Source: Coemansia sp. RSA 487 (lineage: Eukaryota > Kickxellomycota > Kickxellomycetes > Kickxellales > Kickxellaceae). Taken from it: a DNA stretch of 64,000 bases. A program made the position numbers and the translations under genes. The stretch spans positions 62,001 through 126,000 of the forward strand of contig JANBRJ010000023.1 in the NCBI GenBank assembly GCA_027577595.1. Reading direction: 5' to 3'. How positions within the stretch are numbered: position 1 is the first letter of the stretch; each line of letters opens with the position of its first letter. The notes under the pieces are model-generated. The model was not told the DNA's origin, searched no databases, and was given only the letters and a program-made list of their open reading frames with translations. Positions 1 to 64,000 of the stretch are shown piece by piece.

Positions 1-481
1 CCAGCATGGCCTAGCTCCCAAGGTATTCAAAGCAAAAACAATGGGCAGTTTTCTTAGTTTAAAGGCATGGAAAGAATGTAAAACGCAGTGTCAAGTGCTT
101 ATAAGCTATACCATATATTGACAAAAACGTACAAAATGTCTGCTTGGACATCACTCGACACATACTTCAAAAGCTGAATATTTCATCCCAACCACATTAC
201 ACGTTATGTAATTTACTGTACAGCCTGTGGGAAAGAGTGGTAGTGCATATTTTTTAAATCATCCAATGCTACTGCTACAACTTTTCATCTCTGCAAGTTC
301 GTTCTACGTTCTGAATTTTCTAATCCTGTTTTCCTTTCCCTCCCTTCTGCAACCACTGACTGCATCGTTTTGTTTCTTTTTTTCTTTTGCAAATTCAAAT
401 TCAAATTATTTCCTTTTCCAGTTGTAGTTCATTCTTGCTCTGATTTCCCTCATCCCTACACATCTTAAACACAGTTCAAAA
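1..481. other. 5' flank and leader of SEC62; no gene seen
   Basis: No convincing coding frame was found on either strand. The last 150 bases before the SEC62 start are pyrimidine-rich with runs of T and C, which is typical of a fungal promoter or leader. Nothing else stands out. Confidence 0.5.
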
Positions 482-1177
482 ATGTCGGCCGATGCAATCG
501 CTGAACCTCCATCAAAGGAACTCTTAGAGTTTGCAGGCTATCTGTACAAACCAGCAAAGTCCGGTCTACGCGCACGCGAGGGCGTGCTCAACGGACGGCG
601 TGTCCAATTTTTCAAGGGCAAAAGTGCACTAAACGCGCTGACCAAGGGTGAGGATGGAAAGTCTGCAAAGTTTGCTTCGCGGGAGGAAGCCATCGAGTGG
701 CTCCAGGAGCTGCTTGATTTTCAGCTTGTCGTGCGCTGCGACAAGGAGGGCGAGGCGTCACGCCAGATGCGTATAAACCCAGTGCAAAGCTTCGAGGAGG
801 AGGCATACTATGCGTGGCTCTACGAGGGCTCACAGCTGATGATCATCCTTGGCGGCATTGGTGTTGTTGCAGTTGTTTTGGCCGGTGTCATGTTCCCGCT
901 TTGGCCAGCTATGCTCAGAAACGGAACATGGTATCTGTCGATGCTTGCGCTTGGGTTGCTCGGTCTGCTATTTGCTACAGCCATCGTCCGCCTGATTGTC
1001 TATGTCATTACGATCCTCGTTGCGCCACAGGGGCTCTGGATATTCCCTAATCTGTTTGAGGATGTTGGGTTCTTTGAGAGCTTTGTACCGTTCCATGAGT
1101 GGGAGCAGCCGAAAAGCGCAAAGCCTGTTGCCGCTGAGGATTCAGCAGCAGCCACAAGCGAAAAGAAAGTCAACTAA
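482..1177 (+). CDS. SEC62: Sec62, ER preprotein translocation subunit
   Basis: 231 residues, intronless. Sec62 works with Sec63 and the Sec61 channel in post-translational import of proteins into the endoplasmic reticulum. Seen: a cytosolic N-terminal domain with the family block RVQFFKGKSALNALTK (about residues 41-55), two strongly hydrophobic segments (about 118-140 and 150-180) separated by a short loop, and the typical post-membrane stretch LWIFPNLFEDVGFFESF (about 185-201) followed by a charged, Ala/Ser-rich tail. This two-membrane-span layout and length fit fungal Sec62. The ATG at 482 is the first in frame, has an A-rich context (caaaaATGtc), and gives an N-terminus like the family's. 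It is convergent with the next gene, which is 133 bases away. Confidence 0.9.
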   Translation: MSADAIAEPPSKELLEFAGYLYKPAKSGLRAREGVLNGRRVQFFKGKSALNALTKGEDGKSAKFASREEAIEWLQELLDFQLVVRCDKEGEASRQMRINPVQSFEEEAYYAWLYEGSQLMIILGGIGVVAVVLAGVMFPLWPAMLRNGTWYLSMLALGLLGLLFATAIVRLIVYVITILVAPQGLWIFPNLFEDVGFFESFVPFHEWEQPKSAKPVAAEDSAAATSEKKVN

Positions 1178-1310
1178 TCGCTTTCGTTGTGGTGTAGCTC
1201 TTTTTTCCTTTTGTGTGGCTTGAAATTGTTTTTAAAAAGGCTCAGTTTTATTAAATTTTGCGGAGAAAAAAACGGAATTTAAAATAAACCGCTTGCTACA
1301 TGGATCTCGT

Positions 1311-2807
1311 TCAGCCAAACTCCAAGCGGCGCTTTTTAGCAATCACAAGCGAAACATCCTCAGGCAAAGTAAACCCGCGGTTGGGAGTGATGTTTGGAGG
1401 AGAGGACCCAGGAGAGCATGGGGCTGTTTTGGCATTCAGCTTTTCAATCATCTTGCGAGCAGCTCGCTGAATCTGGCCGCGCTTGCTTGCGGTTCGAGTG
1501 AATATGCGCACAATGCGCTCCTCGTACTTTTTCGGAACGCACATGCTGATAAACTCGCTTGCGATCGGAAACTTTTCACCAACATTGTACTTTGAATAAA
1601 AGTTGATGTGGTCCACCGGGTTGTCGTTGTGCATCCCGTAGTGGATGCAGCAAAACTCAACAAGCACATCCCGCTCGACAAAATCATCGTTTGTGGAGCG
1701 GTGGCCAACAACCTCCGCCTCATTTATAACACGGCTATTGGCAAGCGATGTGAGTTCTGGCGGCAAAATAAACTCGTCAACAAACTTGTATATATCGCGT
1801 GTGTGGATGCGCTTGATCAGCGAGCGCGCCTCGGCGAGCTCTGGCTCCGTGGACCGCTCAATGTCGCGCACAATATCGTCAGTGAGGAGCTGGTATTGGA
1901 CAGGATCCGACACTGCGTGCGAGAGATGCATAACTGGGTCAGCGATAAGCATAGCGTCAACAAACATGAATTCGATTGCTTTTGCGGCACGGTGTCTGTA
2001 GACGCGTTTGTGGAGACTGTAGCGCGTGTGGAACATCTCTGTAAGATTGTACGCTTCCTTGTGGTCATAGCACAGCTCGTTGTCAATGACACGAGAGTTG
2101 AGCATCAGCCGCGAAAAATCATAACTGCTTTTGACGCCAACGTTATAGCAGTCGCGCTGGATGTAATCGAACTTGTCTACGTCGACGCCGTTGCGTTTGT
2201 TGGCGACAATATCAAACAAAAACATCTTTTCGTCGTTGACAGGGCGGCTGGTTCCCTGTATAAGCCTTTTAATGAACTTTATGTCATGCTCTTCAATGTC
2301 GATATTGTTTTCGTCAATAGCATAGTGGAGCATCATCTCTGAGCCCATCTCATGCGACCATTCGAGCTCAGGACGCGCTCGCGGAATAAACTCGTTGTCA
2401 AACATGTGGCTGTAAGGCCCGTGGCCAAGGTCATGGCAGAGACCAGCCAGAGTGACGCAGCGGATATCCCGCTCATCAATAGCCAGCTCGGGTTGACGCA
2501 GGGAGAGTCCCTGCACAACTTCGTTTGCGAGAAACGATGTTCCTATGCAGTGCTCGAACCGGTTGTGACTACCGCCGGGGAACACATAGTATGCGCTGCC
2601 GAGCTGCCTTAGATTACGCAGTCGCTGGAACTGCGGCGTGTCGATGAACTCGAGCATGTGCTTGTTCAGTTTGATGTATCCGTGGATAGGGTCGTTAACA
2701 TACTTTATATTGTCCACATCCAACCCTTCTGCAATAACGCTGTCATAATCCATCTCTGTAAACCCTCTCCGCAGCATGGATCGCTTCTCTGCCATATCTC
2801 TAAACAT
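1311..2807 (-). CDS. SAMHD1-like HD-domain dNTP triphosphohydrolase
   Basis: 498 residues from the chosen start. The family hydrolyses dNTPs to deoxynucleosides plus triphosphate. Seen: the family opening NDPIHGYIKL (about residues 38-47), then the metal-binding HD set: His in RFEHCIG (about 86), His-Asp in LCHDLGHGPYSH (about 125-126), and the later Asp in GVDVDKFDYIQRD, which matches the fourth metal ligand of SAMHD1. No SAM domain is present, so this is the catalytic core only. The frame stays open upstream to 2987, but that extension is a hydrophobic, low-complexity stretch unlike the family. The ATG at 2807 (or 2795) just before the core is preferred; a 5' intron cannot be excluded. The role in dNTP pool control is inferred from the family. 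Confidence 0.85.
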   Translation of the reverse strand: MFRDMAEKRSMLRRGFTEMDYDSVIAEGLDVDNIKYVNDPIHGYIKLNKHMLEFIDTPQFQRLRNLRQLGSAYYVFPGGSHNRFEHCIGTSFLANEVVQGLSLRQPELAIDERDIRCVTLAGLCHDLGHGPYSHMFDNEFIPRARPELEWSHEMGSEMMLHYAIDENNIDIEEHDIKFIKRLIQGTSRPVNDEKMFLFDIVANKRNGVDVDKFDYIQRDCYNVGVKSSYDFSRLMLNSRVIDNELCYDHKEAYNLTEMFHTRYSLHKRVYRHRAAKAIEFMFVDAMLIADPVMHLSHAVSDPVQYQLLTDDIVRDIERSTEPELAEARSLIKRIHTRDIYKFVDEFILPPELTSLANSRVINEAEVVGHRSTNDDFVERDVLVEFCCIHYGMHNDNPVDHINFYSKYNVGEKFPIASEFISMCVPKKYEERIVRIFTRTASKRGQIQRAARKMIEKLNAKTAPCSPGSSPPNITPNRGFTLPEDVSLVIAKKRRLEFG

Positions 2808-3381
2808 CAGCTGTCTCAAGTCGAGCACGTATGCAGTTTGTGAAATATAAAAAATAAGAAAAAGTTTTAAGAGCGTTAAAGAAAGAGCTTTCAAATACGA
2901 ATGAGCACAGAACAGGACTATGGCTATAGACGCTTTAAGATCCCTTATAAAGGAAGTGGCTTTTCTTAGACCTCTTTTTATATACAAAGCTCCACGGCCC
3001 AGATCAACGCCAGCAAGTAGTTGTACAAAGAAATAGCTGTATTAATAGAAAAAAAGTCCACAGATTTTGAAAAAAAAAAAGAAAAAAGCGAGTCTCAAGC
3101 TATGTGCGCTTTATAAGCATACTGAACAGGCGCAGAGAAAGGGAGATAAAACTCCATCAAAGTCTGTTTTTTTGTCCGCAGCTTCACTTGTGTGAGAAAA
3201 TTTAGCTCTGAATCATATGAACCTGCAAAATATTAATATCGGCACTAGTATCTGCTGACGATTCCTGTCTGTTTAACAGCCACTATTAGCATCAAAAAAA
3301 CATTGATTCTATTCACTATCCATCGCAATTTTCAACGAAATATCAAAGAATGCTGAGGAAAAGCGTATTCACAAATCGGAA
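2808..3381. other. Intergenic region, SAMHD1-like 5' flank / GT15 3' flank
   Basis: AT-rich sequence with A and T tracts. An open minus-strand extension of the HD gene runs to 2987 but is judged non-coding. No RNA gene or repeat was recognised. Confidence 0.4.
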
Positions 3382-4515
3382 TTAGATGCTTGTAGTTACG
3401 TTATTGATGCCGTTATGTTGCGTACTATTACTGTCTGGCAAGTTGATCCACTCTTTTGTACATGATGCCCAATAATGATGCACAGCGCTCTTTTTTGGAT
3501 CGCAGTGACATCTTAGGCGAGACTCCTTGTCCAGCGGACAGTTGAACCATGGATTGTGGTAGTATCCAATATCTTTAAACCAGTGCAGCTCTTCCTTTTT
3601 CAGAAGCAGTGCTGCTGCGATAGAGTGTACTGGCGCATCGCCCCATCTTTCGTAAAAGAACCCGCCTGCTTTGTCAAGATAGTCAAAGTATTCCAGGTAC
3701 TCGGGCGATCGGAACAGACTAAGCGAGCCAATCTCAAAGTTGGACCAAAAGTGACAGCCGTTATAGCTCACACCGCCGTCATACGACAGCCACTTGTACC
3801 CCATTTCGTGGCGTACGAAACTCGGATGCGATGTAATAAAGTCTTTGACTGTAGCCCAAAGCGTGGGGATCGTCTCTGGATACTCGTGCAGTGCTATCGT
3901 GTATCCATATTTGATGCCATTACGATGCATGTACAAGAACGGGTCGTAGTCAATGTCACACGAGTACTCTACATCTGGCTCGATACGCCAGTAGTAGTCA
4001 ATTTCCTTGAGCAGCGGGTGACGGAAGAAGAATCCGCTGTTGAAACGGCACATATGTCTATAGCTTTCGCTGAGCGCGTAAAACACGCCTTGCTTGCTCA
4101 TGTTCTGACGGCATTCGCTGGCATAGGTCTGGTTGATCCATGCAGGATATGACCAGTGCTCGTGCGGTATTACTCCGAATGTGACATTGGCTTTGGTCAT
4201 CGCCGCTGTCTCCACTTTAAACTCTTCTGTAAAAGGTACGTCGTTTAGAAATATGTATGGATAATTGAATTTGGCGTTGAAACGATCTTCGATTTGCCGC
4301 ATGGTGCGCTTCATCCCTATCAACTCTGAATTTCGAACAAGAATCACAAATGCAGCACGAACTGGTCTGGCCGTGTTGAGCTGGTATTGCGACATGTCCG
4401 CCGAAACTGACTGTTCTACTGCATTTGTGTCTGTGCTGGTGCTTTGCCGTTTTAACAGAAAGGCTAGAAACAGCCAAATTGCAATGTTAAGAAATACAAA
4501 AGGGCGAGGCATCAT
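3382..4515 (-). CDS. Golgi alpha-1,2-mannosyltransferase, GT15 (Kre2/Mnt1 family)
   Basis: 377 residues, intronless. GT15 enzymes add alpha-1,2-mannose from GDP-mannose to N- and O-glycans in the Golgi. Seen: a type II anchor (about residues 6-20), a short stem, then the catalytic domain. Conserved blocks are RAAFVILVRN, the DXD-like region YWRIEPDVEYSCDIDYDPF, YNGCHFWSNFEIGSL (the Glu here matches the catalytic Glu described for yeast Kre2), and FFYERWGDAPVHSIAAAL. Several Asn-X-Ser/Thr sites lie in the lumenal part. Two adjacent ATG codons (4515 and 4512) open the frame. Substrate choice between N- and O-linked chains cannot be read from the sequence. Confidence 0.9.
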   Translation of the reverse strand: MMPRPFVFLNIAIWLFLAFLLKRQSTSTDTNAVEQSVSADMSQYQLNTARPVRAAFVILVRNSELIGMKRTMRQIEDRFNAKFNYPYIFLNDVPFTEEFKVETAAMTKANVTFGVIPHEHWSYPAWINQTYASECRQNMSKQGVFYALSESYRHMCRFNSGFFFRHPLLKEIDYYWRIEPDVEYSCDIDYDPFLYMHRNGIKYGYTIALHEYPETIPTLWATVKDFITSHPSFVRHEMGYKWLSYDGGVSYNGCHFWSNFEIGSLSLFRSPEYLEYFDYLDKAGGFFYERWGDAPVHSIAAALLLKKEELHWFKDIGYYHNPWFNCPLDKESRLRCHCDPKKSAVHHYWASCTKEWINLPDSNSTQHNGINNVTTSI

Positions 4516-4860
4516 ACAGGTGTCAAATTAAAAGAAGAAAAGTAAACATAAAAGGCAAACTGAGAACTTTTGTTTAGATACCAAAAGGAAGAGAAAAGGA
4601 AAATGGGGATCAGTTAGAAAATGCAAAATATAGTGGGTGAGCCAATGCTTTTTGCTTTCAATATATTTATTGCTTTTTTTACCTATGGCATGACACCAAG
4701 ATATGATAAACTTGTAACGCTTGAAGAAACAGCACGTATGAATTGTTGTCTTTTATTGCTTTATCAAATAAAAGGAGCCAGATAAAATAAGCTGATATTT
4801 AAAGGTTAAACAGAAAAACATTGGCTTACCACTGTCAGTTTGATAGTGTGATCCCATCAA
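4516..4860. other. Intergenic, GT15 promoter region
   Basis: 345 bases, AT-rich with T tracts. It lies upstream of the GT15 gene and downstream of the TSR4 gene (both minus strand). No coding frame or RNA gene was seen. Confidence 0.4.
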
Positions 4861-6576
4861 TCAATCGATATGCACTTCTTGCTGAACAAGCACCAGTTCT
4901 TTGTAGTATGTAGCAGACGAATATTCAGCCATGGACTGGATATCGTGGCCCAGATAGTCAATACCAGTCTTTCCGCCATGGCAGTCGTTCTCACACACAA
5001 ACACCATCATTGTGCCAAACTCAACTCCCAAATCAAACGACTGGAGGAGCTGGCTCCCGACAAGACGTCTTTGATTCGAGCTTTCGGCGCTGGAGCTGTT
5101 TCTCTGCAGCACCGTGGTTGCGTGGTTGGATAGCGGAAGCTCGGTTAGCAGTGCCGGCATAAGCTGGCATTCAAAGGTGCGACGTCCGTTGCAGAATGGG
5201 CAATGAGGTAGGTTTTCTGCCGAGTATTTTTGCGACAACTGTATAGTAATAGCCATGCTATCGTCGTCGCCATCATCGTCGTCGTCCCCATCCTCATCTT
5301 CATATCCATCACTATATTCACCACCAGGTTTACACTCGTCATATTCGCCAATCCTATCTGTAGATTTGACATTTGTATCCAAAAAGAGCTTTTGCGGTTG
5401 TTTGACTTTTGTAACCAGCATCTTTGCTACGCTGTCCTGCATCGAGTAAATCAGAGGTATTCCGCCATATTGGTACCGCATAACTTGCTCTGAGTTCTGT
5501 CCAGCTATCGATACAAAACGCGAAAATGCAGAGTCCGTTCCTTTTGGAAGAGCATCGCGCTCGTACAGCTCATCTGCCCATTTCTCGTGGCTATCTGCTT
5601 CAGCTCCTTTCTGGTTGGCTTTCCGGCCCTTTATCGGCTGGTACGAGTCTCCACGAGTGGTGTTAACGTCATTATTCATCGCTGAAGCGATATCCAGTGC
5701 TTGATCGATCTCTTTTCGATAGCGATCCATTGTACGTGGCTTTTCCAAATACTCCGCCTCAAATGTCAGATACTTTGCTTGCACACTCGCCGTCGACTCT
5801 GGCCATTCCACACGTACCGGCTTTACTTCAGCAACCTGCTCACTTAAAGATATACTAATGTTCTTGATCCCACGTCCTAGAATGTCTACGTCATTTGATG
5901 AGTTGCTCTTTTTGCTGCCATTGTCGGTCCTGGTTCCACTGTTATTAGTAGATTGCTGTGACAGCAAACCTTTCGACTTTTTAGAGTCGAAAAGCTGTGG
6001 TCTGTCACTGACACTCTGGCTAGTCTTTCCAAAAATCGAGCCAGTAAAAAGGTTACTTGTAGATGTACCCGATAAAGCCAAGCTGCTATTATTCCACACA
6101 CTACCAAAGTCAAGCTGTTTGTTATTTTCGCTGGTGCCGCCTCCAAAAAGTCCTTTGCTAAAGCTAGGCACAGTAGACTGATCTTTAGACTGTGACTTGG
6201 GTTTGCTCTTTGTGTGCTTGACCAGCTTCAATGCATATTCAGTGTTCAGTATATGTGCTCTGATCGCCGCAGTAGCCCCTGGCTTGCCGCTACAAGAACG
6301 CCTGTTGCAAGCCCATATGTACATAACCCGATCATACGGTGAATCGTTTAGTGGAGCATGTGTCTGTACTAGAAGCAGCATCTCGGAGCCGCAATGCTTG
6401 CAAATGGCAGTCGAGTGGCTAGGAATAGGCGATATCGTGTCAAGCCACACTGGCTTTCCGCCTAGCCTGCACAGAAGTGGATCATCAAGATCCGTGCTTT
6501 CAACGCCGCCTTCAGAATACCCAAGAGTCACTGGCCCCAGTGCCTTTCTGCTTCCTTTATCTTTCATACTACTCAA
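4861..6576 (-). CDS. TSR4: Tsr4/PDCD2-family ribosome biogenesis factor
   Basis: 571 residues, intronless. Tsr4 (animal PDCD2/PDCD2L) is a dedicated chaperone for ribosomal protein uS5 (Rps2) needed for 20S rRNA processing. Seen: the N-terminal block LLCRLGGKPVWLD (about residues 34-46), a zinc-binding cysteine cluster CKHCG...CNRRSC (about 59-95), and a long Ser-rich low-complexity linker (about 115-240). An acidic run of Asp residues (about 425-440) follows. The C-terminal PDCD2 domain has LPHCPFCNGRRTFECQLMP, then FVCENDCHGG, ending near ATYYKELVLVQQE. The linker is longer than in yeast Tsr4. The ATG is the first in the frame and is followed closely by the family block. Confidence 0.88.
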   Translation of the reverse strand: MSSMKDKGSRKALGPVTLGYSEGGVESTDLDDPLLCRLGGKPVWLDTISPIPSHSTAICKHCGSEMLLLVQTHAPLNDSPYDRVMYIWACNRRSCSGKPGATAAIRAHILNTEYALKLVKHTKSKPKSQSKDQSTVPSFSKGLFGGGTSENNKQLDFGSVWNNSSLALSGTSTSNLFTGSIFGKTSQSVSDRPQLFDSKKSKGLLSQQSTNNSGTRTDNGSKKSNSSNDVDILGRGIKNISISLSEQVAEVKPVRVEWPESTASVQAKYLTFEAEYLEKPRTMDRYRKEIDQALDIASAMNNDVNTTRGDSYQPIKGRKANQKGAEADSHEKWADELYERDALPKGTDSAFSRFVSIAGQNSEQVMRYQYGGIPLIYSMQDSVAKMLVTKVKQPQKLFLDTNVKSTDRIGEYDECKPGGEYSDGYEDEDGDDDDDGDDDSMAITIQLSQKYSAENLPHCPFCNGRRTFECQLMPALLTELPLSNHATTVLQRNSSSAESSNQRRLVGSQLLQSFDLGVEFGTMMVFVCENDCHGGKTGIDYLGHDIQSMAEYSSATYYKELVLVQQEVHID

Positions 6577-6749
6577 AAACTATTACAATCGAGCCAATAC
6601 TCATATAAATTTACAAATGACAAATAATGAAAGTCAACAAGGCTTTTAAGGGATAGGCAAAAAGTTGATGCTGAAAAGCTCAAAAAACAAAAACAAAAAA
6701 AAAATAATAAACACCACTAAATCACAAAGTTCTAGATTGTGGAATCAAA

Positions 6750-7829
6750 TCAGACTTTCTGGTGAAACAGCTGATCATACATTACCAGCAAAATTGGACC
6801 AAATACGCCAGTAACAAGCCTGCAAGAATAACCCCTGAAGAAAGCCTTTACACCAGCCTCGTTGTACAGGCTGCATATACAGTCAAACGTATGTCTATAA
6901 ACCTTCTCCGAGCGACCAGACTGCATCATGAGATGACCACGGATTGTGTCAAAGGGGTATACAAGAAACCCTGAACCAATTGTAACCGCTTGGGCAACGA
7001 GCCACGCAGAAAGGAAGCTTGGCTGCGTGTTGTCTTTGAATACCGCTTGCTTTAGTGTGTCATAGCCTCCAAAGAATAAAGCTCGATAAGCCATAACTCC
7101 AATGACTGATACACCATATCCCTGGTACAAGCCGCAGATGCCGTTTTTCTTGTAGACTGACATAAGACACTGTGTGAAACCAGTAAACATGCGGCTGTCG
7201 CCTTTGCCAACATCAAGAGCCAACCTTGTACGAGCAAGATCGAGAGGATAGACAAAAAGCAACGCCGTCGCACCAGCTAGTCCGCCTGCAAGCATATTGA
7301 CACTAAAGAACTTCCCAAAGTCGGTACCAGGGTTGTACTTTGGCAATAAATTATTATATGTGTCTTTAAATGCAAAGTTAAGCAACTGAGTAGGGAATAA
7401 ACGAATGACATGGGGCATATTACCGCGCCTATAATTTAATTACAAATAGAGAATGCTGCCATTTTCAGTCGGTTTGGTTTTATGAGATAAACAGATTGTG
7501 ATGTGATGACTATACATAACAATGCTACAAGCATTTGCCAGAGCAGCATGGAAAAAACTCAGAGTACGTTGGTCGGTGTATATAGAAAACAACACTTACC
7601 AAAATGACAGTACCCCCTGTTCTGAAGGAATACGACGAAATATATCGATAATACCACTGTACCGCTGACCAGCCACAATCTGGTTGGAGGAGCTTTGAAG
7701 CTGCCAAAGAAGCCTCACACGTTCCAATGGAGCTGGTACCAGGCTGAAAATAGCATTTGCGGCGCCTCCGATTACCAAGTTAATGGCAAATTCCTTGGCT
7801 TTTTCATGGTTAGGGTTTGAGCCTGACAT
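6750..7829 (-). CDS. ADP/ATP carrier-like mitochondrial carrier (two exons)
   Basis: Exons 7829-7600 and 7428-6750 join across a 171-base GT-AG intron (GTAAGT donor, TATAG acceptor) that splits a Trp codon. The product is 302 residues, a normal carrier length. Three mitochondrial-carrier repeats are seen: PLERVRLLWQ, PLDLARTRLA and PFDTIRGHLM. Blocks typical of ADP/ATP carriers are also present: YSGIIDIFRR, SFWRGNMPHVIRLFPTQ, LNFAFKDTYNNLLPKY, and a Tyr-rich GYGVSVIGVMAYRALFFGGYD. However, the carrier hallmark RRRMMM in repeat 3 reads RGHLMM. The gene is therefore a divergent ADP/ATP carrier paralogue whose substrate may differ. It is divergent from HEL2 across about 480 bases. Confidence 0.85.
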
Positions 7830-8309
7830 CTGCTGTAGTAAAATTTCTGTTTAAGCATGTAAAAATAAAAGATGAAACGGAAAATACATATCAACGATAC
7901 ACATCTTGCTTTTTCTTTTCTAGCTCCCTAGCAGCGACACAGGTGGTTTTCTTTATAGAAACCGATAAGCTTCTTTTTGGGCTATGTGTACGCTTGCTGC
8001 TGGGCAATAAATATCTTTTTGCGCTCTTCCTTCATGGCTAGTTTTGCTCTTTCTTTCGACAAACAAGGCAAATTCTAGGCTGCGGAAAAACGAATTTAGC
8101 AAAAGTCCGTGCACAGTAGAAAGTGTGCTCGAAACATTTAGAAAAAATAGTGCAGCTGCGGTCACCGCTAAATTTTTCCCAAGAGCATTCCCTTCCACAT
8201 TTTTCTATTTGCCGTTTCCTTCTTTGCTCAAACTTTTTCGATTCCTTCATTTTCATACTTTAAACCTTTTTCTTTTGAATCTCCAACCTCCGGAATCTTC
8301 GTCTTGAAA
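7830..8309. promoter_or_regulatory. Divergent promoter region between the carrier and HEL2
   Basis: This 480-base stretch separates two head-to-head starts. The HEL2-proximal part (8200-8300) is a pyrimidine-rich leader with repeated CTTT/TTTC runs. No TATA box of note was found, and no small gene was seen. Confidence 0.45.
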
Positions 8310-10736
8310 ATGCAGCAAGCTGAATCTTCTGATTCGATGGCCGCCCAGCATACTATTGCCACAGTCGAAGCACAAGGAATAGATAACGGCGATTTACAAA
8401 TTGCACCTTCCGCACCAAAAGGTAAAAAGCACAGGAAGCCTTACCATAAAGAAGAAGGACACCCGAAGGACGTGGTCACGTCGGTAGAGGCTGAACGCAA
8501 AAGCAAAAGCAAAAGCAAATACAAGGGTAAAGGCAAGGCCAAGGACGACGGCAGTGACCCTGAAGAGGACAATGCAGATTCTGAGGATGTAACTAAAACA
8601 GTCAATAGCGGCGATGAGGATAATGTATGCTTTATTTGCGCCGACACCGTAAAGTTCTATGCCGTTGGTGAGTGTAACCACCTCACTTGCTTCCGTTGCA
8701 ACCTTCGGCTACGCGCGCTATTCAAGTCAAATGCCTGTCCGTACTGCAAGGCCGATATGGACACTGTTATACACACTAGCAGCCCTGATGAGGCATTTGC
8801 TGATCTGCTAAACCGCCCGCTGCCTTATGCCGACACGAACCTCAATATCAAGTTTGACAGCAAGGAGGCGTATGATGTAGCCATGCACACACTACAGTTC
8901 AACTGCCCGCACCGCAAATGCAAATATGTCGATAGCGACGGATGGAAGGGCCTTAAGAACCATGCACGTAGTGTGCATACAAAAATATTTTGCGACTTGT
9001 GTCTAAAGAACAAAAAATCGTTTGCAGAGGAGCACAACCTATATACAAAAGCGCAGCTACGTGTGCACTACTCGCGTGGCGACGGAGTCGGGTTTACAGG
9101 ACATCCCCATTGCGAATTCTGCAATACGTCTTTCTACGACAATGACCAGCTCTTCGATCACTGCAGAAAGAAACACGAGCAGTGCTTTATCTGCGTTCGC
9201 AACGAAACGGGCAGACAGGTGTACTACGCAAACTATGACACCCTAGAAGACCACTTTAGCTCTACCCATTTTCTATGCAAGGACGCTACGTGCTTGCAAA
9301 AGAAGTTTGTGGTATTTGAAAACGAAATTGACATGCAAAGCCATCAACTGGCCGAGCACGGGAACGCGCGTGTTGGCCAGCGTGCCAAGCGCGAAGCCAA
9401 GCAGGTAAACGTAAACTTCCAGTATACGACGGCTCGCGGCGATGGAAGTACTAGCAGTAGCCCTAGCGGCAGAGATAGACAGCGCAATTCTAAACAACAG
9501 CCCAGAACCATGACTGTTAACGAACCTGACACAGCTGGCGTTAGTGTTGCCGGACGTAGACGCCCAGCTGGTTTTGGCCGTGTAACAGACAACAACATAC
9601 GTCACCCAGCGGCTACTAGAGCGAGGAAATCTACTACCACCGACTCTTCTTCTGGACCATCCACGTCAGAGCCAGAGCCAGAGCAAGAACCAGAATTGGA
9701 GTCACTATGGCCAACGCTTGGATCGACGTCTGGGGAAGCTCAGCAGGGCACCCGCACACCAACCACCGCAACCCGCGTGACAGGCCCCCAGGCGCCATCT
9801 GGATTTGGGAGACTTTCTGGAAACACAAACTCTAGCATAGAAACCACCAACACTGCAGGTGTGAGCGAGGAGACCATGTCGCTACATCAGGATCTTTTGC
9901 AACGTGTATCCGCCTACCTGAGCCACCGTGAACAACCTGTTTCTCGTTTCCGTCAGCTCACTACCCGATACAAAGACAAGCAGATATCCGCCGGCGACTA
10001 TGTGGATAACTGCTGGCTTTTGTTCCTCACAGTTCCAGAGAAAAACGCGAAGGAGATGATCCAGAAAACAGTCAAGACTGTGGCAAACCTTCTTCCTGAC
10101 CCCGAGTTAAAGGATAATCTGACAAAAGCTCTATACAACCATCGTGTCAGACAGCAGCAATTTCCAGCTCTAACTCCGCTTAATGGCACAGCCTCTCCAG
10201 CTGGTACTTTAGATAATAACCAGGCCCGTGTGTTGGTTATAAAAAGCAAAGCGTCTAATGCTAGTACACACAACATCGACCACACTAATGAGAGTAATGA
10301 TTGGCCTACTCCTTCGTCGTCGCCGTCGTCGCGCAGTACAACACTACGAAATCGTCCTTCAGCTCAGCTTGCCCAAAGGCTTTCGCACGTGTCCTCGCCA
10401 CTATCTGCTGCACCTTCAGCTGCTTTCCCTTCCTTGGGAGCCAGCTCGGGGTCTTCGCCATCTCTCAGCTCGAGGATGTCACAGGCCACCATTAGTTCTC
10501 GGCCAAATAGCAGCTTCAACTCATACAGTGGCAAGTTCACGGGTGGCGTACAGAGAACGGTTTCTGCTTCGGCTAATACTTTTGCCTCTTCCAGTTCACA
10601 ACCAAACTCGGAGTTTCCAGGCCTTCCTCCCCCGTCAAAGACAAAAATCAAAATTGCGCCGCTCAATCCTAATGCCAAGTCTGCTTGGTCGGGATCAGGA
10701 CTTCAGTCAGGTAGCAGCAGCACACGCAGAAAATAA
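8310..10736 (+). CDS. HEL2: Hel2/ZNF598-type RING E3 ubiquitin ligase of ribosome quality control
   Basis: 808 residues from the ATG at 8310 (an in-frame TTG two codons upstream is not used as a start). Hel2/ZNF598 senses collided ribosomes and ubiquitinates 40S proteins. Seen: a Lys-rich, acidic N-terminus, then a C3HC4-type RING (about residues 107-146: CFICAD, CNHLTC, CPYCKAD). A run of C2H2-like fingers characteristic of the family follows (CPHRKCKYVD...H, FCDLCLKNK, HCEFCNTSF...H, CFICVRNETG, HFLCKDATCLQKKFVVF). The C-terminal half is Ser/Thr/Pro-rich and low complexity, with a more ordered segment near residues 540-620 and a short GLPP-containing tail. No intron was found. Confidence 0.92.
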   Translation: MQQAESSDSMAAQHTIATVEAQGIDNGDLQIAPSAPKGKKHRKPYHKEEGHPKDVVTSVEAERKSKSKSKYKGKGKAKDDGSDPEEDNADSEDVTKTVNSGDEDNVCFICADTVKFYAVGECNHLTCFRCNLRLRALFKSNACPYCKADMDTVIHTSSPDEAFADLLNRPLPYADTNLNIKFDSKEAYDVAMHTLQFNCPHRKCKYVDSDGWKGLKNHARSVHTKIFCDLCLKNKKSFAEEHNLYTKAQLRVHYSRGDGVGFTGHPHCEFCNTSFYDNDQLFDHCRKKHEQCFICVRNETGRQVYYANYDTLEDHFSSTHFLCKDATCLQKKFVVFENEIDMQSHQLAEHGNARVGQRAKREAKQVNVNFQYTTARGDGSTSSSPSGRDRQRNSKQQPRTMTVNEPDTAGVSVAGRRRPAGFGRVTDNNIRHPAATRARKSTTTDSSSGPSTSEPEPEQEPELESLWPTLGSTSGEAQQGTRTPTTATRVTGPQAPSGFGRLSGNTNSSIETTNTAGVSEETMSLHQDLLQRVSAYLSHREQPVSRFRQLTTRYKDKQISAGDYVDNCWLLFLTVPEKNAKEMIQKTVKTVANLLPDPELKDNLTKALYNHRVRQQQFPALTPLNGTASPAGTLDNNQARVLVIKSKASNASTHNIDHTNESNDWPTPSSSPSSRSTTLRNRPSAQLAQRLSHVSSPLSAAPSAAFPSLGASSGSSPSLSSRMSQATISSRPNSSFNSYSGKFTGGVQRTVSASANTFASSSSQPNSEFPGLPPPSKTKIKIAPLNPNAKSAWSGSGLQSGSSSTRRK

Positions 10737-10865
10737 AACAAATGGACAGCCGCGCAATGCCAAAGGAAGGTGGTTTATTTTCTTTCGCAGATAGATTTTC
10801 CTTGAGCAATGTGTGTAATCAATAGAGGATATTGCTATATAGAAAAGTACATTGACATTGATATT

Positions 10866-13800
10866 TTAAGCATCGAGAATGCTCTGTATACGCCGCAATA
10901 TACGTTTGGGAATGCCAGCATTTCGCGCACATTCAGCAGCATACGATGATGTGTTTTCATTGTTGGAATCCTCTGGCGTATCAGTAATCCTACATGTTGT
11001 CCAGGATGATGGGCTTTTAGCCTTGATTATAATTCCAAAATGTTTTTTTTTTGCAAAACTTAAGCACAATACATTAAATTCTGTACTTGCCTGTAAAGAT
11101 AGACCAGCCTATGTGCGCCTTGTTTGACTTGTGTCGTTTTCAGCTGTGTTTTGGGCCAGATATCGTTTATGCTGGAGACTAAGCTTATTTCTACAAATGT
11201 GAGTAGTATTTGAAAAATTCCAGCCAATGTATCAGATACGTTGTCACCATGCCAGACTTTTCCGTTGCGACAAGCAGCAAATGCCATGCATTTACCCACA
11301 TATTTCTTACCTCGAAAATGCGTAACTGCCAAAACAGCTGGACGCTGAACCTCTCGCCGAGTTAGAGATGCAAGCACGCCGCATAGCAGTCCAAGCCCGT
11401 CTGCCGGACTAGTGCCTCGACCAAACTCATCTAGAAAAACTAGCGTGTTTGCGGTAGAAAGTCGGACCATATTTGCCACCATCGCCAGGTCGGAGCCAAG
11501 GGCGCTTTTTCGTTCGACAATTGATTCGCAGGATTTTCCTAGCACAATAAGCTGATCAACCAGCCCGATGTTTGCCTTTTTAGCAGGAACCCAGCATCCA
11601 ATATGTGCCAAATACACGATCAAGGCACATTGCTTAAGGTAGACGCTTTTCCCTGACGCATTTGGACCTGTGATAATTATAGTTTTTTGCATTTCTTGAT
11701 TACTTGCATCCACATGTTTGCACCGACTGCCCGATGCGATGTGGAGATCGTTAGGGATACTCTGTTGCGCGCCAACAGCACATGTAAGGATTGGATGGTG
11801 CCCTTGAGTAATATGCACACAGCTCATATCGTTTAGATCCGGTTTGCAGTAGCCTGGCAACGTTGCAGTCACCGCCAAAGCCTGCAAGCTATAAATCAAA
11901 ATAAAGAACATGTTAATATCATCACTGAGACCGGCATTATTATCAAAAAACGATTGAATAATGTTTGTCTACCTACCAGTCAATTTGCGACGTCAGTTCA
12001 AATGCAGATGCAATAGCATCAATATGGAAGTTGGTTTCGTTTTGTAGATCCAAACACACTTCCGACTCTGCATCTAGAAAATATCAGGCTTAATATGATT
12101 CATTGCTGTCGATATTAGCATTGTTTTGATTTGCTTTTGCTTGGCTGGTTAATTCGTGGCCAAACTTGTTTGGATGCACACATGTCATTTCCCCCATATA
12201 ATTCTTACCGACTATCTGCGTATATATGTCGCCGGGCGAGTTATCAAGCTCTAGAACACGCAAAAATTGGGGAGCAAAAAAGTAAATGTGAAGGATAGTA
12301 TGGACGTATATATAGCTTCCATTGTCATCAAGAGCATGTTTCATGTTTGCAAACACTAGCAATACTTAAGCAAATGACCAATATGTTATTAATTACCTGC
12401 TGTAATATAGTTTTTATAGTATCTTTGCCTGTCAGTTTGGAACTATATGGAAGTAAATGTGAGCAAAATCCCGAATCCTGACCACTAGCTTTATATTGCA
12501 AGTTCCTATAGTACTTGTGTGAAATATGATAAAAATTTAAATCGCGTCCTTACCTTCAAAGTCCATTCGCTAATTCGGCTTTCAAGAGTTGAGTCGCTGA
12601 ATGCTGCAACATCTATCGAAGACAGAAACCCCAACTGTGGAAAATAAACACCTACTACTGGCGCACCTGCCACCAATTCCATTTGACAGCTTGCCAAGTC
12701 CTAAAATTCATATGTTGTCATATAAGTGAATTTCTTTTTAGAAATACCATTTTATTATCCGCACGTGCATGGATAAACAATATTCATATTTTGCACTTTA
12801 CCAAAAGCTCTTCCAGGTTTTGAAATTTGTCGCGCAAGTAATCTACTTTATCACTGATTCCGCTTGCAACCACGACTCTCTCTTCTTGGCGACTAGCAGT
12901 GAAGTTGACTGTATCAGCAATACGATTAGCAAGCACTGTAAAGCACTCTTGATCCAAAGTTAAAAACTAAAAGATAGGGAGAAATCAAAACAAAAAGTGT
13001 GTTGATATTGTTCTTTTTTTAGCAGTTTGTCATTAGGTGAATGTTTAGATATTAACTTGACAGTGATTTACATACCTCATTCAGAAGCAGCGGCAAAGGC
13101 GCTATCGACGCGAGAAGATCGTGTAGTTGCACTACTACAAAGCAAAACTGCGATATCATCTCAAGGTCAGAGAATACAAGCTCGACCTGTAGCCGCAAGC
13201 AGGCTGCCCTTATGGATTTTATTTTTGGCAACATATTTCGAATTTTTCCGACAACATCAGAAATGCTACTTGAAGATAGTAGCCCAATCGCTTGTTGTCG
13301 TTCTTCTATTTCTTGTACCGTTTGAAGAGGGCAAAGTAGCCATTTTCGAAACACATCACGACCACCAGCACTTTTTGTCTTGTCCAACAGACCTATTTAT
13401 AAAATCAGACGAAAGTTAACAATTCCGTGTGGTTTGTAGCTAACATTACATAATGCTTTTATTAAAGGGAGACTTACTAAAAAGCGATATTCCTTCTCTT
13501 TCCGCAGTTATCGCGTGCATATTGGGATGCTTTTGGAAGTCAAAAATTTGCAGATACCTAAAAAGGGTTCCCAATTTCAATATAGCTTTCGGTATAAAAT
13601 AAACAAATACATGCTGCTTAACTTGATATTGTGCAGTAGAGTTTATGTTGCTTTCTGCTTTATGTGTCAACTTACTCTAATGTATCGTGATTAATGGTCA
13701 TAAAACTCTTTCTATTTTTATAATCATAAAACATATCTGTCGGGAATTAGTTTATATATATTCCTTATCAGAAAAGCGCTAGCTAATGGTTGTAAAATAG

Positions 13801-14737
13801 TATATACTATATGAATTATTGAGCAGCCAAACTTACAGTCTTTTTATTTTAATCTTAATAGTGCTGAGCGTGTCTTGCAGCACTGAATCCAAATATCCAA
13901 GCAGTGCACCAGCGCATCCGACCTAAAAGTATATTTTAGTGCCTTCCCATTAGAAAAAAAACATCCCAATAAATATCAATTTTAGCAAGACTATCAAATA
14001 CTTACCGAGACGCTATGGGAGTAAACAAAGCTACTTGTAATTTCGATGTCAACCTCAGCTTTAATGTGCTTGTGGTTTGTGTTATGACCTTTCTCATTGG
14101 CAGCCTTTGATATTTGCTGTTCACCAACACTACAATCAAACTGGGTTGCGTCCACAGCAATGGTTCTTTTTATACATCTGCCTACATAATATAACATTAT
14201 TTTATTGAGGTACAAGAAAATTTTCAATGCGCATGCATGTATTCCTTTCAAAAAGGAAAGTACAGCCAGCTATCAATACCATGTATCAGCAACGTACGTA
14301 TAGAATCGGGTAATAGCTTTGAATCGTCGTTGTTTTTGTAGATACCATCAGGATACAAAACTATGTCGGCAGTGACTTGCTTGAAAACTAAGGTATGCAA
14401 AAAAGTAGTTCTGTTAACAATAAGGATGATTGTAATTTATATTCAGCATTTAATGCATAGGTAGGTCAACCAAATTACTTACACATTTGCTGCGTTTGCT
14501 GTGGCGTTTGGTGAATATTGGTATCAATGATAGACAGCGTATGCAGTACGCTATCATACACCGATGCGCCAAAGCATTTTTCTGCTATGCAAATTGCGGC
14601 AATAATCTATTAAAAAACACATTACAGCAGCTATAAGTTTAGTGTGCTGTATTTTAACTATCCTATGTAACATCATATATAATCACAGTACACAACAAAT
14701 TCTGGATATACAGAAAAGGTACCTGATGTTCAGCCAT
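10866..14737 (-). CDS. MSH5: MSH5, meiotic MutS homologue (many introns)
   Basis: Msh5 pairs with Msh4 to stabilise meiotic recombination intermediates and promote crossovers. Proposed start at 14737 (MAEHQ, donor GTACCT), followed by an exon reading IIAAICIAEKCFGASVYD, a typical Msh5 opening. The ATPase region is clear: Walker A TGPNASGKSVYLKQ near 11668-11640 and Walker B LVFLDEFGRGTS near 11443, followed by THFR. The last three exons can be set exactly: ...-11311, 11190-11091 and 10989-10866, ending in SYAAECARNAGIPKRILRRI, a conserved Msh5 C-terminus. The 11090-10990 intron uses a GC donor (GCAAGT). Twelve or more short introns are likely, and middle exons were not all fixed. It lies 198 bases downstream of the RalGAP gene on the same strand and converges with HEL2. 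Confidence 0.85.
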
Positions 14738-14934
14738 TTTTGGAGCAATAATTGAAAATAAATGAAATTTTGTAAGCAAACTGGAAACTACTAGAAAAAC
14801 ATAATTCGGGTGCGTGTTTTATAATATATATCGTTTAATAGCGTATACTAATCAATGGGGAATTTATAATGGCCATTGAATCTGCTTAAATGCAAGGGGC
14901 TGTCGAATTAGGCTCAAGAGCAAGCAAAAAGAGC

Positions 14935-17900
14935 TTAAATCCACTCTTCCTCCTTGAACATTGTCCTTAACCTAAAAGATTCAAAAGAGGAATACAAAAA
15001 ATACTTATTAATAGACACTTTCATAGTCACATAGTTATACCGCCATAAATAATACCAATACGTACCATTTGCTGTCGATGTACTTTTCCACAATGCGGTT
15101 AATGTTCTGCTGTCGGATAACATAAGGATGAATAAAAGTTTTGAAAAATGCCTGAACCGCTCGTCGGTGGCCGCTAATTGCTGTTGCGCGCACAGCAGCT
15201 GGCAATACATCCGCCGAAATAACCATGCCGTCAACTAAAGGTCCAAATGGACGGATCTGCTCGTCACAGTAAATACTGATACCGTACTCACCTGGTTTCA
15301 ATGGCCGAATCTGTATTTGCACATTCCCAAAATCACCACTGATTGTTTCTGGCCTGTATGTGTGGCGGCTTTCGTTCCAGATTATGTGAACGTGATCGTT
15401 GCCAATATGCCGCTTCTACAATACTTATTTTTATACTTAGTGTGATGTGTTCTAAGCTAATAATCCAGCTGGATAATGTTTATCATACGTAATCGGTTGC
15501 TTACCTTGTTTAGCTGGCGAGGCTCCTTGATACTATTTGGCATAGAAGTGGCCTCGTGGAAAACAAGCTCTAATCCATCATCCGCGAAATAAGGGCAGCT
15601 TGTTCCATCCGAGCCACAGTCTTCGAGTTTGCCCGTAAACCCGGGAAATGTTTTGAGGTCGATTTGCCAGCCCAAACCAGCGACAAAACTCCTGTAAGAT
15701 GCGCTTGTGTCGCCGGGCGTGTTGGAAAGTATTTCTGTCTCGCTCCATTGTCCAGGGCCAACATATAGTAGCGCGATTTTAATTGTTTCATTGGCATGTA
15801 TTCTATCGAGCGACAATATATCGCGAAATAGCGACTCTGATTTTTCCAATGGTAAAAAGTAGCAGGAATCGAAGCCATTTTCTCCGGTTATCATTTGGCG
15901 TTGCATCAAGCTGCGAAACAAGTTCAGTTTGAATGGACTATATCGTTTTGAAAAGAGTTAAAGGCATATTCATTAGTAAAATAAAGTTAGGAACTGTATA
16001 TCCAATGGATCGAGTAAATTTGCAGAGACAGAATATCTGGCTTCCTTGGCATGCCACATAACTTTTTTTTGGTACAATCAAGCTTCAAAAAGATACATAC
16101 CTTATTGGTCCATCCCTAACTAGATCATCAAAATATGTTAACTTGTCAAAGCCTTTCTCAGAAGAACTGAGGCTCAAGGGAAGGACTGCATATTCATCCT
16201 CAACGTCATTTCCATTTGCTTGTTTGGATACGTTAGTGTTACGCTGAGCTTGTGTACTCATGCCATGTAAAGCCTCCATTTCGCAGTTTACGAATTCGGT
16301 GACCTCATCCATTATATTCGTATTCGATTTGGCGCTTTTATCGGCTGCCTTTCCTTTTGAGTTGAAGCTTTTTTTGTTGCTCTCATTGTCGTCTATCGAA
16401 TCTATGTCTTTGCTCTGAGAAAGAGCGTCGTCGATAACCAGCGAGCTAAGGGAGGTATCCAATGAATAACCCCAGTAAATAAAGGCCTTCAAGGGGGTTA
16501 GTGCCAAGTTGCGCTAATATTATAGACTACCATTCATGTGCACGGCATGCGCTTGTTTTTCTTACCTTATAACAGGAATTGGCGCTTCTGTGCTTCCATA
16601 TCCCTTATAGATCTTGCTTGGAGTGTTTATACTAACAACCGGCAAATTGACTTTCCGTTTCAAGTCAACTTGCATATACTTTTCTTGATTTTCTGGGGCA
16701 AAATGGACACGGACCACAATTTTCCCTGAACAACATCGCAAGATGAAAAGGCAGACTATTAATGGACAATAAATCAAAAGTTGACAAGGATAGTTAGGCC
16801 ATTGCAAAGTGGGCACGTATATGTTAGTCACCATTAAAACGCACACAAATCATGAAGTACCATCAATACCTTAGCAATTACACTTACGTTCGCTATCAGG
16901 CTCGCTGTATACTTTAAGTATACCACTATTGTGCGCGTAAAAATATACTCGGTTGCTGCTGAAATCTTCTTGAACGATAGGATCAATGTGCGTCTTGTCA
17001 AAATCGCTACACTGGATGTAATAAAAAATAATAGTGATTTTAGGAACAGTATATGTTAGTACTGTATGGTTTTCCTTTTCCAGTTGCTTTAACCAAAGGG
17101 AAAACTGATCTAGTACGTGTTATTTAATTTACAATTACCTTCCAGGTGCGCCTTGATAGCGACTCCGATCAAATTCGTCAAACTGTTGAAGTAGCGTTAC
17201 GTAAAGCACCTCACCAGCTTGCTACATAACAAATAACATGAACTGAGATATTAGGATATGGGTGAGTGGTATATATTTTTGGTGTCTATTATAGAGGGTA
17301 GGCTATAATACTACATGGCATTCAATTGACGGCATACTTACTTTAATTGACTCTATGGCATTTCCACTGTATCTATGCTCGTCCTCGGATTTTGTCATGA
17401 ATTCCTCCATGCTCATTGACTTTGACGTTGAGTATTGGGCCTGTACAAGCTTTAGTACGAGACCGTGGTTGCTATATTCCTGTACCAAACGCTGGTTAAA
17501 TCTATGTTCATTTCCTGTCCTTTCAGATGTGGGATCAGCACAGCTAAGGATAACCTTTTCGATAAGAAAGTCTCGTATGCTTCTGGCATCAGCACCCTCG
17601 ACGTGCGAGTCTTCGCGTGTAATAAGTTCCGGAGTCTTGATAATAATTGTTGTTAAAAGTGTAATCATTTCTCGAATGACCACCGCTACAACAATATAGA
17701 ATATACACAATCAAATAAGGGAACCTTCAAATATAATTATTTATCAGCATGCAATTGTTCAAATGCTCTACTTTTTGAGAAGTGCATATAATTTACATAC
17801 CTTTTCCGATTGTAACATTATGCGCGCTTCGGTCAAAGTGCTCAGCAATTGCTTTCATTATATGCATAGTAAGATTCCGAGTCCAGACCTACAACCACGC

Positions 17901-20900
17901 GTGGAACCATGTGGAATAAGTGTACTAGTTGGGTATATAATTATCGCAGATAATTTTGTGGCTTGTCGTATGCCCTACGGCAGCTAATTTATACCGGTTG
18001 TCGTATGGCATTTGGTGATATATTCTGTACTTACAACGCCAATGTAGTCCATCAAGTCATTTTGGCCGATAACGAACAAACCAATATTGCTTATAGCTAC
18101 CCGAACTGTATCATCTCTAGAGGAAAAAAGCCCAGACACTAGAGCACATAGACAATTGTCAATGATGCGACTATTTCGCAGCCTATATTATGAATAGTCT
18201 TTGAGAAAAAGTCGCACAGTTGCAGTGTTTCTTTGTTATTAGTGATGCTGTCAAGCATATATTAAATGCATTCAATCAGCCACCTGATGCTACTTACTTT
18301 TTGTCTTTTATACTCAGTTCGTTAAAGCATAGCACTGCAAGTCCTGATAAAACAATATGTTCTATCACGATACAGCATTTGTCGCTATAAGTGCTAAGAA
18401 TGTTTGTGTCAAGAAGAATTTGCCATATTATATCGCAGCATTTCCCAAAAACCGGCCCGCCATCTACCCATTCCGCACGATACTGTCGGCTTCCAAGCGG
18501 ATCATAAATTATCGGGTACTCGCATCGTTCAACACCGTCTTTTACATTACTAAACATCCCTTGAATCTCAGCGTCATCAACCATATTGCATTCGAAAAGC
18601 TTCTGTGCCTTTTCCAAATGATGGTTTAATGATAGTACACGGGTGACGCCCAGCATTGTAGTCATCGACACAAGCAGCGTTGCAGCACTCTGTATTGCTT
18701 GGTCGGAGAATACACCTTCGTACGTAGAATGGTAAAGGAATATACGCCGAAGCCCCCTGTAAATGGTCAGCAACATGAGCTGTGACCCCGAAATACCAAG
18801 AGACAAAACCAGCTTACACTCGACAAGGAAAACTTGCACTTGATCTATGTTGATAGCATGGTCTTTCTACAAAATATATAAAACCTCAAATAGCAAAGAC
18901 GATCAGCCCATATACATACATACATACATACATGGCGCAGTTACACTCGATAGAATCAAAAAGATACAAGCTAACACTGAAATGTCCGCATTTCCAACGC
19001 AATCAATATTACTTACGGCCAGAGTTGATAGTGTAATTAGTGCGGTTTGTAAAAAGCGAGAGCGCAGAAACAGTACCCTGCTACTTATGTGGTCGGAACC
19101 ATGGCAACCAATACGAAACATTGCAAGCTGCGCCAACCGTCCACGGTAGTCGTCTATGCTATAGATTGTGGCCATTTCGGCTATCCACCACGAAGTGTTG
19201 AGCATCACATCGTCGTTATCCGGCGCATAGCGGGAGCAATCAAGCACAGCTCTGTATACATCCCAAGACATCACCATTCCACGCAGAATGATTTTGCTGT
19301 GCGTCTCCTACATATCGATTATTAAAAGATCGAGTGAAGCCACTTGGGATTAATTATATCGCGAGTACGCTAGATCCTTAACATAGCCAATATTTTGCTG
19401 TTTGATACTTACATCCGCGTCAATAGGATTGCCAAGAAGATGAACCCAAACAAGCCACATTTTTTGCAAGTCCTTGACAGTGTTGTTTTGAGTGTAGACA
19501 AATTCGCTGATATGAAAGTCAACCCAAATACCCTCGAGCTGCCATATTCTGGTAGATATATCACCAAGCAATGCGGCTGCAGCCTATAGTGTAGACACGT
19601 ATGTTGCAAAATGCGTCAATATAAAGTTGTAAACTGTTGAAGACTTTCTCATTCTTTTTGAATGCATAGAGCGATATCTTTACTTACCTTGGCATTTGAT
19701 ATTGCAACTTCGGTCTTTTGGGAATCAGTAGATGACGTTGAACGTAGCCCGGTTTTGCTGTGGTGATGGTAGGCTTGCTTGACATTCAAATGGGTGCCTG
19801 GCAGCTCCGCGCTAATAAATGCAGGACCAACTGGATGCGGCTGCTGGATATGTCTTTCCATTGTAACAGAAACCATACTACTCGACCTTGATTGTGTCGA
19901 CATGCCTTCCCATGAGGCAACTGGCATGTGTTGTCGGTCATAATCTCTTGCTGGAGACTGTAGAAGCGCGGCCCTGTTTCGAGTGTTGTTGGTTTTGACT
20001 TTATCTGGCGCTTTCCTGGAAGCCTCCGTGCTTGTCCTGTAGCTGTTTATTTCGTTGTTTTGGTCAGCACTGGGTGGTAGGTTGCTGCGGCTAATATCAG
20101 CAGATTCTAGATATCGGTCTCTGGGCTGTGCTGACACAACCGAGGATTTTCCTTTGCGGAACGGCTGTTTAATTTTGTGCCATATACTTGGCTTCTTTGG
20201 TACATCTGCGGTGTTACGTTGCACAGTTTTGTTTTTTGCTTTGGCTGATTCTATGTTATGACTCTGCGCCTTTTCCAATGGTGCCAAGACAGTCTGTGGC
20301 TCGTGTTGAGAAGCCTCCGCGTTTCGGTTTCTCGAGCTCTGCATGCGATAAACACGCTGAGGCGCCGTTTTCCTCGATTGCACTTGAATTAGTATATCCT
20401 TGTTGATATTGTTGCCAATTTGAACAAGTGCTTTGGGGTTCGAAGCTATTATGCGTGTATATATTCCACACGGGGTTTGTGACAAATGCTCCAGAGCTCC
20501 GCTGCTTGCACTCCAGGTCTTTCCGCTGCTTTCTTTCAAAAGACTCGCGATCTTCTCAGCTGAATCACATTCCTTTTGAGCCGCACTTTTGACATTATCA
20601 AACACAAGCCGCATGGTATCCCACACGAGATTGGAGGTCGTGTTGAAGGGGGTTGCAGTGCCGAGAATATCGTGAAGGTCATCCATTTCCAAGTGGTAGG
20701 TAGGAACTTTCATGCGGTTCAAATATGCGTCTACTTTGCTCAGACCCTTGCGTTGGCGCTGGCCTGAAAACATGCTCTCCTGGATCAGCACGCGCTCTTC
20801 AACGTTAAGAATGTGCCGTCCACGAGCAATAGTCAATGCATGCAATACGTTGCACCACACATTCAAGTGGTTAGTCCAACTGGTCTTCGTGCTATACAGA

Positions 20901-23510
20901 TCGCGAAGCTTTAGAACCATCTCGTCCACCTGTCCACCAAGCCCAAATATTCCCAAAATGAGACACTACATTATACACAAGCATATATATTTTCAGCTGT
21001 TTTTGCCCTTTGGAGCAATTTTGCATGCTTGTCACACTGATTTGATGCTGGTCCATACCTCTACAAGAATTGTCAGAGCACGATTTGCAAACGATGTCGG
21101 TGATGTCACATCTTCTGACGACTTTGGCTTGGTTTTCAAAAAAGCAATCACAATACTTTGTAGTCTGTCCATAAACTTATTTTTAACCCATTGCGGCAAG
21201 TTGTGGCGGTAAAGGCGTAACGCGACTCGATGAACAAGTAGTGCATTGTAAAGAAGCACAATCTATATATGATATGAATAAATGCGCCATTTTAACAAAG
21301 GAACTCAGAGAATATGTAGTCAACAGCAAAATGGCCCAATATTTGACATTACCTTTTTCTCGTCCCATGTGTTGTCTTCAACAAGCCAATCCAATAGACC
21401 GTAGACATGTTCCGCGTAGTCGGCAATTACGTTAGAAAGCATGTGCGCGTCATTTCTGTCCGTTAGAAGATGTACTGGTCGATACTCCTCTTTGCTTGCC
21501 AGCCATATACGGACAATAGTGAGAGAACCAAGGCATACACTGTAGTTTGTGTCGAGAACAAGACCAAGGTCAAAATTGTCATTAGGAACTCCCAAAGACG
21601 ATGTATCTGAGAATACCTGAAGTGAAAGGCGCAATATGTCAATAAAGAAGCGGCCCGAATCAAGATCGCAGTCAAGCATCAAATAACGCAATGAATCGTA
21701 CGTATGCACTTTGATCGACTGTATGTCCGCTAGGGTTTGGTCATCCATCCCTGGGAACCTTTCTACCCAGCACTTGCTGGTATCGTGTGGGCTCTTCTCA
21801 ACAAAGGGGACAAAAAAGTCCATATCGGAAATCATGTACTCATATCGTGGCACAAGGTTGTTTAGCATAAAGTCAATAAGAAGCCGTAGTCCAAGGATCG
21901 GTACCCTGCGGACATTTCGAGTCCTCGGAGGCTCTATATGTTATATATACGAATGCAAGCTTGGAGTGGGGGGTCTGAATTTAGCTCATAGCTATGGACA
22001 AATTCATAAAATCACAACTGTCTGGGGATCACTAAAAGCACACAGCTCTGCTATCATTGCTAGCTCTATGGTATTACGTACCTTCTTGACTAGGATATAT
22101 CCACAAGAGATATGCCTTACAAAATAAGCGATATATACTTTTCATGCTTGATCTGAGCTCATTGACGTTAATTGCGAGCATTGGAGCAAAAGGAGGCAGA
22201 TCAAAAGGAGTTTCCGAATTCTGGTCCAGGAACAAAAAGGGCTCGGTACACTGTTGAATTACGCCTAGTTTAATATAGGTCGAATATGCCGCTTGTAGAT
22301 CAGGAGTGAGACTGGCCAAGTATGCTACAAATGTTAGTACAATCTTTATCATTCGGTGTGCAAGTACTCCTTGAGGATTGATCGAATTTTCAGCGTCATG
22401 GAGGGTAGGGCAGATACTGGCACGACCAGGGCGAAAACCTACGATTGCTCGTTGACCACACCCAATATCCACAGCCTCGATCCCGCTCCCTATAGCACAC
22501 ATTATATTGCTGACAATAAGTGATGCATCAGGCATGTCCACATATGAAAGGGCACGTAGGCAAATAGCGTTTGTAAAGAGGTCTGTAGTCGTTTCAGAGT
22601 AGTCGTCCTTCATTGTAACCATGTACAAGCAGAGAGTGTAAAATCCTAGAACGCGGACATCCTGGTTATTGCCGTGATCAAGCAGTACAATCAGCATGTT
22701 CTCTATCTCCATCTGCTTCCAGCCATTCGCAAACTGCCGTGGGACTAGCTCCATCAGACGATGTATGTGAGGAATAGGCAACCACAGATCGATAATGGGG
22801 CCGGCTTTTGGCGAGAGGTATCGTTCGGGAAGCACTATAAAGTTGGATATTCAATTATACTTTATGTTGTCAAGGAAAAGACGTAAGGTTATTCAATAGA
22901 TTTGCTACTGGTGCTGCCATATATTATTATAAACAGAAAAGGTGCATTTTTAATAGCTTACTGTTCAAATACTGAATCTCGCTCGTAAACGTGCTATATA
23001 GCATTGTAAATATGACATCTCTGTAACGCGTATACAACCAAACCATTTCGTTTGGATTGCAGTGATCTAACCAAAAAAGAACATACGTAGGATATATTCA
23101 TCGTACACAGTAGTGAAAAAGCAAGGTATTAGTAGTAGGCTTGAGCCAACAAAGGAAAAAACACAGAGAACATCGCGTTTTTGATAACAGAACAGAACCA
23201 GCCCAAATATGATAAGCAATATTTTGTACTTACTAGTCACAAAGTCGATAAACTTTTTCACTCGGTAACTCGGCTTCTTTTTTGTGTTGAACCAGTCCAG
23301 CTCGCTCTGGTTCTGATAGCACGCTGCATCGCAGAGGTTTTGGATAAATGCGTCTCTCACTGGCTCCTGGTGACTGGGAGGTAGGCTAGACAGATCACCA
23401 AGATCTTTGGTCAGTGGCAGTTTGTCCTCTAGTGCCGGAACCGGATGGTCTTGTGACAGTAGCCAGTTGCTACTGGTGGTTCCGCTTTTTGTCTTGTGCT
23501 TCTTGAACAT
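14935..23510 (-). CDS. RalGAP alpha subunit homologue (large, many introns)
   Basis: RalGAP alpha, with its beta partner, turns off Ral-type small GTPases. The C-terminal GAP domain is clear across several exons: YRSFVAGLGWQIDL (near 15660), CPYFADDGLELVFHEATSMP (near 15560), then a spliced KKRHIGNDHVHIIWN, where the Asn of GND is the thumb residue of Rap/RalGAP domains. This is followed by RPFGPLVDGMVISADVLP. The last exon ends FKEEEWI-stop at 14935. The start is set at 23510 (MFKKHKTKSG), with the first donor GTAAGT near 23235. A 1.2 kb exon (about 20940-19680) holds a Ser/basic-rich linker. About 20 introns of 50-250 bases are implied, and not every junction was fixed. Tuberin (TSC2) is the alternative, but the GAP sequence fits RalGAP alpha better. 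Confidence 0.85.
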
Positions 23511-23878
23511 GCTCTAGTTTACCAAGCGGAAGATAGTACAAGAAAACGCGTTTTTGTTTCTGTTGCTCTTATAGCAGCCCAAAAATCAAACTGCAACAAA
23601 TTATATTAAAAAAAAGTGTAGAGAAATGTATAAAGCTGCAATGCTGTACAAAATATAGAATTTTGTGGTTCCCTCCTTTATAGAGGAGTAATCCAGGCCT
23701 AGGATCGCAAAGCCCATTTTTGTATTGACTAGACCAAGAAAGAGTCTGGACTGCAATTTGTTTCATCCACAGCGTTTTATAAAAGTAAAGAAATTGGTTT
23801 AGAAAAAGAGAGCTACCAAATTGGTACAGGAAAAATATGGCAAGTAGCAAAGAATAGCATTCTCCCCTCGCCCAAGAG

Positions 23879-26378
23879 CTAGTTGCGATAGTTGTCCATA
23901 TTGTTCATAGTCATGCTCTGGGCAAGCGACATGGCACCGCCACTTCCGTCATAGGTGAAGCCAACAAACTGCTCCTGGACGGTCTCGGAGAGATTCGAAT
24001 CCGGGATATACGAGTCCTGGGGCGGTTCAGCAGTGAACTCCTCATCAAAGTTGCTGGTATCGATCGCTGAGGCGACGCTGGGCTTGAACGGCGGCTCGTA
24101 TTGCTTTCCAATAAGATAGTCCCAGTTTATCTCTGCAAAGAAGGGTTGGTCCTTGATCTCGGCAGCGCCGCTGTTTCCTAGGCGGCGGCGCGGGTCGCGC
24201 TGGAGCAGGCCGCGAAGCAGCGCCTTTGCCCGGTTGCCCATGTCCTCCGGGAAGACAAGCTCGTCCTCAAGGATACGTCGGTACATCTCGTTGACATTCT
24301 CGTCGTAGAATGGGGGCAGACCGGTCATCATTTCGTAAAGAAGCACGCCAAAGGTCCACCAGTCAACGGTCTTGGTGTAGCCACGGCCCTGTAGAAGCTC
24401 GGGTGCCAGGTATTCGGGGGTGCCGCAGAATGTGTTTGTGGTTTCGTTGTCGCCCATGTTGAGCTTGCACAGGCCAAAGTCGCACAGCGCAATATGGCCG
24501 CTGTAGTCGAGGAGGATGTTCTCGGGCTTGAGATCGCGGTAGATGACGTTGTAGGAGTGCAAGCAGTCGAGGGCGCTCAGCAGCTCAGCGGCATAGAAGC
24601 GGCTCCGGTGCTGATCAAAGCGGCCCTCTCGTTGCAGATGGTGGAAGAGCTCGCCACCGTTGATGAAGGCAAGCACTAGATACAGCTTCTCGGGGGTCTG
24701 AAACGAGAACTTTAGAGGAACGATGAACGGGTGGTTGATCTTTGCCAGCACATTGCGTTCAGCAAGCGTGTGCGCAACCTCAGAGCGCATGACAATCTTG
24801 GACTTGCTGAGGATCTTCATCGCATAAATACGGTTCGTGTCGCGCTTACGCACCTGCATGACCTTGCCAAAGCTCCCCTTGCCAATGACCTTGAGCAAAT
24901 CGAACTGCTCAATCGACAGTGGAGTCGCATCCTTCTTGTTGAAGCAGTACTGCACGCGGACGTGGCCAGAGCCGCCAGCGCCCCCAAGAAGCGGGATCCA
25001 GTCGTCGTACAGACGACCATCGGCAAAGTCGGGGAGAATCTGCACAGCGCCAAGGAAGATGGCGCCGGTGGCGACGCCCTGTTGCCCGCCGAGCGGGTGG
25101 ATCTGTGCACCACGACCCTGTGCACCGCTGGTGTTTGGGCCGCTGTTGCTGGTGCCGCTGCTGTTTCCAAACCGCTGGAATCCGCGCGGCTGGGCTGGAC
25201 GCTGGTACTGCAGCTCCGCCGTGCGCTGATACAGCGAAACCATCACTGGACCTGTGCGGGAAACATCGCTACAAGAGCCAATCAAAATGAGAAGGAAGAA
25301 TAGTGCATGGGTTAGAAGCAATGCGCGTTTGGACTATTGGTTTTTTTACAGTGTGAAGTGAAAACAAGAAACGGGATTTGCGTGCAGCACACAAGAAACA
25401 GAACAAGAGTGCTCTATTCACAGCGCAAACGAGGGATATTTGAAACTCCGTGCAAAAGTAGCGTAAACAGAGACCAGCGTTTGGGAGAATCAGGAATGGG
25501 CAACTGCCAAATTCCATGGCTCAAAATGTCTCATGCGATGCTTCATTTGTACTTACAAGCTGACCCGGTATTTCCAGATCGGGTTCTGCATGTCTCCGCC
25601 AAGACTGGCAACCACAGCCTCGTTCTTGTCGAACTCGACAACCGCATAAGGGCGCTGGTGAGCTTCGTTCTTGTACGGAGCATATCTGGCCATCAGCTGC
25701 TGCGATCCAGGCGGGTACACGAGGTTCCGGGCCTCCATGACACGGATGACCAGGATCCCTGAGCGCTTGACCGATGACCCTTGCGCCTGGTTCGCACTAG
25801 GCAGTCCGTTAGTGGTCAGTGCGCCCTGGGCAGAGGCGCCACCATGCTCGTTCTGGCCGGCAGCTGCCGATGGTGCACTGCCGTTGCTGTGCGCATCCCC
25901 AGTAAGTGTGTTACTTGCACGTGCGCCACCGTGCTGTTGCTGTTGCTGATAAGCCGCGTTCTGTGGGATAGCCGACCCGCCGTACGCCATGTTCGATGCC
26001 TGCATCGTCGGATTGGCGCCACGGAATGTGCCTGGATATTGCTGTTGCTGTTGTTGCGGCTGGTGTTGCTGCTGCTGCTGCTGTTGTTGTTGTTGAGACT
26101 GCTGCCGGCCACCTCCAAAGAAGCCTGAGCCGCCTCCAGACGACTGGTTACCAGACTTGCTGTTGTCATTTATGGCTACACAATAAGGAAAGGTTGAACA
26201 CCAAACAAGAAAAAAAGGATGTTAGCGGGTTTGTACCGAACCTGAATTACGGGCTGGCACAAAGCCTCCACTGTAGAAGTGCCGAAAGAAGATGCATTTC
26301 ACAGATGGCGAGCCCCAGAATAAAAGGCTCATGTTGCTTGGACTGTGACTTACAATTACTAGGACGTAACCAAGACAT
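23879..26378 (-). CDS. YPK1: Ypk1/2-type AGC protein kinase (SGK homologue)
   Basis: Three exons: 26378-26354 (start MSWLRPSN), 26175-25557 and 25268-23879. They splice in frame to 677 residues, close to yeast Ypk1. Ypk kinases act downstream of TORC2 and Pkh/PDK1 in sphingolipid and cell-wall control. Seen: a poly-Gln tract (about residues 25-50) and a C2-like region split by an intron (GILVIRVMEARNLV to NPIWKYRVSL, then FDVSRTGPVMVSLYQ). The kinase domain starts near 337: GKGSFGKV, catalytic Lys about 366, YRDLKPEN, and CDFGLCK. The activation-loop Thr is in TFCGTPEYLAPE (about 494). The turn/hydrophobic-motif tail ends in FVGFTYD, the TORC2 phosphorylation site. All catalytic residues are present. 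Confidence 0.93.
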
Positions 26379-27121
26379 ATTTGCGGCGTGTGCACGAAAT
26401 AAACAAAATAGGCACTAAGTGGGAAATACACGGCACAACAGAATCAGAAAGAAAGATATTAAGAGGGGGGTGTATAATACTGGAGTATGTAGCGCTGGGC
26501 AGCAGAAAGAAAGAAAGAGGTAGAGTGGACCTGACAAAAGAGGAACAACAGACAAGAAACACTTTTTGCATCATCTAAAGATAGGATCGGCAGCGCCAAT
26601 TGGCCATGCATAAAACCACGCTTCTTTCACTTGTTCCTTTGCCAGAGCTTTAACACTGTTTATATCCAGAGCTTGAGCGGTCAAATGTGCAGTCGCAGAC
26701 ACCCTATAGCCGCTGCCTCTCTTCCGCTGTTGCTGGTTTTTGTCGTGATGGTAGATGGCGAATGAAACCAGCCAACGAGAGAAACAGACAATGCGAATAC
26801 TGTTAAAAGGGACAAAGATATCCACTATAGCAAATAAACAGAGTGCTGCAGCCACACAATAAAAGTCCTACCTTGACTTCGATACTGTGGATGTTAAAGC
26901 AAGACAGGATCATCCCTGCCAAGCTGCAAAGGATGCGCGTGTTCTGGAAAAAATAAACCTAACCAAGTCGTAAATGCACTTGTGAAAAATTAAAAAGTCA
27001 ACAAAAACAAACAAATGAGGAAGTGAATGACAAGGTTACGCAGTACAAGCAGTAGAAAACGTGGTGTGTTGTCGCATTTGCTGGCCAGCCTATCTCATAC
27101 ATCCATACAATATGACCATTA
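26379..27121. other. Upstream region of the Ypk kinase gene, with an unexplained open hydrophobic stretch
   Basis: 743 bases between the Ypk start and the DIP2 stop, both on the minus strand. It most likely holds the kinase promoter and leader. On the minus strand, an open segment follows a CCAG acceptor near 26946 and reads NTRILCSLAGMILSCF, ending at a GTAGGA donor near 26873. The next segment is also open and hydrophobic. This could be a small spliced membrane-protein gene or a 5' leader exon. No start codon could be assigned, so it is not called as a gene. Confidence 0.3.
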
Positions 27122-30100
27122 CTATGCCAGAGACAGCCTGTTGGCAACCGGCGGAAGGCCAAGGAATGACTGCCGGTTGTTCGGGTTCGCCAGCCCCGAC
27201 GGAAGCGTCAGGGGATTCGACACCGGGAAGTTGACAAACGTCTTGAGCTTCCCCGATTCATACAGGCCGCGCACCGTTCTTCGCCGGCGCTCTGAGATGC
27301 GTGAGCGCGGCATCACATCGCGCGAAACAAAGACAATCTCGTCCAGAAGCACCTGGTGGCTGTCCAGCACGTTGTTAAACACAAGGCAAGCGGCGTTGGG
27401 CAGGAACGAGGCTGACGGCGACTGCTTCAGCGCTATCACCGCCACTAGGCGCAGCTTGGCCGCCTCCACTGCCGTTGCCATCAGACTATTGGTGTCTGCG
27501 CCAGTCGGAGACGATTGCAGTGTGGTCTGGATGACGACACACTGTCCCGTGGCTGTGTCCTCGCAGGCTTCCTCGACTGACCGCTCAATATCCGAATAAA
27601 AGTACATGTATCCGTCGATAGTAAACGTCTCGCTAACCTTACCTGCGACAAACAGATACGGCTCTGCAGGCGCACCGCCCTCTCCGCCCTGGGAGACCTG
27701 CAGGTAGAGGAACCCTAGGTCGCCTGTCCGCACAAACTCGCTCTCGCTGTCGCCCTCCAAGTATCCGACCGAGTTAGTTACTGTCATCAGCGGCCGCCCC
27801 ACATTAGCGCCAGTGCTTGACACGCCAGGCACCAGCGTCTGCTTCCGTGATGCGTTGCTGCGGCTGCACACCCAGACCTCGCCGATACTTCCAGCCGGCA
27901 GCGCCTGCCGTGTCGCTGGATCCACGATGGCAACCATTGTGCTCCCCGACACCTTGCCCGAGTCTTGCAGCGTGAGGCCTTGAGCCTCAGCCTCAGCACG
28001 CGCATCCATCTCTCCAGGCGGCGGCAGTGCAACAACCTTTCCACGGCGCATCGCATGCACGTCCAAGCGAAGCGCCAGCGGGCTGACTCCAAGATACGCC
28101 CTTGTGCTGATACATGGATTCATCAGCGTGCCATACAGCGGGTTGATCGAGGTCTCATCCAGATAGTACTGCGCAAAGAAGTCGCGGATGTTCATATACG
28201 TCAGCGGGTCGACGCGCTCCTCGGTTGCAACAATAAAGTTCCGCACGGAACTGAGGTTGAAGCTGTACTGTCCGACATACGCCGACAGAAAATTCATCGC
28301 ATGCTGCAACATGGGCAGCGTTGTGAATGCGTCCTTGATCTTGTAGCGCTGCACAAGCTCAAACCACACATTTGGCGCTGCGAAAAAGTCCGCCGGCGCA
28401 AGCAGAAGCGTCATGCACCCTACATAGATCCCGATCACAGCGCAGTGCAACAGCCCGTAGCCAGTGTACGCACGCACTGATGCAATCACCGGCAGGTTCG
28501 GCAGCATCTGGAAGTCGCCTTTTTGCTGCGAGCAGAACCCGAGCATCGACCGGTGCGAGTAGCTGACGTACTGCGGCGTTGACGCCTGTGCTCCGGTAAA
28601 CACCATGAGCAGCGCAGTGCGCCCTGGATCGGCCCATTGCGGATTGAACCGGAAGTTCCCGCGTCCCAAAATATACTTGGGGGACTTTGGCGCCTTGGTC
28701 AGCGACAAGATGCCAGGCATCCTATGCGACCCAAGTAACGACCGCATAGACGGCACACGCAGGACTGTTTCCATCATCTTGTTTTTAAATACCTCCTCGC
28801 TATGCTGGTCCACCATAATGAAGTTGACCTTCATTTCGCGCGCCGTCACTAGCAGTGGTGGTAGGTCGTCAGCCAGGCGCTGGAGATCTGGTGGTGCGAT
28901 GGGGATCGGAATTGCGCCGATGGCTAGGCAAGCGTGTATGGCAATGACAAAGCTTGGGCTAGGCGCAATTGCCACAAGCACATGGTCGCCTGCAACCACT
29001 CTCCGCTTGTCCAGCAGAATCTGCGCAACACCGGATATCTTTGTCAGTAGCTTTTGGAACGTCATCGGTTTGAGCGGTCTTGCTCGCTCATCAAACTGCA
29101 TGAATGCAGTTTGGTCCGGATACTTTGATGCACGCCAGACAAGAATGTCGGTGATACTGCAGAATGCAGACAGATCCATCCCCGTCACCTCGTCGATCGA
29201 TGGCATTCCTTCCTCCAAACTCGTCTGCTGGATCCACCGCCCGTAGAGCGCTACCGATGGGTCCTCTATACCGCCGCCAATGCTGTCCTCTGGCAGCGTC
29301 GCTGCTGGTGGGGGCAGATTCATAAACAGATGGTCCGTCGACAGTCTGACATAAAGGCAGTTGACCATACCGCTCTCAAACTGATGACGGCAAAGCTGGG
29401 CATTGACGGTGCGCTTTCCGTACTGGTATGCGCGCGGCAGCGTGTCCGGCGGACATAGCACAACCGCATAAGCGTACATACCGTTTCTGTTGCGCAGGAC
29501 GCCGTATACTTCCTCCGCTATCGTCGCATACATGCCCGAGTTATGGCGGACCTCGGCTGCAATCACCGGGAAGTGCGTGTCGTTGGCAAACATCTCAAAC
29601 GCAGTGCATTCGGAGATCTGCGGCAGATAGCGCCGAATTGTGCTATTAATGTCGCCAGTGTAGTGGAATCCAAGCGCCGGCTCAAGATACCAAGCAGGCG
29701 TGCCTAGAGACGTGTCCAAAGACGGATCAACAGTCAGGGTGCGAATACGATCCTCGTAAAACCCAAACACCAGAATCTGCCCACGCACAACAGCGCCCAT
29801 TAGCCCAGTGCGCAGATATGTGCTGCTGCTGGGGAGCTCGCCGTTAGGTTCGATGCTATATGTGAACCGCGCAGAGAATATGCTGTTGCTTAGCTTCGGA
29901 AGCCCCCAGAACCCGGTCCCTAGCGATAGAGAGTCGATCCACAGTTCGCCAATGGCATCAGGCGCACACAGATCGCGCGTTTCTGGGTCAACCACAGCTA
30001 CGGTGGAGTTTAACGCAGGGAACCCAAACGAACGGTAGCGCACAGTTCCAATGTCGTCGAGCTCTGCCTCGTTCTTTGTGTCTGGAAGCACCACAATTCG

Positions 30101-33100
30101 ATTTTGCCTAAACGCCTCTCGGTCAAGCACAAACTCATAGCTAACACTACCATCAGTATCAATGTTTACAGGAGGATATCCTGACAGGCAATCACGCATA
30201 GCCATCAGCGCGCTTCCATGCTCAGCAAGTGTGCACACTGCAGTCACGACAGGGTGGCCCTCGGTATCTGCGATTCCCTGATACGGGCAGCCAAATGGAT
30301 GCAGAACATTACAATTGAATGTCTCATGGAAGATGGGGTCGATATACAGTGTATCTATAAGGCAGAGGCGCAGACGTGCCAGGTTTGGCGGTGTCTTTTT
30401 ACTGTAGTCGATTATTTCCCTTGGGTCGTCGGTCGAAACCGAAAGCACTGACTGCAAGCCCGTGTAGTCGCCAATTGCAACTGTGGTCCTGTAGCGCGTA
30501 AGGAGGTTGATGTACGCCCCAGGCACGTCGCACAGAGCACTGCTCGCATAAACCGACTGGTGTCCGCCATAACATCCGCCAAATATTCCATAGACGAGAC
30601 CAAAATGCTGTCGGGGTTCGATATAAAACACGACCACATCCTTGAACACAGCAACATTTGCGCTTGGCGTTTTTGCGGTCTTTTCACCAACCCCATTACC
30701 ATAGCCACTAACAAAGTCCATGTTGTTATTGGCTACCATTGACAGACGGCCACGGCCGCCGTTTTGAGGTACTCCGGCCGCAGGAAGGCCACTGCTGTCA
30801 CCACGAACTTGCCTCTGGCTCTGCTGAAGCGGGTATCGTTGCGACTGTTGCGATAGCGTTGACAGATTCGAGGTAGCGCGCATTCGGTTGTTACCGTCAC
30901 CCAGATGAAGGCTTGCTAGACTGTTTCTGGTGCTGCTGAGAGACAGCTTGTTGCCAATACTGCTATCGCCAATGACGGACTCTCGAGCCCGTGATCCACG
31001 GCGCATTTTTGAACGAGAGCCGACATTGCGCAGCTTTCCGAGGAATCCAGCTGAGCCGCCCCATTTCTTGCCAAAACTCCCACGACTACCGTGCTTCTCC
31101 TTCTCCTTCTCCTTCTCGGTCAATGGGCTAGACGGGGTCACCACGCTGCTATTGCTGTGGCTGTTGGATTGTGGTATAACAGGAGCTTCCAGGCGGGAAG
31201 CGGTTGTCGATGGGCTACTTTGCGCGTCGTAGTCATTGGCTGTGTCTGCCAACCCAAAGGAATAGTCCTGTGAATAACCCGTGTCCTCCTCCTCTTCAAG
31301 TTCGACCCGATGTTTGTACTTGCGTCCAACGTCAAGCATGCCTGTGCTTGTCATCCAAATGGCGCACTGCCTCATTATCGCGCCGTGTGTAACTTGGACG
31401 CCTTTTAGCTCGCCATTCGGGCTTTTGCTAAACTCGATATAAGCAAGGTCTTCTGGGCTGATATCGTCTATCTTGATGTCTGCTTGGCTGCTGTACACAG
31501 AGTCAGCCACAGGTCTTGCGTGGAACTGGCTAGATGGGTTCTGTACCCCAGCAGCCGATAGAACGGTGCCTCCAAGGTTATCTGTGCGTACCCAGGACAC
31601 GGCTGTTGGCCATCCGGGACCGACATTGTTCTGGGAAATGTCTTTGTGCAGCGTCTTGATGTTGAGCTCAGAGGTAAGCACCAGCGCAGCATTGGTCGAG
31701 TTCAGAACATGTACAAGCTCGGCATAGGAGTCGCCAGCAACTATTGGCACTGCGCAGATCCCAGCGTAAAAGCAGCCATAAAGGCTACCTACAAAGTCCA
31801 GCATTTCATACTTGCGGTAGACCAAGGCAACTCTGTGGCCCCACATGCTAACGCTCTTTTGCCGCAACAGCTGAACAACCTGGATTGCGCGTGTGTGGAG
31901 CCCAGACCACGTCCATGACCCAATCTCCTTTCCTTTGGTGTCAATACACGTGTACGCGATCTCGTTTGGTGTGGCCGACGCGCGATAGCGGAGTATTGAA
32001 GGCAGGTTGCTGTGGGTCGTCATCAGCTGCTTCAGTTTGCTCGAATACACATCGTCAGGGACATCACGTGGGTACGCAATTGCGCCGATGCTCGAGATTT
32101 GAGGTGCTTGGTGTGCTGCAAGCGACTGTGCCTGTCCGATGGGAGTGTGTTGCATTGGCGCATTTGTGTTGTGGGGCTGGTCCTGGGTTCCGTATGTGTA
32201 GGCAATGTTCTCGGGCGGCGCAGAGAGATGTGCAACGTCGTGCATAGGGGGGGTGTTGGAGACAGAAGCAAACCCAACCACACGAGTAGATGGCATTCTT
32301 TCCAGCGGAGCTGTTTTTGACACCCTCGCATCGGCTTTCCCAGGAACACCTGACTGCTCAAAGCCATATTGCGCAGACTGGGCATTACTACTGCCAAGCA
32401 CATAGGGATCGGTAACAATAGGAGTGACAGCAGAGGCATCGCTATGGCCTAGTAGCTCGCCGCTCTGCGCTGGCTGTTTAGCTGCATGACCTGCCTGGCT
32501 GTGTACTCTATCTTTTGCTTCATGTGCAAGGACAGCACCGTTGCCAACTCCTCGAGCATTGCTGTTATTGTTTGGTGGTTTTGGCACTGCTCTTGCGGAC
32601 GCCAGTGCTAATGCTGATGGTGATGGTGATGGCGACGCCGACGCCGACGCCGATGCCAATGCAAAATCGGCCACCATAAGAGGAGTGTCAGGAACGTCAA
32701 AGTTTGTTGGGATTTCCAGCTCAGACTCTTCCGCGTAGTAAGATGCACGACCAATTCCAGCCGAGCCAGCGTTTAGGTGGTGACGATCTGCACGAGTTCC
32801 TAACGTAAGACGCCGCTTAGGGCGGCCTGTCGCAGACTGCTGCTGACGGGATCCCTCCTGATGTGGATGCAAGTAATCAATAGCATCGAGTACAGAGTTG
32901 TGATCAAGCTCATCTTTGGGAGGCGTCTCCATCGCAGGCTTGCTCGAGGCTTGGCTGTTCTTGCCAGATCCACTGTATTCTCTGTAGCTGTGGTCGTCTT
33001 CGATGTAAGAAGCCTCGATCATCCGGAGATACCGCTCAGAGTCCTCTTGACTCATGCGATGTTGTAGGCTGGGCATCGTCGGTTGATTCAATGGAAAGCT

Positions 33101-34843
33101 GCCAGTGGTCAACGCTCCCTGGTCGCGGTTGCGCTGACCATTCTCGGGCCCAGAAATAGGTGCAGACTGTGACGGGTGCACTGGGGCGCCGTTTTGATAA
33201 GCAGACGCCGATGCTTGCTCTGGCATGCCGAGATCATCTTCGAAATTGCCTGCCAGCCGCTCTGCATAAGAGAAATCCATTGACATTGACGCTTCCACTG
33301 TGGAAAAGGGAGCCGAGTTCGAAAGCTCCTGCAATCCAGAACCTCTGCCCAGCGCGGAGGGGACGCTGCCACTGCCGTCAACGGAGGAATACTGACCTTT
33401 GGCAGCTGTTAACGTAGCTGCCTGTGTCATGTCATCCAGGGTGATCGTACCATCTGCACTCGCGCTCGTTGTGCCATTGTCAGTAGCTGCACTCTTCTCC
33501 GAATGGTTTCTGCCAAGCTCCCGAACGCGCTCGTCGCGAGCTGATGAGGCATTGCCAAAGTCATCGATCTCAAAAGGCACTCCAGACATTGGGGTGAGTT
33601 CAGGGGCAGATGGCTCGGGGGCTGCTGGAGCTTTTAGCTGCTGACGCATGTTATTAGAGCTCTGCTGCTCGGAGTTGTACGCCGCAAACCGCGAACTAAC
33701 AAAGGTGTCGGAGGAAGGTGTTTCCGGTGTGAGCATACTAGCAATTGGAGGCACGCCATATGCAAACTCAAGGTTGTCAGTATCGCTTTCCAGTACGCGA
33801 TTTGAACGAACCGCCAGCTCTTGAGGCTGTGGACGTTGACTATTATGGAAACCAACACGAGCCTCGTAATCCGCATCATCGTGGCTATGTATGGCGGACG
33901 AATGCTCTGCAAAGCCGTTGGCGACGGCTGCACCAGCACCAGCACCACAACCAGCCACTGCTGGTGCGCTGCTACTGTTTGCCGAGGGTAGCTCAGATGG
34001 CGCTCGGCTTCTGCTCACTGCGCCATTAGAAACGATGCCATGATTGAACTCTGTAGGCCCAAGAGCGTCGAGGTCGCCAAGAATACTGTTGTTGCTGCTG
34101 CTGCCGTCAGAATAAAGATCCTGATTCGCACGCGACGACTGAGCGCCGTATGGGTCCATCATGTCGTGGAGCACGTTGTACGCCCTACCAGAGGACACAT
34201 CGACATCAAAACGAGCGTCGTCGTCGTTCTCGGCACCGGCAATTACGTTTTTGTACGGAGCGCCTCCACTGCTTGGCAGCCTTGGGACTGGTGGTGCTTC
34301 CTGCAGCGGGGACCCTAGGCTGAATGCAAAGTTGGACCCTTCTTGCGGTGACGGGTCGATTGCTTTTCGGCTACTGGGCTCCGGAATAGAGATGCTTGGA
34401 AGTGGTGGCGTACCCGAACCGTATTCATCCTCGTCTTCGGCGTCAAAGTCATCAAGAAGCGCCTCAAAGTTTATGCCTGGCTTTCGGAAGCCCGCCACAG
34501 TCGATTTGCGAGCATCGTAGTACGACCGTTTTGACCCATTCCGCATGCCAACACCGGGGCCACGCACAGGTGGCCGGGGCCCAGCTTGTTGTGGGTCTGG
34601 GGACATGGAGCTTGCTGTAGGTGGTTTTGTTGCCTCAGCGTTGTCGACCTCGCCAGATGGCCGGTACGCTTTGTTCTGCGAGGGCGTGCTTGATTGGTAT
34701 TCGCTCATAATACTAGCCAACCTCTTGTCAAAGCCCTTTTGTGTGATCTCGCCATCCTTGAGCTCTATCTGGATGTCGCGGATTCGTGCTTGGTAGACGA
34801 GAGGCAGCTCATCAAACGCGGGCATCTGGGCACTTTCGTTCAT
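27122..34843 (-). CDS. DIP2-family protein: DMAP1-binding domain plus two adenylate-forming domains
   Basis: 2573 residues in one exon. DIP2 proteins carry two fatty-acyl-AMP-ligase-like domains and, in yeast (Cmr2), have been linked to diacylglycerol handling. Seen: an N-terminal DMAP1-binding domain (about residues 8-50, RIRDIQIELKDGEITQKGFD), then about 850 residues of Ser/Ala/Gln-rich linker including an Ala-Ser repeat. A first adenylation-like domain follows (starting about 940: PSILRYRASATPNEIAY), itself split by a low-complexity insert. A second begins near residue 1900 (ITDILVWRASKYPDQTAFMQFDERARP, with RTALLMVFTGAQASTPQ). Animal DIP2 is about 1,570 residues, so this one is greatly enlarged by linkers. 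The ATG at 34843 is preferred over an upstream GTG, and a TATCTAG acceptor just 5' of it suggests a 5' UTR intron. Confidence 0.9.
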   Translation of the reverse strand: MNESAQMPAFDELPLVYQARIRDIQIELKDGEITQKGFDKRLASIMSEYQSSTPSQNKAYRPSGEVDNAEATKPPTASSMSPDPQQAGPRPPVRGPGVGMRNGSKRSYYDARKSTVAGFRKPGINFEALLDDFDAEDEDEYGSGTPPLPSISIPEPSSRKAIDPSPQEGSNFAFSLGSPLQEAPPVPRLPSSGGAPYKNVIAGAENDDDARFDVDVSSGRAYNVLHDMMDPYGAQSSRANQDLYSDGSSSNNSILGDLDALGPTEFNHGIVSNGAVSRSRAPSELPSANSSSAPAVAGCGAGAGAAVANGFAEHSSAIHSHDDADYEARVGFHNSQRPQPQELAVRSNRVLESDTDNLEFAYGVPPIASMLTPETPSSDTFVSSRFAAYNSEQQSSNNMRQQLKAPAAPEPSAPELTPMSGVPFEIDDFGNASSARDERVRELGRNHSEKSAATDNGTTSASADGTITLDDMTQAATLTAAKGQYSSVDGSGSVPSALGRGSGLQELSNSAPFSTVEASMSMDFSYAERLAGNFEDDLGMPEQASASAYQNGAPVHPSQSAPISGPENGQRNRDQGALTTGSFPLNQPTMPSLQHRMSQEDSERYLRMIEASYIEDDHSYREYSGSGKNSQASSKPAMETPPKDELDHNSVLDAIDYLHPHQEGSRQQQSATGRPKRRLTLGTRADRHHLNAGSAGIGRASYYAEESELEIPTNFDVPDTPLMVADFALASASASASPSPSPSALALASARAVPKPPNNNSNARGVGNGAVLAHEAKDRVHSQAGHAAKQPAQSGELLGHSDASAVTPIVTDPYVLGSSNAQSAQYGFEQSGVPGKADARVSKTAPLERMPSTRVVGFASVSNTPPMHDVAHLSAPPENIAYTYGTQDQPHNTNAPMQHTPIGQAQSLAAHQAPQISSIGAIAYPRDVPDDVYSSKLKQLMTTHSNLPSILRYRASATPNEIAYTCIDTKGKEIGSWTWSGLHTRAIQVVQLLRQKSVSMWGHRVALVYRKYEMLDFVGSLYGCFYAGICAVPIVAGDSYAELVHVLNSTNAALVLTSELNIKTLHKDISQNNVGPGWPTAVSWVRTDNLGGTVLSAAGVQNPSSQFHARPVADSVYSSQADIKIDDISPEDLAYIEFSKSPNGELKGVQVTHGAIMRQCAIWMTSTGMLDVGRKYKHRVELEEEEDTGYSQDYSFGLADTANDYDAQSSPSTTASRLEAPVIPQSNSHSNSSVVTPSSPLTEKEKEKEKHGSRGSFGKKWGGSAGFLGKLRNVGSRSKMRRGSRARESVIGDSSIGNKLSLSSTRNSLASLHLGDGNNRMRATSNLSTLSQQSQRYPLQQSQRQVRGDSSGLPAAGVPQNGGRGRLSMVANNNMDFVSGYGNGVGEKTAKTPSANVAVFKDVVVFYIEPRQHFGLVYGIFGGCYGGHQSVYASSALCDVPGAYINLLTRYRTTVAIGDYTGLQSVLSVSTDDPREIIDYSKKTPPNLARLRLCLIDTLYIDPIFHETFNCNVLHPFGCPYQGIADTEGHPVVTAVCTLAEHGSALMAMRDCLSGYPPVNIDTDGSVSYEFVLDREAFRQNRIVVLPDTKNEAELDDIGTVRYRSFGFPALNSTVAVVDPETRDLCAPDAIGELWIDSLSLGTGFWGLPKLSNSIFSARFTYSIEPNGELPSSSTYLRTGLMGAVVRGQILVFGFYEDRIRTLTVDPSLDTSLGTPAWYLEPALGFHYTGDINSTIRRYLPQISECTAFEMFANDTHFPVIAAEVRHNSGMYATIAEEVYGVLRNRNGMYAYAVVLCPPDTLPRAYQYGKRTVNAQLCRHQFESGMVNCLYVRLSTDHLFMNLPPPAATLPEDSIGGGIEDPSVALYGRWIQQTSLEEGMPSIDEVTGMDLSAFCSITDILVWRASKYPDQTAFMQFDERARPLKPMTFQKLLTKISGVAQILLDKRRVVAGDHVLVAIAPSPSFVIAIHACLAIGAIPIPIAPPDLQRLADDLPPLLVTAREMKVNFIMVDQHSEEVFKNKMMETVLRVPSMRSLLGSHRMPGILSLTKAPKSPKYILGRGNFRFNPQWADPGRTALLMVFTGAQASTPQYVSYSHRSMLGFCSQQKGDFQMLPNLPVIASVRAYTGYGLLHCAVIGIYVGCMTLLLAPADFFAAPNVWFELVQRYKIKDAFTTLPMLQHAMNFLSAYVGQYSFNLSSVRNFIVATEERVDPLTYMNIRDFFAQYYLDETSINPLYGTLMNPCISTRAYLGVSPLALRLDVHAMRRGKVVALPPPGEMDARAEAEAQGLTLQDSGKVSGSTMVAIVDPATRQALPAGSIGEVWVCSRSNASRKQTLVPGVSSTGANVGRPLMTVTNSVGYLEGDSESEFVRTGDLGFLYLQVSQGGEGGAPAEPYLFVAGKVSETFTIDGYMYFYSDIERSVEEACEDTATGQCVVIQTTLQSSPTGADTNSLMATAVEAAKLRLVAVIALKQSPSASFLPNAACLVFNNVLDSHQVLLDEIVFVSRDVMPRSRISERRRRTVRGLYESGKLKTFVNFPVSNPLTLPSGLANPNNRQSFLGLPPVANRLSLA

Positions 34844-36183
34844 TGTTGACACGCACAGCTAGATAAGAAATTATCACACACCGGACGCTCAAGCTATATA
34901 TATATATTTCAAATATTTGATGAACAAATAAGACAACTTGCACAGGCTAAATAATACGGTTTAAATTTAGTTTAGAGCTGACCGTAAACGTATTATTAGA
35001 ATTCAGAAAAAAGAAAAGCAGAGGCAATAATTAAAAAAAGAGGGATATTGCTGTGGAACAGCATGGATGAATTGAAGTAGTTGCAAGTGGAGAAGAGATA
35101 CACTCTCGCAAGGAGGGGGAATTGGTTGGGAGAACAACGGGGTGTGCGGAGTAGGCTCTAAAGTCATATTTTCACTTTTACTAGAAAGCAAAGCAACCAA
35201 GCTCGGCTGCTTGAGACCGCCCATTGCCCACCAAGTCTGAGAAGCTAAAAATAAAACTCCCATGTAGAGACCAGATAGCTCCTTGGATGGGACAAGAGGC
35301 ACAATAATTACAGCCCCAAAGGCACATTTGTTTCATATGCATCGGATGTTGTTTGTTTTGGAGTTTATCAAAGCTAGATTTGACTGAACGATGGATTCCA
35401 TGCGAATGTGGGCCAAGGAAAAAACAATAGAACAAAGGCCAAGCATGCATCGGCAGCAGCTTATTTGGGCTTGGAGCTGGCTCTACTGCGATCATATCGG
35501 GTATCGTTTACGAAACATACGCGCATGGGATAAAGCTTGCTGTGCGCTATCTGCAAAAAAGGGTAGCAGCACCAACGAGGAATGTATTCAAAGGTAAAAA
35601 AAGCCCCCGGTCTACCAGTTTCTCTTGTTCAACATACGTACCTTTTGATAAGAAAAATTAGGGAGTGTATTAGTGTAGAGAAGAGACTTTGTAGAACTTG
35701 CTCTCGTCGAATTTGCAACGAATATGGCGTGGTCTACAGCCTTGTTCTCGGTCTGTGATATAACAAAAAGGGGGAAGGGGATATTATTATTATTGCTGTT
35801 GTTTTAGTAGCTGGAGAGTGGGAAAAGCTGAACGAGAACCGATATGAAAACACGCTTATCAGAGTATAAAAAGATGAAAAGTTGGATAATAAGAAAGAAA
35901 AGTGGCAAACATCCTGCTGTTGCTGTCTTTGCTGTCTTTGCTGCCTTTGTTGCTGTGCTGTGCTGTGCTGTGCATGTACAAAAGCTGCTGCTATTCGTCG
36001 ATTCGCGATCCCTGAAAATCCCCACACAAAAAGTCCGCGCACGCACAAGTCATGGCACTTTTGTTGTGGCTCCAATGTTCTGCAACACTCGAACCTGATA
36101 TATTAAACGCTGGCGGGTGTCATAGGAGGTCGTAGAGATAATAGTATCTAAACAATTGATGACTCCCCTCCCCGCTATCTACT
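34844..36183. other. Long intergenic region upstream of DIP2; possible 5' leader exon
   Basis: 1.3 kb between the DIP2 start and the MED8 stop. On the minus strand an exon-like segment at about 35751-35642 has an acceptor (ATCACAG) and a GTACGT donor. A TATCTAG acceptor lies at about 34861 next to the DIP2 start. Together these suggest a spliced 5' leader for DIP2. Minus-strand frames are open across the leader segment but resemble nothing known. CTTTG/GCTGT repeats occur near 35920-35970. No other gene was recognised. Confidence 0.35.
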
Positions 36184-36855
36184 CTACGTCTTCGTGCCCG
36201 AGGACGTGAATGCAAGAATATCCTCTAACGCCAGCTGCTTGTGCTCCGGAGAGTACGAAACTTGCTCTGCCCTTGTGCCATTGCTACTGTCGTTGTGGGG
36301 TGCGGAACTCTGGTGCTGCTGGTCTGTTGCTTCTTTGGCGCCTTTAGTGCTGCTTTCGCTCTTGCGAGCCATCGTCTCCAGCGCAGTCCCAACGCTTTCT
36401 GCGTGCCTGCCTTTCAGCTCCATAAACGAGTTTACCGCTGTAATCGCCAGTGATTCTTGCTTCTCTGCTCGCGCAAACCAGTCGAGGTTCTTGTCCCGCA
36501 GCATCTCCGCCTGCACCTGCGCCCAAATCGTTTCTTCTTCTTTTTCGATCTCTGGCGCCAGTTTTGTGCGAAGCAGCACGGATAGAATGTTTTGCTCATG
36601 AATGTTTCCAGGCCGTGTCCTTGGCGCAACCGCCATTTCCTTTAGCATGTGCGCGTGCTTGCTACTGACCGCCTGACTAAGCACTGTGTATTTTGCGGCA
36701 AGCACATTGAATTTGCTCAGTAGATCCGGCCAAGGCATGATAGCTATGTTGTCGGGTGTTGGTCGCGTCTCTTCTATGACCGCTGAGAATGACTCGTGAA
36801 GCTGCTGCAGTTGCCGACGAAGCGACTCTAGCTCGGCAGTGTTTGGGTCGCTCAT
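36184..36855 (-). CDS. MED8: Mediator subunit Med8
   Basis: 223 residues from the ATG at 36855 (MSDPNTAELESLRRQ). Med8 is a head-module subunit of the RNA polymerase II Mediator. Seen: an N-terminal helix (LRRQLQQLHESFSAVIEE), then the characteristic block PWPDLLSKFNVLAAKYTVLSQ (about residues 47-67). ILSVLLRTKLAPEIEKEEE follows (about 98-116), then a helix and a polar tail. An in-frame upstream extension to 37026 is hydrophobic and unlike Med8, so it is excluded. No intron was found. Confidence 0.88.
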   Translation of the reverse strand: MSDPNTAELESLRRQLQQLHESFSAVIEETRPTPDNIAIMPWPDLLSKFNVLAAKYTVLSQAVSSKHAHMLKEMAVAPRTRPGNIHEQNILSVLLRTKLAPEIEKEEETIWAQVQAEMLRDKNLDWFARAEKQESLAITAVNSFMELKGRHAESVGTALETMARKSESSTKGAKEATDQQHQSSAPHNDSSNGTRAEQVSYSPEHKQLALEDILAFTSSGTKT

Positions 36856-37214
36856 TTCCCTTTTGTACTGTTGCGCGATTAATAAGAAATAAAATAAATA
36901 TAGCCAAGCACCAAAGTAAGAGGGAGTCGATATAATGCAAAAGGAGGGAGGAAGAGGAAGCAAGGCATAGATGAACGAGGCTTCTTGCCCGCCTTGCGGA
37001 TCAGCCAGGCATAAACAGCCTGCCAACCTCCCAATCAGAACTTCAAGCCATTAATCACGTACATAGAGCAAGCCAAACATAAATTCAGGTTTATTCTGCT
37101 GTTAACTAGAAATAGAATTAGAAAAAGGAGAGATGGCCAGCCACATCAACAGTGGTAAGCGTCTTATCCATGGAGGGAAAAGTGAAGAACCCAATAAGGA
37201 AAAACAAGCCCAGC
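36856..37214. other. MED8 promoter / tropomyosin 3' flank
   Basis: 359 bases between two minus-strand genes. It has no recognisable gene. The MED8-proximal part has T/A tracts. Confidence 0.4.
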
Positions 37215-38114
37215 TTAGATGTCGTCCAAGGCCTTCATGGTCTCCTCGAGTTCCGCCTTGATACTCATGTACTTTTCATTGAGCTCTTCGTATCTCTTGT
37301 CGGCATCCTCCCTATCCTTCTCGTCTTGGGTGATGATGCGGTTGAGCTTCTCGTTCTCAAGATCAAGTCTGTGGGCCCTACAGCTCGCAAGGACATAGCG
37401 CAGATGGCAAAAACAGCAGGTAAATGCTTGTTAGTATAAAGATATTATGCAATATATGCGAGTGTTATGTTGTGCATGGGTGTCTGAGCGCTGGAACCAA
37501 AAAAATACTCACTCTTTCTGCGACTCGCGGAGCTGTATCTCGAGTTCATCGTACTTCTCTTGGAGAGTGTCAACCTTCTTCATGATGACATCGCTCTCGT
37601 TGAGGCTGGCCACGCTGTTCTTCTGGATCTCCTTGGCCTCGTCAAGCTGAGTTTCTCTTACTTCGGCTTCCTCTTCAAGGCGGGTGATACGGTTCTGAAG
37701 CGAAATGATTTCCTGCTCACGCTCGGTCCGCTCGTCCATAAGCTGCTTGACAGTTGCGTCGAGCGAATCGGCACGCTCGTGGGCGACATTTGCCTCTTCA
37801 CGAAGGCTAGAAATCTTCTACATTCATATACTTTTTCAGTAAATTACAAGTAAATTCAAAAAAAAATACTTTAGCAAAAGAGATGCATTATCAGCTGGCA
37901 CCTTGGACCGGTATCACAGGGGCCGTTTTGAAGGCTGGTTTTGGATTTTGTCGCCATTTCAAAATAAAAGTAGAAAGATGGAAAGTCATCTGGCTGAGAA
38001 TGGACCAATTTGGCGGAGCTGGCATTGTGTCGGGCATTGTGTGCTTTGCCAACAGATACACAGTCCTCGAAAGGAACACACAGAGGGGGCACTTACCTCG
38101 CGGAGTTTCTCCAT
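37215..38114 (-). CDS. Tropomyosin, fungal short form (three exons)
   Basis: Exons 38114-38097 (MEKLRE only), 37817-37513 and 37377-37215 give exactly 161 residues, the length of fission yeast Cdc8. Tropomyosin is a parallel coiled coil that winds along actin filaments and is needed for actin cables and the cytokinetic ring. Seen: unbroken heptad repeats rich in Glu, Lys and Leu throughout (SLREEANVAHERADSLD, ITRLEEEAEVRETQLDEA) and the conserved end AELEETMKALDDI. The 6-codon first exon and the GTAAGT and GTGAGT donors are supported by frame continuity. The residues after the start lack a clear Nat-type variant signal. It is divergent from PNP. Confidence 0.92.
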
Positions 38115-38636
38115 TATCGGGGGGTAATTACTTGGATGTGAGTAGAAGAAAAGTTGAAGGCAGTAAGAAGGAAAAGTTGGCAAATAAAAAACAAGAGCAA
38201 ACAAGCTGACAGCGGCGAAAGGACACCAGAGAACTAAGGAACAGAAAAAATAAACAATCTTCAGACTAGTGCAGGATGAGGGGAGCAAAAATGCCTTTTT
38301 CCTTCCACTTTTTTCTTGGTACTTTTTTATATCTCACAAGCTGATGTTGCTATTGTGCTTCTCAGTTTAGACGCTTGGGTGCTTGGCTCCAAGTTTAATC
38401 TCAGCTTCTGAACTGCTTTAATCGGAAATTCATAAGGCACAGTCAGGTCCATAGCCCTGTTGTCTAAACTTGGGCAGCCAAACAGATATGCATGATTTGT
38501 GCAGAGTCCGCATTCCTCCTTTCATATGGGCTTCCCAATCAAAAATACGTGGTCTTTCTTCTATCCTTTTTTTTATTTCTTCATATTTTACCCACTTGTT
38601 CTTTTTAGCTAACGAAACCGCCACACATCAATCAGT
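38115..38636. promoter_or_regulatory. Divergent promoter region, tropomyosin and PNP
   Basis: 522 bases between head-to-head starts. AT-rich with T tracts near 38310-38330 and 38560-38590. No coding frame with family features was seen. Confidence 0.45.
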
Positions 38637-39560
38637 ATGAGCCACATTCCATACGAAACGTATGTACAGTCAGCAGACTATGTCACTACACAGCTCAGAG
38701 GGTTTGTTCCCGAAGTCGGCATTATTTGCGGGAGCGGGCTCGGCAGCCTGGCCGACACGCTCGAGGGGGACACCATCACCGTTCGGTACGATGACATCCC
38801 AGGGTTTGTGCGCAGCACGACTGACGGACACAAGGGCCAGCTTGTTTTCGGGATGCTCTCGGGAAAGCGCGTCGTGTGCATGCAGGGTCGCTTCCACTGC
38901 TACGAGGGCTACACGGTCCAGCAGGCCACGTTCCCCATCCGTGTAATGCACCTAATCGGTGTCAAAACGCTGGTCGTCACCAATGCGGCAGGCAGCATCA
39001 ACCCGTCCTACGAGGTGGGGGACGTTGTTCTTATCGCAGACCATCTCTCGCTTCCAGGAATCGCAGGCTGCAATGCGCTGGTTGGGCCAAACATCCCCGA
39101 GTTTGGCGTCCGCTTCCCGTCCATCTCCGACTTGTACACGCCACGGCTGCGCCGCATCGCAGCAAAGGCATACCTCACCAACACATACCTGCGCCAGGAG
39201 CGCAACCTCCGCGTTCACGAGGGTGTCTATTCCTGGTGCTTTGGCCCGTGCTACGAGTCTCGCACTGAACTGCGCGCTCTCAGAACACTAGGCGCGGATC
39301 TTGTGGGGATGAGCACGGTTCCAGAAACGGTTGTGGCAAAGCACTGTGGAATGGATGTTCTTGCAATGTCGCTGGTCACCAACAAGTGCGTCAGCCGCAC
39401 CGAGTCAAATACAATCGAAGCAATGGCTGTCGAGCTTTCTGGCACACCAGTGGAGACACTAGCCGAAGAATTCCCCAACCACGAGGAGGTTTTGCTTGCT
39501 GTTGCTGCACGCACAAGCGACATCCAAGCGTTTGTTTCCAGCATTGTTCGGGATATTTGA
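38637..39560 (+). CDS. PNP1: Purine nucleoside phosphorylase
   Basis: 307 residues, intronless. Trimeric PNP splits inosine and guanosine with phosphate in purine salvage. Seen: the phosphate-binding loop IICGSGLGSLAD (about residues 29-40), the His-containing block MQGRFHCYEG (about 82-91), VTNAAGSINPSYEVGDVVLIADH (about 117-139), YESRTELRALRTLGADLVGMSTVPE (about 204-228) and the purine-site Asn in SLVTNKC (about 246-252). All expected active-site blocks are present. The segment between TNKC and NHEEVL is longer than in human PNP. The ATG is the first after a pyrimidine-rich leader. Confidence 0.93.
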   Translation: MSHIPYETYVQSADYVTTQLRGFVPEVGIICGSGLGSLADTLEGDTITVRYDDIPGFVRSTTDGHKGQLVFGMLSGKRVVCMQGRFHCYEGYTVQQATFPIRVMHLIGVKTLVVTNAAGSINPSYEVGDVVLIADHLSLPGIAGCNALVGPNIPEFGVRFPSISDLYTPRLRRIAAKAYLTNTYLRQERNLRVHEGVYSWCFGPCYESRTELRALRTLGADLVGMSTVPETVVAKHCGMDVLAMSLVTNKCVSRTESNTIEAMAVELSGTPVETLAEEFPNHEEVLLAVAARTSDIQAFVSSIVRDI

Positions 39561-40337
39561 AGAAAACCAATCCCACTCACAACGCCTATGTGCAGAAGTC
39601 CAAGTCAGCTTACACACATACAAGCAAGGTTTTTTCCAGTTTCTATTTTCTATTTTCTATTTTCTATTTTCTATTTTCTATTCTAAATTCAAAGATACAT
39701 CTATGGCCAAGCAAATGGCTTATCCTGTTCTTGATCTGTACCCATGCTCTGGCCAATTTTCACTTTCTGCCTAAAAAAACTGCACCGTAGTCGCAGGGAC
39801 ATCTGTCGTAAAGCCCGTTTTCTAGTAATCGAGAGACATATCTATATTTATCCAAAACAGCTAAAGTAGACGGCAGACAAAAAGTACATGGTATATCAGA
39901 ATATATGCCACAATAAATTAGCAATTGAATAAATGCAGAAGAGTATGCTATGTTTATGTGGCCAGGGAACATACCAGACAAGGAAGATCAGGCGCTGCTC
40001 GCTTACTCAGATAAGATTATATCGGTTAAGATTCTTCAGCACTGGCAATCTGCAAAAAGGAAAACCAATTCGCAAGACTGCTTCTGACTGACGTGCAAAT
40101 GTTTAATGTTTTATCATCATTGAGCGCCTCCACAGGTACGCTATTATTGGCGCCTATTTTCTTTGCCACATACCTAATAAAAATAAAGTGCCGCAAACGA
40201 ATGGTCACAAATGATACCGCATGTACAAGATTATAAAAAGAAAGAAAAAAAAACAGGGGGTGTGGCATCAAGAGCAGAAAAAAGCAGAAAATTTTTTTGT
40301 CAGCCACTCAGACGTTTAAGGCCATATTTTTCCGGCT
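39561..40337. other. Intergenic between convergent PNP and glutaredoxin genes
   Basis: Contains a heptamer tandem repeat (39641-39682) and AT-rich spacer. On the minus strand an exon-like open stretch (about 40174-40080, reading YVAKKIGANNSVPVEALNDD) is flanked by a TATTAG acceptor and a GTCAGT donor. A further TTTTGCAG acceptor and a short frame ending near 40005 follow. No start exon in phase could be found, so no gene is called. Confidence 0.35.
39641..39682. repeat. Heptamer tandem repeat (TTCTATT)6
   Basis: Six perfect head-to-tail copies of TTCTATT, 81 bases after the PNP stop codon. This is a minisatellite-like tract in the presumed 3' UTR or flank of PNP. Likely polymorphic; no function is evident. 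Confidence 0.95.
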
Positions 40338-41273
40338 TCAGACGATCAACCCACGATCCTTGAGCATGGCTACCAGCTCACCGTTCTGGTGCTTCTGCAG
40401 AAGCTCATCGCTGCCGCCTATGCTATGACCATCGACAAAAATGTTTGGGAACGTCAGCCGCGACGACTCCCGGCCTAGCGCCGCCTTGACAGCCATCGAG
40501 TCGGGCTCCAGATCTGCCTCCAACACGCTGAACTCCAGCCCGCGCTCGTTGTGGTACTCGGCAAGCAGCGCCTTTGCGCGCTTCGAGTACGGGCAGTATG
40601 TCTTTGAGAACACCATGACCCTGTTGTCCTTGATCAGCCTGCGGACCTTTATGTCTACTGCGCTCGGCGTGTACTCTTTTGGTACCGAATCATCCTTTTG
40701 AGAGGGCTTTGGATGCGCCAGTGCAGCAATCAAACCCTTCTCTTTCAGAAGCTTGGCCAGCGCGCCTTGCCTCTCAAGGTTCTGGATGTCGTCGTTGCCG
40801 CCTAGACATTCCGAGTCCACAAAGATGCTTGGGAAAGTGGTGCGTTTGTACGCAGAAACAAGCGCCTGTCTTATGTTCTGCGCATCCGTCCGCAGGTCTA
40901 CTTCGATGACTTTGTAGCTGAGTCCACCTTCACTGCTGTATTTGTCCAGCAGATCCTTGGTCGCCTTGCAAAACGGACATGTCGACTTGCTAAAGACAAC
41001 CACGCGGTCCTTCTGCATCGATGACCGCAAGAACCGCATGGCTGCGTCCTTGGCGCGTCCAGCCTCTACATCGCCATTCTGCTTGGTGTCTTGCTTTACA
41101 GGGCGCGCCGGTTCGAATTCTCTGATGTTTGGAGTAACTTCGGGCGCAGTGCTGCTTCTGTTTCCGAGTGAGCTGCTGGGCATGTGGTTGGCAAACAGCA
41201 AATACACTGCAACAATCACAAGTAACAGCAACAGGACACGCCGGTTGCGGTATATCGTCACCTTTATACTCAT
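40338..41273 (-). CDS. Membrane-anchored tandem glutaredoxin (dithiol plus monothiol domains)
   Basis: 311 residues from the ATG at 41273 (a further in-frame ATG lies 10 codons upstream). Seen: a single N-terminal hydrophobic anchor (about residues 12-27) behind basic residues, a polar linker, then two glutaredoxin domains in tandem. Domain 1 has active site CPFC (about 99-102), TFPSIFVD and a GG glutathione-binding pair. Domain 2 has CPYS (about 227-230), TFPNIFVDG and GG. Yeast Grx6/Grx7 are secretory-pathway, membrane-anchored and single-domain monothiol enzymes. This protein shares their topology but carries an added dithiol-type domain. A lumenal ER/Golgi location is inferred from the anchor alone. 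Confidence 0.88.
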   Translation of the reverse strand: MSIKVTIYRNRRVLLLLLVIVAVYLLFANHMPSSSLGNRSSTAPEVTPNIREFEPARPVKQDTKQNGDVEAGRAKDAAMRFLRSSMQKDRVVVFSKSTCPFCKATKDLLDKYSSEGGLSYKVIEVDLRTDAQNIRQALVSAYKRTTFPSIFVDSECLGGNDDIQNLERQGALAKLLKEKGLIAALAHPKPSQKDDSVPKEYTPSAVDIKVRRLIKDNRVMVFSKTYCPYSKRAKALLAEYHNERGLEFSVLEADLEPDSMAVKAALGRESSRLTFPNIFVDGHSIGGSDELLQKHQNGELVAMLKDRGLIV

Positions 41274-41911
41274 AATTGGGAGCACCAGCAAAAAGAAAAA
41301 CAAAGAAACAAAGAGCCTTGGTGTGTGTTATCGTCAAACGAATTCAGAAATGCAATGTAAAAAGAGATGATGCAGTGCGGAGAGGCAAGATACAGCAAGC
41401 TCCAAAAGAAATTGAAGCTTTGGTACAAAAAAGCGCATATTTTCTACTTCCACTTAGCCCTTGTAGTTGTCATTGTGAGGCTCCAGAGCCCCCTCCCTGT
41501 GTTACACATTGCTAAAAGCTATTTCTGGTCCTTCACGCTGCTGCTGCTGCCTACACGCTCCACCCCTTGTTCCCTGGCCACATCCCCTTTTTAACTGAGC
41601 TGGAAAATCAACCACAGCGCAATCCCCCATCGCTGCGTTCTGACAAAGAGGCACTGGTGCCGATTGTGCTATGGCAGATTTTGCTTGCTTGCTTGCCAAA
41701 TAGCGTGGAGGCGGGGGAGGGGAAACTCCTCACACCGCACTATCTGGCCTGCCAACATCGCCTTGCATTTAAATCCCCTCTCCCCCTCTCTCTTTCCTCT
41801 CTTCAGTTTCAACTCATCCTCTTCTAATCCCTTTTCTGTGCGCTTGTTCTTTTTTTTCCTCCTCTATCTTTGGACTTGCCAAGCCCGCACATTTAAGCGC
41901 ACTCTAAGATC
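41274..41911. promoter_or_regulatory. Divergent promoter, glutaredoxin and MAP kinase
   Basis: About 640 bases between head-to-head starts. The MAPK-proximal 120 bases are a strong C/T-rich tract (repeated CTCT and CCCCTC runs near 41775-41850), a common layout for fungal core promoters and leaders. No coding frame was accepted. Confidence 0.5.
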
Positions 41912-43388
41912 ATGACCCAGAACCAAGGCAATAGCCGGATGCGTCTTCCTCCGTCACTCGACGGCGCATACAGAATTGTCCGAGATATTGGCCAGGGCGC
42001 CTACGGCTTTGTTTGGTATGTACCTGCGTACTGGCTACTGCTATATGACGATGTGCCTAGTACCTATTGACTCGTCATGATGCTAGAGCTGTTTGTTGCT
42101 GCCAAGGTGCTCCCGTGTTTGCCACAAGCGCCTTCTTTTGACTCACAATCCTGGCTTGTTTCCAACACTCCCCTGTTTTCACTTTTGTAGCGAAGCCGAA
42201 CACATAGAGACTGGGCAGCATGTCGCCATTAAAAAGGTCTCGCGCGTTGGCGAGAAGGAGGTCCTTGCAAAGCGCTCGTTGCGCGAAATCAAACTCATGC
42301 GGCATTTTAGCGGCCACGAAAACATAATCTCGCTGCTAGACATTGACGTTGCAAACACTCCCAGCTTCAACGAGATCTATCTGATCCAAGAACTGATGGA
42401 GGCCGATCTCCAGCTAATCATTAAATCCGGCCAGCCGCTCACCGACGCCCACTTCCAGTACTTTTTGTACCAGATATGTCGCGGCCTAAAGTACATCCAC
42501 TCGGCAGGCGTCCTCCACCGCGATCTCAAGCCAAGCAACCTGCTTGTGAATGCTAACTGCTCGCTGCGCATCTGCGACTTTGGTCTTGCGCGCGGCCTCG
42601 CAGAGACGCCCGAGGGGAACATTGGCTTTATGACAGAGTACGTGGCTACTCGCTGGTATCGGGCACCCGAAATCATGCTGTCTTTTCTCTCCTACACTAA
42701 GGCAATCGATATGTGGTCCGTCGGCTGCATATTCGCCGAGCTTCTGGGCGGCAAGCCCCTCTTCAAAGGACGCGACTATGTCGACCAGCTCAATCAAATA
42801 CTGCAGATTCTCGGCACCCCGGACGATGCCACACTGTCGCGCATCGGCAGCGAGCGTGCGCAGATGTACATCCGTTCGCTGCCCTTCATGCCCAAGGTGT
42901 CCTGGGACCGCATTTTCCCCAGTGCCACGCCGGCTGCTCTCGACCTCTTGGAAAAGATGCTTGACTTTGACCCAAGCACAAGAATCACTATTGAAGAGAC
43001 TCTTGCCCACCCTTACCTCCAAGCCTACCACAACCCCGATGACGAGGTTTCATGCCCCGTTGCCTGCGACATGTCGTTTGAGGCTATAACAAATATGCCC
43101 CAAGTCAAGCGCATGATCATAGACGAGGTTATCGACTTTAAGCGCCAGGCTGTCCAAGAGACACACGAGGCTGCCGACTCCGAGATGTCTGGCGCATACG
43201 CCGATTCTGCCGCAGCTCCCAGTGGCAGCTCCTTTGCGCAGGCACGCGAATATCAGCATGTCGATGACAGTAACGAGCCTGGCGTTGCCGCGCAGCATCA
43301 GCAGTTTGTTAGTGACCCCGGCTCCATGAGTGCGAACGACACGGCTGCTCTTGAGCGGGAGCTTGCTGGCGATGTCGAGATGCATTAA
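41912..43388 (+). CDS. SLT2: Cell-wall-integrity MAP kinase, Slt2/Mpk1 type (two exons)
   Basis: Exons 41912-42015 and 42191-43388 (GTATGT donor, TTTTGTAG acceptor, 175-base intron splitting a Cys codon) give 433 residues. Seen: the Gly-rich loop GQGAYGFVC, catalytic Lys in VAIKKV (about residue 49), HRDLKPSN (about 144), DFGLAR (164) and the activation lip TEY at 183-185 in [33 protein letters not shown] and [21 protein letters not shown] follow, both diagnostic of the Slt2 group. The tail is acidic and Gln/Ala-rich, shorter than the poly-Gln tail of yeast Slt2. All catalytic residues are present. It probably acts below Pkc1 in the cell-wall pathway (family inference). Confidence 0.95.
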
Positions 43389-43536
43389 TTTCTTGTCCCC
43401 CTTCTTTCCTTTTTTATGGTATCTTTCTCTCTCTTATTGACTTTTATATATAAAAATGCAGCGGACCATCAGCATTGAGTGCTGGTAGGGCTTTAAATAC
43501 AAACATTTAGCGAAGCATGTGTTGGTTGAAAAATTC

Positions 43537-44805
43537 TTAGTGGTAGTAATGATGTACAATTGGGCGTGCCTCGTCCCATGGCCCATGGATCTCGTTCTTG
43601 TACCGCTGGACCCAGATCAGCCACAGGGGACAGCCAAATGTTATAAACAGTGTAATGAATACAAAGAGCATAGCAATTGGACGCAATATATACGCAAACA
43701 TGACCGTAGCCACAAGAGCGAGTATGGCTGTGACGGCTGTGGACGCGGCCACAGATATGCGCTTTATGTAGCGACGAAATATTGGAAATAATGCAAACCA
43801 CTTCAGCGAAAATGCCAGAAACGCAAACACGCTGAGGTTGTTGTCCAGCTGCGATGCTAGCAGCACACTTGCAAGAACTGCGGCATTGAGAGAAACGCTG
43901 CCGGGAAACCTAATATTGGACAGGTTGCCGGCGCTGTAGTCGTGGAAGGCCAAATTCACACAGAAAAGAATCACCGTCATCGCCCATATCGTATCGCTGC
44001 TAGTGTCTTCGGTAAGCGTGCGCAGAACTGGCGATAGCCCAAAAAGGAAAAACACAATGAAAAGCGCGCCTTTGATGACGCTAAAGCGCAGAATCCGCTG
44101 CTCGGGTATGTGCAGAAGCACGCTGAGAAAGTCCCAGGAGACAAAGCCTAACACCGTAAGCGCTAATGAGAAACACAGCAGTGTATCGCCTGCAAGGCTG
44201 CCACGGTAGAGATTGATGAATATGGCAATAAACACCATTATGCTCGAGATATGCTGGGTGACAACGCATGTCTGCAGAGCAATCGCGGAATAGTCGTATA
44301 GCTGGACGTTGGTGTTCTTTTGCAACTCCATTAAAAAGGTCTCATCAACATAATCATCTGGGTAGTCTTGCTTGACATATAGTAGTTTTTTCCAGGCACG
44401 TCGGTGCTTTGCTGGCTCTTGTTGCTTTGAGTGCCCCCGACGCAAGAGATCTGTACATGTTGGTTTGAGATTTGCAGTGTGATACAAAGAAGGCATATGT
44501 GGTTCCTCGGCCTGTGAACTACTGTGTGCCAGTTCCTTCTCTATCTGTAGTGCGGATGCTGAAAGAAACTTTCGTTTTTCGGCAGGCACCAGATCCGCGC
44601 TGGATGCTATGTGTCCCAGCTGATCCTGCTTTGACTGACCAGCAAATATATTTCGCCTACGCAGCGTTCCAGCTGTGGTGTCAGCAGCAATAGCAACTGA
44701 GGCATTGTCGCGCAAGGGCGTCGGTGTTCGTTCGTTGGACGATTCGCGCCTACGATTGAGAAATGGAACAGGGATTCTAGTTGGCATTGCCTTCCTCCCA
44801 ATCAA
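43537..44805 (-). CDS. GPI2: Gpi2/PIG-C, subunit of GPI-GlcNAc transferase
   Basis: 422 residues, intronless. Gpi2/PIG-C belongs to the ER complex that transfers GlcNAc to phosphatidylinositol, the first step of GPI-anchor synthesis. Seen: a polar N-terminal region (about 1-125), then the family hallmark WKKLLYVKQDYPDDYVDETFL (about 134-154). VVTQHISSIMVFIAIFINLY and about seven further hydrophobic segments follow, to a short C-terminal tail (LIWVQRYKNEIHGPWDEARP). Two in-frame ATGs (44805 and 44787) are possible. It converges with the MAPK gene 148 bases away. Confidence 0.92.
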   Translation of the reverse strand: MIGRKAMPTRIPVPFLNRRRESSNERTPTPLRDNASVAIAADTTAGTLRRRNIFAGQSKQDQLGHIASSADLVPAEKRKFLSASALQIEKELAHSSSQAEEPHMPSLYHTANLKPTCTDLLRRGHSKQQEPAKHRRAWKKLLYVKQDYPDDYVDETFLMELQKNTNVQLYDYSAIALQTCVVTQHISSIMVFIAIFINLYRGSLAGDTLLCFSLALTVLGFVSWDFLSVLLHIPEQRILRFSVIKGALFIVFFLFGLSPVLRTLTEDTSSDTIWAMTVILFCVNLAFHDYSAGNLSNIRFPGSVSLNAAVLASVLLASQLDNNLSVFAFLAFSLKWFALFPIFRRYIKRISVAASTAVTAILALVATVMFAYILRPIAMLFVFITLFITFGCPLWLIWVQRYKNEIHGPWDEARPIVHHYYH

Positions 44806-45654
44806 GTGAATTCCAAGGATACCCTTACAAAACTAAACAAATACAAATGTAAATACAGCAGCTGTTTAATATTAAGGCTATAAAGAAAGAGCAAGAAAAT
44901 GCCGTGAAGCTAAACTAACGAGCCACCTTGTCCACTGATTAGTTTTTATCTGTTGCTGATCAGCTGTTGCGAATGCAAAAGATCGTGAGATTTACGCCAC
45001 AAAAGGCTCCCCCCACAAAGAATGACGACCTCCATTTTTCTACTGTCTCACAAGTGCGATAACACCGCTTTTGCATTTTCCCATCTTTCCCCACCCCGCC
45101 GTGTCACTGACAAAGGAGTCTTAGTCCTATGGGCGAAGAAATTAAAGGAACAGCCAAAGCCCCTGCTCGGAGCTGCCAGACGCCGTCCTGCGAAATGTGT
45201 GCTTGGAGGAGCTTGATGTACAGCGTGTGTTGTGTGTAGTGTGCAAAAAGCTGGGGTCAAGAGTGTTGGGAAGATAAACAGGGAATGGTGGCTGAATAAG
45301 GAACATTCCGTTTAAGCTGGAGTGTGCATTTCTGTGCTTTTATACCACGAAGAGCATAAAACTAATGGCTGCAAAAATCGGAAAATGGAACATCTTTGTC
45401 TTTTCGCTCATTTATTTTGCACTGAAAGAACATTGAAGCGTGGACAAACTAAAATATCTAGAATGATCTACTCGCGAAACAGCAAAAGCAGCGAGAAGAA
45501 TGGCTTGGCAGCTAAGCAAGTATATTCACCACTGTCTTTTACAAGTACTAACCTTTGAACATCTTGTGTTGTAAACGTATATTATATCTGTCTTCTGTAG
45601 CTTTTGTCACATCCAAGCATCGTCAAAACAACAAGGTAAACGAATGTTGCTTTA

Positions 45655-45806
45655 GAAAAATAGACATAAATGCCAATTGGCACATAGATTCGGGAAGGCA
45701 TCGTATATACAATACAGCGGTCAACATATTCAAGCAAGTTACTTCAAGCATCGTCTCCATCACATCTACTCTTCAAGCAAGTGGCATTGGCCACACTGGT
45801 TCCTGG
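45655..45806 (+). mobile_element. Possible Ty1/copia-like Gag-Pol (protease) fossil fragment
   Basis: A short frame reads NANWHIDSGRHRI, and about 28 residues later ASGIGHTGSW. The W-x-x-DSG block followed by a GIG motif is the layout of copia-type aspartic proteases. It is only a small, isolated and degraded piece, with no LTRs, reverse transcriptase or integrase seen nearby. Old, to judge from decay. Chance similarity cannot be excluded. Confidence 0.35.
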
Positions 45807-46991
45807 TGAGCATCATCTGGTGGCGATGGTGCGCTGGGTAGAAAGCTAGTGGGGTACAGTGTAACGCAAACAATATATTTTTTGATATATAGATTTCTAT
45901 TTCAGTAGTTCTTAATAGATCAAATAAAAAAGGAACCTAAGTCGATCGAGGAGGCATCGTCGGTTTTTGAAACAGACTGCTTTGTGAATATGGATTAAAG
46001 AGACTACGCATGATTAAAGCCATATAAATAATCATGTCGTTTGTGGGAAAACAACATAAACCACAGCCAAACTTTTGTGGTCCATGATTTCACATAAAAT
46101 ATTTTTTGTAGTGCATGCAGCGAAAGTCCTTTTTTTGCCAACGCGTGTTTTTCGCGTATTTTTCACTATATTAGCGCATGTCGCCGGGCGATCCCGCGTT
46201 CTGTCATTCCCCCCATCCACATTTTTCTCCACATAAATTTGGGCTGAAAATGCTTATCTGGTTTGCATTTTTACTGCTTGGGAATCTGGTTTCTTTGTTT
46301 GTAAATTGCGTGCCTTGTCCATCTCTTTTTTTGCACTCTTGCCACGCAATCCTGCTCTGTCTTGCAGTCATAGGATTCTTTCAAATTGCGCAGACTCTCT
46401 CCCTGAGCAGTATTTAAGAGAAAATGCTGTCTCTGCCCACTTTGCAGGACTCTTGTTTCTTTTGTGCGCCCCTCTTCTTTTTTTTACCTTTTTAATACAC
46501 CACCCACCTTTGTCTGTAATAATCCAACGCCCTGTTTGAAGATTAGGTGTCGCAACAAAAGAGACAAAGCAAGCACATATCTGGTGTCAGCGAGCTACCA
46601 CTCTCCTCCTCTGTACATTACATATATAGCGCCTGCTCTCTGCCTACCAACACCTCTTTGCCCATCTCTTTTCCTGTAGAGCTACGGTCTTTTGCAAGCC
46701 AAATAGCAAACACGCACAATAGCGGTTGTTTTTACGCAAGCAAAGAACCTGACATCTACTAACTCCATCGCTAATCTTGCTCTGCAAAACAAGAGTTTCA
46801 ATTTGTGATAAGTTTGCAATAGCTTTTGGTTGACACCCGACCTTTTACCTATTGCCGCCCACCTTTCATTATTGACTCTGATATACACCCAGTTTGATTG
46901 TTTGTTTTATTTTGTTTTGCCAGCCGGGCCATACAAAATACAAGTGAACAAGGACGGTCCAGCCACCTCTTTTTGCTTATTTTTCTAACTT

Positions 46992-47000
46992 TATATAAAA
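46992..47000 (+). promoter_or_regulatory. TATA-like box for the 47.2 kb gene
   Basis: TATATAAAA lies about 220 bases upstream of the proposed start at 47219, inside a C/T-rich stretch. This would give a leader of roughly 190 bases if transcription starts about 30 bases downstream. Position and sequence suit a core promoter; function is not shown. Confidence 0.4.
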
Positions 47001-47218
47001 CCAGTCTGTTACTGCTCCCTCAAACAGTCTGCGCCATTGTTTTTCTCCAAAAATAAAACTTCACTCACCATTACCACCAGTCCAGGTCTTTTTCGCTTCT
47101 TTTCTGTACCCTCCCTTTTCACCACATCCTCCAGCTCTTTTTTATATCCAACTCTTTTACTCGCCCTCCTTTTCGTAAAATAGCAAAACTCGCAAAGAAA
47201 AATTTTCCTGTAGTATCC

Positions 47219-47830
47219 ATGTCATCATCCGTCACACAACAAATCCCTGCTGCTTGCCTTCCGGCATCTATCAACCACTTGCCGCTGGCCTGTGGCTCCG
47301 AACTAAAGCGCAAATGGACCTCGCAGTCAAGCGCACGGTGCACACCTGTCCCGCCAGCTCCTGTAAAGCGGGGGTCGTCGACTGTGGTCCGGAGGCAGCG
47401 ACGTCTGTCCCTCCTCCGCCCAGCTCCAACAAAACCGTCGGCCGCCCTACCGTTGATAGCCGTCTGCCAGTCCGACCAGTCTCCTCCCTCAAAAAAGAAA
47501 ACACGCCTTCCACTCCAATCGATTCACATCCGCGCCCTGGAACATGGGCTGCGGGTGCCAGTGTCCAACACGCCGCTAGGTATTGTTGACAGCGCCGAGA
47601 ATATTGCCTGCGGGTCGGATGTACCCAGACGCCCACTGACAGCACTTCCCTTATCTTCGAGACGCACAGCAAGGCCTGCACTGACATCGCGACCAGCCAC
47701 ACCAATCAGCAGCAGTCCGGCCATGCCAACAGGAACACGCAGTGCGCCCCAGTCGCCTTCTCGCCCGCCCCGGCTTTCTCGGCGCAACTCCATTGCATGC
47801 GTCCGGCCTGCACTTGTCTTTAACCTTTAA
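47219..47830 (+). CDS. Basic, Ser/Pro/Arg-rich protein of unknown function
   Basis: 203 residues, not recognised. It is rich in Ser, Pro, Arg and Ala, with no hydrophobic segment or known domain, and is probably disordered. Possible phosphorylation contexts are frequent: SPPSKKK, NTPLG, SSPAMP, SPSRPPR, and a basophilic RRNSI near the end. KKKTRLP resembles a nuclear localisation signal. The long pyrimidine-rich leader with a TATA-like box supports a real, well-expressed gene, and codon usage is like the neighbours. An unfamiliar regulatory protein is possible, but this is speculation. Confidence 0.55.
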   Translation: MSSSVTQQIPAACLPASINHLPLACGSELKRKWTSQSSARCTPVPPAPVKRGSSTVVRRQRRLSLLRPAPTKPSAALPLIAVCQSDQSPPSKKKTRLPLQSIHIRALEHGLRVPVSNTPLGIVDSAENIACGSDVPRRPLTALPLSSRRTARPALTSRPATPISSSPAMPTGTRSAPQSPSRPPRLSRRNSIACVRPALVFNL

Positions 47831-48732
47831 CGCCATTGCCTTTTTCTCTCTCGCTCGCTTTTTATATGGTACTGTCCATCAGTGGACAATAATATACTGC
47901 TGTACTTTGAAAAGCCCATGTACAGTTCTGTTTACAACCCAACCAAATGCTCGATTTCGGAATCAAAGCACATCCAAGGCAAACAATGGTTCACCTAGAT
48001 CCATAACCTCATTCCAATTTAATCACCAGCAGAAAGAAAAATTTTTTGTTGTTTCATATGTGGTGTTGCAATTCTTGTGTTATAATTGAGGATGCAAAAG
48101 CTTTTTCCTTCCTTTCCTTTCCTTTTCTTTAGCTTTTGATTCTTATTTTATTTGTGCTGTATGTCTTGCCAGCTATACGCTGCCTTGTGCCAGCAGCTAA
48201 CGTAAATGGTATGTTGAAATCCTTTTCATTCGCAAAGGTTCGCCTGCGGAGAGTATGATGATACAATTACAGACCTGTTCTGTAGAGCAGAAACAATTTG
48301 AATCAAGTTTCTGTTTTCTGGAGACGACAATTATTGCAAATTTATTCCTGACTTTCTCCTTTACGAATCTTGAGCACACAGCTTTGTGTGAATTCAAGAG
48401 CGTGCAGTGCAACCCTATTGTCTGAATGCTGGATTCGTTGAAACACAACTGATTGCTAATATCTTTTTTGCCTCTTTTGCTGTTATTGATCCAAAATATT
48501 AGTAGGTTTCGATTTACGCTGTCAAAGGCTCAAGGGAGAGTTTTATAATGTCGATTGCCTTGTTGTCTTTTGTTTTGGTAAAGAGGGCTTTTTTAGTTCT
48601 CAGTTTTTAATAAAATGTATTCTACATTCTTCATTTTCCCATTAAGCTAGCTATGGTGGACATATAATGTGGATTATCTTTTGTTGCAGACATCAGCAAG
48701 TAAAAAAGTACCCGTGAGTATGACCAATGCTT
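47831..48732. other. Intergenic, no feature recognised
   Basis: About 900 bases of AT-rich sequence between convergent genes. It includes CTTTCC-type repeats near 48108-48128. No coding frame with family features, no RNA gene and no clear transposon were seen. Confidence 0.4.
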
Positions 48733-49566
48733 TTACAAGTTGCAATGCACCCTGATCACATCCTCTAGCTCCTCAATGGTCTCGATCATCTCTTGTACTT
48801 GTGCAATACTGTCCTCGGCAACATTCGCATGCGTGTCTGGAACATATGTTCCTTCCATGCGCTCAACTATATAGCCGTGGGTGCTGGTCAGCAGCTTTGT
48901 GACTGCCTGCAGCTCGTTGAACTCGCAAATAACTTCAACACCACTACCTTCAAGCTCCGAAATGTCCTCAGCGCCAGCATCGATAGCATGCTCAAACATT
49001 GTGTCCAGCGAGTGTGACGTGCCTTCTTGAGAAAAGCAGATGCGTCCCTTCTTTTCAAACATGTATCCAACAGGCGCCAAGGCTCCTCCAAAACGGCTAA
49101 GCACATTGCGAAGAGCTTTGACTGTACGATTTTTATTTTCGGTAAGGCACTCGATGATAAGTGCAGTGCCATGTGGCCCTAGTCCCTCGTAAACCACCTG
49201 CTCGGCGCCCGAATACTCTTTGGATGTGGCACGCTTTATAGCACGGTCGATGTTTTCTTTTGGCATATCTGCAAGCCTGGCTTGCTTCAGCGTAGCAGCT
49301 AGGCGTAGGTTTATCTTTATGTCGGAGCCGCCATCTTTCACAGAGGTAATAATGCTTTTGCTGATGGCGGAGAAGAGCTGACCCTTTTTAATATCGGATG
49401 CTCCCTTTGAATGACGGATCTTGGACCAGCGACTGTGGCCGGCATATCTCTTTTGCGACCAGAATTCCGAGGACACGGATGCATAGTGTGGTGCAAAAAA
49501 AGTGCGGGTTGGCAGGCTTCTTGGTGTGTGCAGAAAACATAATCGGCGGATTTCAGGGCGACTCAT
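48733..49566 (-). CDS. TACO1/YebC-family mitochondrial translation activator
   Basis: 277 residues from the ATG at 49566. In animals TACO1 activates COX1 translation; yeast Dpc29 and bacterial YebC act on ribosomes stalled at difficult codons. Seen: an Arg-rich, Ser-rich presequence (MSRPEIRRLCFLHTPRSLPTRT), then the family signature AGHSRWSKIRHSKGASDIKKG (about residues 42-62). ADMPKENIDRAIKRAT, YEGLGPHGTALIIECLTENKNRT and FEKKGRICF follow, spanning all three YebC domains. Upstream in-frame ATGs exist (49617, 49698), but the hydrophobic extension looks like leader. The mitochondrial location is inferred from the presequence. Confidence 0.92.
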   Translation of the reverse strand: MSRPEIRRLCFLHTPRSLPTRTFFAPHYASVSSEFWSQKRYAGHSRWSKIRHSKGASDIKKGQLFSAISKSIITSVKDGGSDIKINLRLAATLKQARLADMPKENIDRAIKRATSKEYSGAEQVVYEGLGPHGTALIIECLTENKNRTVKALRNVLSRFGGALAPVGYMFEKKGRICFSQEGTSHSLDTMFEHAIDAGAEDISELEGSGVEVICEFNELQAVTKLLTSTHGYIVERMEGTYVPDTHANVAEDSIAQVQEMIETIEELEDVIRVHCNL

Positions 49567-50441
49567 TGTTGTTTCCAGGATGATTTTAGCTGCGCCAAAG
49601 TTTGTAGAAGCATGCATACAATATCTATAACAGAATATTATCAGAAATATACAGGGGCTGCGAGCCTTTGCGACCCAATTAGCTAGTAGCTGGAGCATGA
49701 TAGCACACCAGCTTCTTCAAGTGATGTAACTGGCGATAACAATGGGACATGACTATTGGCCGATCTCTCGCTGATAATCTGCGGAAACTAAACATACTGG
49801 AAGGCAATGTGCGCTGCACGCTTTGACCAGGCTGGCAATTTCGCTAACATCTACATGATATACAACTGCACCAAGAAGATGGCCATAGCTGCTTCTGCAC
49901 TCATCTTGAGAAACACCACAGGGCATGCAAAACGGGAGGAACCTTGCTTTGCTTTGAGCTCCCGAACTTTTCCGATATGCCATGAGTCAGTCCACCTTTA
50001 TATTTTGTATTTTGCCTAGCACTGTTGTTGCCTATGCGTATCTGAGGAAATGAAATGTTCCTTACAGAACGTATTTCGCATAAACTCGCAATGCTACTGG
50101 TGTGCCTTTAACTCCTGGATAATTAGAACGCTCTTTACTTCCTTTGTGACGTGCAGTGTTTTGCAAAACTAGCTGCGTTGGATAAGAAGGATTTATACGT
50201 GTCGAATGGTAAAAGGTTTGCGGTGGCAATAATGCATTTTGCGTTCCAAGAAAAGTCGTCTGCGTCAGTCGGCCTTATGTTTGCACTTGGAAGCAAGAGG
50301 CGCAAGCTGAGCTTCGTGGAGAAAGCAGTTCGCTACACGCCTATTGTTTCACACTAAAATGGATTGACTTCTCGGCCTCTGTCTCTGCTTTCAATGTAAT
50401 TAGTTAACATTCATTGAGAAAGTCTCAAGCCGCTTCTGCTG
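49567..50441. other. Intergenic; one small unassigned frame
   Basis: A 76-codon ATG-initiated frame on the minus strand (49983-49753) has a Cys-rich start (FCMPCGVSQDEC) and a continuous frame, but no recognised family. It could be a small gene just upstream of TACO1 or chance. A plus-strand frame at 50151-50357 also resembles nothing. No other feature was seen before the transposase fragment. Confidence 0.3.
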
Positions 50442-50715
50442 CCAAAAAGAGAAGAGCCAATGGCAACAAGATCAGGATTAGTGGGCGTGTTGGCACATGG
50501 ACAGAGCACTTTTCTGGCCTACATCTCAAATGTAATTGATGTACTGGATGCAAAGAACATGAAAGGCCACTATCTTGTGATGGACAATGCTCAAATATAC
50601 ACACCATTATCCATTCAAAACCTAATAGAAAACAGATGATACAAGCGCCTATATCTGCCTCCATACTCACCCTTTCTAAATTCCGTTGAGGAGCTCTGGT
50701 CCAAAGTAAAATGGT
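50442..50715 (+). pseudogene. DDE transposase fragment (IS630/Tc1-mariner superfamily)
   Basis: Only the catalytic-core end of a DDE transposase remains. The frame reads GHYLVMDNAQIYT, with the second acidic residue in MDN at 50583-50585. It continues through a TGA stop (50637-50639) into YKRLYLPPYSPFLNSVEELW, with the third acidic residue in VEELW at 50688-50690. These are the DDE_3-type hallmarks (DN..., LPPYSPxLNxVE). The N-terminal DNA-binding part and terminal inverted repeats are missing. The frame is lost at about 50715, where an LTR-element fossil begins. An inactive relic of a cut-and-paste DNA transposon. Confidence 0.75.
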
Positions 50716-51076
50716 GGTATTTCAGCACAAATCGCTCGTTTCAGATCAAACTGCCTGATAATCGGTGCAGACGACAGCCGTTCCTTGAGCTCACTAAATG
50801 CCGATTCTGCTTCGCCATTCCAAACAAATTCCTTTGTCACCATCAAATTTATCAGTGGCATAGCAATCCGCGAGCAGTCTGACAAAACGACGACAATAAC
50901 CAAGCCGTCCTTTGTGATCACATAATCCAAGAACTCGGCCGAACCCTTGAAAAACTCACATTTCTTTGGCTTCGTATGTAGATTGTTTTCCTGCAAATGC
51001 TGGAACACTGCATCCAAATGTTTCGCGTGTTCTTTAGCATTCCTTGAATAAATCGGAATGTCCTCATCACGAATAC

Positions 51077-51237
51077 TGTTACAACAATATTGAGTTAACA
51101 GAACAAATACAATATTCACCGAGGGGACTGTAGTTCCCCACATTTATTTTCAATAAAATCATGGCCTTTTATAGCCATAAGACCTATCCTAAAACAAAGC
51201 TGATAATTGGGAAATATATAATATGTTCTTGCCAACA
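51077..51237 (-). repeat. Solo LTR nested in the gypsy fossil
   Basis: About 161 bases, starting TGTTGG and ending ...AACA. It carries a GGCTATAAAAGG TATA-like box and a GAAAATAAA polyadenylation-like signal followed by GGGGAACT. It aligns along most of its length with the plus-strand LTR at 53336-53496. Edges are approximate by a few bases, and no perfect target duplication was seen. It lies inside the reverse transcriptase region of the older element. Confidence 0.65.
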
Positions 51238-53161
51238 ATATAATTAACCCATCATGAATCAATTATATTGCAAAGCAGGTTCACAAATCAGGCTTTGCAA
51301 TTCGTGAATTGGATTGTTATCACAAATACACACCTGGTGATATGGCTGAACAAGATCGATCTTCGAAAACATTTGCGCGCCATGTGTCTCATCAAGCAAG
51401 TCATCAGTAAGTGGCATTGGAAACGAATCCTTAATGGTACACTTGTTCAAGCCGCGATAATCAACGCATACGCGCAGTATACCATCCTTCTTGTGCACAA
51501 ACAACACCAGAGTAGCCCAGGGCGATGTAGACGTGAAACTGTAAGCTTTCTTCGGCGATTCACGTATCTGCTTCTCCATCTCGGTTATCTCTGCATGTGA
51601 TAGAAGATATGGCACTCTGGCGACCGGCTCAGACCCCTCTGTCAGATGGATCTCGATTTCAGGACTGCCAGGCGCAAGTTGACTAACTAGCGACTGCTCA
51701 AGTACCTGATTATGCTTTGAGCACAACATAGCCGACTGATCTTCCTGATTTGTCGCCAGTGCCGCAACAGACAATTGAGACTTCAAACCGTCCTCGGGGA
51801 TCTCACGCAAATCCAGCCCATCGGGTCGATATCGTCGTCTGTCACTAGCTTTGTCACTGTATTGACTGTAAGCAGTTTGACCGCGTTCTCTGCAACAGAC
51901 GCAGCCCGAACCACTGTTCCCGAGATTTTCCAACGCTTATCTTTTTCAGTAATAAATACAACGTTCTCCTCGCAACGGATAACACTCTTGTGCTCTTTCA
52001 GCCAGTTGCTACCAAGCAGAATAGTAGTTGTCGCTGGCATCACCAAACAATAAGTATTAATGCGCAAATTGCCACCGAAATAAATAGGCAATCTGCAATA
52101 CTTTGTACAGTCATAACAGTGTGCACCATCTGTCAAAATAGTCGGTATTGACGCACCCAAACCATAAAACTTGATTTTCTACTCCTTACAAAACTCCTTA
52201 TCGGCAATAGCTATCTACGACTCACCATCCACCAAAATGTGAGCCGGAATCTCGTTAGCCATACCGTTAATATACAACTGCTCCACAGGCAAGATTTATG
52301 CAGGCGTCCCATTAAACAGAATCCCTTCGATAAACGCTATACTACGCGGCACAGCCAAGGGCTTGTCAGTCCTCACAACATTCGGCCAGTTGTTCAGGCT
52401 ACAACGAGGCATAGCTATCTTCATTACATCGATTTTGACTGGCTCCCGCTGCATTGACTTTTCGGCTGCAAAGAAGCTTCTAGTCTTTGACACAGCCGCA
52501 TCAAACTTACACACTGTATTAGTCGCTGCTTCAGCAATGAACCAATTACAAGGCTTGATTGGAAGCTTCACAATGGAGATACATGTTGTAAGCCCCTGTC
52601 TGGTATCATATACGCCGTGTTTGCATAGGATTTTATATTCCTCAAGGAAGGTTTCAGATTCGGCCGAATTCGTCAGCGGCTTCATCTGATAAATTCGAAT
52701 ACTAGCGTCCAGCCGATGGATCGAGTCGCAATATAGCGTGACTAGAAACTCTCCCAATGAACTCCACGCCAGAATCTCGTGGTCATTCAAGGCGCACCAA
52801 TACCAATTATCGTGCTCCGATTGCTTACCCATCGGAATTTTCATCAACGCGAACGACACCCATAGATCCTTCCCGACCCCGAACAATTTAAAAACATATT
52901 CAGCGTGTTGCAGCCATGGACCGATCAGAACAATATTCTTGCTTACTCCATCCGGCTGCAACTCTCGCAGAGTTTTCAAAACATGATTGATCTCTGTGGC
53001 TGACAACAAACTTGTAGTTTCAATAGTCGCCATTATCATACATGTGGCGACAAGCAACACAACAGAACAATAACCACTAAACAATCCAACATTAGAGGAA
53101 GCGATTTGAATTAAACTATAATAGTATAAAAGTGGGTGGTACTACCAAGTTTAATAAAGCT

Positions 53162-53328
53162 TGTTAGCATTTTTCAAAACGGAACTAAAACTTATGTTCA
53201 TTTTTATTCCAACAAAAGATTGGCTTTTACAGTCGTCAAAACATTCTGATAATGATAATGACTCGCAAATTGCACGCCTAATCGCTATCATATGAGTCGC
53301 CATCGCAATATGACTGTCTCTTGGAACA
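53162..53328 (-). repeat. 5' LTR of the gypsy fossil
   Basis: About 167 bases on the minus strand, starting TGTTCC and ending CTAACA, followed about 15 bases later by a primer-binding-like TGG sequence. Its central part (TGTAAAAGCC, then GGAATAAAAATGA, then TTTTAGTTCC) is a diverged relative of the two other LTRs. Boundaries are approximate. Confidence 0.55.
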
Positions 53329-53335
53329 ATCATAT

Positions 53336-53496
53336 TGTTGGGAAGCATATATCGTATGCTTCCCGATTATCTAGTTCAATCGTTGTAGTGTTTGCACGGC
53401 TATAAAAGCCAGGCTATCTATGAAAATAAAAACGAGGAACTTTAGCTCCGTCTGCTCTCTTGATATTCTTGTGAAAAGCGATATATCAGTATCACA
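53336..53496 (+). repeat. Solo LTR, head-to-head with the gypsy 5' LTR
   Basis: About 161 bases on the plus strand, starting TGTTGGGAAG and ending ...ATCACA, with GGCTATAAAAGCC (53399-53411) and GAAAATAAAAACG. It is homologous to the nested LTR at 51077-51237. It contains a perfect 10-base inverted repeat, GGGAAGCATA / TATGCTTCCC (53340-53349 and 53355-53364). It begins only 7 bases from the oppositely oriented LTR and ends about 215 bases before the Fanzor start. No internal region is attached. Confidence 0.65.
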
Positions 53497-53711
53497 AGTG
53501 TTCCCAAACAAGCTAAATAACGAAAAGAGCATGTATTGCCTGATTAGGAAAGGCAGCGTGACATTGATGACTCAACGTTGGCCAATACTATGTAACGACC
53601 AAAGGGCGTTTATTTTTCCTTTGACATTTTGTTTCTTCCAGTAGCACCAAATACACTTTTCAACGCATATATTATATTAGTTATATTCTCTTGTTTGCTC
53701 GCCCATCTGCA

Positions 53712-55863
53712 ATGGACAATGAGGATATATTGGACACAGGGACACACGTTATAAAGTGTCCCCTAAAATCTCTGGTGAATGACAGAAACGACATTACCAA
53801 GGTAAACGACTATGTTGTAGTGACCAATACAGCTTCTGCGTACATATATGGGCTAGCTACGCACAAGCAGCTCGATCTCTCTGTGTGCCCGGAAAAGAGG
53901 TTTTTTGGCGAGGTATTCCTGCACCTCACCAAGCGGAAAGTCAGGCCGAATGTCAAGGCTGAAATCCAGGAGTACAGGAGGGTCATACGCAAGCACCTGG
54001 ATGCGTACAAGGAGGCTGCTGGCATCACAGAGTTTGATATAGCCAACCCAAACCAGACAGCACAGTTCGAGGCAGCAAGAATTTACACTGCATACGTGAA
54101 TAATATACAGACCAAGTTTGGTCAGTATCTTCGGCGTGCAGTAAATGTTCTGCTGAAAACTCGGGAGCGCAAGAGGGATCTTGAGGAGGCAATGAAGGGC
54201 AGAACAGCAGATGAGATAAAGGAAGCGTATGAAGACCGAATTTGGAAACCTGGGCTGGAGTTGAAAGAAGCGATAAAACACCGCAACACTGTTCTTCCAA
54301 TTATCACTGTGGGCAACAAGAACATTGGGGACATTCTTGAACCTGTGTTGACAGCATACGACAACGACTACAAGTTTGAGGAGGAAGGTCTTTATTACGA
54401 TATCAAGGCGCATCCAAAAAAAGTACTTCAAAGCATTCTATTTCTTGGCAGTGCTTCTTGAGACGAACGACTGCAGATCTTTCCAGTGTTTCCCATTGCG
54501 GAAGTCGTTTGTGCCAATGCACATCGAAATTGACACCATGGTATTATGTCGAAGCATAATGGGCTGGAGCTATAACGCGAAGTCCCTCATTGAAAGCTAT
54601 TGGTACAGATTTCTCAATGAAAAATCGAGGGTGCTACGGACAAGAAATGGCTTCAGATTCTACGGCACGATACAGACTGACGGCGTGTCTGTGTCAGTGA
54701 TCAAAAAGACTGCAACAGCCAAAGAAAAAAGCAGCTGGAAAGTGAGGAAGAGGGATGCTGAAGCAAATGCTGCCATTGAGACCAGCGGAGTTGGGCTGAC
54801 TGCTCCAGCTGAGAGCATAGCTACTGGCTTACCGCCAGAGGCCCAGCCCAAAAAGCCCAGGAAGCGAAAAAAGCCAGGTGAAAAGAAGCCAGGTGAGTTC
54901 ACATATATCCACGAGCTTTCACCAGAGCAGCTGGCCAGCATGAAAAACCCGATTTTCATGGATCCGGGTCGCCAGGACATTGTCTTTGGCATGACGGAGG
55001 AGAGCACCTCTGAGGAGAAAGCTCTTTTCCGATACACACGGAACCAAAAGGCTAAAGAAACCCGGATAACCCATTATCACAAGCTGAGGGAAAAGGTCAA
55101 GAACGAGCATCCAGACAGCAACGAAATCAAGGCTGCTGAGGTTAGATTGGCTGCTTTTTCGTGCACAGCAGTATTGCCAGATAAATATGAGCAATATGTC
55201 AGGACGCGTGCTGCCGTTTGGCCAGTGCTGAGTAAATTCTACACGAACACCATGACCACCAGCAAGAATCGGAACAGCCCTCAGCCGATTCATCGCAAGC
55301 TTCGGCAATCGGCCCACATCAAGCAGCAACAAGCCGATGCGCGGCTAGCAAAGAGGGTTCGGGTGACATGCGACGATGAAAAACCCACTGTGATCTTAGG
55401 CAACTGGAGTGCGCCAATGGCTCGCTACCATGAGCCTATACGGGGGGTTGGGTTTCGGCGAATGCTGAGGAAAAAAGGGTGCCGAGTCTATCTTATTGAC
55501 GAATTCAGAACGTCAAAGATTTGCCCAAACTGCCTCATCGGCACTCTCAAGACGTTCCTGAAAGTGCCCAACCCCCGCCCCTACCAACGAAAGAAGATGA
55601 AAGAAGTCCTCTGCCACGGTCTCCTTAAGTGCACCAACGAACTATGTATGGGTCCCGTGGAAGTGGATGGTGTTTTGACTCCTCGTTCGCGCATGTACAA
55701 CCGAGATCTCGCAGCCGTTCTCAACTTCAGGCACATTTTCCATGACCTTCGCGACCACGGTAAGGCTCCAGAGCGCTTCTGTCGCAGTCAGCCTGCAGCC
55801 ATTGCTACCGCCGATGAACAGCAGCCCAAGAAGAAAAGGAAGACGGCGAGGAAAAACAAATAA
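53712..55863 (+). CDS. Fanzor: eukaryotic TnpB-like, RNA-guided nuclease family (one frameshift)
   Basis: Fanzors are eukaryotic relatives of TnpB that use a guide RNA to cut DNA. The ATG at 53712 (MDNEDILDTG) opens the first frame, which has HVIKCPLKSLV and then helical sequence. The match passes to the +1 frame at an A7 run (54416-54422): HPKK in one frame meets YFKAFYFLAVLLE in the other, then CFPLRKSFVPMHIEIDT. With six A's the product would be 716 residues. RuvC-like residues are all present: Asp in FMDPGRQD (about 417), Glu in LIDEFRTSK (about 597) and Asp in YNRDLAAVLNF (about 665). Zinc-finger cysteines are CPNC and CTNELC. Basic nuclear-signal-like runs (PRKRKK, PKKKRK) are present. 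The indel may be a real mutation or an assembly error. Host or phage TnpB is unlikely given the eukaryotic motif layout. Confidence 0.85.
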
Positions 55864-55960
55864 CAACCACCACGAAATTCAGCCAAGGTTATAGCCGCGG
55901 CAAATCCTAGTTCTAGGATAGGATGCTGTCCCTTTTGCAGGTAAGTGCTCAAATGAGAGC
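55864..55960 (+). ncRNA. Candidate Fanzor guide-RNA (fRNA) region
   Basis: Fanzor and TnpB guide RNAs usually overlap or follow the 3' end of the nuclease ORF. Just after the stop there is a perfect 6-7 bp inverted repeat, ATCCTAG/CTAGGAT (55904-55910 and 55913-55919), best read as a 6 bp stem with a GTTC loop. It is followed by a GC-containing stretch. No element end was defined, so the scaffold/guide boundary cannot be placed. This is inference from position plus one hairpin. Confidence 0.25.
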
Positions 55961-56828
55961 CGATGAGATAAACATCTGCGACTGCTTTTGACGATGGTAC
56001 TAATCATTTGTATTTTCTCTTGCGTGTTTTCCTGTTTTGCACTGACGCATATGCCATGCCAATTGACACAAACGGTTTTTCTTGGAACGCAAGATGCATT
56101 ATTGCCACCGCAAACCTTTCACCATTCGGCGCGTATACATCCCTTCTTATTCGATATCATTAGAAGCATAAACAGGCAACGATCGGCTGGGCTGTGCACA
56201 GGAAGCCGTTTCTTCCCGCAGCTGATTCAGCGTCAGCTTTTGATGACTGAAAATGAGGTTTGCATTGGAGAGATTTAAGCCAATGTGCTGCCGTTCAGAT
56301 GCGTCTGCGATAAGATCAGCAATAGTTTTTGTTCCTATCAGAAGCAATCGTAGCACCCTGGCCTATCTTTTTTGATCTCATTCACATACTCTCTACTTGT
56401 GCTTGTGCACAGAGCCACCCAGTTTTCTCAGCCGCGTCCGGATGCGATCGGTTGTGATAGGAGCAGAGGGAGAGGGGATATCTCCACTGACTCCTTTTTT
56501 TGTAACCCCTCTAACGCAAAAAAAGTCACAGTCCATTTTGGATGCTATATAAACGGCATACTCCTTCGCTTCTAGTATGTGCAGGCTGTATTCCTTATCG
56601 TTTACGCTTATATTGTTTTATTTAGACCACCTTATATATTTTGAGCTTTGTGGCCAGACGTATTTAATATATAAGCTTTATAGAGATTGTGCAACATCTG
56701 GAGCACATTTTATTTCAGCTCTTTAGCAAGTGCATCACTATACATTTGTACACTTTATCTAGCCTGCACAGCTTTTTTTTGTACACACGCATCTTGACGC
56801 TGGATCGCTCTGATTGTCTGGATAAGCA
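55961..56828. other. Region between Fanzor and the ammonium transporter
   Basis: No gene was recognised. Near its left edge a juxtaposed acceptor-donor string TTTTGCAGGTAAGT (55934-55947) is notable. The last 250 bases before the transporter are AT-rich with several TATATA-like stretches (about 56625-56680) and a T-rich leader, suitable for a promoter. The right end of the Fanzor element is not visible. Confidence 0.4.
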
Positions 56829-58307
56829 ATGGCGCCAGCAGCGACTAGCATCGATGATATCGACATGGGCACAACGGTGTGGATGATTGCATCCACAGCG
56901 TTTGTGTTTCTCATGATCCCGGGGCTCGGGTATTTTTACAGCGGCATGGTGCGCAGCAAGAACGCGCTCTCGCTCGTCTTTCTCTGCATGATGGCTCTTG
57001 CAGTGGTTACGGTTCAATGGGTCCTATGGGGGTACTCGCTGGCCTTCTCCGAAACTGCAACAAACCCGTTTATCGGCAACCTGAAGCACTGGTTGTTCCT
57101 CGATGTCAGCATGAAACCGCACCCGAATTCCCCTACAGTCCCTGGCGTCGTTTTCGCAACCTACCAGTGCATGTTTGCCGCCCTAACGCCCGGGCTGGCG
57201 ATCGGCGGCGCTGCCGAGCGCATCCGGGTCTTTCCGACGATCATCTATGTGTTTGTCTGGTCAACTCTGGTCTACGACCCAATTGCGTACTGGGTGTGGG
57301 CACCAAACGGCTGGTTGGCCAAGCTGGGCGTCCTTGACTTTGCCGGCGGGTGTGCCGTTGAAACGGCCTCTGGGTTTGCGGCGCTGGCATTCTACTTTGT
57401 GCTTGGCAAGCGCAAAGGCTTTGGCGAAGAAAAGTGGCAACCGCACAACTACCTAAACATCATCCTTGGATGCTCCCTGCTGTATTTCGGCTGGTTCGGC
57501 TTTAACGCCGGCGCTGCATCGCTGACATCGGGCCGCGCAGGCATTGCTTTCCTGACAACCAGCTTAGCCGGCGCCACTGCTGGCCTCACCTGGGTTGCGC
57601 TAGCATTCCGCATCGAGCACAAGTACTCCAGCTTCCACTACTGCTCAGGCGCAGTTGCTGGGATGGTGTGCGTGACGCCAGCATCAAGCTATGTGAGTGT
57701 CTGGGCTGCTGTGCCGATGGGTGTGATCTCTGGCGTGTGCTGCTACTATGCAATCGAGGCAAACCTCCGCATAGGCATCGACGACTGCATCGACGTCTTT
57801 GCAGTACACGGAATCGGCGGCATTCTTGGAGTCTTTCTGACAGGCGTTTTTGCAAACAAAAGTGTTATCGGCCTCGATGGCACAAAGTCAGATGGCGGTC
57901 TTATCAACGGCAACGCCAAACAGCTCTACATCCAGCTTGCAGCCCTGGCAGTCAGCGCCGCTTGGTCGTTCACAATCTCATTCATCGTCCTCACGATCAT
58001 GAATTACTTCCCGCTACTCCGCCTTCGCGTCGACCCTGATGCCGAGGAGCATGGCCTGGACTTTACTGAGCTTGGCGAGGCTGGCTACAGCTTTATGCAC
58101 GATGTCGCCAACATCAACAACAAACCCGACGCTATAACAGCGTCGCCCAGCTTCCACGAAGAATCGCTGCTTGAGCATCCGCACAAACACAAGCCGGTGT
58201 TTAAAGAGTCCACACCCGAAACCAACACCGCTGCTACCACCACTGCAGACTCCAGTTCGCCACCGAGCATAAACATGGATGTCAAATCCAACTTATCTCC
58301 TGTATAA
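56829..58307 (+). CDS. Ammonium transporter, Mep1/Mep3 type (AMT family)
   Basis: 492 residues, intronless. Plasma-membrane AMT/Mep proteins take up ammonium. Seen: eleven hydrophobic segments from about residue 17 to 395, the N-terminal block MIPGLGYFYSGMVRSKNALS, and FATYQCMFAALTPGLAIGGAAERI. The pore block is LDFAGGCAVETASGFAALAF, where the first twin-His position is Glu, as in yeast Mep1 and Mep3. The second His is kept in FAVHGIGGILGVFLTG. The cytosolic tail carries the conserved GEAGYSF region followed by Ser/Thr-rich sequence, a likely target of nitrogen-dependent kinases. The start ATG is the first in the frame. Confidence 0.95.
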   Translation: MAPAATSIDDIDMGTTVWMIASTAFVFLMIPGLGYFYSGMVRSKNALSLVFLCMMALAVVTVQWVLWGYSLAFSETATNPFIGNLKHWLFLDVSMKPHPNSPTVPGVVFATYQCMFAALTPGLAIGGAAERIRVFPTIIYVFVWSTLVYDPIAYWVWAPNGWLAKLGVLDFAGGCAVETASGFAALAFYFVLGKRKGFGEEKWQPHNYLNIILGCSLLYFGWFGFNAGAASLTSGRAGIAFLTTSLAGATAGLTWVALAFRIEHKYSSFHYCSGAVAGMVCVTPASSYVSVWAAVPMGVISGVCCYYAIEANLRIGIDDCIDVFAVHGIGGILGVFLTGVFANKSVIGLDGTKSDGGLINGNAKQLYIQLAALAVSAAWSFTISFIVLTIMNYFPLLRLRVDPDAEEHGLDFTELGEAGYSFMHDVANINNKPDAITASPSFHEESLLEHPHKHKPVFKESTPETNTAATTTADSSSPPSINMDVKSNLSPV

Positions 58308-58587
58308 ATATCCTCCAAGCAAGAAAAAACGATCCCCTTTCCTTGCTCCTGTCTCTTGATCAAACTTATATATTTACGCATTCATATAAACATGTAATAT
58401 ACTCTTTTTTGATACAGCATTAGATAACCAAAATCGAAAGGGAAAGATTGTGGCCTTTTTTTTCTCGCGTTTTTCAATTTTTTTTCTCATTCTTTTCTTC
58501 AAATTTCTTTGAACACTTGTGCCATCAGCTCTGCATTTACTATTCATTAATCAAAAAAAGCTTTTTTTTTACACAAGCAAATTGGAA

Positions 58588-59580
58588 ATGGCGGCAACTG
58601 ATGTCAAGACGCTGACCTCACAGGCACCATTCGGTGGTCGTTATGTTGCTCTGTTGCGCCGCACGAACACCGGAATGCTATTTTCAGACCCTGTGTTTGT
58701 CAAGGATGGCCAGTCATTGCCAGAGCTCCCTGATGGCCTGCAATATGTCGTCATACACCCATCTGCTGCTCAGGCAAAGGACAGTACAATGAAGGAATTT
58801 GTACCTTCTAGCAACAGTCACACCACAGAACACCACGATCAACCACAGAGAAAGAACGCGATGCTGCCTCTTGAAGAAGACTATGGCATGTTCAGCAGCT
58901 TTTTGCCCAGCAGAGACTCATCCTTATCGTCGTTTACCCACACTGACTACAATGTCCTCAACAGCAGTCACGGTCTACCAGAGAACAGAGAGCTAGAAAC
59001 CCACGTATCTACTTATGATCTTGAATCTGCTCTTGAAGTTGCTGAAAGGGTTCTTGGCAGGTGCTCCGACGATCAAGTTGCTGGCACTGCCACCAATCCA
59101 CACAGCGACATTCCACAGGACATACTCAAAGATATCGAAGATGTCGGACTCGAACCATCTGCTCAGAAATGCGAGAGGCAAAGCCAAATATCTGACTCCA
59201 GGACCGACCCTGGTGTGGAAACCGCCGAATCGATTTTGAAAGAGAATAATGCACTTCTGATAAAGCTCGTAGACTTACAGGATAAACGCGCGCTTGCCAA
59301 CAAATTCGACGATATAAGCAGTGAGGAAATGGCTATAGCAGCAGCGCTGCAGAATAACATTATGCGTGTGGTTGCTGCCAACAAGCCTTCTGCATTGCGG
59401 CCCTCAAGCATAGAGATAAAACACGCTGCAAGCGCACTTCTTGCAAAGCGGCAGCCCGTATTCTCTGGTGTTTTGCCGCCACAGAAGCGCTTTGCATTTG
59501 TTTCCAATGTTGCTTCAAGCACCGAATTTCCACAAGGCGCTACCACAACGCCAATGCAGAGACAGCCTATTCCCCGCTAA
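58588..59580 (+). CDS. Conserved-looking protein of unknown function
   Basis: 330 residues from the ATG at 58588. Not recognised. Seen: an ordered-looking N-terminus (GGRYVALLRRTNTGMLFSDPVFVKDG), a polar Ser/His-rich middle, and a helical, probably coiled segment about residues 210-280 (ESILKENNALLIKLVDLQDKRALANKF, then MAIAAALQNNIMRVVAANKPSALRP). A tail with LLAKRQPVFSGVLPPQKRFAF follows. No membrane segment or enzyme motif. The helical part and the APFGGRY-type start suggest a subunit of a larger nuclear complex, but that is a guess. It converges with PRP8. Confidence 0.6.
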   Translation: MAATDVKTLTSQAPFGGRYVALLRRTNTGMLFSDPVFVKDGQSLPELPDGLQYVVIHPSAAQAKDSTMKEFVPSSNSHTTEHHDQPQRKNAMLPLEEDYGMFSSFLPSRDSSLSSFTHTDYNVLNSSHGLPENRELETHVSTYDLESALEVAERVLGRCSDDQVAGTATNPHSDIPQDILKDIEDVGLEPSAQKCERQSQISDSRTDPGVETAESILKENNALLIKLVDLQDKRALANKFDDISSEEMAIAAALQNNIMRVVAANKPSALRPSSIEIKHAASALLAKRQPVFSGVLPPQKRFAFVSNVASSTEFPQGATTTPMQRQPIPR

Positions 59581-59743
59581 CCACAAATAGCAATGGTTTT
59601 ATATACGTGTAATTTTCGATTTTGCTCCAAACGGACACTAAAGATTGCAAAGCAATATCACATAATAAGCCAGTGTAAGCAACACAACTGCGTGTTGTAT
59701 CAAAACATGCGAAAAACAACGCAGACTAAACAAAAAAGAGAAG

Positions 59744-62700
59744 CTATGCAAACTCGTCTTCCATGTCAACCTCATTGATGGCACTCGTTTCCAGATCAGC
59801 AAAGTTCATAAAGTGGCTGGGACGGTGCATCTCGTCGTAAAAGTCGCGAGGGATATCCAGTTGCAGGCCATACGACATATCTGCACGGTGAGCTGGTCCC
59901 ATGAAGTTGTAGTTCCACACACCATTGTCGTCGGGCACCATAAAGAAGCCCATGAACCTGTCCGAGAGCAGCATCTGCACCCGCTCAAAGCACGCTGGCG
60001 AAAACCCTTCGGGGCTTGCAGATGTCATGTCCATATTCTCGCGGCCCCATTCGAATCCGGCCGGCGTCAGCTTGTACGCTGTCAGAGAGCACGATCCTGG
60101 CGTAAATGCGCAGGCGATGGCTATGGTCTTCTCGCCATCCCAGCGCACCTTGGGCTTGTCTGCGGTTTTCGCAAGAATGCGGGCATGCGTCGTGACATCC
60201 TGTGGAGAGAGATGCGAAAGCTCGTTAGGCATTGTGTGGATCCAGCCCAGTGGCTCAAGGTCTCGCAGATACTCATGGTTGGGCATCTTGTCAGGGAGAT
60301 GCACTTGCTGGTGTGTTGCCCACTGCGGAACCATCACGATTGAGTGGATCTCCTTCACTTGGGTATTTCCAGGTGGAGACATGCCAAAGAGATAGCCAGC
60401 AATCTGCGTTCGCGGGTCAGCAACGGTGATAAAGCGCTTGAGGAGATTCTTTGGCAGAACATACGTGTACGCGGCGTCGCTGATGTTGTCGGAAGACACG
60501 TACAGGTGTTTGGTGCGCAGAGGAAGGTTCTGTGCTGCGATCGCACGCAAACGCCATTCAGTCTTGGATGCGAACACCTGGGACTCGTAGTTGCTTGTTG
60601 TCGTTACTACAATCTCGTCGCCGTGCACATTCTGCGTCTTTGTAGTGACAGCCGTTAGCTGCGATTGTTCGCGTGCTTGCTTCTCGATCTCGGCAATCTG
60701 CTGCCGCTGCTGCGAGGGCGCCTGGATCTCCATGCCCAAAATAACATCACGGATCTCCGATGCTGTTAGCGATGCGACGTTAACATTGTTCTTCTTGCCA
60801 TAGTCCGCAAGAATGAGGTCCTTCAGCTGGTTCTCAACCTTGATCCATTGCTCATCAGTCAGGGTGGGCCACATGTGGTGGGCCTCGGTCACGGTTGTCT
60901 TGTCCGGACGAAGAATAACCTTTGCACGCTCCGTGTTGATATGCAACGCACGCAGGATAAGAACCAACCTCGAGAACGCCGTATACGGGGAAATAGTTGA
61001 CAGCCAGTTATCGTAGCAAGACCACATGCTCATCTTGGGCTCGGTTGCCTTAAGAATCATGTCACCAATCTTCTCAATCTTCAGCAGCGCCTGCAGAGGC
61101 AATTGCATCTCACTGCCGCGGATCGTAATATTTGGGAAGTCCAGCATCGTCACCTCAAGAGGGTCAAGCATTCCTTTGCGAGACACAATAAGCTGGTTAG
61201 GCTGCTCCTCTACTGGTAGTGAGCGCACAAGCGCAACAGTCTCTTCAGCTGTCTTCCATTTTGCCAGCTGGCCCAGCCGCTTCTGGCCAGCCCACACAGA
61301 ACTGTGGATAACCTTGATAAAGCACTGTCCGGTGCGAGGGTTCAGGATGGTCATTGCGCCGTTAATCGGGCGGGTGCTGAGATTGCCCTCGAATGTCTTT
61401 TGCACTGTAACACGATAGACGTTGGTGTCGTCAACAAACCAGCACGTCTGGTGCGAAAAGAGCTCAGCATAGTTGGTGCTATTTAGGTAGCTCTCCGTAG
61501 GCTCCGACGAAAACAGCTGTAGTGCCTTGCGGATACGCTCGCGAATGACATACAGCGCCGGGCTGGACTTCATTATCTTGGTCATCGCCTGCTGCATAAG
61601 CGGCTTCATTCCCGGGATCCAGTTACCGTATGCAGAGTATATGTTGTACGCAAGATCGACGCTAATCATCAGCCCAGACGGAGAGGGATAGATGCTCATG
61701 CTGTCCGAGGTGTAGTCCAAAAACTTGGCTCTCGTGTAGCGCTCAATGTCGTGCGAGTCATAATCTCCCCAGCGAAGCTGGACATCGATCCAGTACTTCT
61801 GCGTCGTTCCTGCATCCATGCGATCGCTCGAATCGGTAAGCATACTTGGAGTCGACACAGGCCACTTGTACGACGCAAAGCATGTTATATCGGCAGCAGA
61901 GCTAGTCATTTTGTACGACTTTCGCGGATGGATTGCTTCCTTTTGCACAGTCTCGATCTGCAGCGGCTCAAGCTCGTTGTCAAGAACCTGGCAAAGATCA
62001 AGGATCAGACTCTCGTGCGACTTTTGCCACGCGTGGCTCCTAAACAAGCTCACATACGAGATCTTGAGCGTTGGTAGCTTTCCGTGCATGAATATGCCCG
62101 TAAGGTCTAGCTGCACCTGGAAGCCAATGTACACATTCGCACGGTTGATAGTAGGCGACCACCACATTGTGAAACGGCGATTAGGGATCTGGTTAAGCCC
62201 CGAACGCTGTGCGTTGGTAAGCTGGCGCTGCCCCATGGCGCCTGCGAGGGAAGTCGAGTTGTGTGAAACCAGGCCGCTGGCAAGAACAAACCGATGGTTA
62301 GGCCCGTCTACCTGGAAGCCAAAGTAAGGTTCAGGAGGGACCTTGCGCACGGAGAATGGCACGCAGACACGCTTCTCTGTAATTCCGTCAGCAAGATAGT
62401 CACACCACCAGCGAATCGAGTCGTTCTGGCTTAGCTTGTCCAGGCCGCCGTGCCCGGTGCTGTCCTTGGCATGGCAGGTAACAGTATGAATTTCGTATCC
62501 GTTTTCCTCGTGGCGCACAATGTGAGCAGCTTCACGACCGCACATAACCAAAAGACAACGCAAAGCATGTGCAAATTCACCCGAGGTCGTGCGCGATGTC
62601 AAGCAATTTCCATCCACACACTCTGTACTGATGCTCGGATGAATAATTTGCTGTGCAAGAGCCGCTCCAACAAACACAAGCGCCCGCACAAGGTGGTTCG

Positions 62701-64000
62701 AATGTGTTCTGTATTCTGCCGGAAGCGCGAACTCTTCGGCAGCCTTGCCATCCAGACGCGGCATAAGCCGCTCGAGAGTATCGAGATCCTCTATCGGCTT
62801 GCCGATAACAGCACCGTCCTGCAGATTCACCGATACGGCTGGCATGGTAGTATAGCCGGCTAGGATGTTTAACAAAGCGTTGTCGTGGAGCGGAGAGACA
62901 CCTTCAACTGCGTAGGCAAGGTGAATACCTAACAGCAGCGGATCATACTCAAGTTGCTGCTGCTGGCTAAGCGCTAGGTAGTGGATAGGCACACCGAACA
63001 TCGAATACTTGGCCTTATCCATCGCGGTTAGGCTGTTGAACTCAGAAACAGTCATTTCAACAACGTCCTGGCTGGCGCAGGAGCTCAAAACCAAAACGTG
63101 GTTGCTTGTGACCACGACCTCCGAGTGCGCCCAAGCCGGGATTTCTAGCGCATACATATCTCCATTCGGGCCACGGACAAGCTTCTCGACTTTGCGCGGA
63201 ACAGAATCGTCGCCCATCAGAAGATCGCCCTCAGAAATGTCCTGCACACGCCGTGAGGATCCATCGCTCATCAAAACAAGCGTGTCGCATGCAAAGCACT
63301 GCTGCTGCCAGAACAAGCCCTCCCATGTCGGATAGTACGTCCCGCGGAAAAGCGAGTGTTCAAGAATACATTCGACACCTCCAAGAGCCTGAATCATGTC
63401 CGTGCGATAGTTGTTCAGCTGCCAGAGCTTGCCGTCATGCTTGGCATGGGTCCACCACATCGGATTTGCTTTTGCGATCTGGTACTGCTTCCACTCGGTT
63501 CTGATACGCCACCCCTTGTCATAGGCAAGTGTGTGCCTGTCCTTGGAGAACAGCGTATTAATGCGCGGTATTCCCCTGTCCCAAGAGTCCTCTAGGTCCT
63601 CAAGCGTCAGCCGACGGTTCTGCGCGTTCGCCTCTTGGCGCTTCAGCGCATACTCGGCCCAAACGCGCTGTGAATCGACAAACTCGCTCTCCCACGGCAG
63701 TATATAGCGGAACAGGTTAGGAATAAGCTGGCCCTCCTCGTGCGACATACCTGAGCGGAAATGAGATATGCCTGTCTCGGTCTGCTTCGACCACCGCAGG
63801 TCGGACTGCGGAATAAGGACATGGCCCATGGAAAGCATACCAAGCCCACCAAGCTCCTTGGGGCAGTTCGACCCAACGACAAAGTCGGCGTGGCAGAACA
63901 GCGGCGACTGGCCGTCAGCAACCTCGAATCCAAAGTACCTTTCGGTAGCGATCGGCTGTGTAGACACGTCAAACACATCATAGTGCATGCTATCGTTCTG
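59744..64000 (-). CDS. PRP8: Prp8, spliceosome core protein (C-terminal part; 5' end outside window; contains an intein)
   Basis: The frame is open past the right edge, so only the C-terminal portion is present: about 1,072 host residues plus a 347-residue intein. Prp8 is the U5 snRNP scaffold of the spliceosome active site. Seen: the linker/endonuclease-like region ([10 protein letters not shown], then after the intein [35 protein letters not shown]). The RNase H-like domain follows ([17 protein letters not shown] and [21 protein letters not shown]). The C-terminal Jab1/MPN domain comes last ([50 protein letters not shown]), ending in an acidic DMEDEF tail. Sequence identity to the family is high throughout. 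No intron lies in this portion. Confidence 0.97.
62258..63298 (-). mobile_element. PRP8 intein with degenerate homing endonuclease
   Basis: 347 residues in frame within PRP8, between extein ends GLFWQQQ and STSLAGAMG, the site where other fungal PRP8 inteins lie. The intein splices itself out of the protein. Seen: N-terminal Cys1 in [13 protein letters not shown], block [12 protein letters not shown] (Thr64 and His67), block [17 protein letters not shown] and the ending GLVSHN with penultimate His and last Asn, followed by Ser+1. All splicing residues are thus present. The central part is the size of a LAGLIDADG endonuclease, but its two helices read [12 protein letters not shown] (about 122-133) and [14 protein letters not shown] (about 203-216), without the catalytic acidic ends. 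It is probably splicing-competent but no longer homing. Confidence 0.95.

Follow-up and report, generated by a model that had tools for sequence, protein, structure and literature searches.

Fanzor1 genes in Tc1/mariner transposons, ghost copies of such elements, Ty3 insertions within them and a shifted catalytic glutamate are all already in print (PMC3627910, PMC10432273, PMC10711439). The signature given for Fanzor1 is an aspartate followed, after 125 to 275 residues, by [TS][TS]XX, a C4 zinc finger, a further 5 to 50 residues and RD (PMC3627910); some of the Tc1/mariner Fanzor1 members in that source carry the Fanzor only. For the Spizellomyces punctatus nuclease SpuFz1, the experimentally defined catalytic triad is D383/E541/D606 (PMC11423790, PMC10432273). 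The high identity among the S. punctatus copies has been ascribed to either recent duplication or strong selection (Saito et al., PMC10432273).

We analysed a 64-kb stretch of DNA, here called the window, from Coemansia, a fungus placed in the Kickxellomycota. By its sequence, the gene at 53712-55863 encodes a Fanzor1. An earlier note on this DNA had placed the gene in a mobile-DNA island; the setting is better described as one terminal-inverted-repeat element of about 6 kb between two ordinary genes, TACO1/YebC (48733-49716) and an ammonium transporter (56826-58307). The features of the element are as follows.

50154-56177 (right boundary approximate), plus strand: whole terminal-inverted-repeat element, from the limits of shared similarity; left end CAGTGTTTTGCAAAACTA
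50154-50273, plus strand: left terminal inverted repeat (93 bp at 87% identity to the right repeat inverted)
50418-50745, plus strand: remnant of a Tc1/mariner-type DDE_3 transposase (C-terminal part, in two frames; PF13358)
50733-53141, minus strand: antisense Ty3/gypsy relic with protease-like, reverse transcriptase and RNase H pieces (Ty3 matches)
52296-53141, minus strand: unnamed frame upstream of the Ty3 pieces, within the relic
53712-54461, plus strand: Fanzor1 N-terminal part from its ATG, first frame (open 53625-54461)
54352-55863, plus strand: Fanzor1 C-terminal part (end of WED, RuvC, zinc finger), second frame
54844-54888, plus strand: upstream basic run, located in the letters
54955-54978, plus strand: FMDPGRQD, located in the letters
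54961-54963, plus strand: first catalytic Asp, of DPG (SpuFz1 D383 by alignment)
55390-55416, plus strand: VILGNWSAP, which lacks a Glu
55492-55518, plus strand: LIDEFRTSK, which carries the Glu
55501-55503, plus strand: shifted catalytic Glu (SpuFz1 E541 by alignment)
55522-55533, plus strand: CPNC, zinc finger
55630-55647, plus strand: CTNELC, zinc finger
55696-55728, plus strand: YNRDLAAVLNF, final Asp motif
55705-55707, plus strand: last catalytic Asp (SpuFz1 D606 by alignment)
55822-55860, plus strand: C-terminal basic run QPKKKRKTARKNK, a putative nuclear signal, located in the letters
55864-56154, plus strand: 3' non-coding right end of 291 bp, kept in ghosts, with a predicted omega-RNA in its last part
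56058-56150, minus strand: right terminal inverted repeat, inner part (inverse match to the left repeat)

The Fanzor1 assignment draws on matches to two solved structures. Searched alone against the PDB set with phmmer, the downstream frame matched the Fanzor1 of Parasitella parasitica (E 2.5e-65) and that of Spizellomyces punctatus (E 7.8e-39). An open paralogue from the same genome (P0001, locus L009) gave E 2e-99 against 9cf0 and 1.7e-42 against 8gkh, aligning to both in several blocks that cover most of its length, and its N-terminal part, homologous to the first frame of the window gene, also aligns to the Parasitella protein. Pfam and NCBIfam profiles gave no name for the protein above their cut-offs. 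The published signature is present in the downstream frame as D204, TSKICPNC at residues 387-394, CTNELC at 427-432 and RD at 451-452, and the gene has both the DPG and a shifted RuvC-II Glu near the first CxxC. Counting along the alignment rows places D429, E609 and D677 of the paralogue at 777, 935 and 1000 in the 8gkh chain, where they align with D383, E541 and D606; the spacings of 158 and 223 in 8gkh positions equal those of the published triad. Across the copy alignment, the first Asp is kept in 19 of 19 copies, the Glu in 16 of the 17 that reach its position and the last Asp in 17 of 17, with gapped positions or those beyond a contig end (2 of 19 for the Glu and last Asp) excluded.

The reading of the locus as a fungal Fanzor with the TnpB/Fanzor layout, made in the earlier note from the letters, is thus borne out, with every motif that it named lying where it had been placed. 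It was also right that VILGNWSAP lacks a Glu and that the Glu sits later, beside the zinc finger. Because this shift is the 'Ealt' arrangement described as common to Fanzors (PMC10711439), it is no peculiarity of the window gene, and we set it aside as a novelty. The description of the gene as nearly intact is fair, but the coding sequence is split over two overlapping open reading frames (53625-54461 and 54352-55863), which rules out an intact gene in one frame and means that the gene as assembled cannot yield a whole protein; the right repeat, too, has decayed in its outer part. The window copy is probably inactive.

The carrier of the gene is a eukaryotic transposon with inverted repeats. 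DNA similarity to other copies runs from 50154 to about 56154, and each end carries an inverted repeat; the copies share these termini while their outer flanks differ. The transposase is decayed in the window copy and in most copies read: profile search gave PF13358 54 bits at C23:112508-112741 (window 50508-50741) with one stop, and DDE_3 matched 50640-50882 at 29.0 bits against a cut-off of 28.6. The remnant corresponds to codons 137-235 of the transposase on contig C19, which, with a copy on C81, has an open frame (298 aa at L102 and 317 aa at L103, respectively). On the opposite strand, the reverse-transcriptase piece at 51262-51936 finds its best matches in Ty3 (4ol8, E 6.9e-18; 7q5b, Ty3 Gag-Pol, 3.4e-17); Pfam matches of the relic were all below cut-offs. 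This piece reads through as a single frame of 225 aa, unlike many copies of the relic elsewhere, whose matches are split between two frames (about residues 1-68 in one and 45-207 in the other). The Ty3 block occurs together with Fanzor sequence in 11 of 40 loci (L009-L048). Of 64 genomic Ty3 matches, at least 57 have a transposase match no more than 4 kb away or a Fanzor match no more than 4.5 kb away, counting as possible neighbours 40 of the 111 transposase matches and 14 of the 93 Fanzor matches; the relic thus travels chiefly with this element.

A tblastn search of the genome with the downstream frame gave at least 93 Fanzor matches (85 of 241 candidates scored), which rules out a single-copy host gene. 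The element ends are likewise repeated, with at least 43 genomic matches to the left end (40 of 224 candidates scored) and at least 40 to the right (40 of 225). The gene had been called the only one of its kind; that stands for the window as far as tested, since no tblastn match besides its own falls there and, when the element was compared with the window at the nucleotide level, only itself and its two repeats came up, but it fails for the genome, in which the search that the earlier note had proposed shows that the Fanzor is not unique. Members of the close group are mostly 70-92% identical (84-88% for full-length ones). A second set, 35-49% identical to the window frame, has open frames of 750-816 aa with no stop in the match at seven places. 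One copy of this second subfamily, which is ~45% identical, lies on the window's own contig, about 6 kb to its left (C23:54765-56102). Around the one member locus that was read (L106, with a frame of 781 aa), we did not find a clear long inverted repeat. The end of a contig cuts off many partial Fanzor matches, which probably reflect breaks in the assembly. Contigs such as C54, C81, C41 and C151 begin or end inside a Fanzor element, and the true copy number is therefore probably above our count.

Short ghosts make up 13 of the 40 loci read (L029, L031, L032, L034-L040 and L044-L046). Between the left end and the right end, these retain the final ~95 to 113 codons of the Fanzor and, in 10 cases, also a fragment from the 5' part of the transposase gene. 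Differences among the 13 by codon position (0.144/0.128/0.182) carry a weak codon signal and several have lost zinc-finger residues, for which reasons we read them as derivatives and rejected a coding role for the remnants. Retention of the right end is what would be expected if it held an omega-RNA, but the ghosts keep the adjoining coding sequence too, so retention alone proves little. An Rfam search of the window gave no match of any kind. The alignment fold of 30 right ends, from which seven more without a recognisable terminus had been excluded, produced only a 4-bp hairpin, which lies inside the inverted repeat; the PpFz1 RNA is described with a second stem of four pairs (PMC11423790). 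By analogy with known Fanzors, we infer a candidate omega-RNA at the right end.

The sequences flanking the repeats were compared after removing duplicates by flank and sites with less than 20 bases of flank; also excluded were 38 repeat-like sites whose side could not be decided, among which a few (L021, L026, L029, L047) are real ends. Read inward, position -1 is A in 29 and G in 15 of 45 left ends, and A in 21 and G in 27 of 52 right ends, with T at -2 in 40 of 45 and 45 of 52, respectively. The dinucleotide outside the repeats is thus TA or TG rather than plain TA, as at 50152-50153 in the window. Among 15 copies with two ends, six have TA on both sides, and in most of the rest at least one repeat is bordered by TG, read inward. 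Two further positions distinguish the sides: A at -3 in 33 of 45 left flanks versus 17 of 52 right flanks (Fisher 9e-5), and C at -4 in 20 of 45 versus 6 of 52 (Fisher 4e-4). Since both occur mainly on the left, the left flank approximates 5'-(C/A)AT(A/G), a pattern not matched by the right flanks or, in the window copy, by the left flank CGTG. For SpuFz1 the published motif is CATA, and for PpFz1 it is ATN (PMC11423790); the order of CATA and TTAA in one sentence of that source would swap SpuFz1 and GtFz1, while its later text gives TTAA to GtFz1. In S. punctatus elements, CA precedes the left repeat (PMC10432273). From the flank letters we infer that (C/A)AT(A/G) is a target-adjacent motif; it could also be an asymmetric preference of the transposase.

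Two loci, L044 (contig C103) and L063 (C40), share 90% identity over the 29 bp of left flank that abut the inverted repeat, and with up to three mismatches this pattern occurs at only these two places in the genome. The shared flank was either carried along with the element or reflects insertion of both copies into like sequence. Insertion targeted to tRNA genes was considered and dropped, no tRNA having been found there. Among the loci compared, we saw no empty sites inside other repeats.

Selection was compared between the parts of the element, using copies that cover at least half of a region and are not spread too widely and taking as the ratio the third-position difference over the mean of the first two. 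Pairwise differences by codon position were 0.071/0.069/0.139 for the Fanzor (19 copies; median dN/dS 0.28), 0.166/0.154/0.145 for the Ty3 reverse-transcriptase piece (9 copies) and 0.117/0.120/0.129 for the upstream Ty3 frame (10 copies). In the eight copies with both genes, the ratio was 2.01 for the Fanzor (95% bootstrap 1.74-2.30) and 1.12 for the transposase (0.87-1.47), intervals that do not overlap, though pairs of copies lack independence and it was codons, rather than copies, that the bootstrap resampled. Fanzor ratios were 2.03 (1.75-2.36) versus 0.91 (0.75-1.11) for the Ty3 piece in the nine copies with the reverse-transcriptase piece, and 2.04 (1.77-2.33) versus 1.09 (0.88-1.34) for the Ty3 frame in the nine with the upstream frame. 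Our counting method assigns the dead Ty3 pieces dN/dS of 0.69 (reverse transcriptase) and 0.53 (upstream frame) instead of 1, and therefore only the contrast is to be trusted. The Fanzor is under purifying selection in matched copies, while the transposase and the Ty3 relic look near neutral; among the parts compared, this shows clear selection for function only on the Fanzor. The matched control within copies favours selection over recent duplication for the nuclease.

Such a contrast might be an artefact if the short transposase stretch, which in most pairs spans about 97 codons, had been truncated in a common ancestor and so sampled one branch only. Seven of the 11 transposase sequences do share almost the same internal starting point. 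With ratios of 1.26 in the four longer copies and 1.33 in the two open ones, weak constraint on the transposase is possible, and its dN/dS (0.55) is below that of the Ty3 reverse transcriptase and about equal to that of the upstream Ty3 frame. We nonetheless think an artefact unlikely, given the separate bootstrap intervals, the Ty3 pieces of the same copies that also lie near 1, and the five copies sharing the deletion of the transposase start, in which dN/dS is still 0.28 for the Fanzor against 0.59 for the transposase remnant. If selection keeps the nuclease and not the transposase, then cutting by the Fanzor (homing or retention) may be the main selfish function of the element, with transposase borrowed in trans, since branches that have lost a transposase of their own still spread and their Fanzor is still constrained; we offer this as a tentative reading, somewhat short of even odds. 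The same constraint on the Fanzor, next to unclear constraint on the transposase of the same copies, would also be seen if the protein had a role of its own and were kept for a host or regulatory job, such as restraining transposition, instead of for homing or retention. Domesticated genes usually occur in one or few copies at a fixed site, and here there are dozens, in unrelated sites, with transposon ends and many of them broken, which makes a host role very unlikely.

The explanation that we consider well supported, and on balance quite probable, is that a high-copy Tc1/mariner-type element of this fungus carries a Fanzor1 that would act through an RNA from the right end. By analogy with described Fanzors, the protein would bind RNA read from the right end of intact elements or ghosts, the last ~15 nt of which would be flanking host DNA serving as the guide; it would recognise a (C/A)AT(A/G)-like motif plus the guide sequence in an unoccupied site and cut there, and repair would copy the element in or retain it. 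Rare open copies would supply the transposase in trans. The explanation is backed by the Fanzor1 homology, the triad, the copies and their shared termini, the left-flank motif, the DDE_3 domain and the selection on the Fanzor; counted against it are the undetected omega-RNA, the few TA pairs and the misfit of the window flank CGTG. As for the window copy itself, its frame break could be an error of sequencing or assembly in an active copy, and the frame change does lie near a homopolymer run, in the overlap at 54352-54461, with no stop in the aligned Fanzor frame and the triad intact. Such an error seems improbable to us in a copy whose outer right repeat is degraded and whose transposase is truncated and has a stop, the more so as many sister copies are interrupted too.

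In the papers searched, we found none that links Fanzors with Coemansia or with names in Kickxell-, and a search for Fanzor, purifying selection and transposon returned one paper, which concerns PGBD5. We found no comparison of nuclease, transposase and Ty3 within copies in a literature search outside which most subscription papers lay. Comparing the nuclease with the transposase and a dead Ty3 within the same copies separates recent duplication from strong selection, and the contrast may help to say what Fanzors are for. A compact genome of 17.8 Mb with dozens of copies, right-end ghosts lacking the nuclease and sequenced sister strains make this fungus a natural test of the Fanzor role.

Among solved Fanzors, the best relative is PpFz1 of Parasitella parasitica (PDB 9cf0-9cf3; PMC11423790), in which the order of RuvC and zinc finger is alike and whose target-adjacent motif, given there as 5'-ATN, fits the Coemansia left flank. 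The Coemansia paralogue lacks an insertion of about 100 residues in the RuvC domain of PpFz1 (alignment blocks end at chain position 988 and resume at 1096), which we take to be the cyclophilin-binding FRI domain. SPu-1 of S. punctatus (8gkh; PMC10432273, PMC3627910) resembles the Coemansia element in its many full and broken copies (42 loci), in its 134 ghost loci without the gene (PMC10432273), in a conserved CA before the left repeat, with putative TA duplications at SPu-1 (PMC10432273) and TA on both sides of six of 15 two-ended copies here, and in having Ty3 inside some copies and about 82% identity between copies (PMC10432273, PMC3627910). It differs in that the account of SPu-1 in PMC10432273 reports no transposase inside the repeats, whereas the Coemansia element has a DDE_3 transposase, and in that the Coemansia ghosts, unlike those described for SPu-1, keep at least the last ~95 Fanzor codons and, in 10 of 13, a transposase piece. 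Also close are PGv-1, PUl-1 and PUl-4 (PMC3627910), which likewise hold a mariner-like transposase and a Fanzor1 within inverted repeats but come from other hosts, Coemansia being absent from the fungi in Table 1 of that source. Set against these systems, what is new here is the host and an element family of a known Fanzor1 kind, together with the contrast in selection between its nuclease and the other parts.
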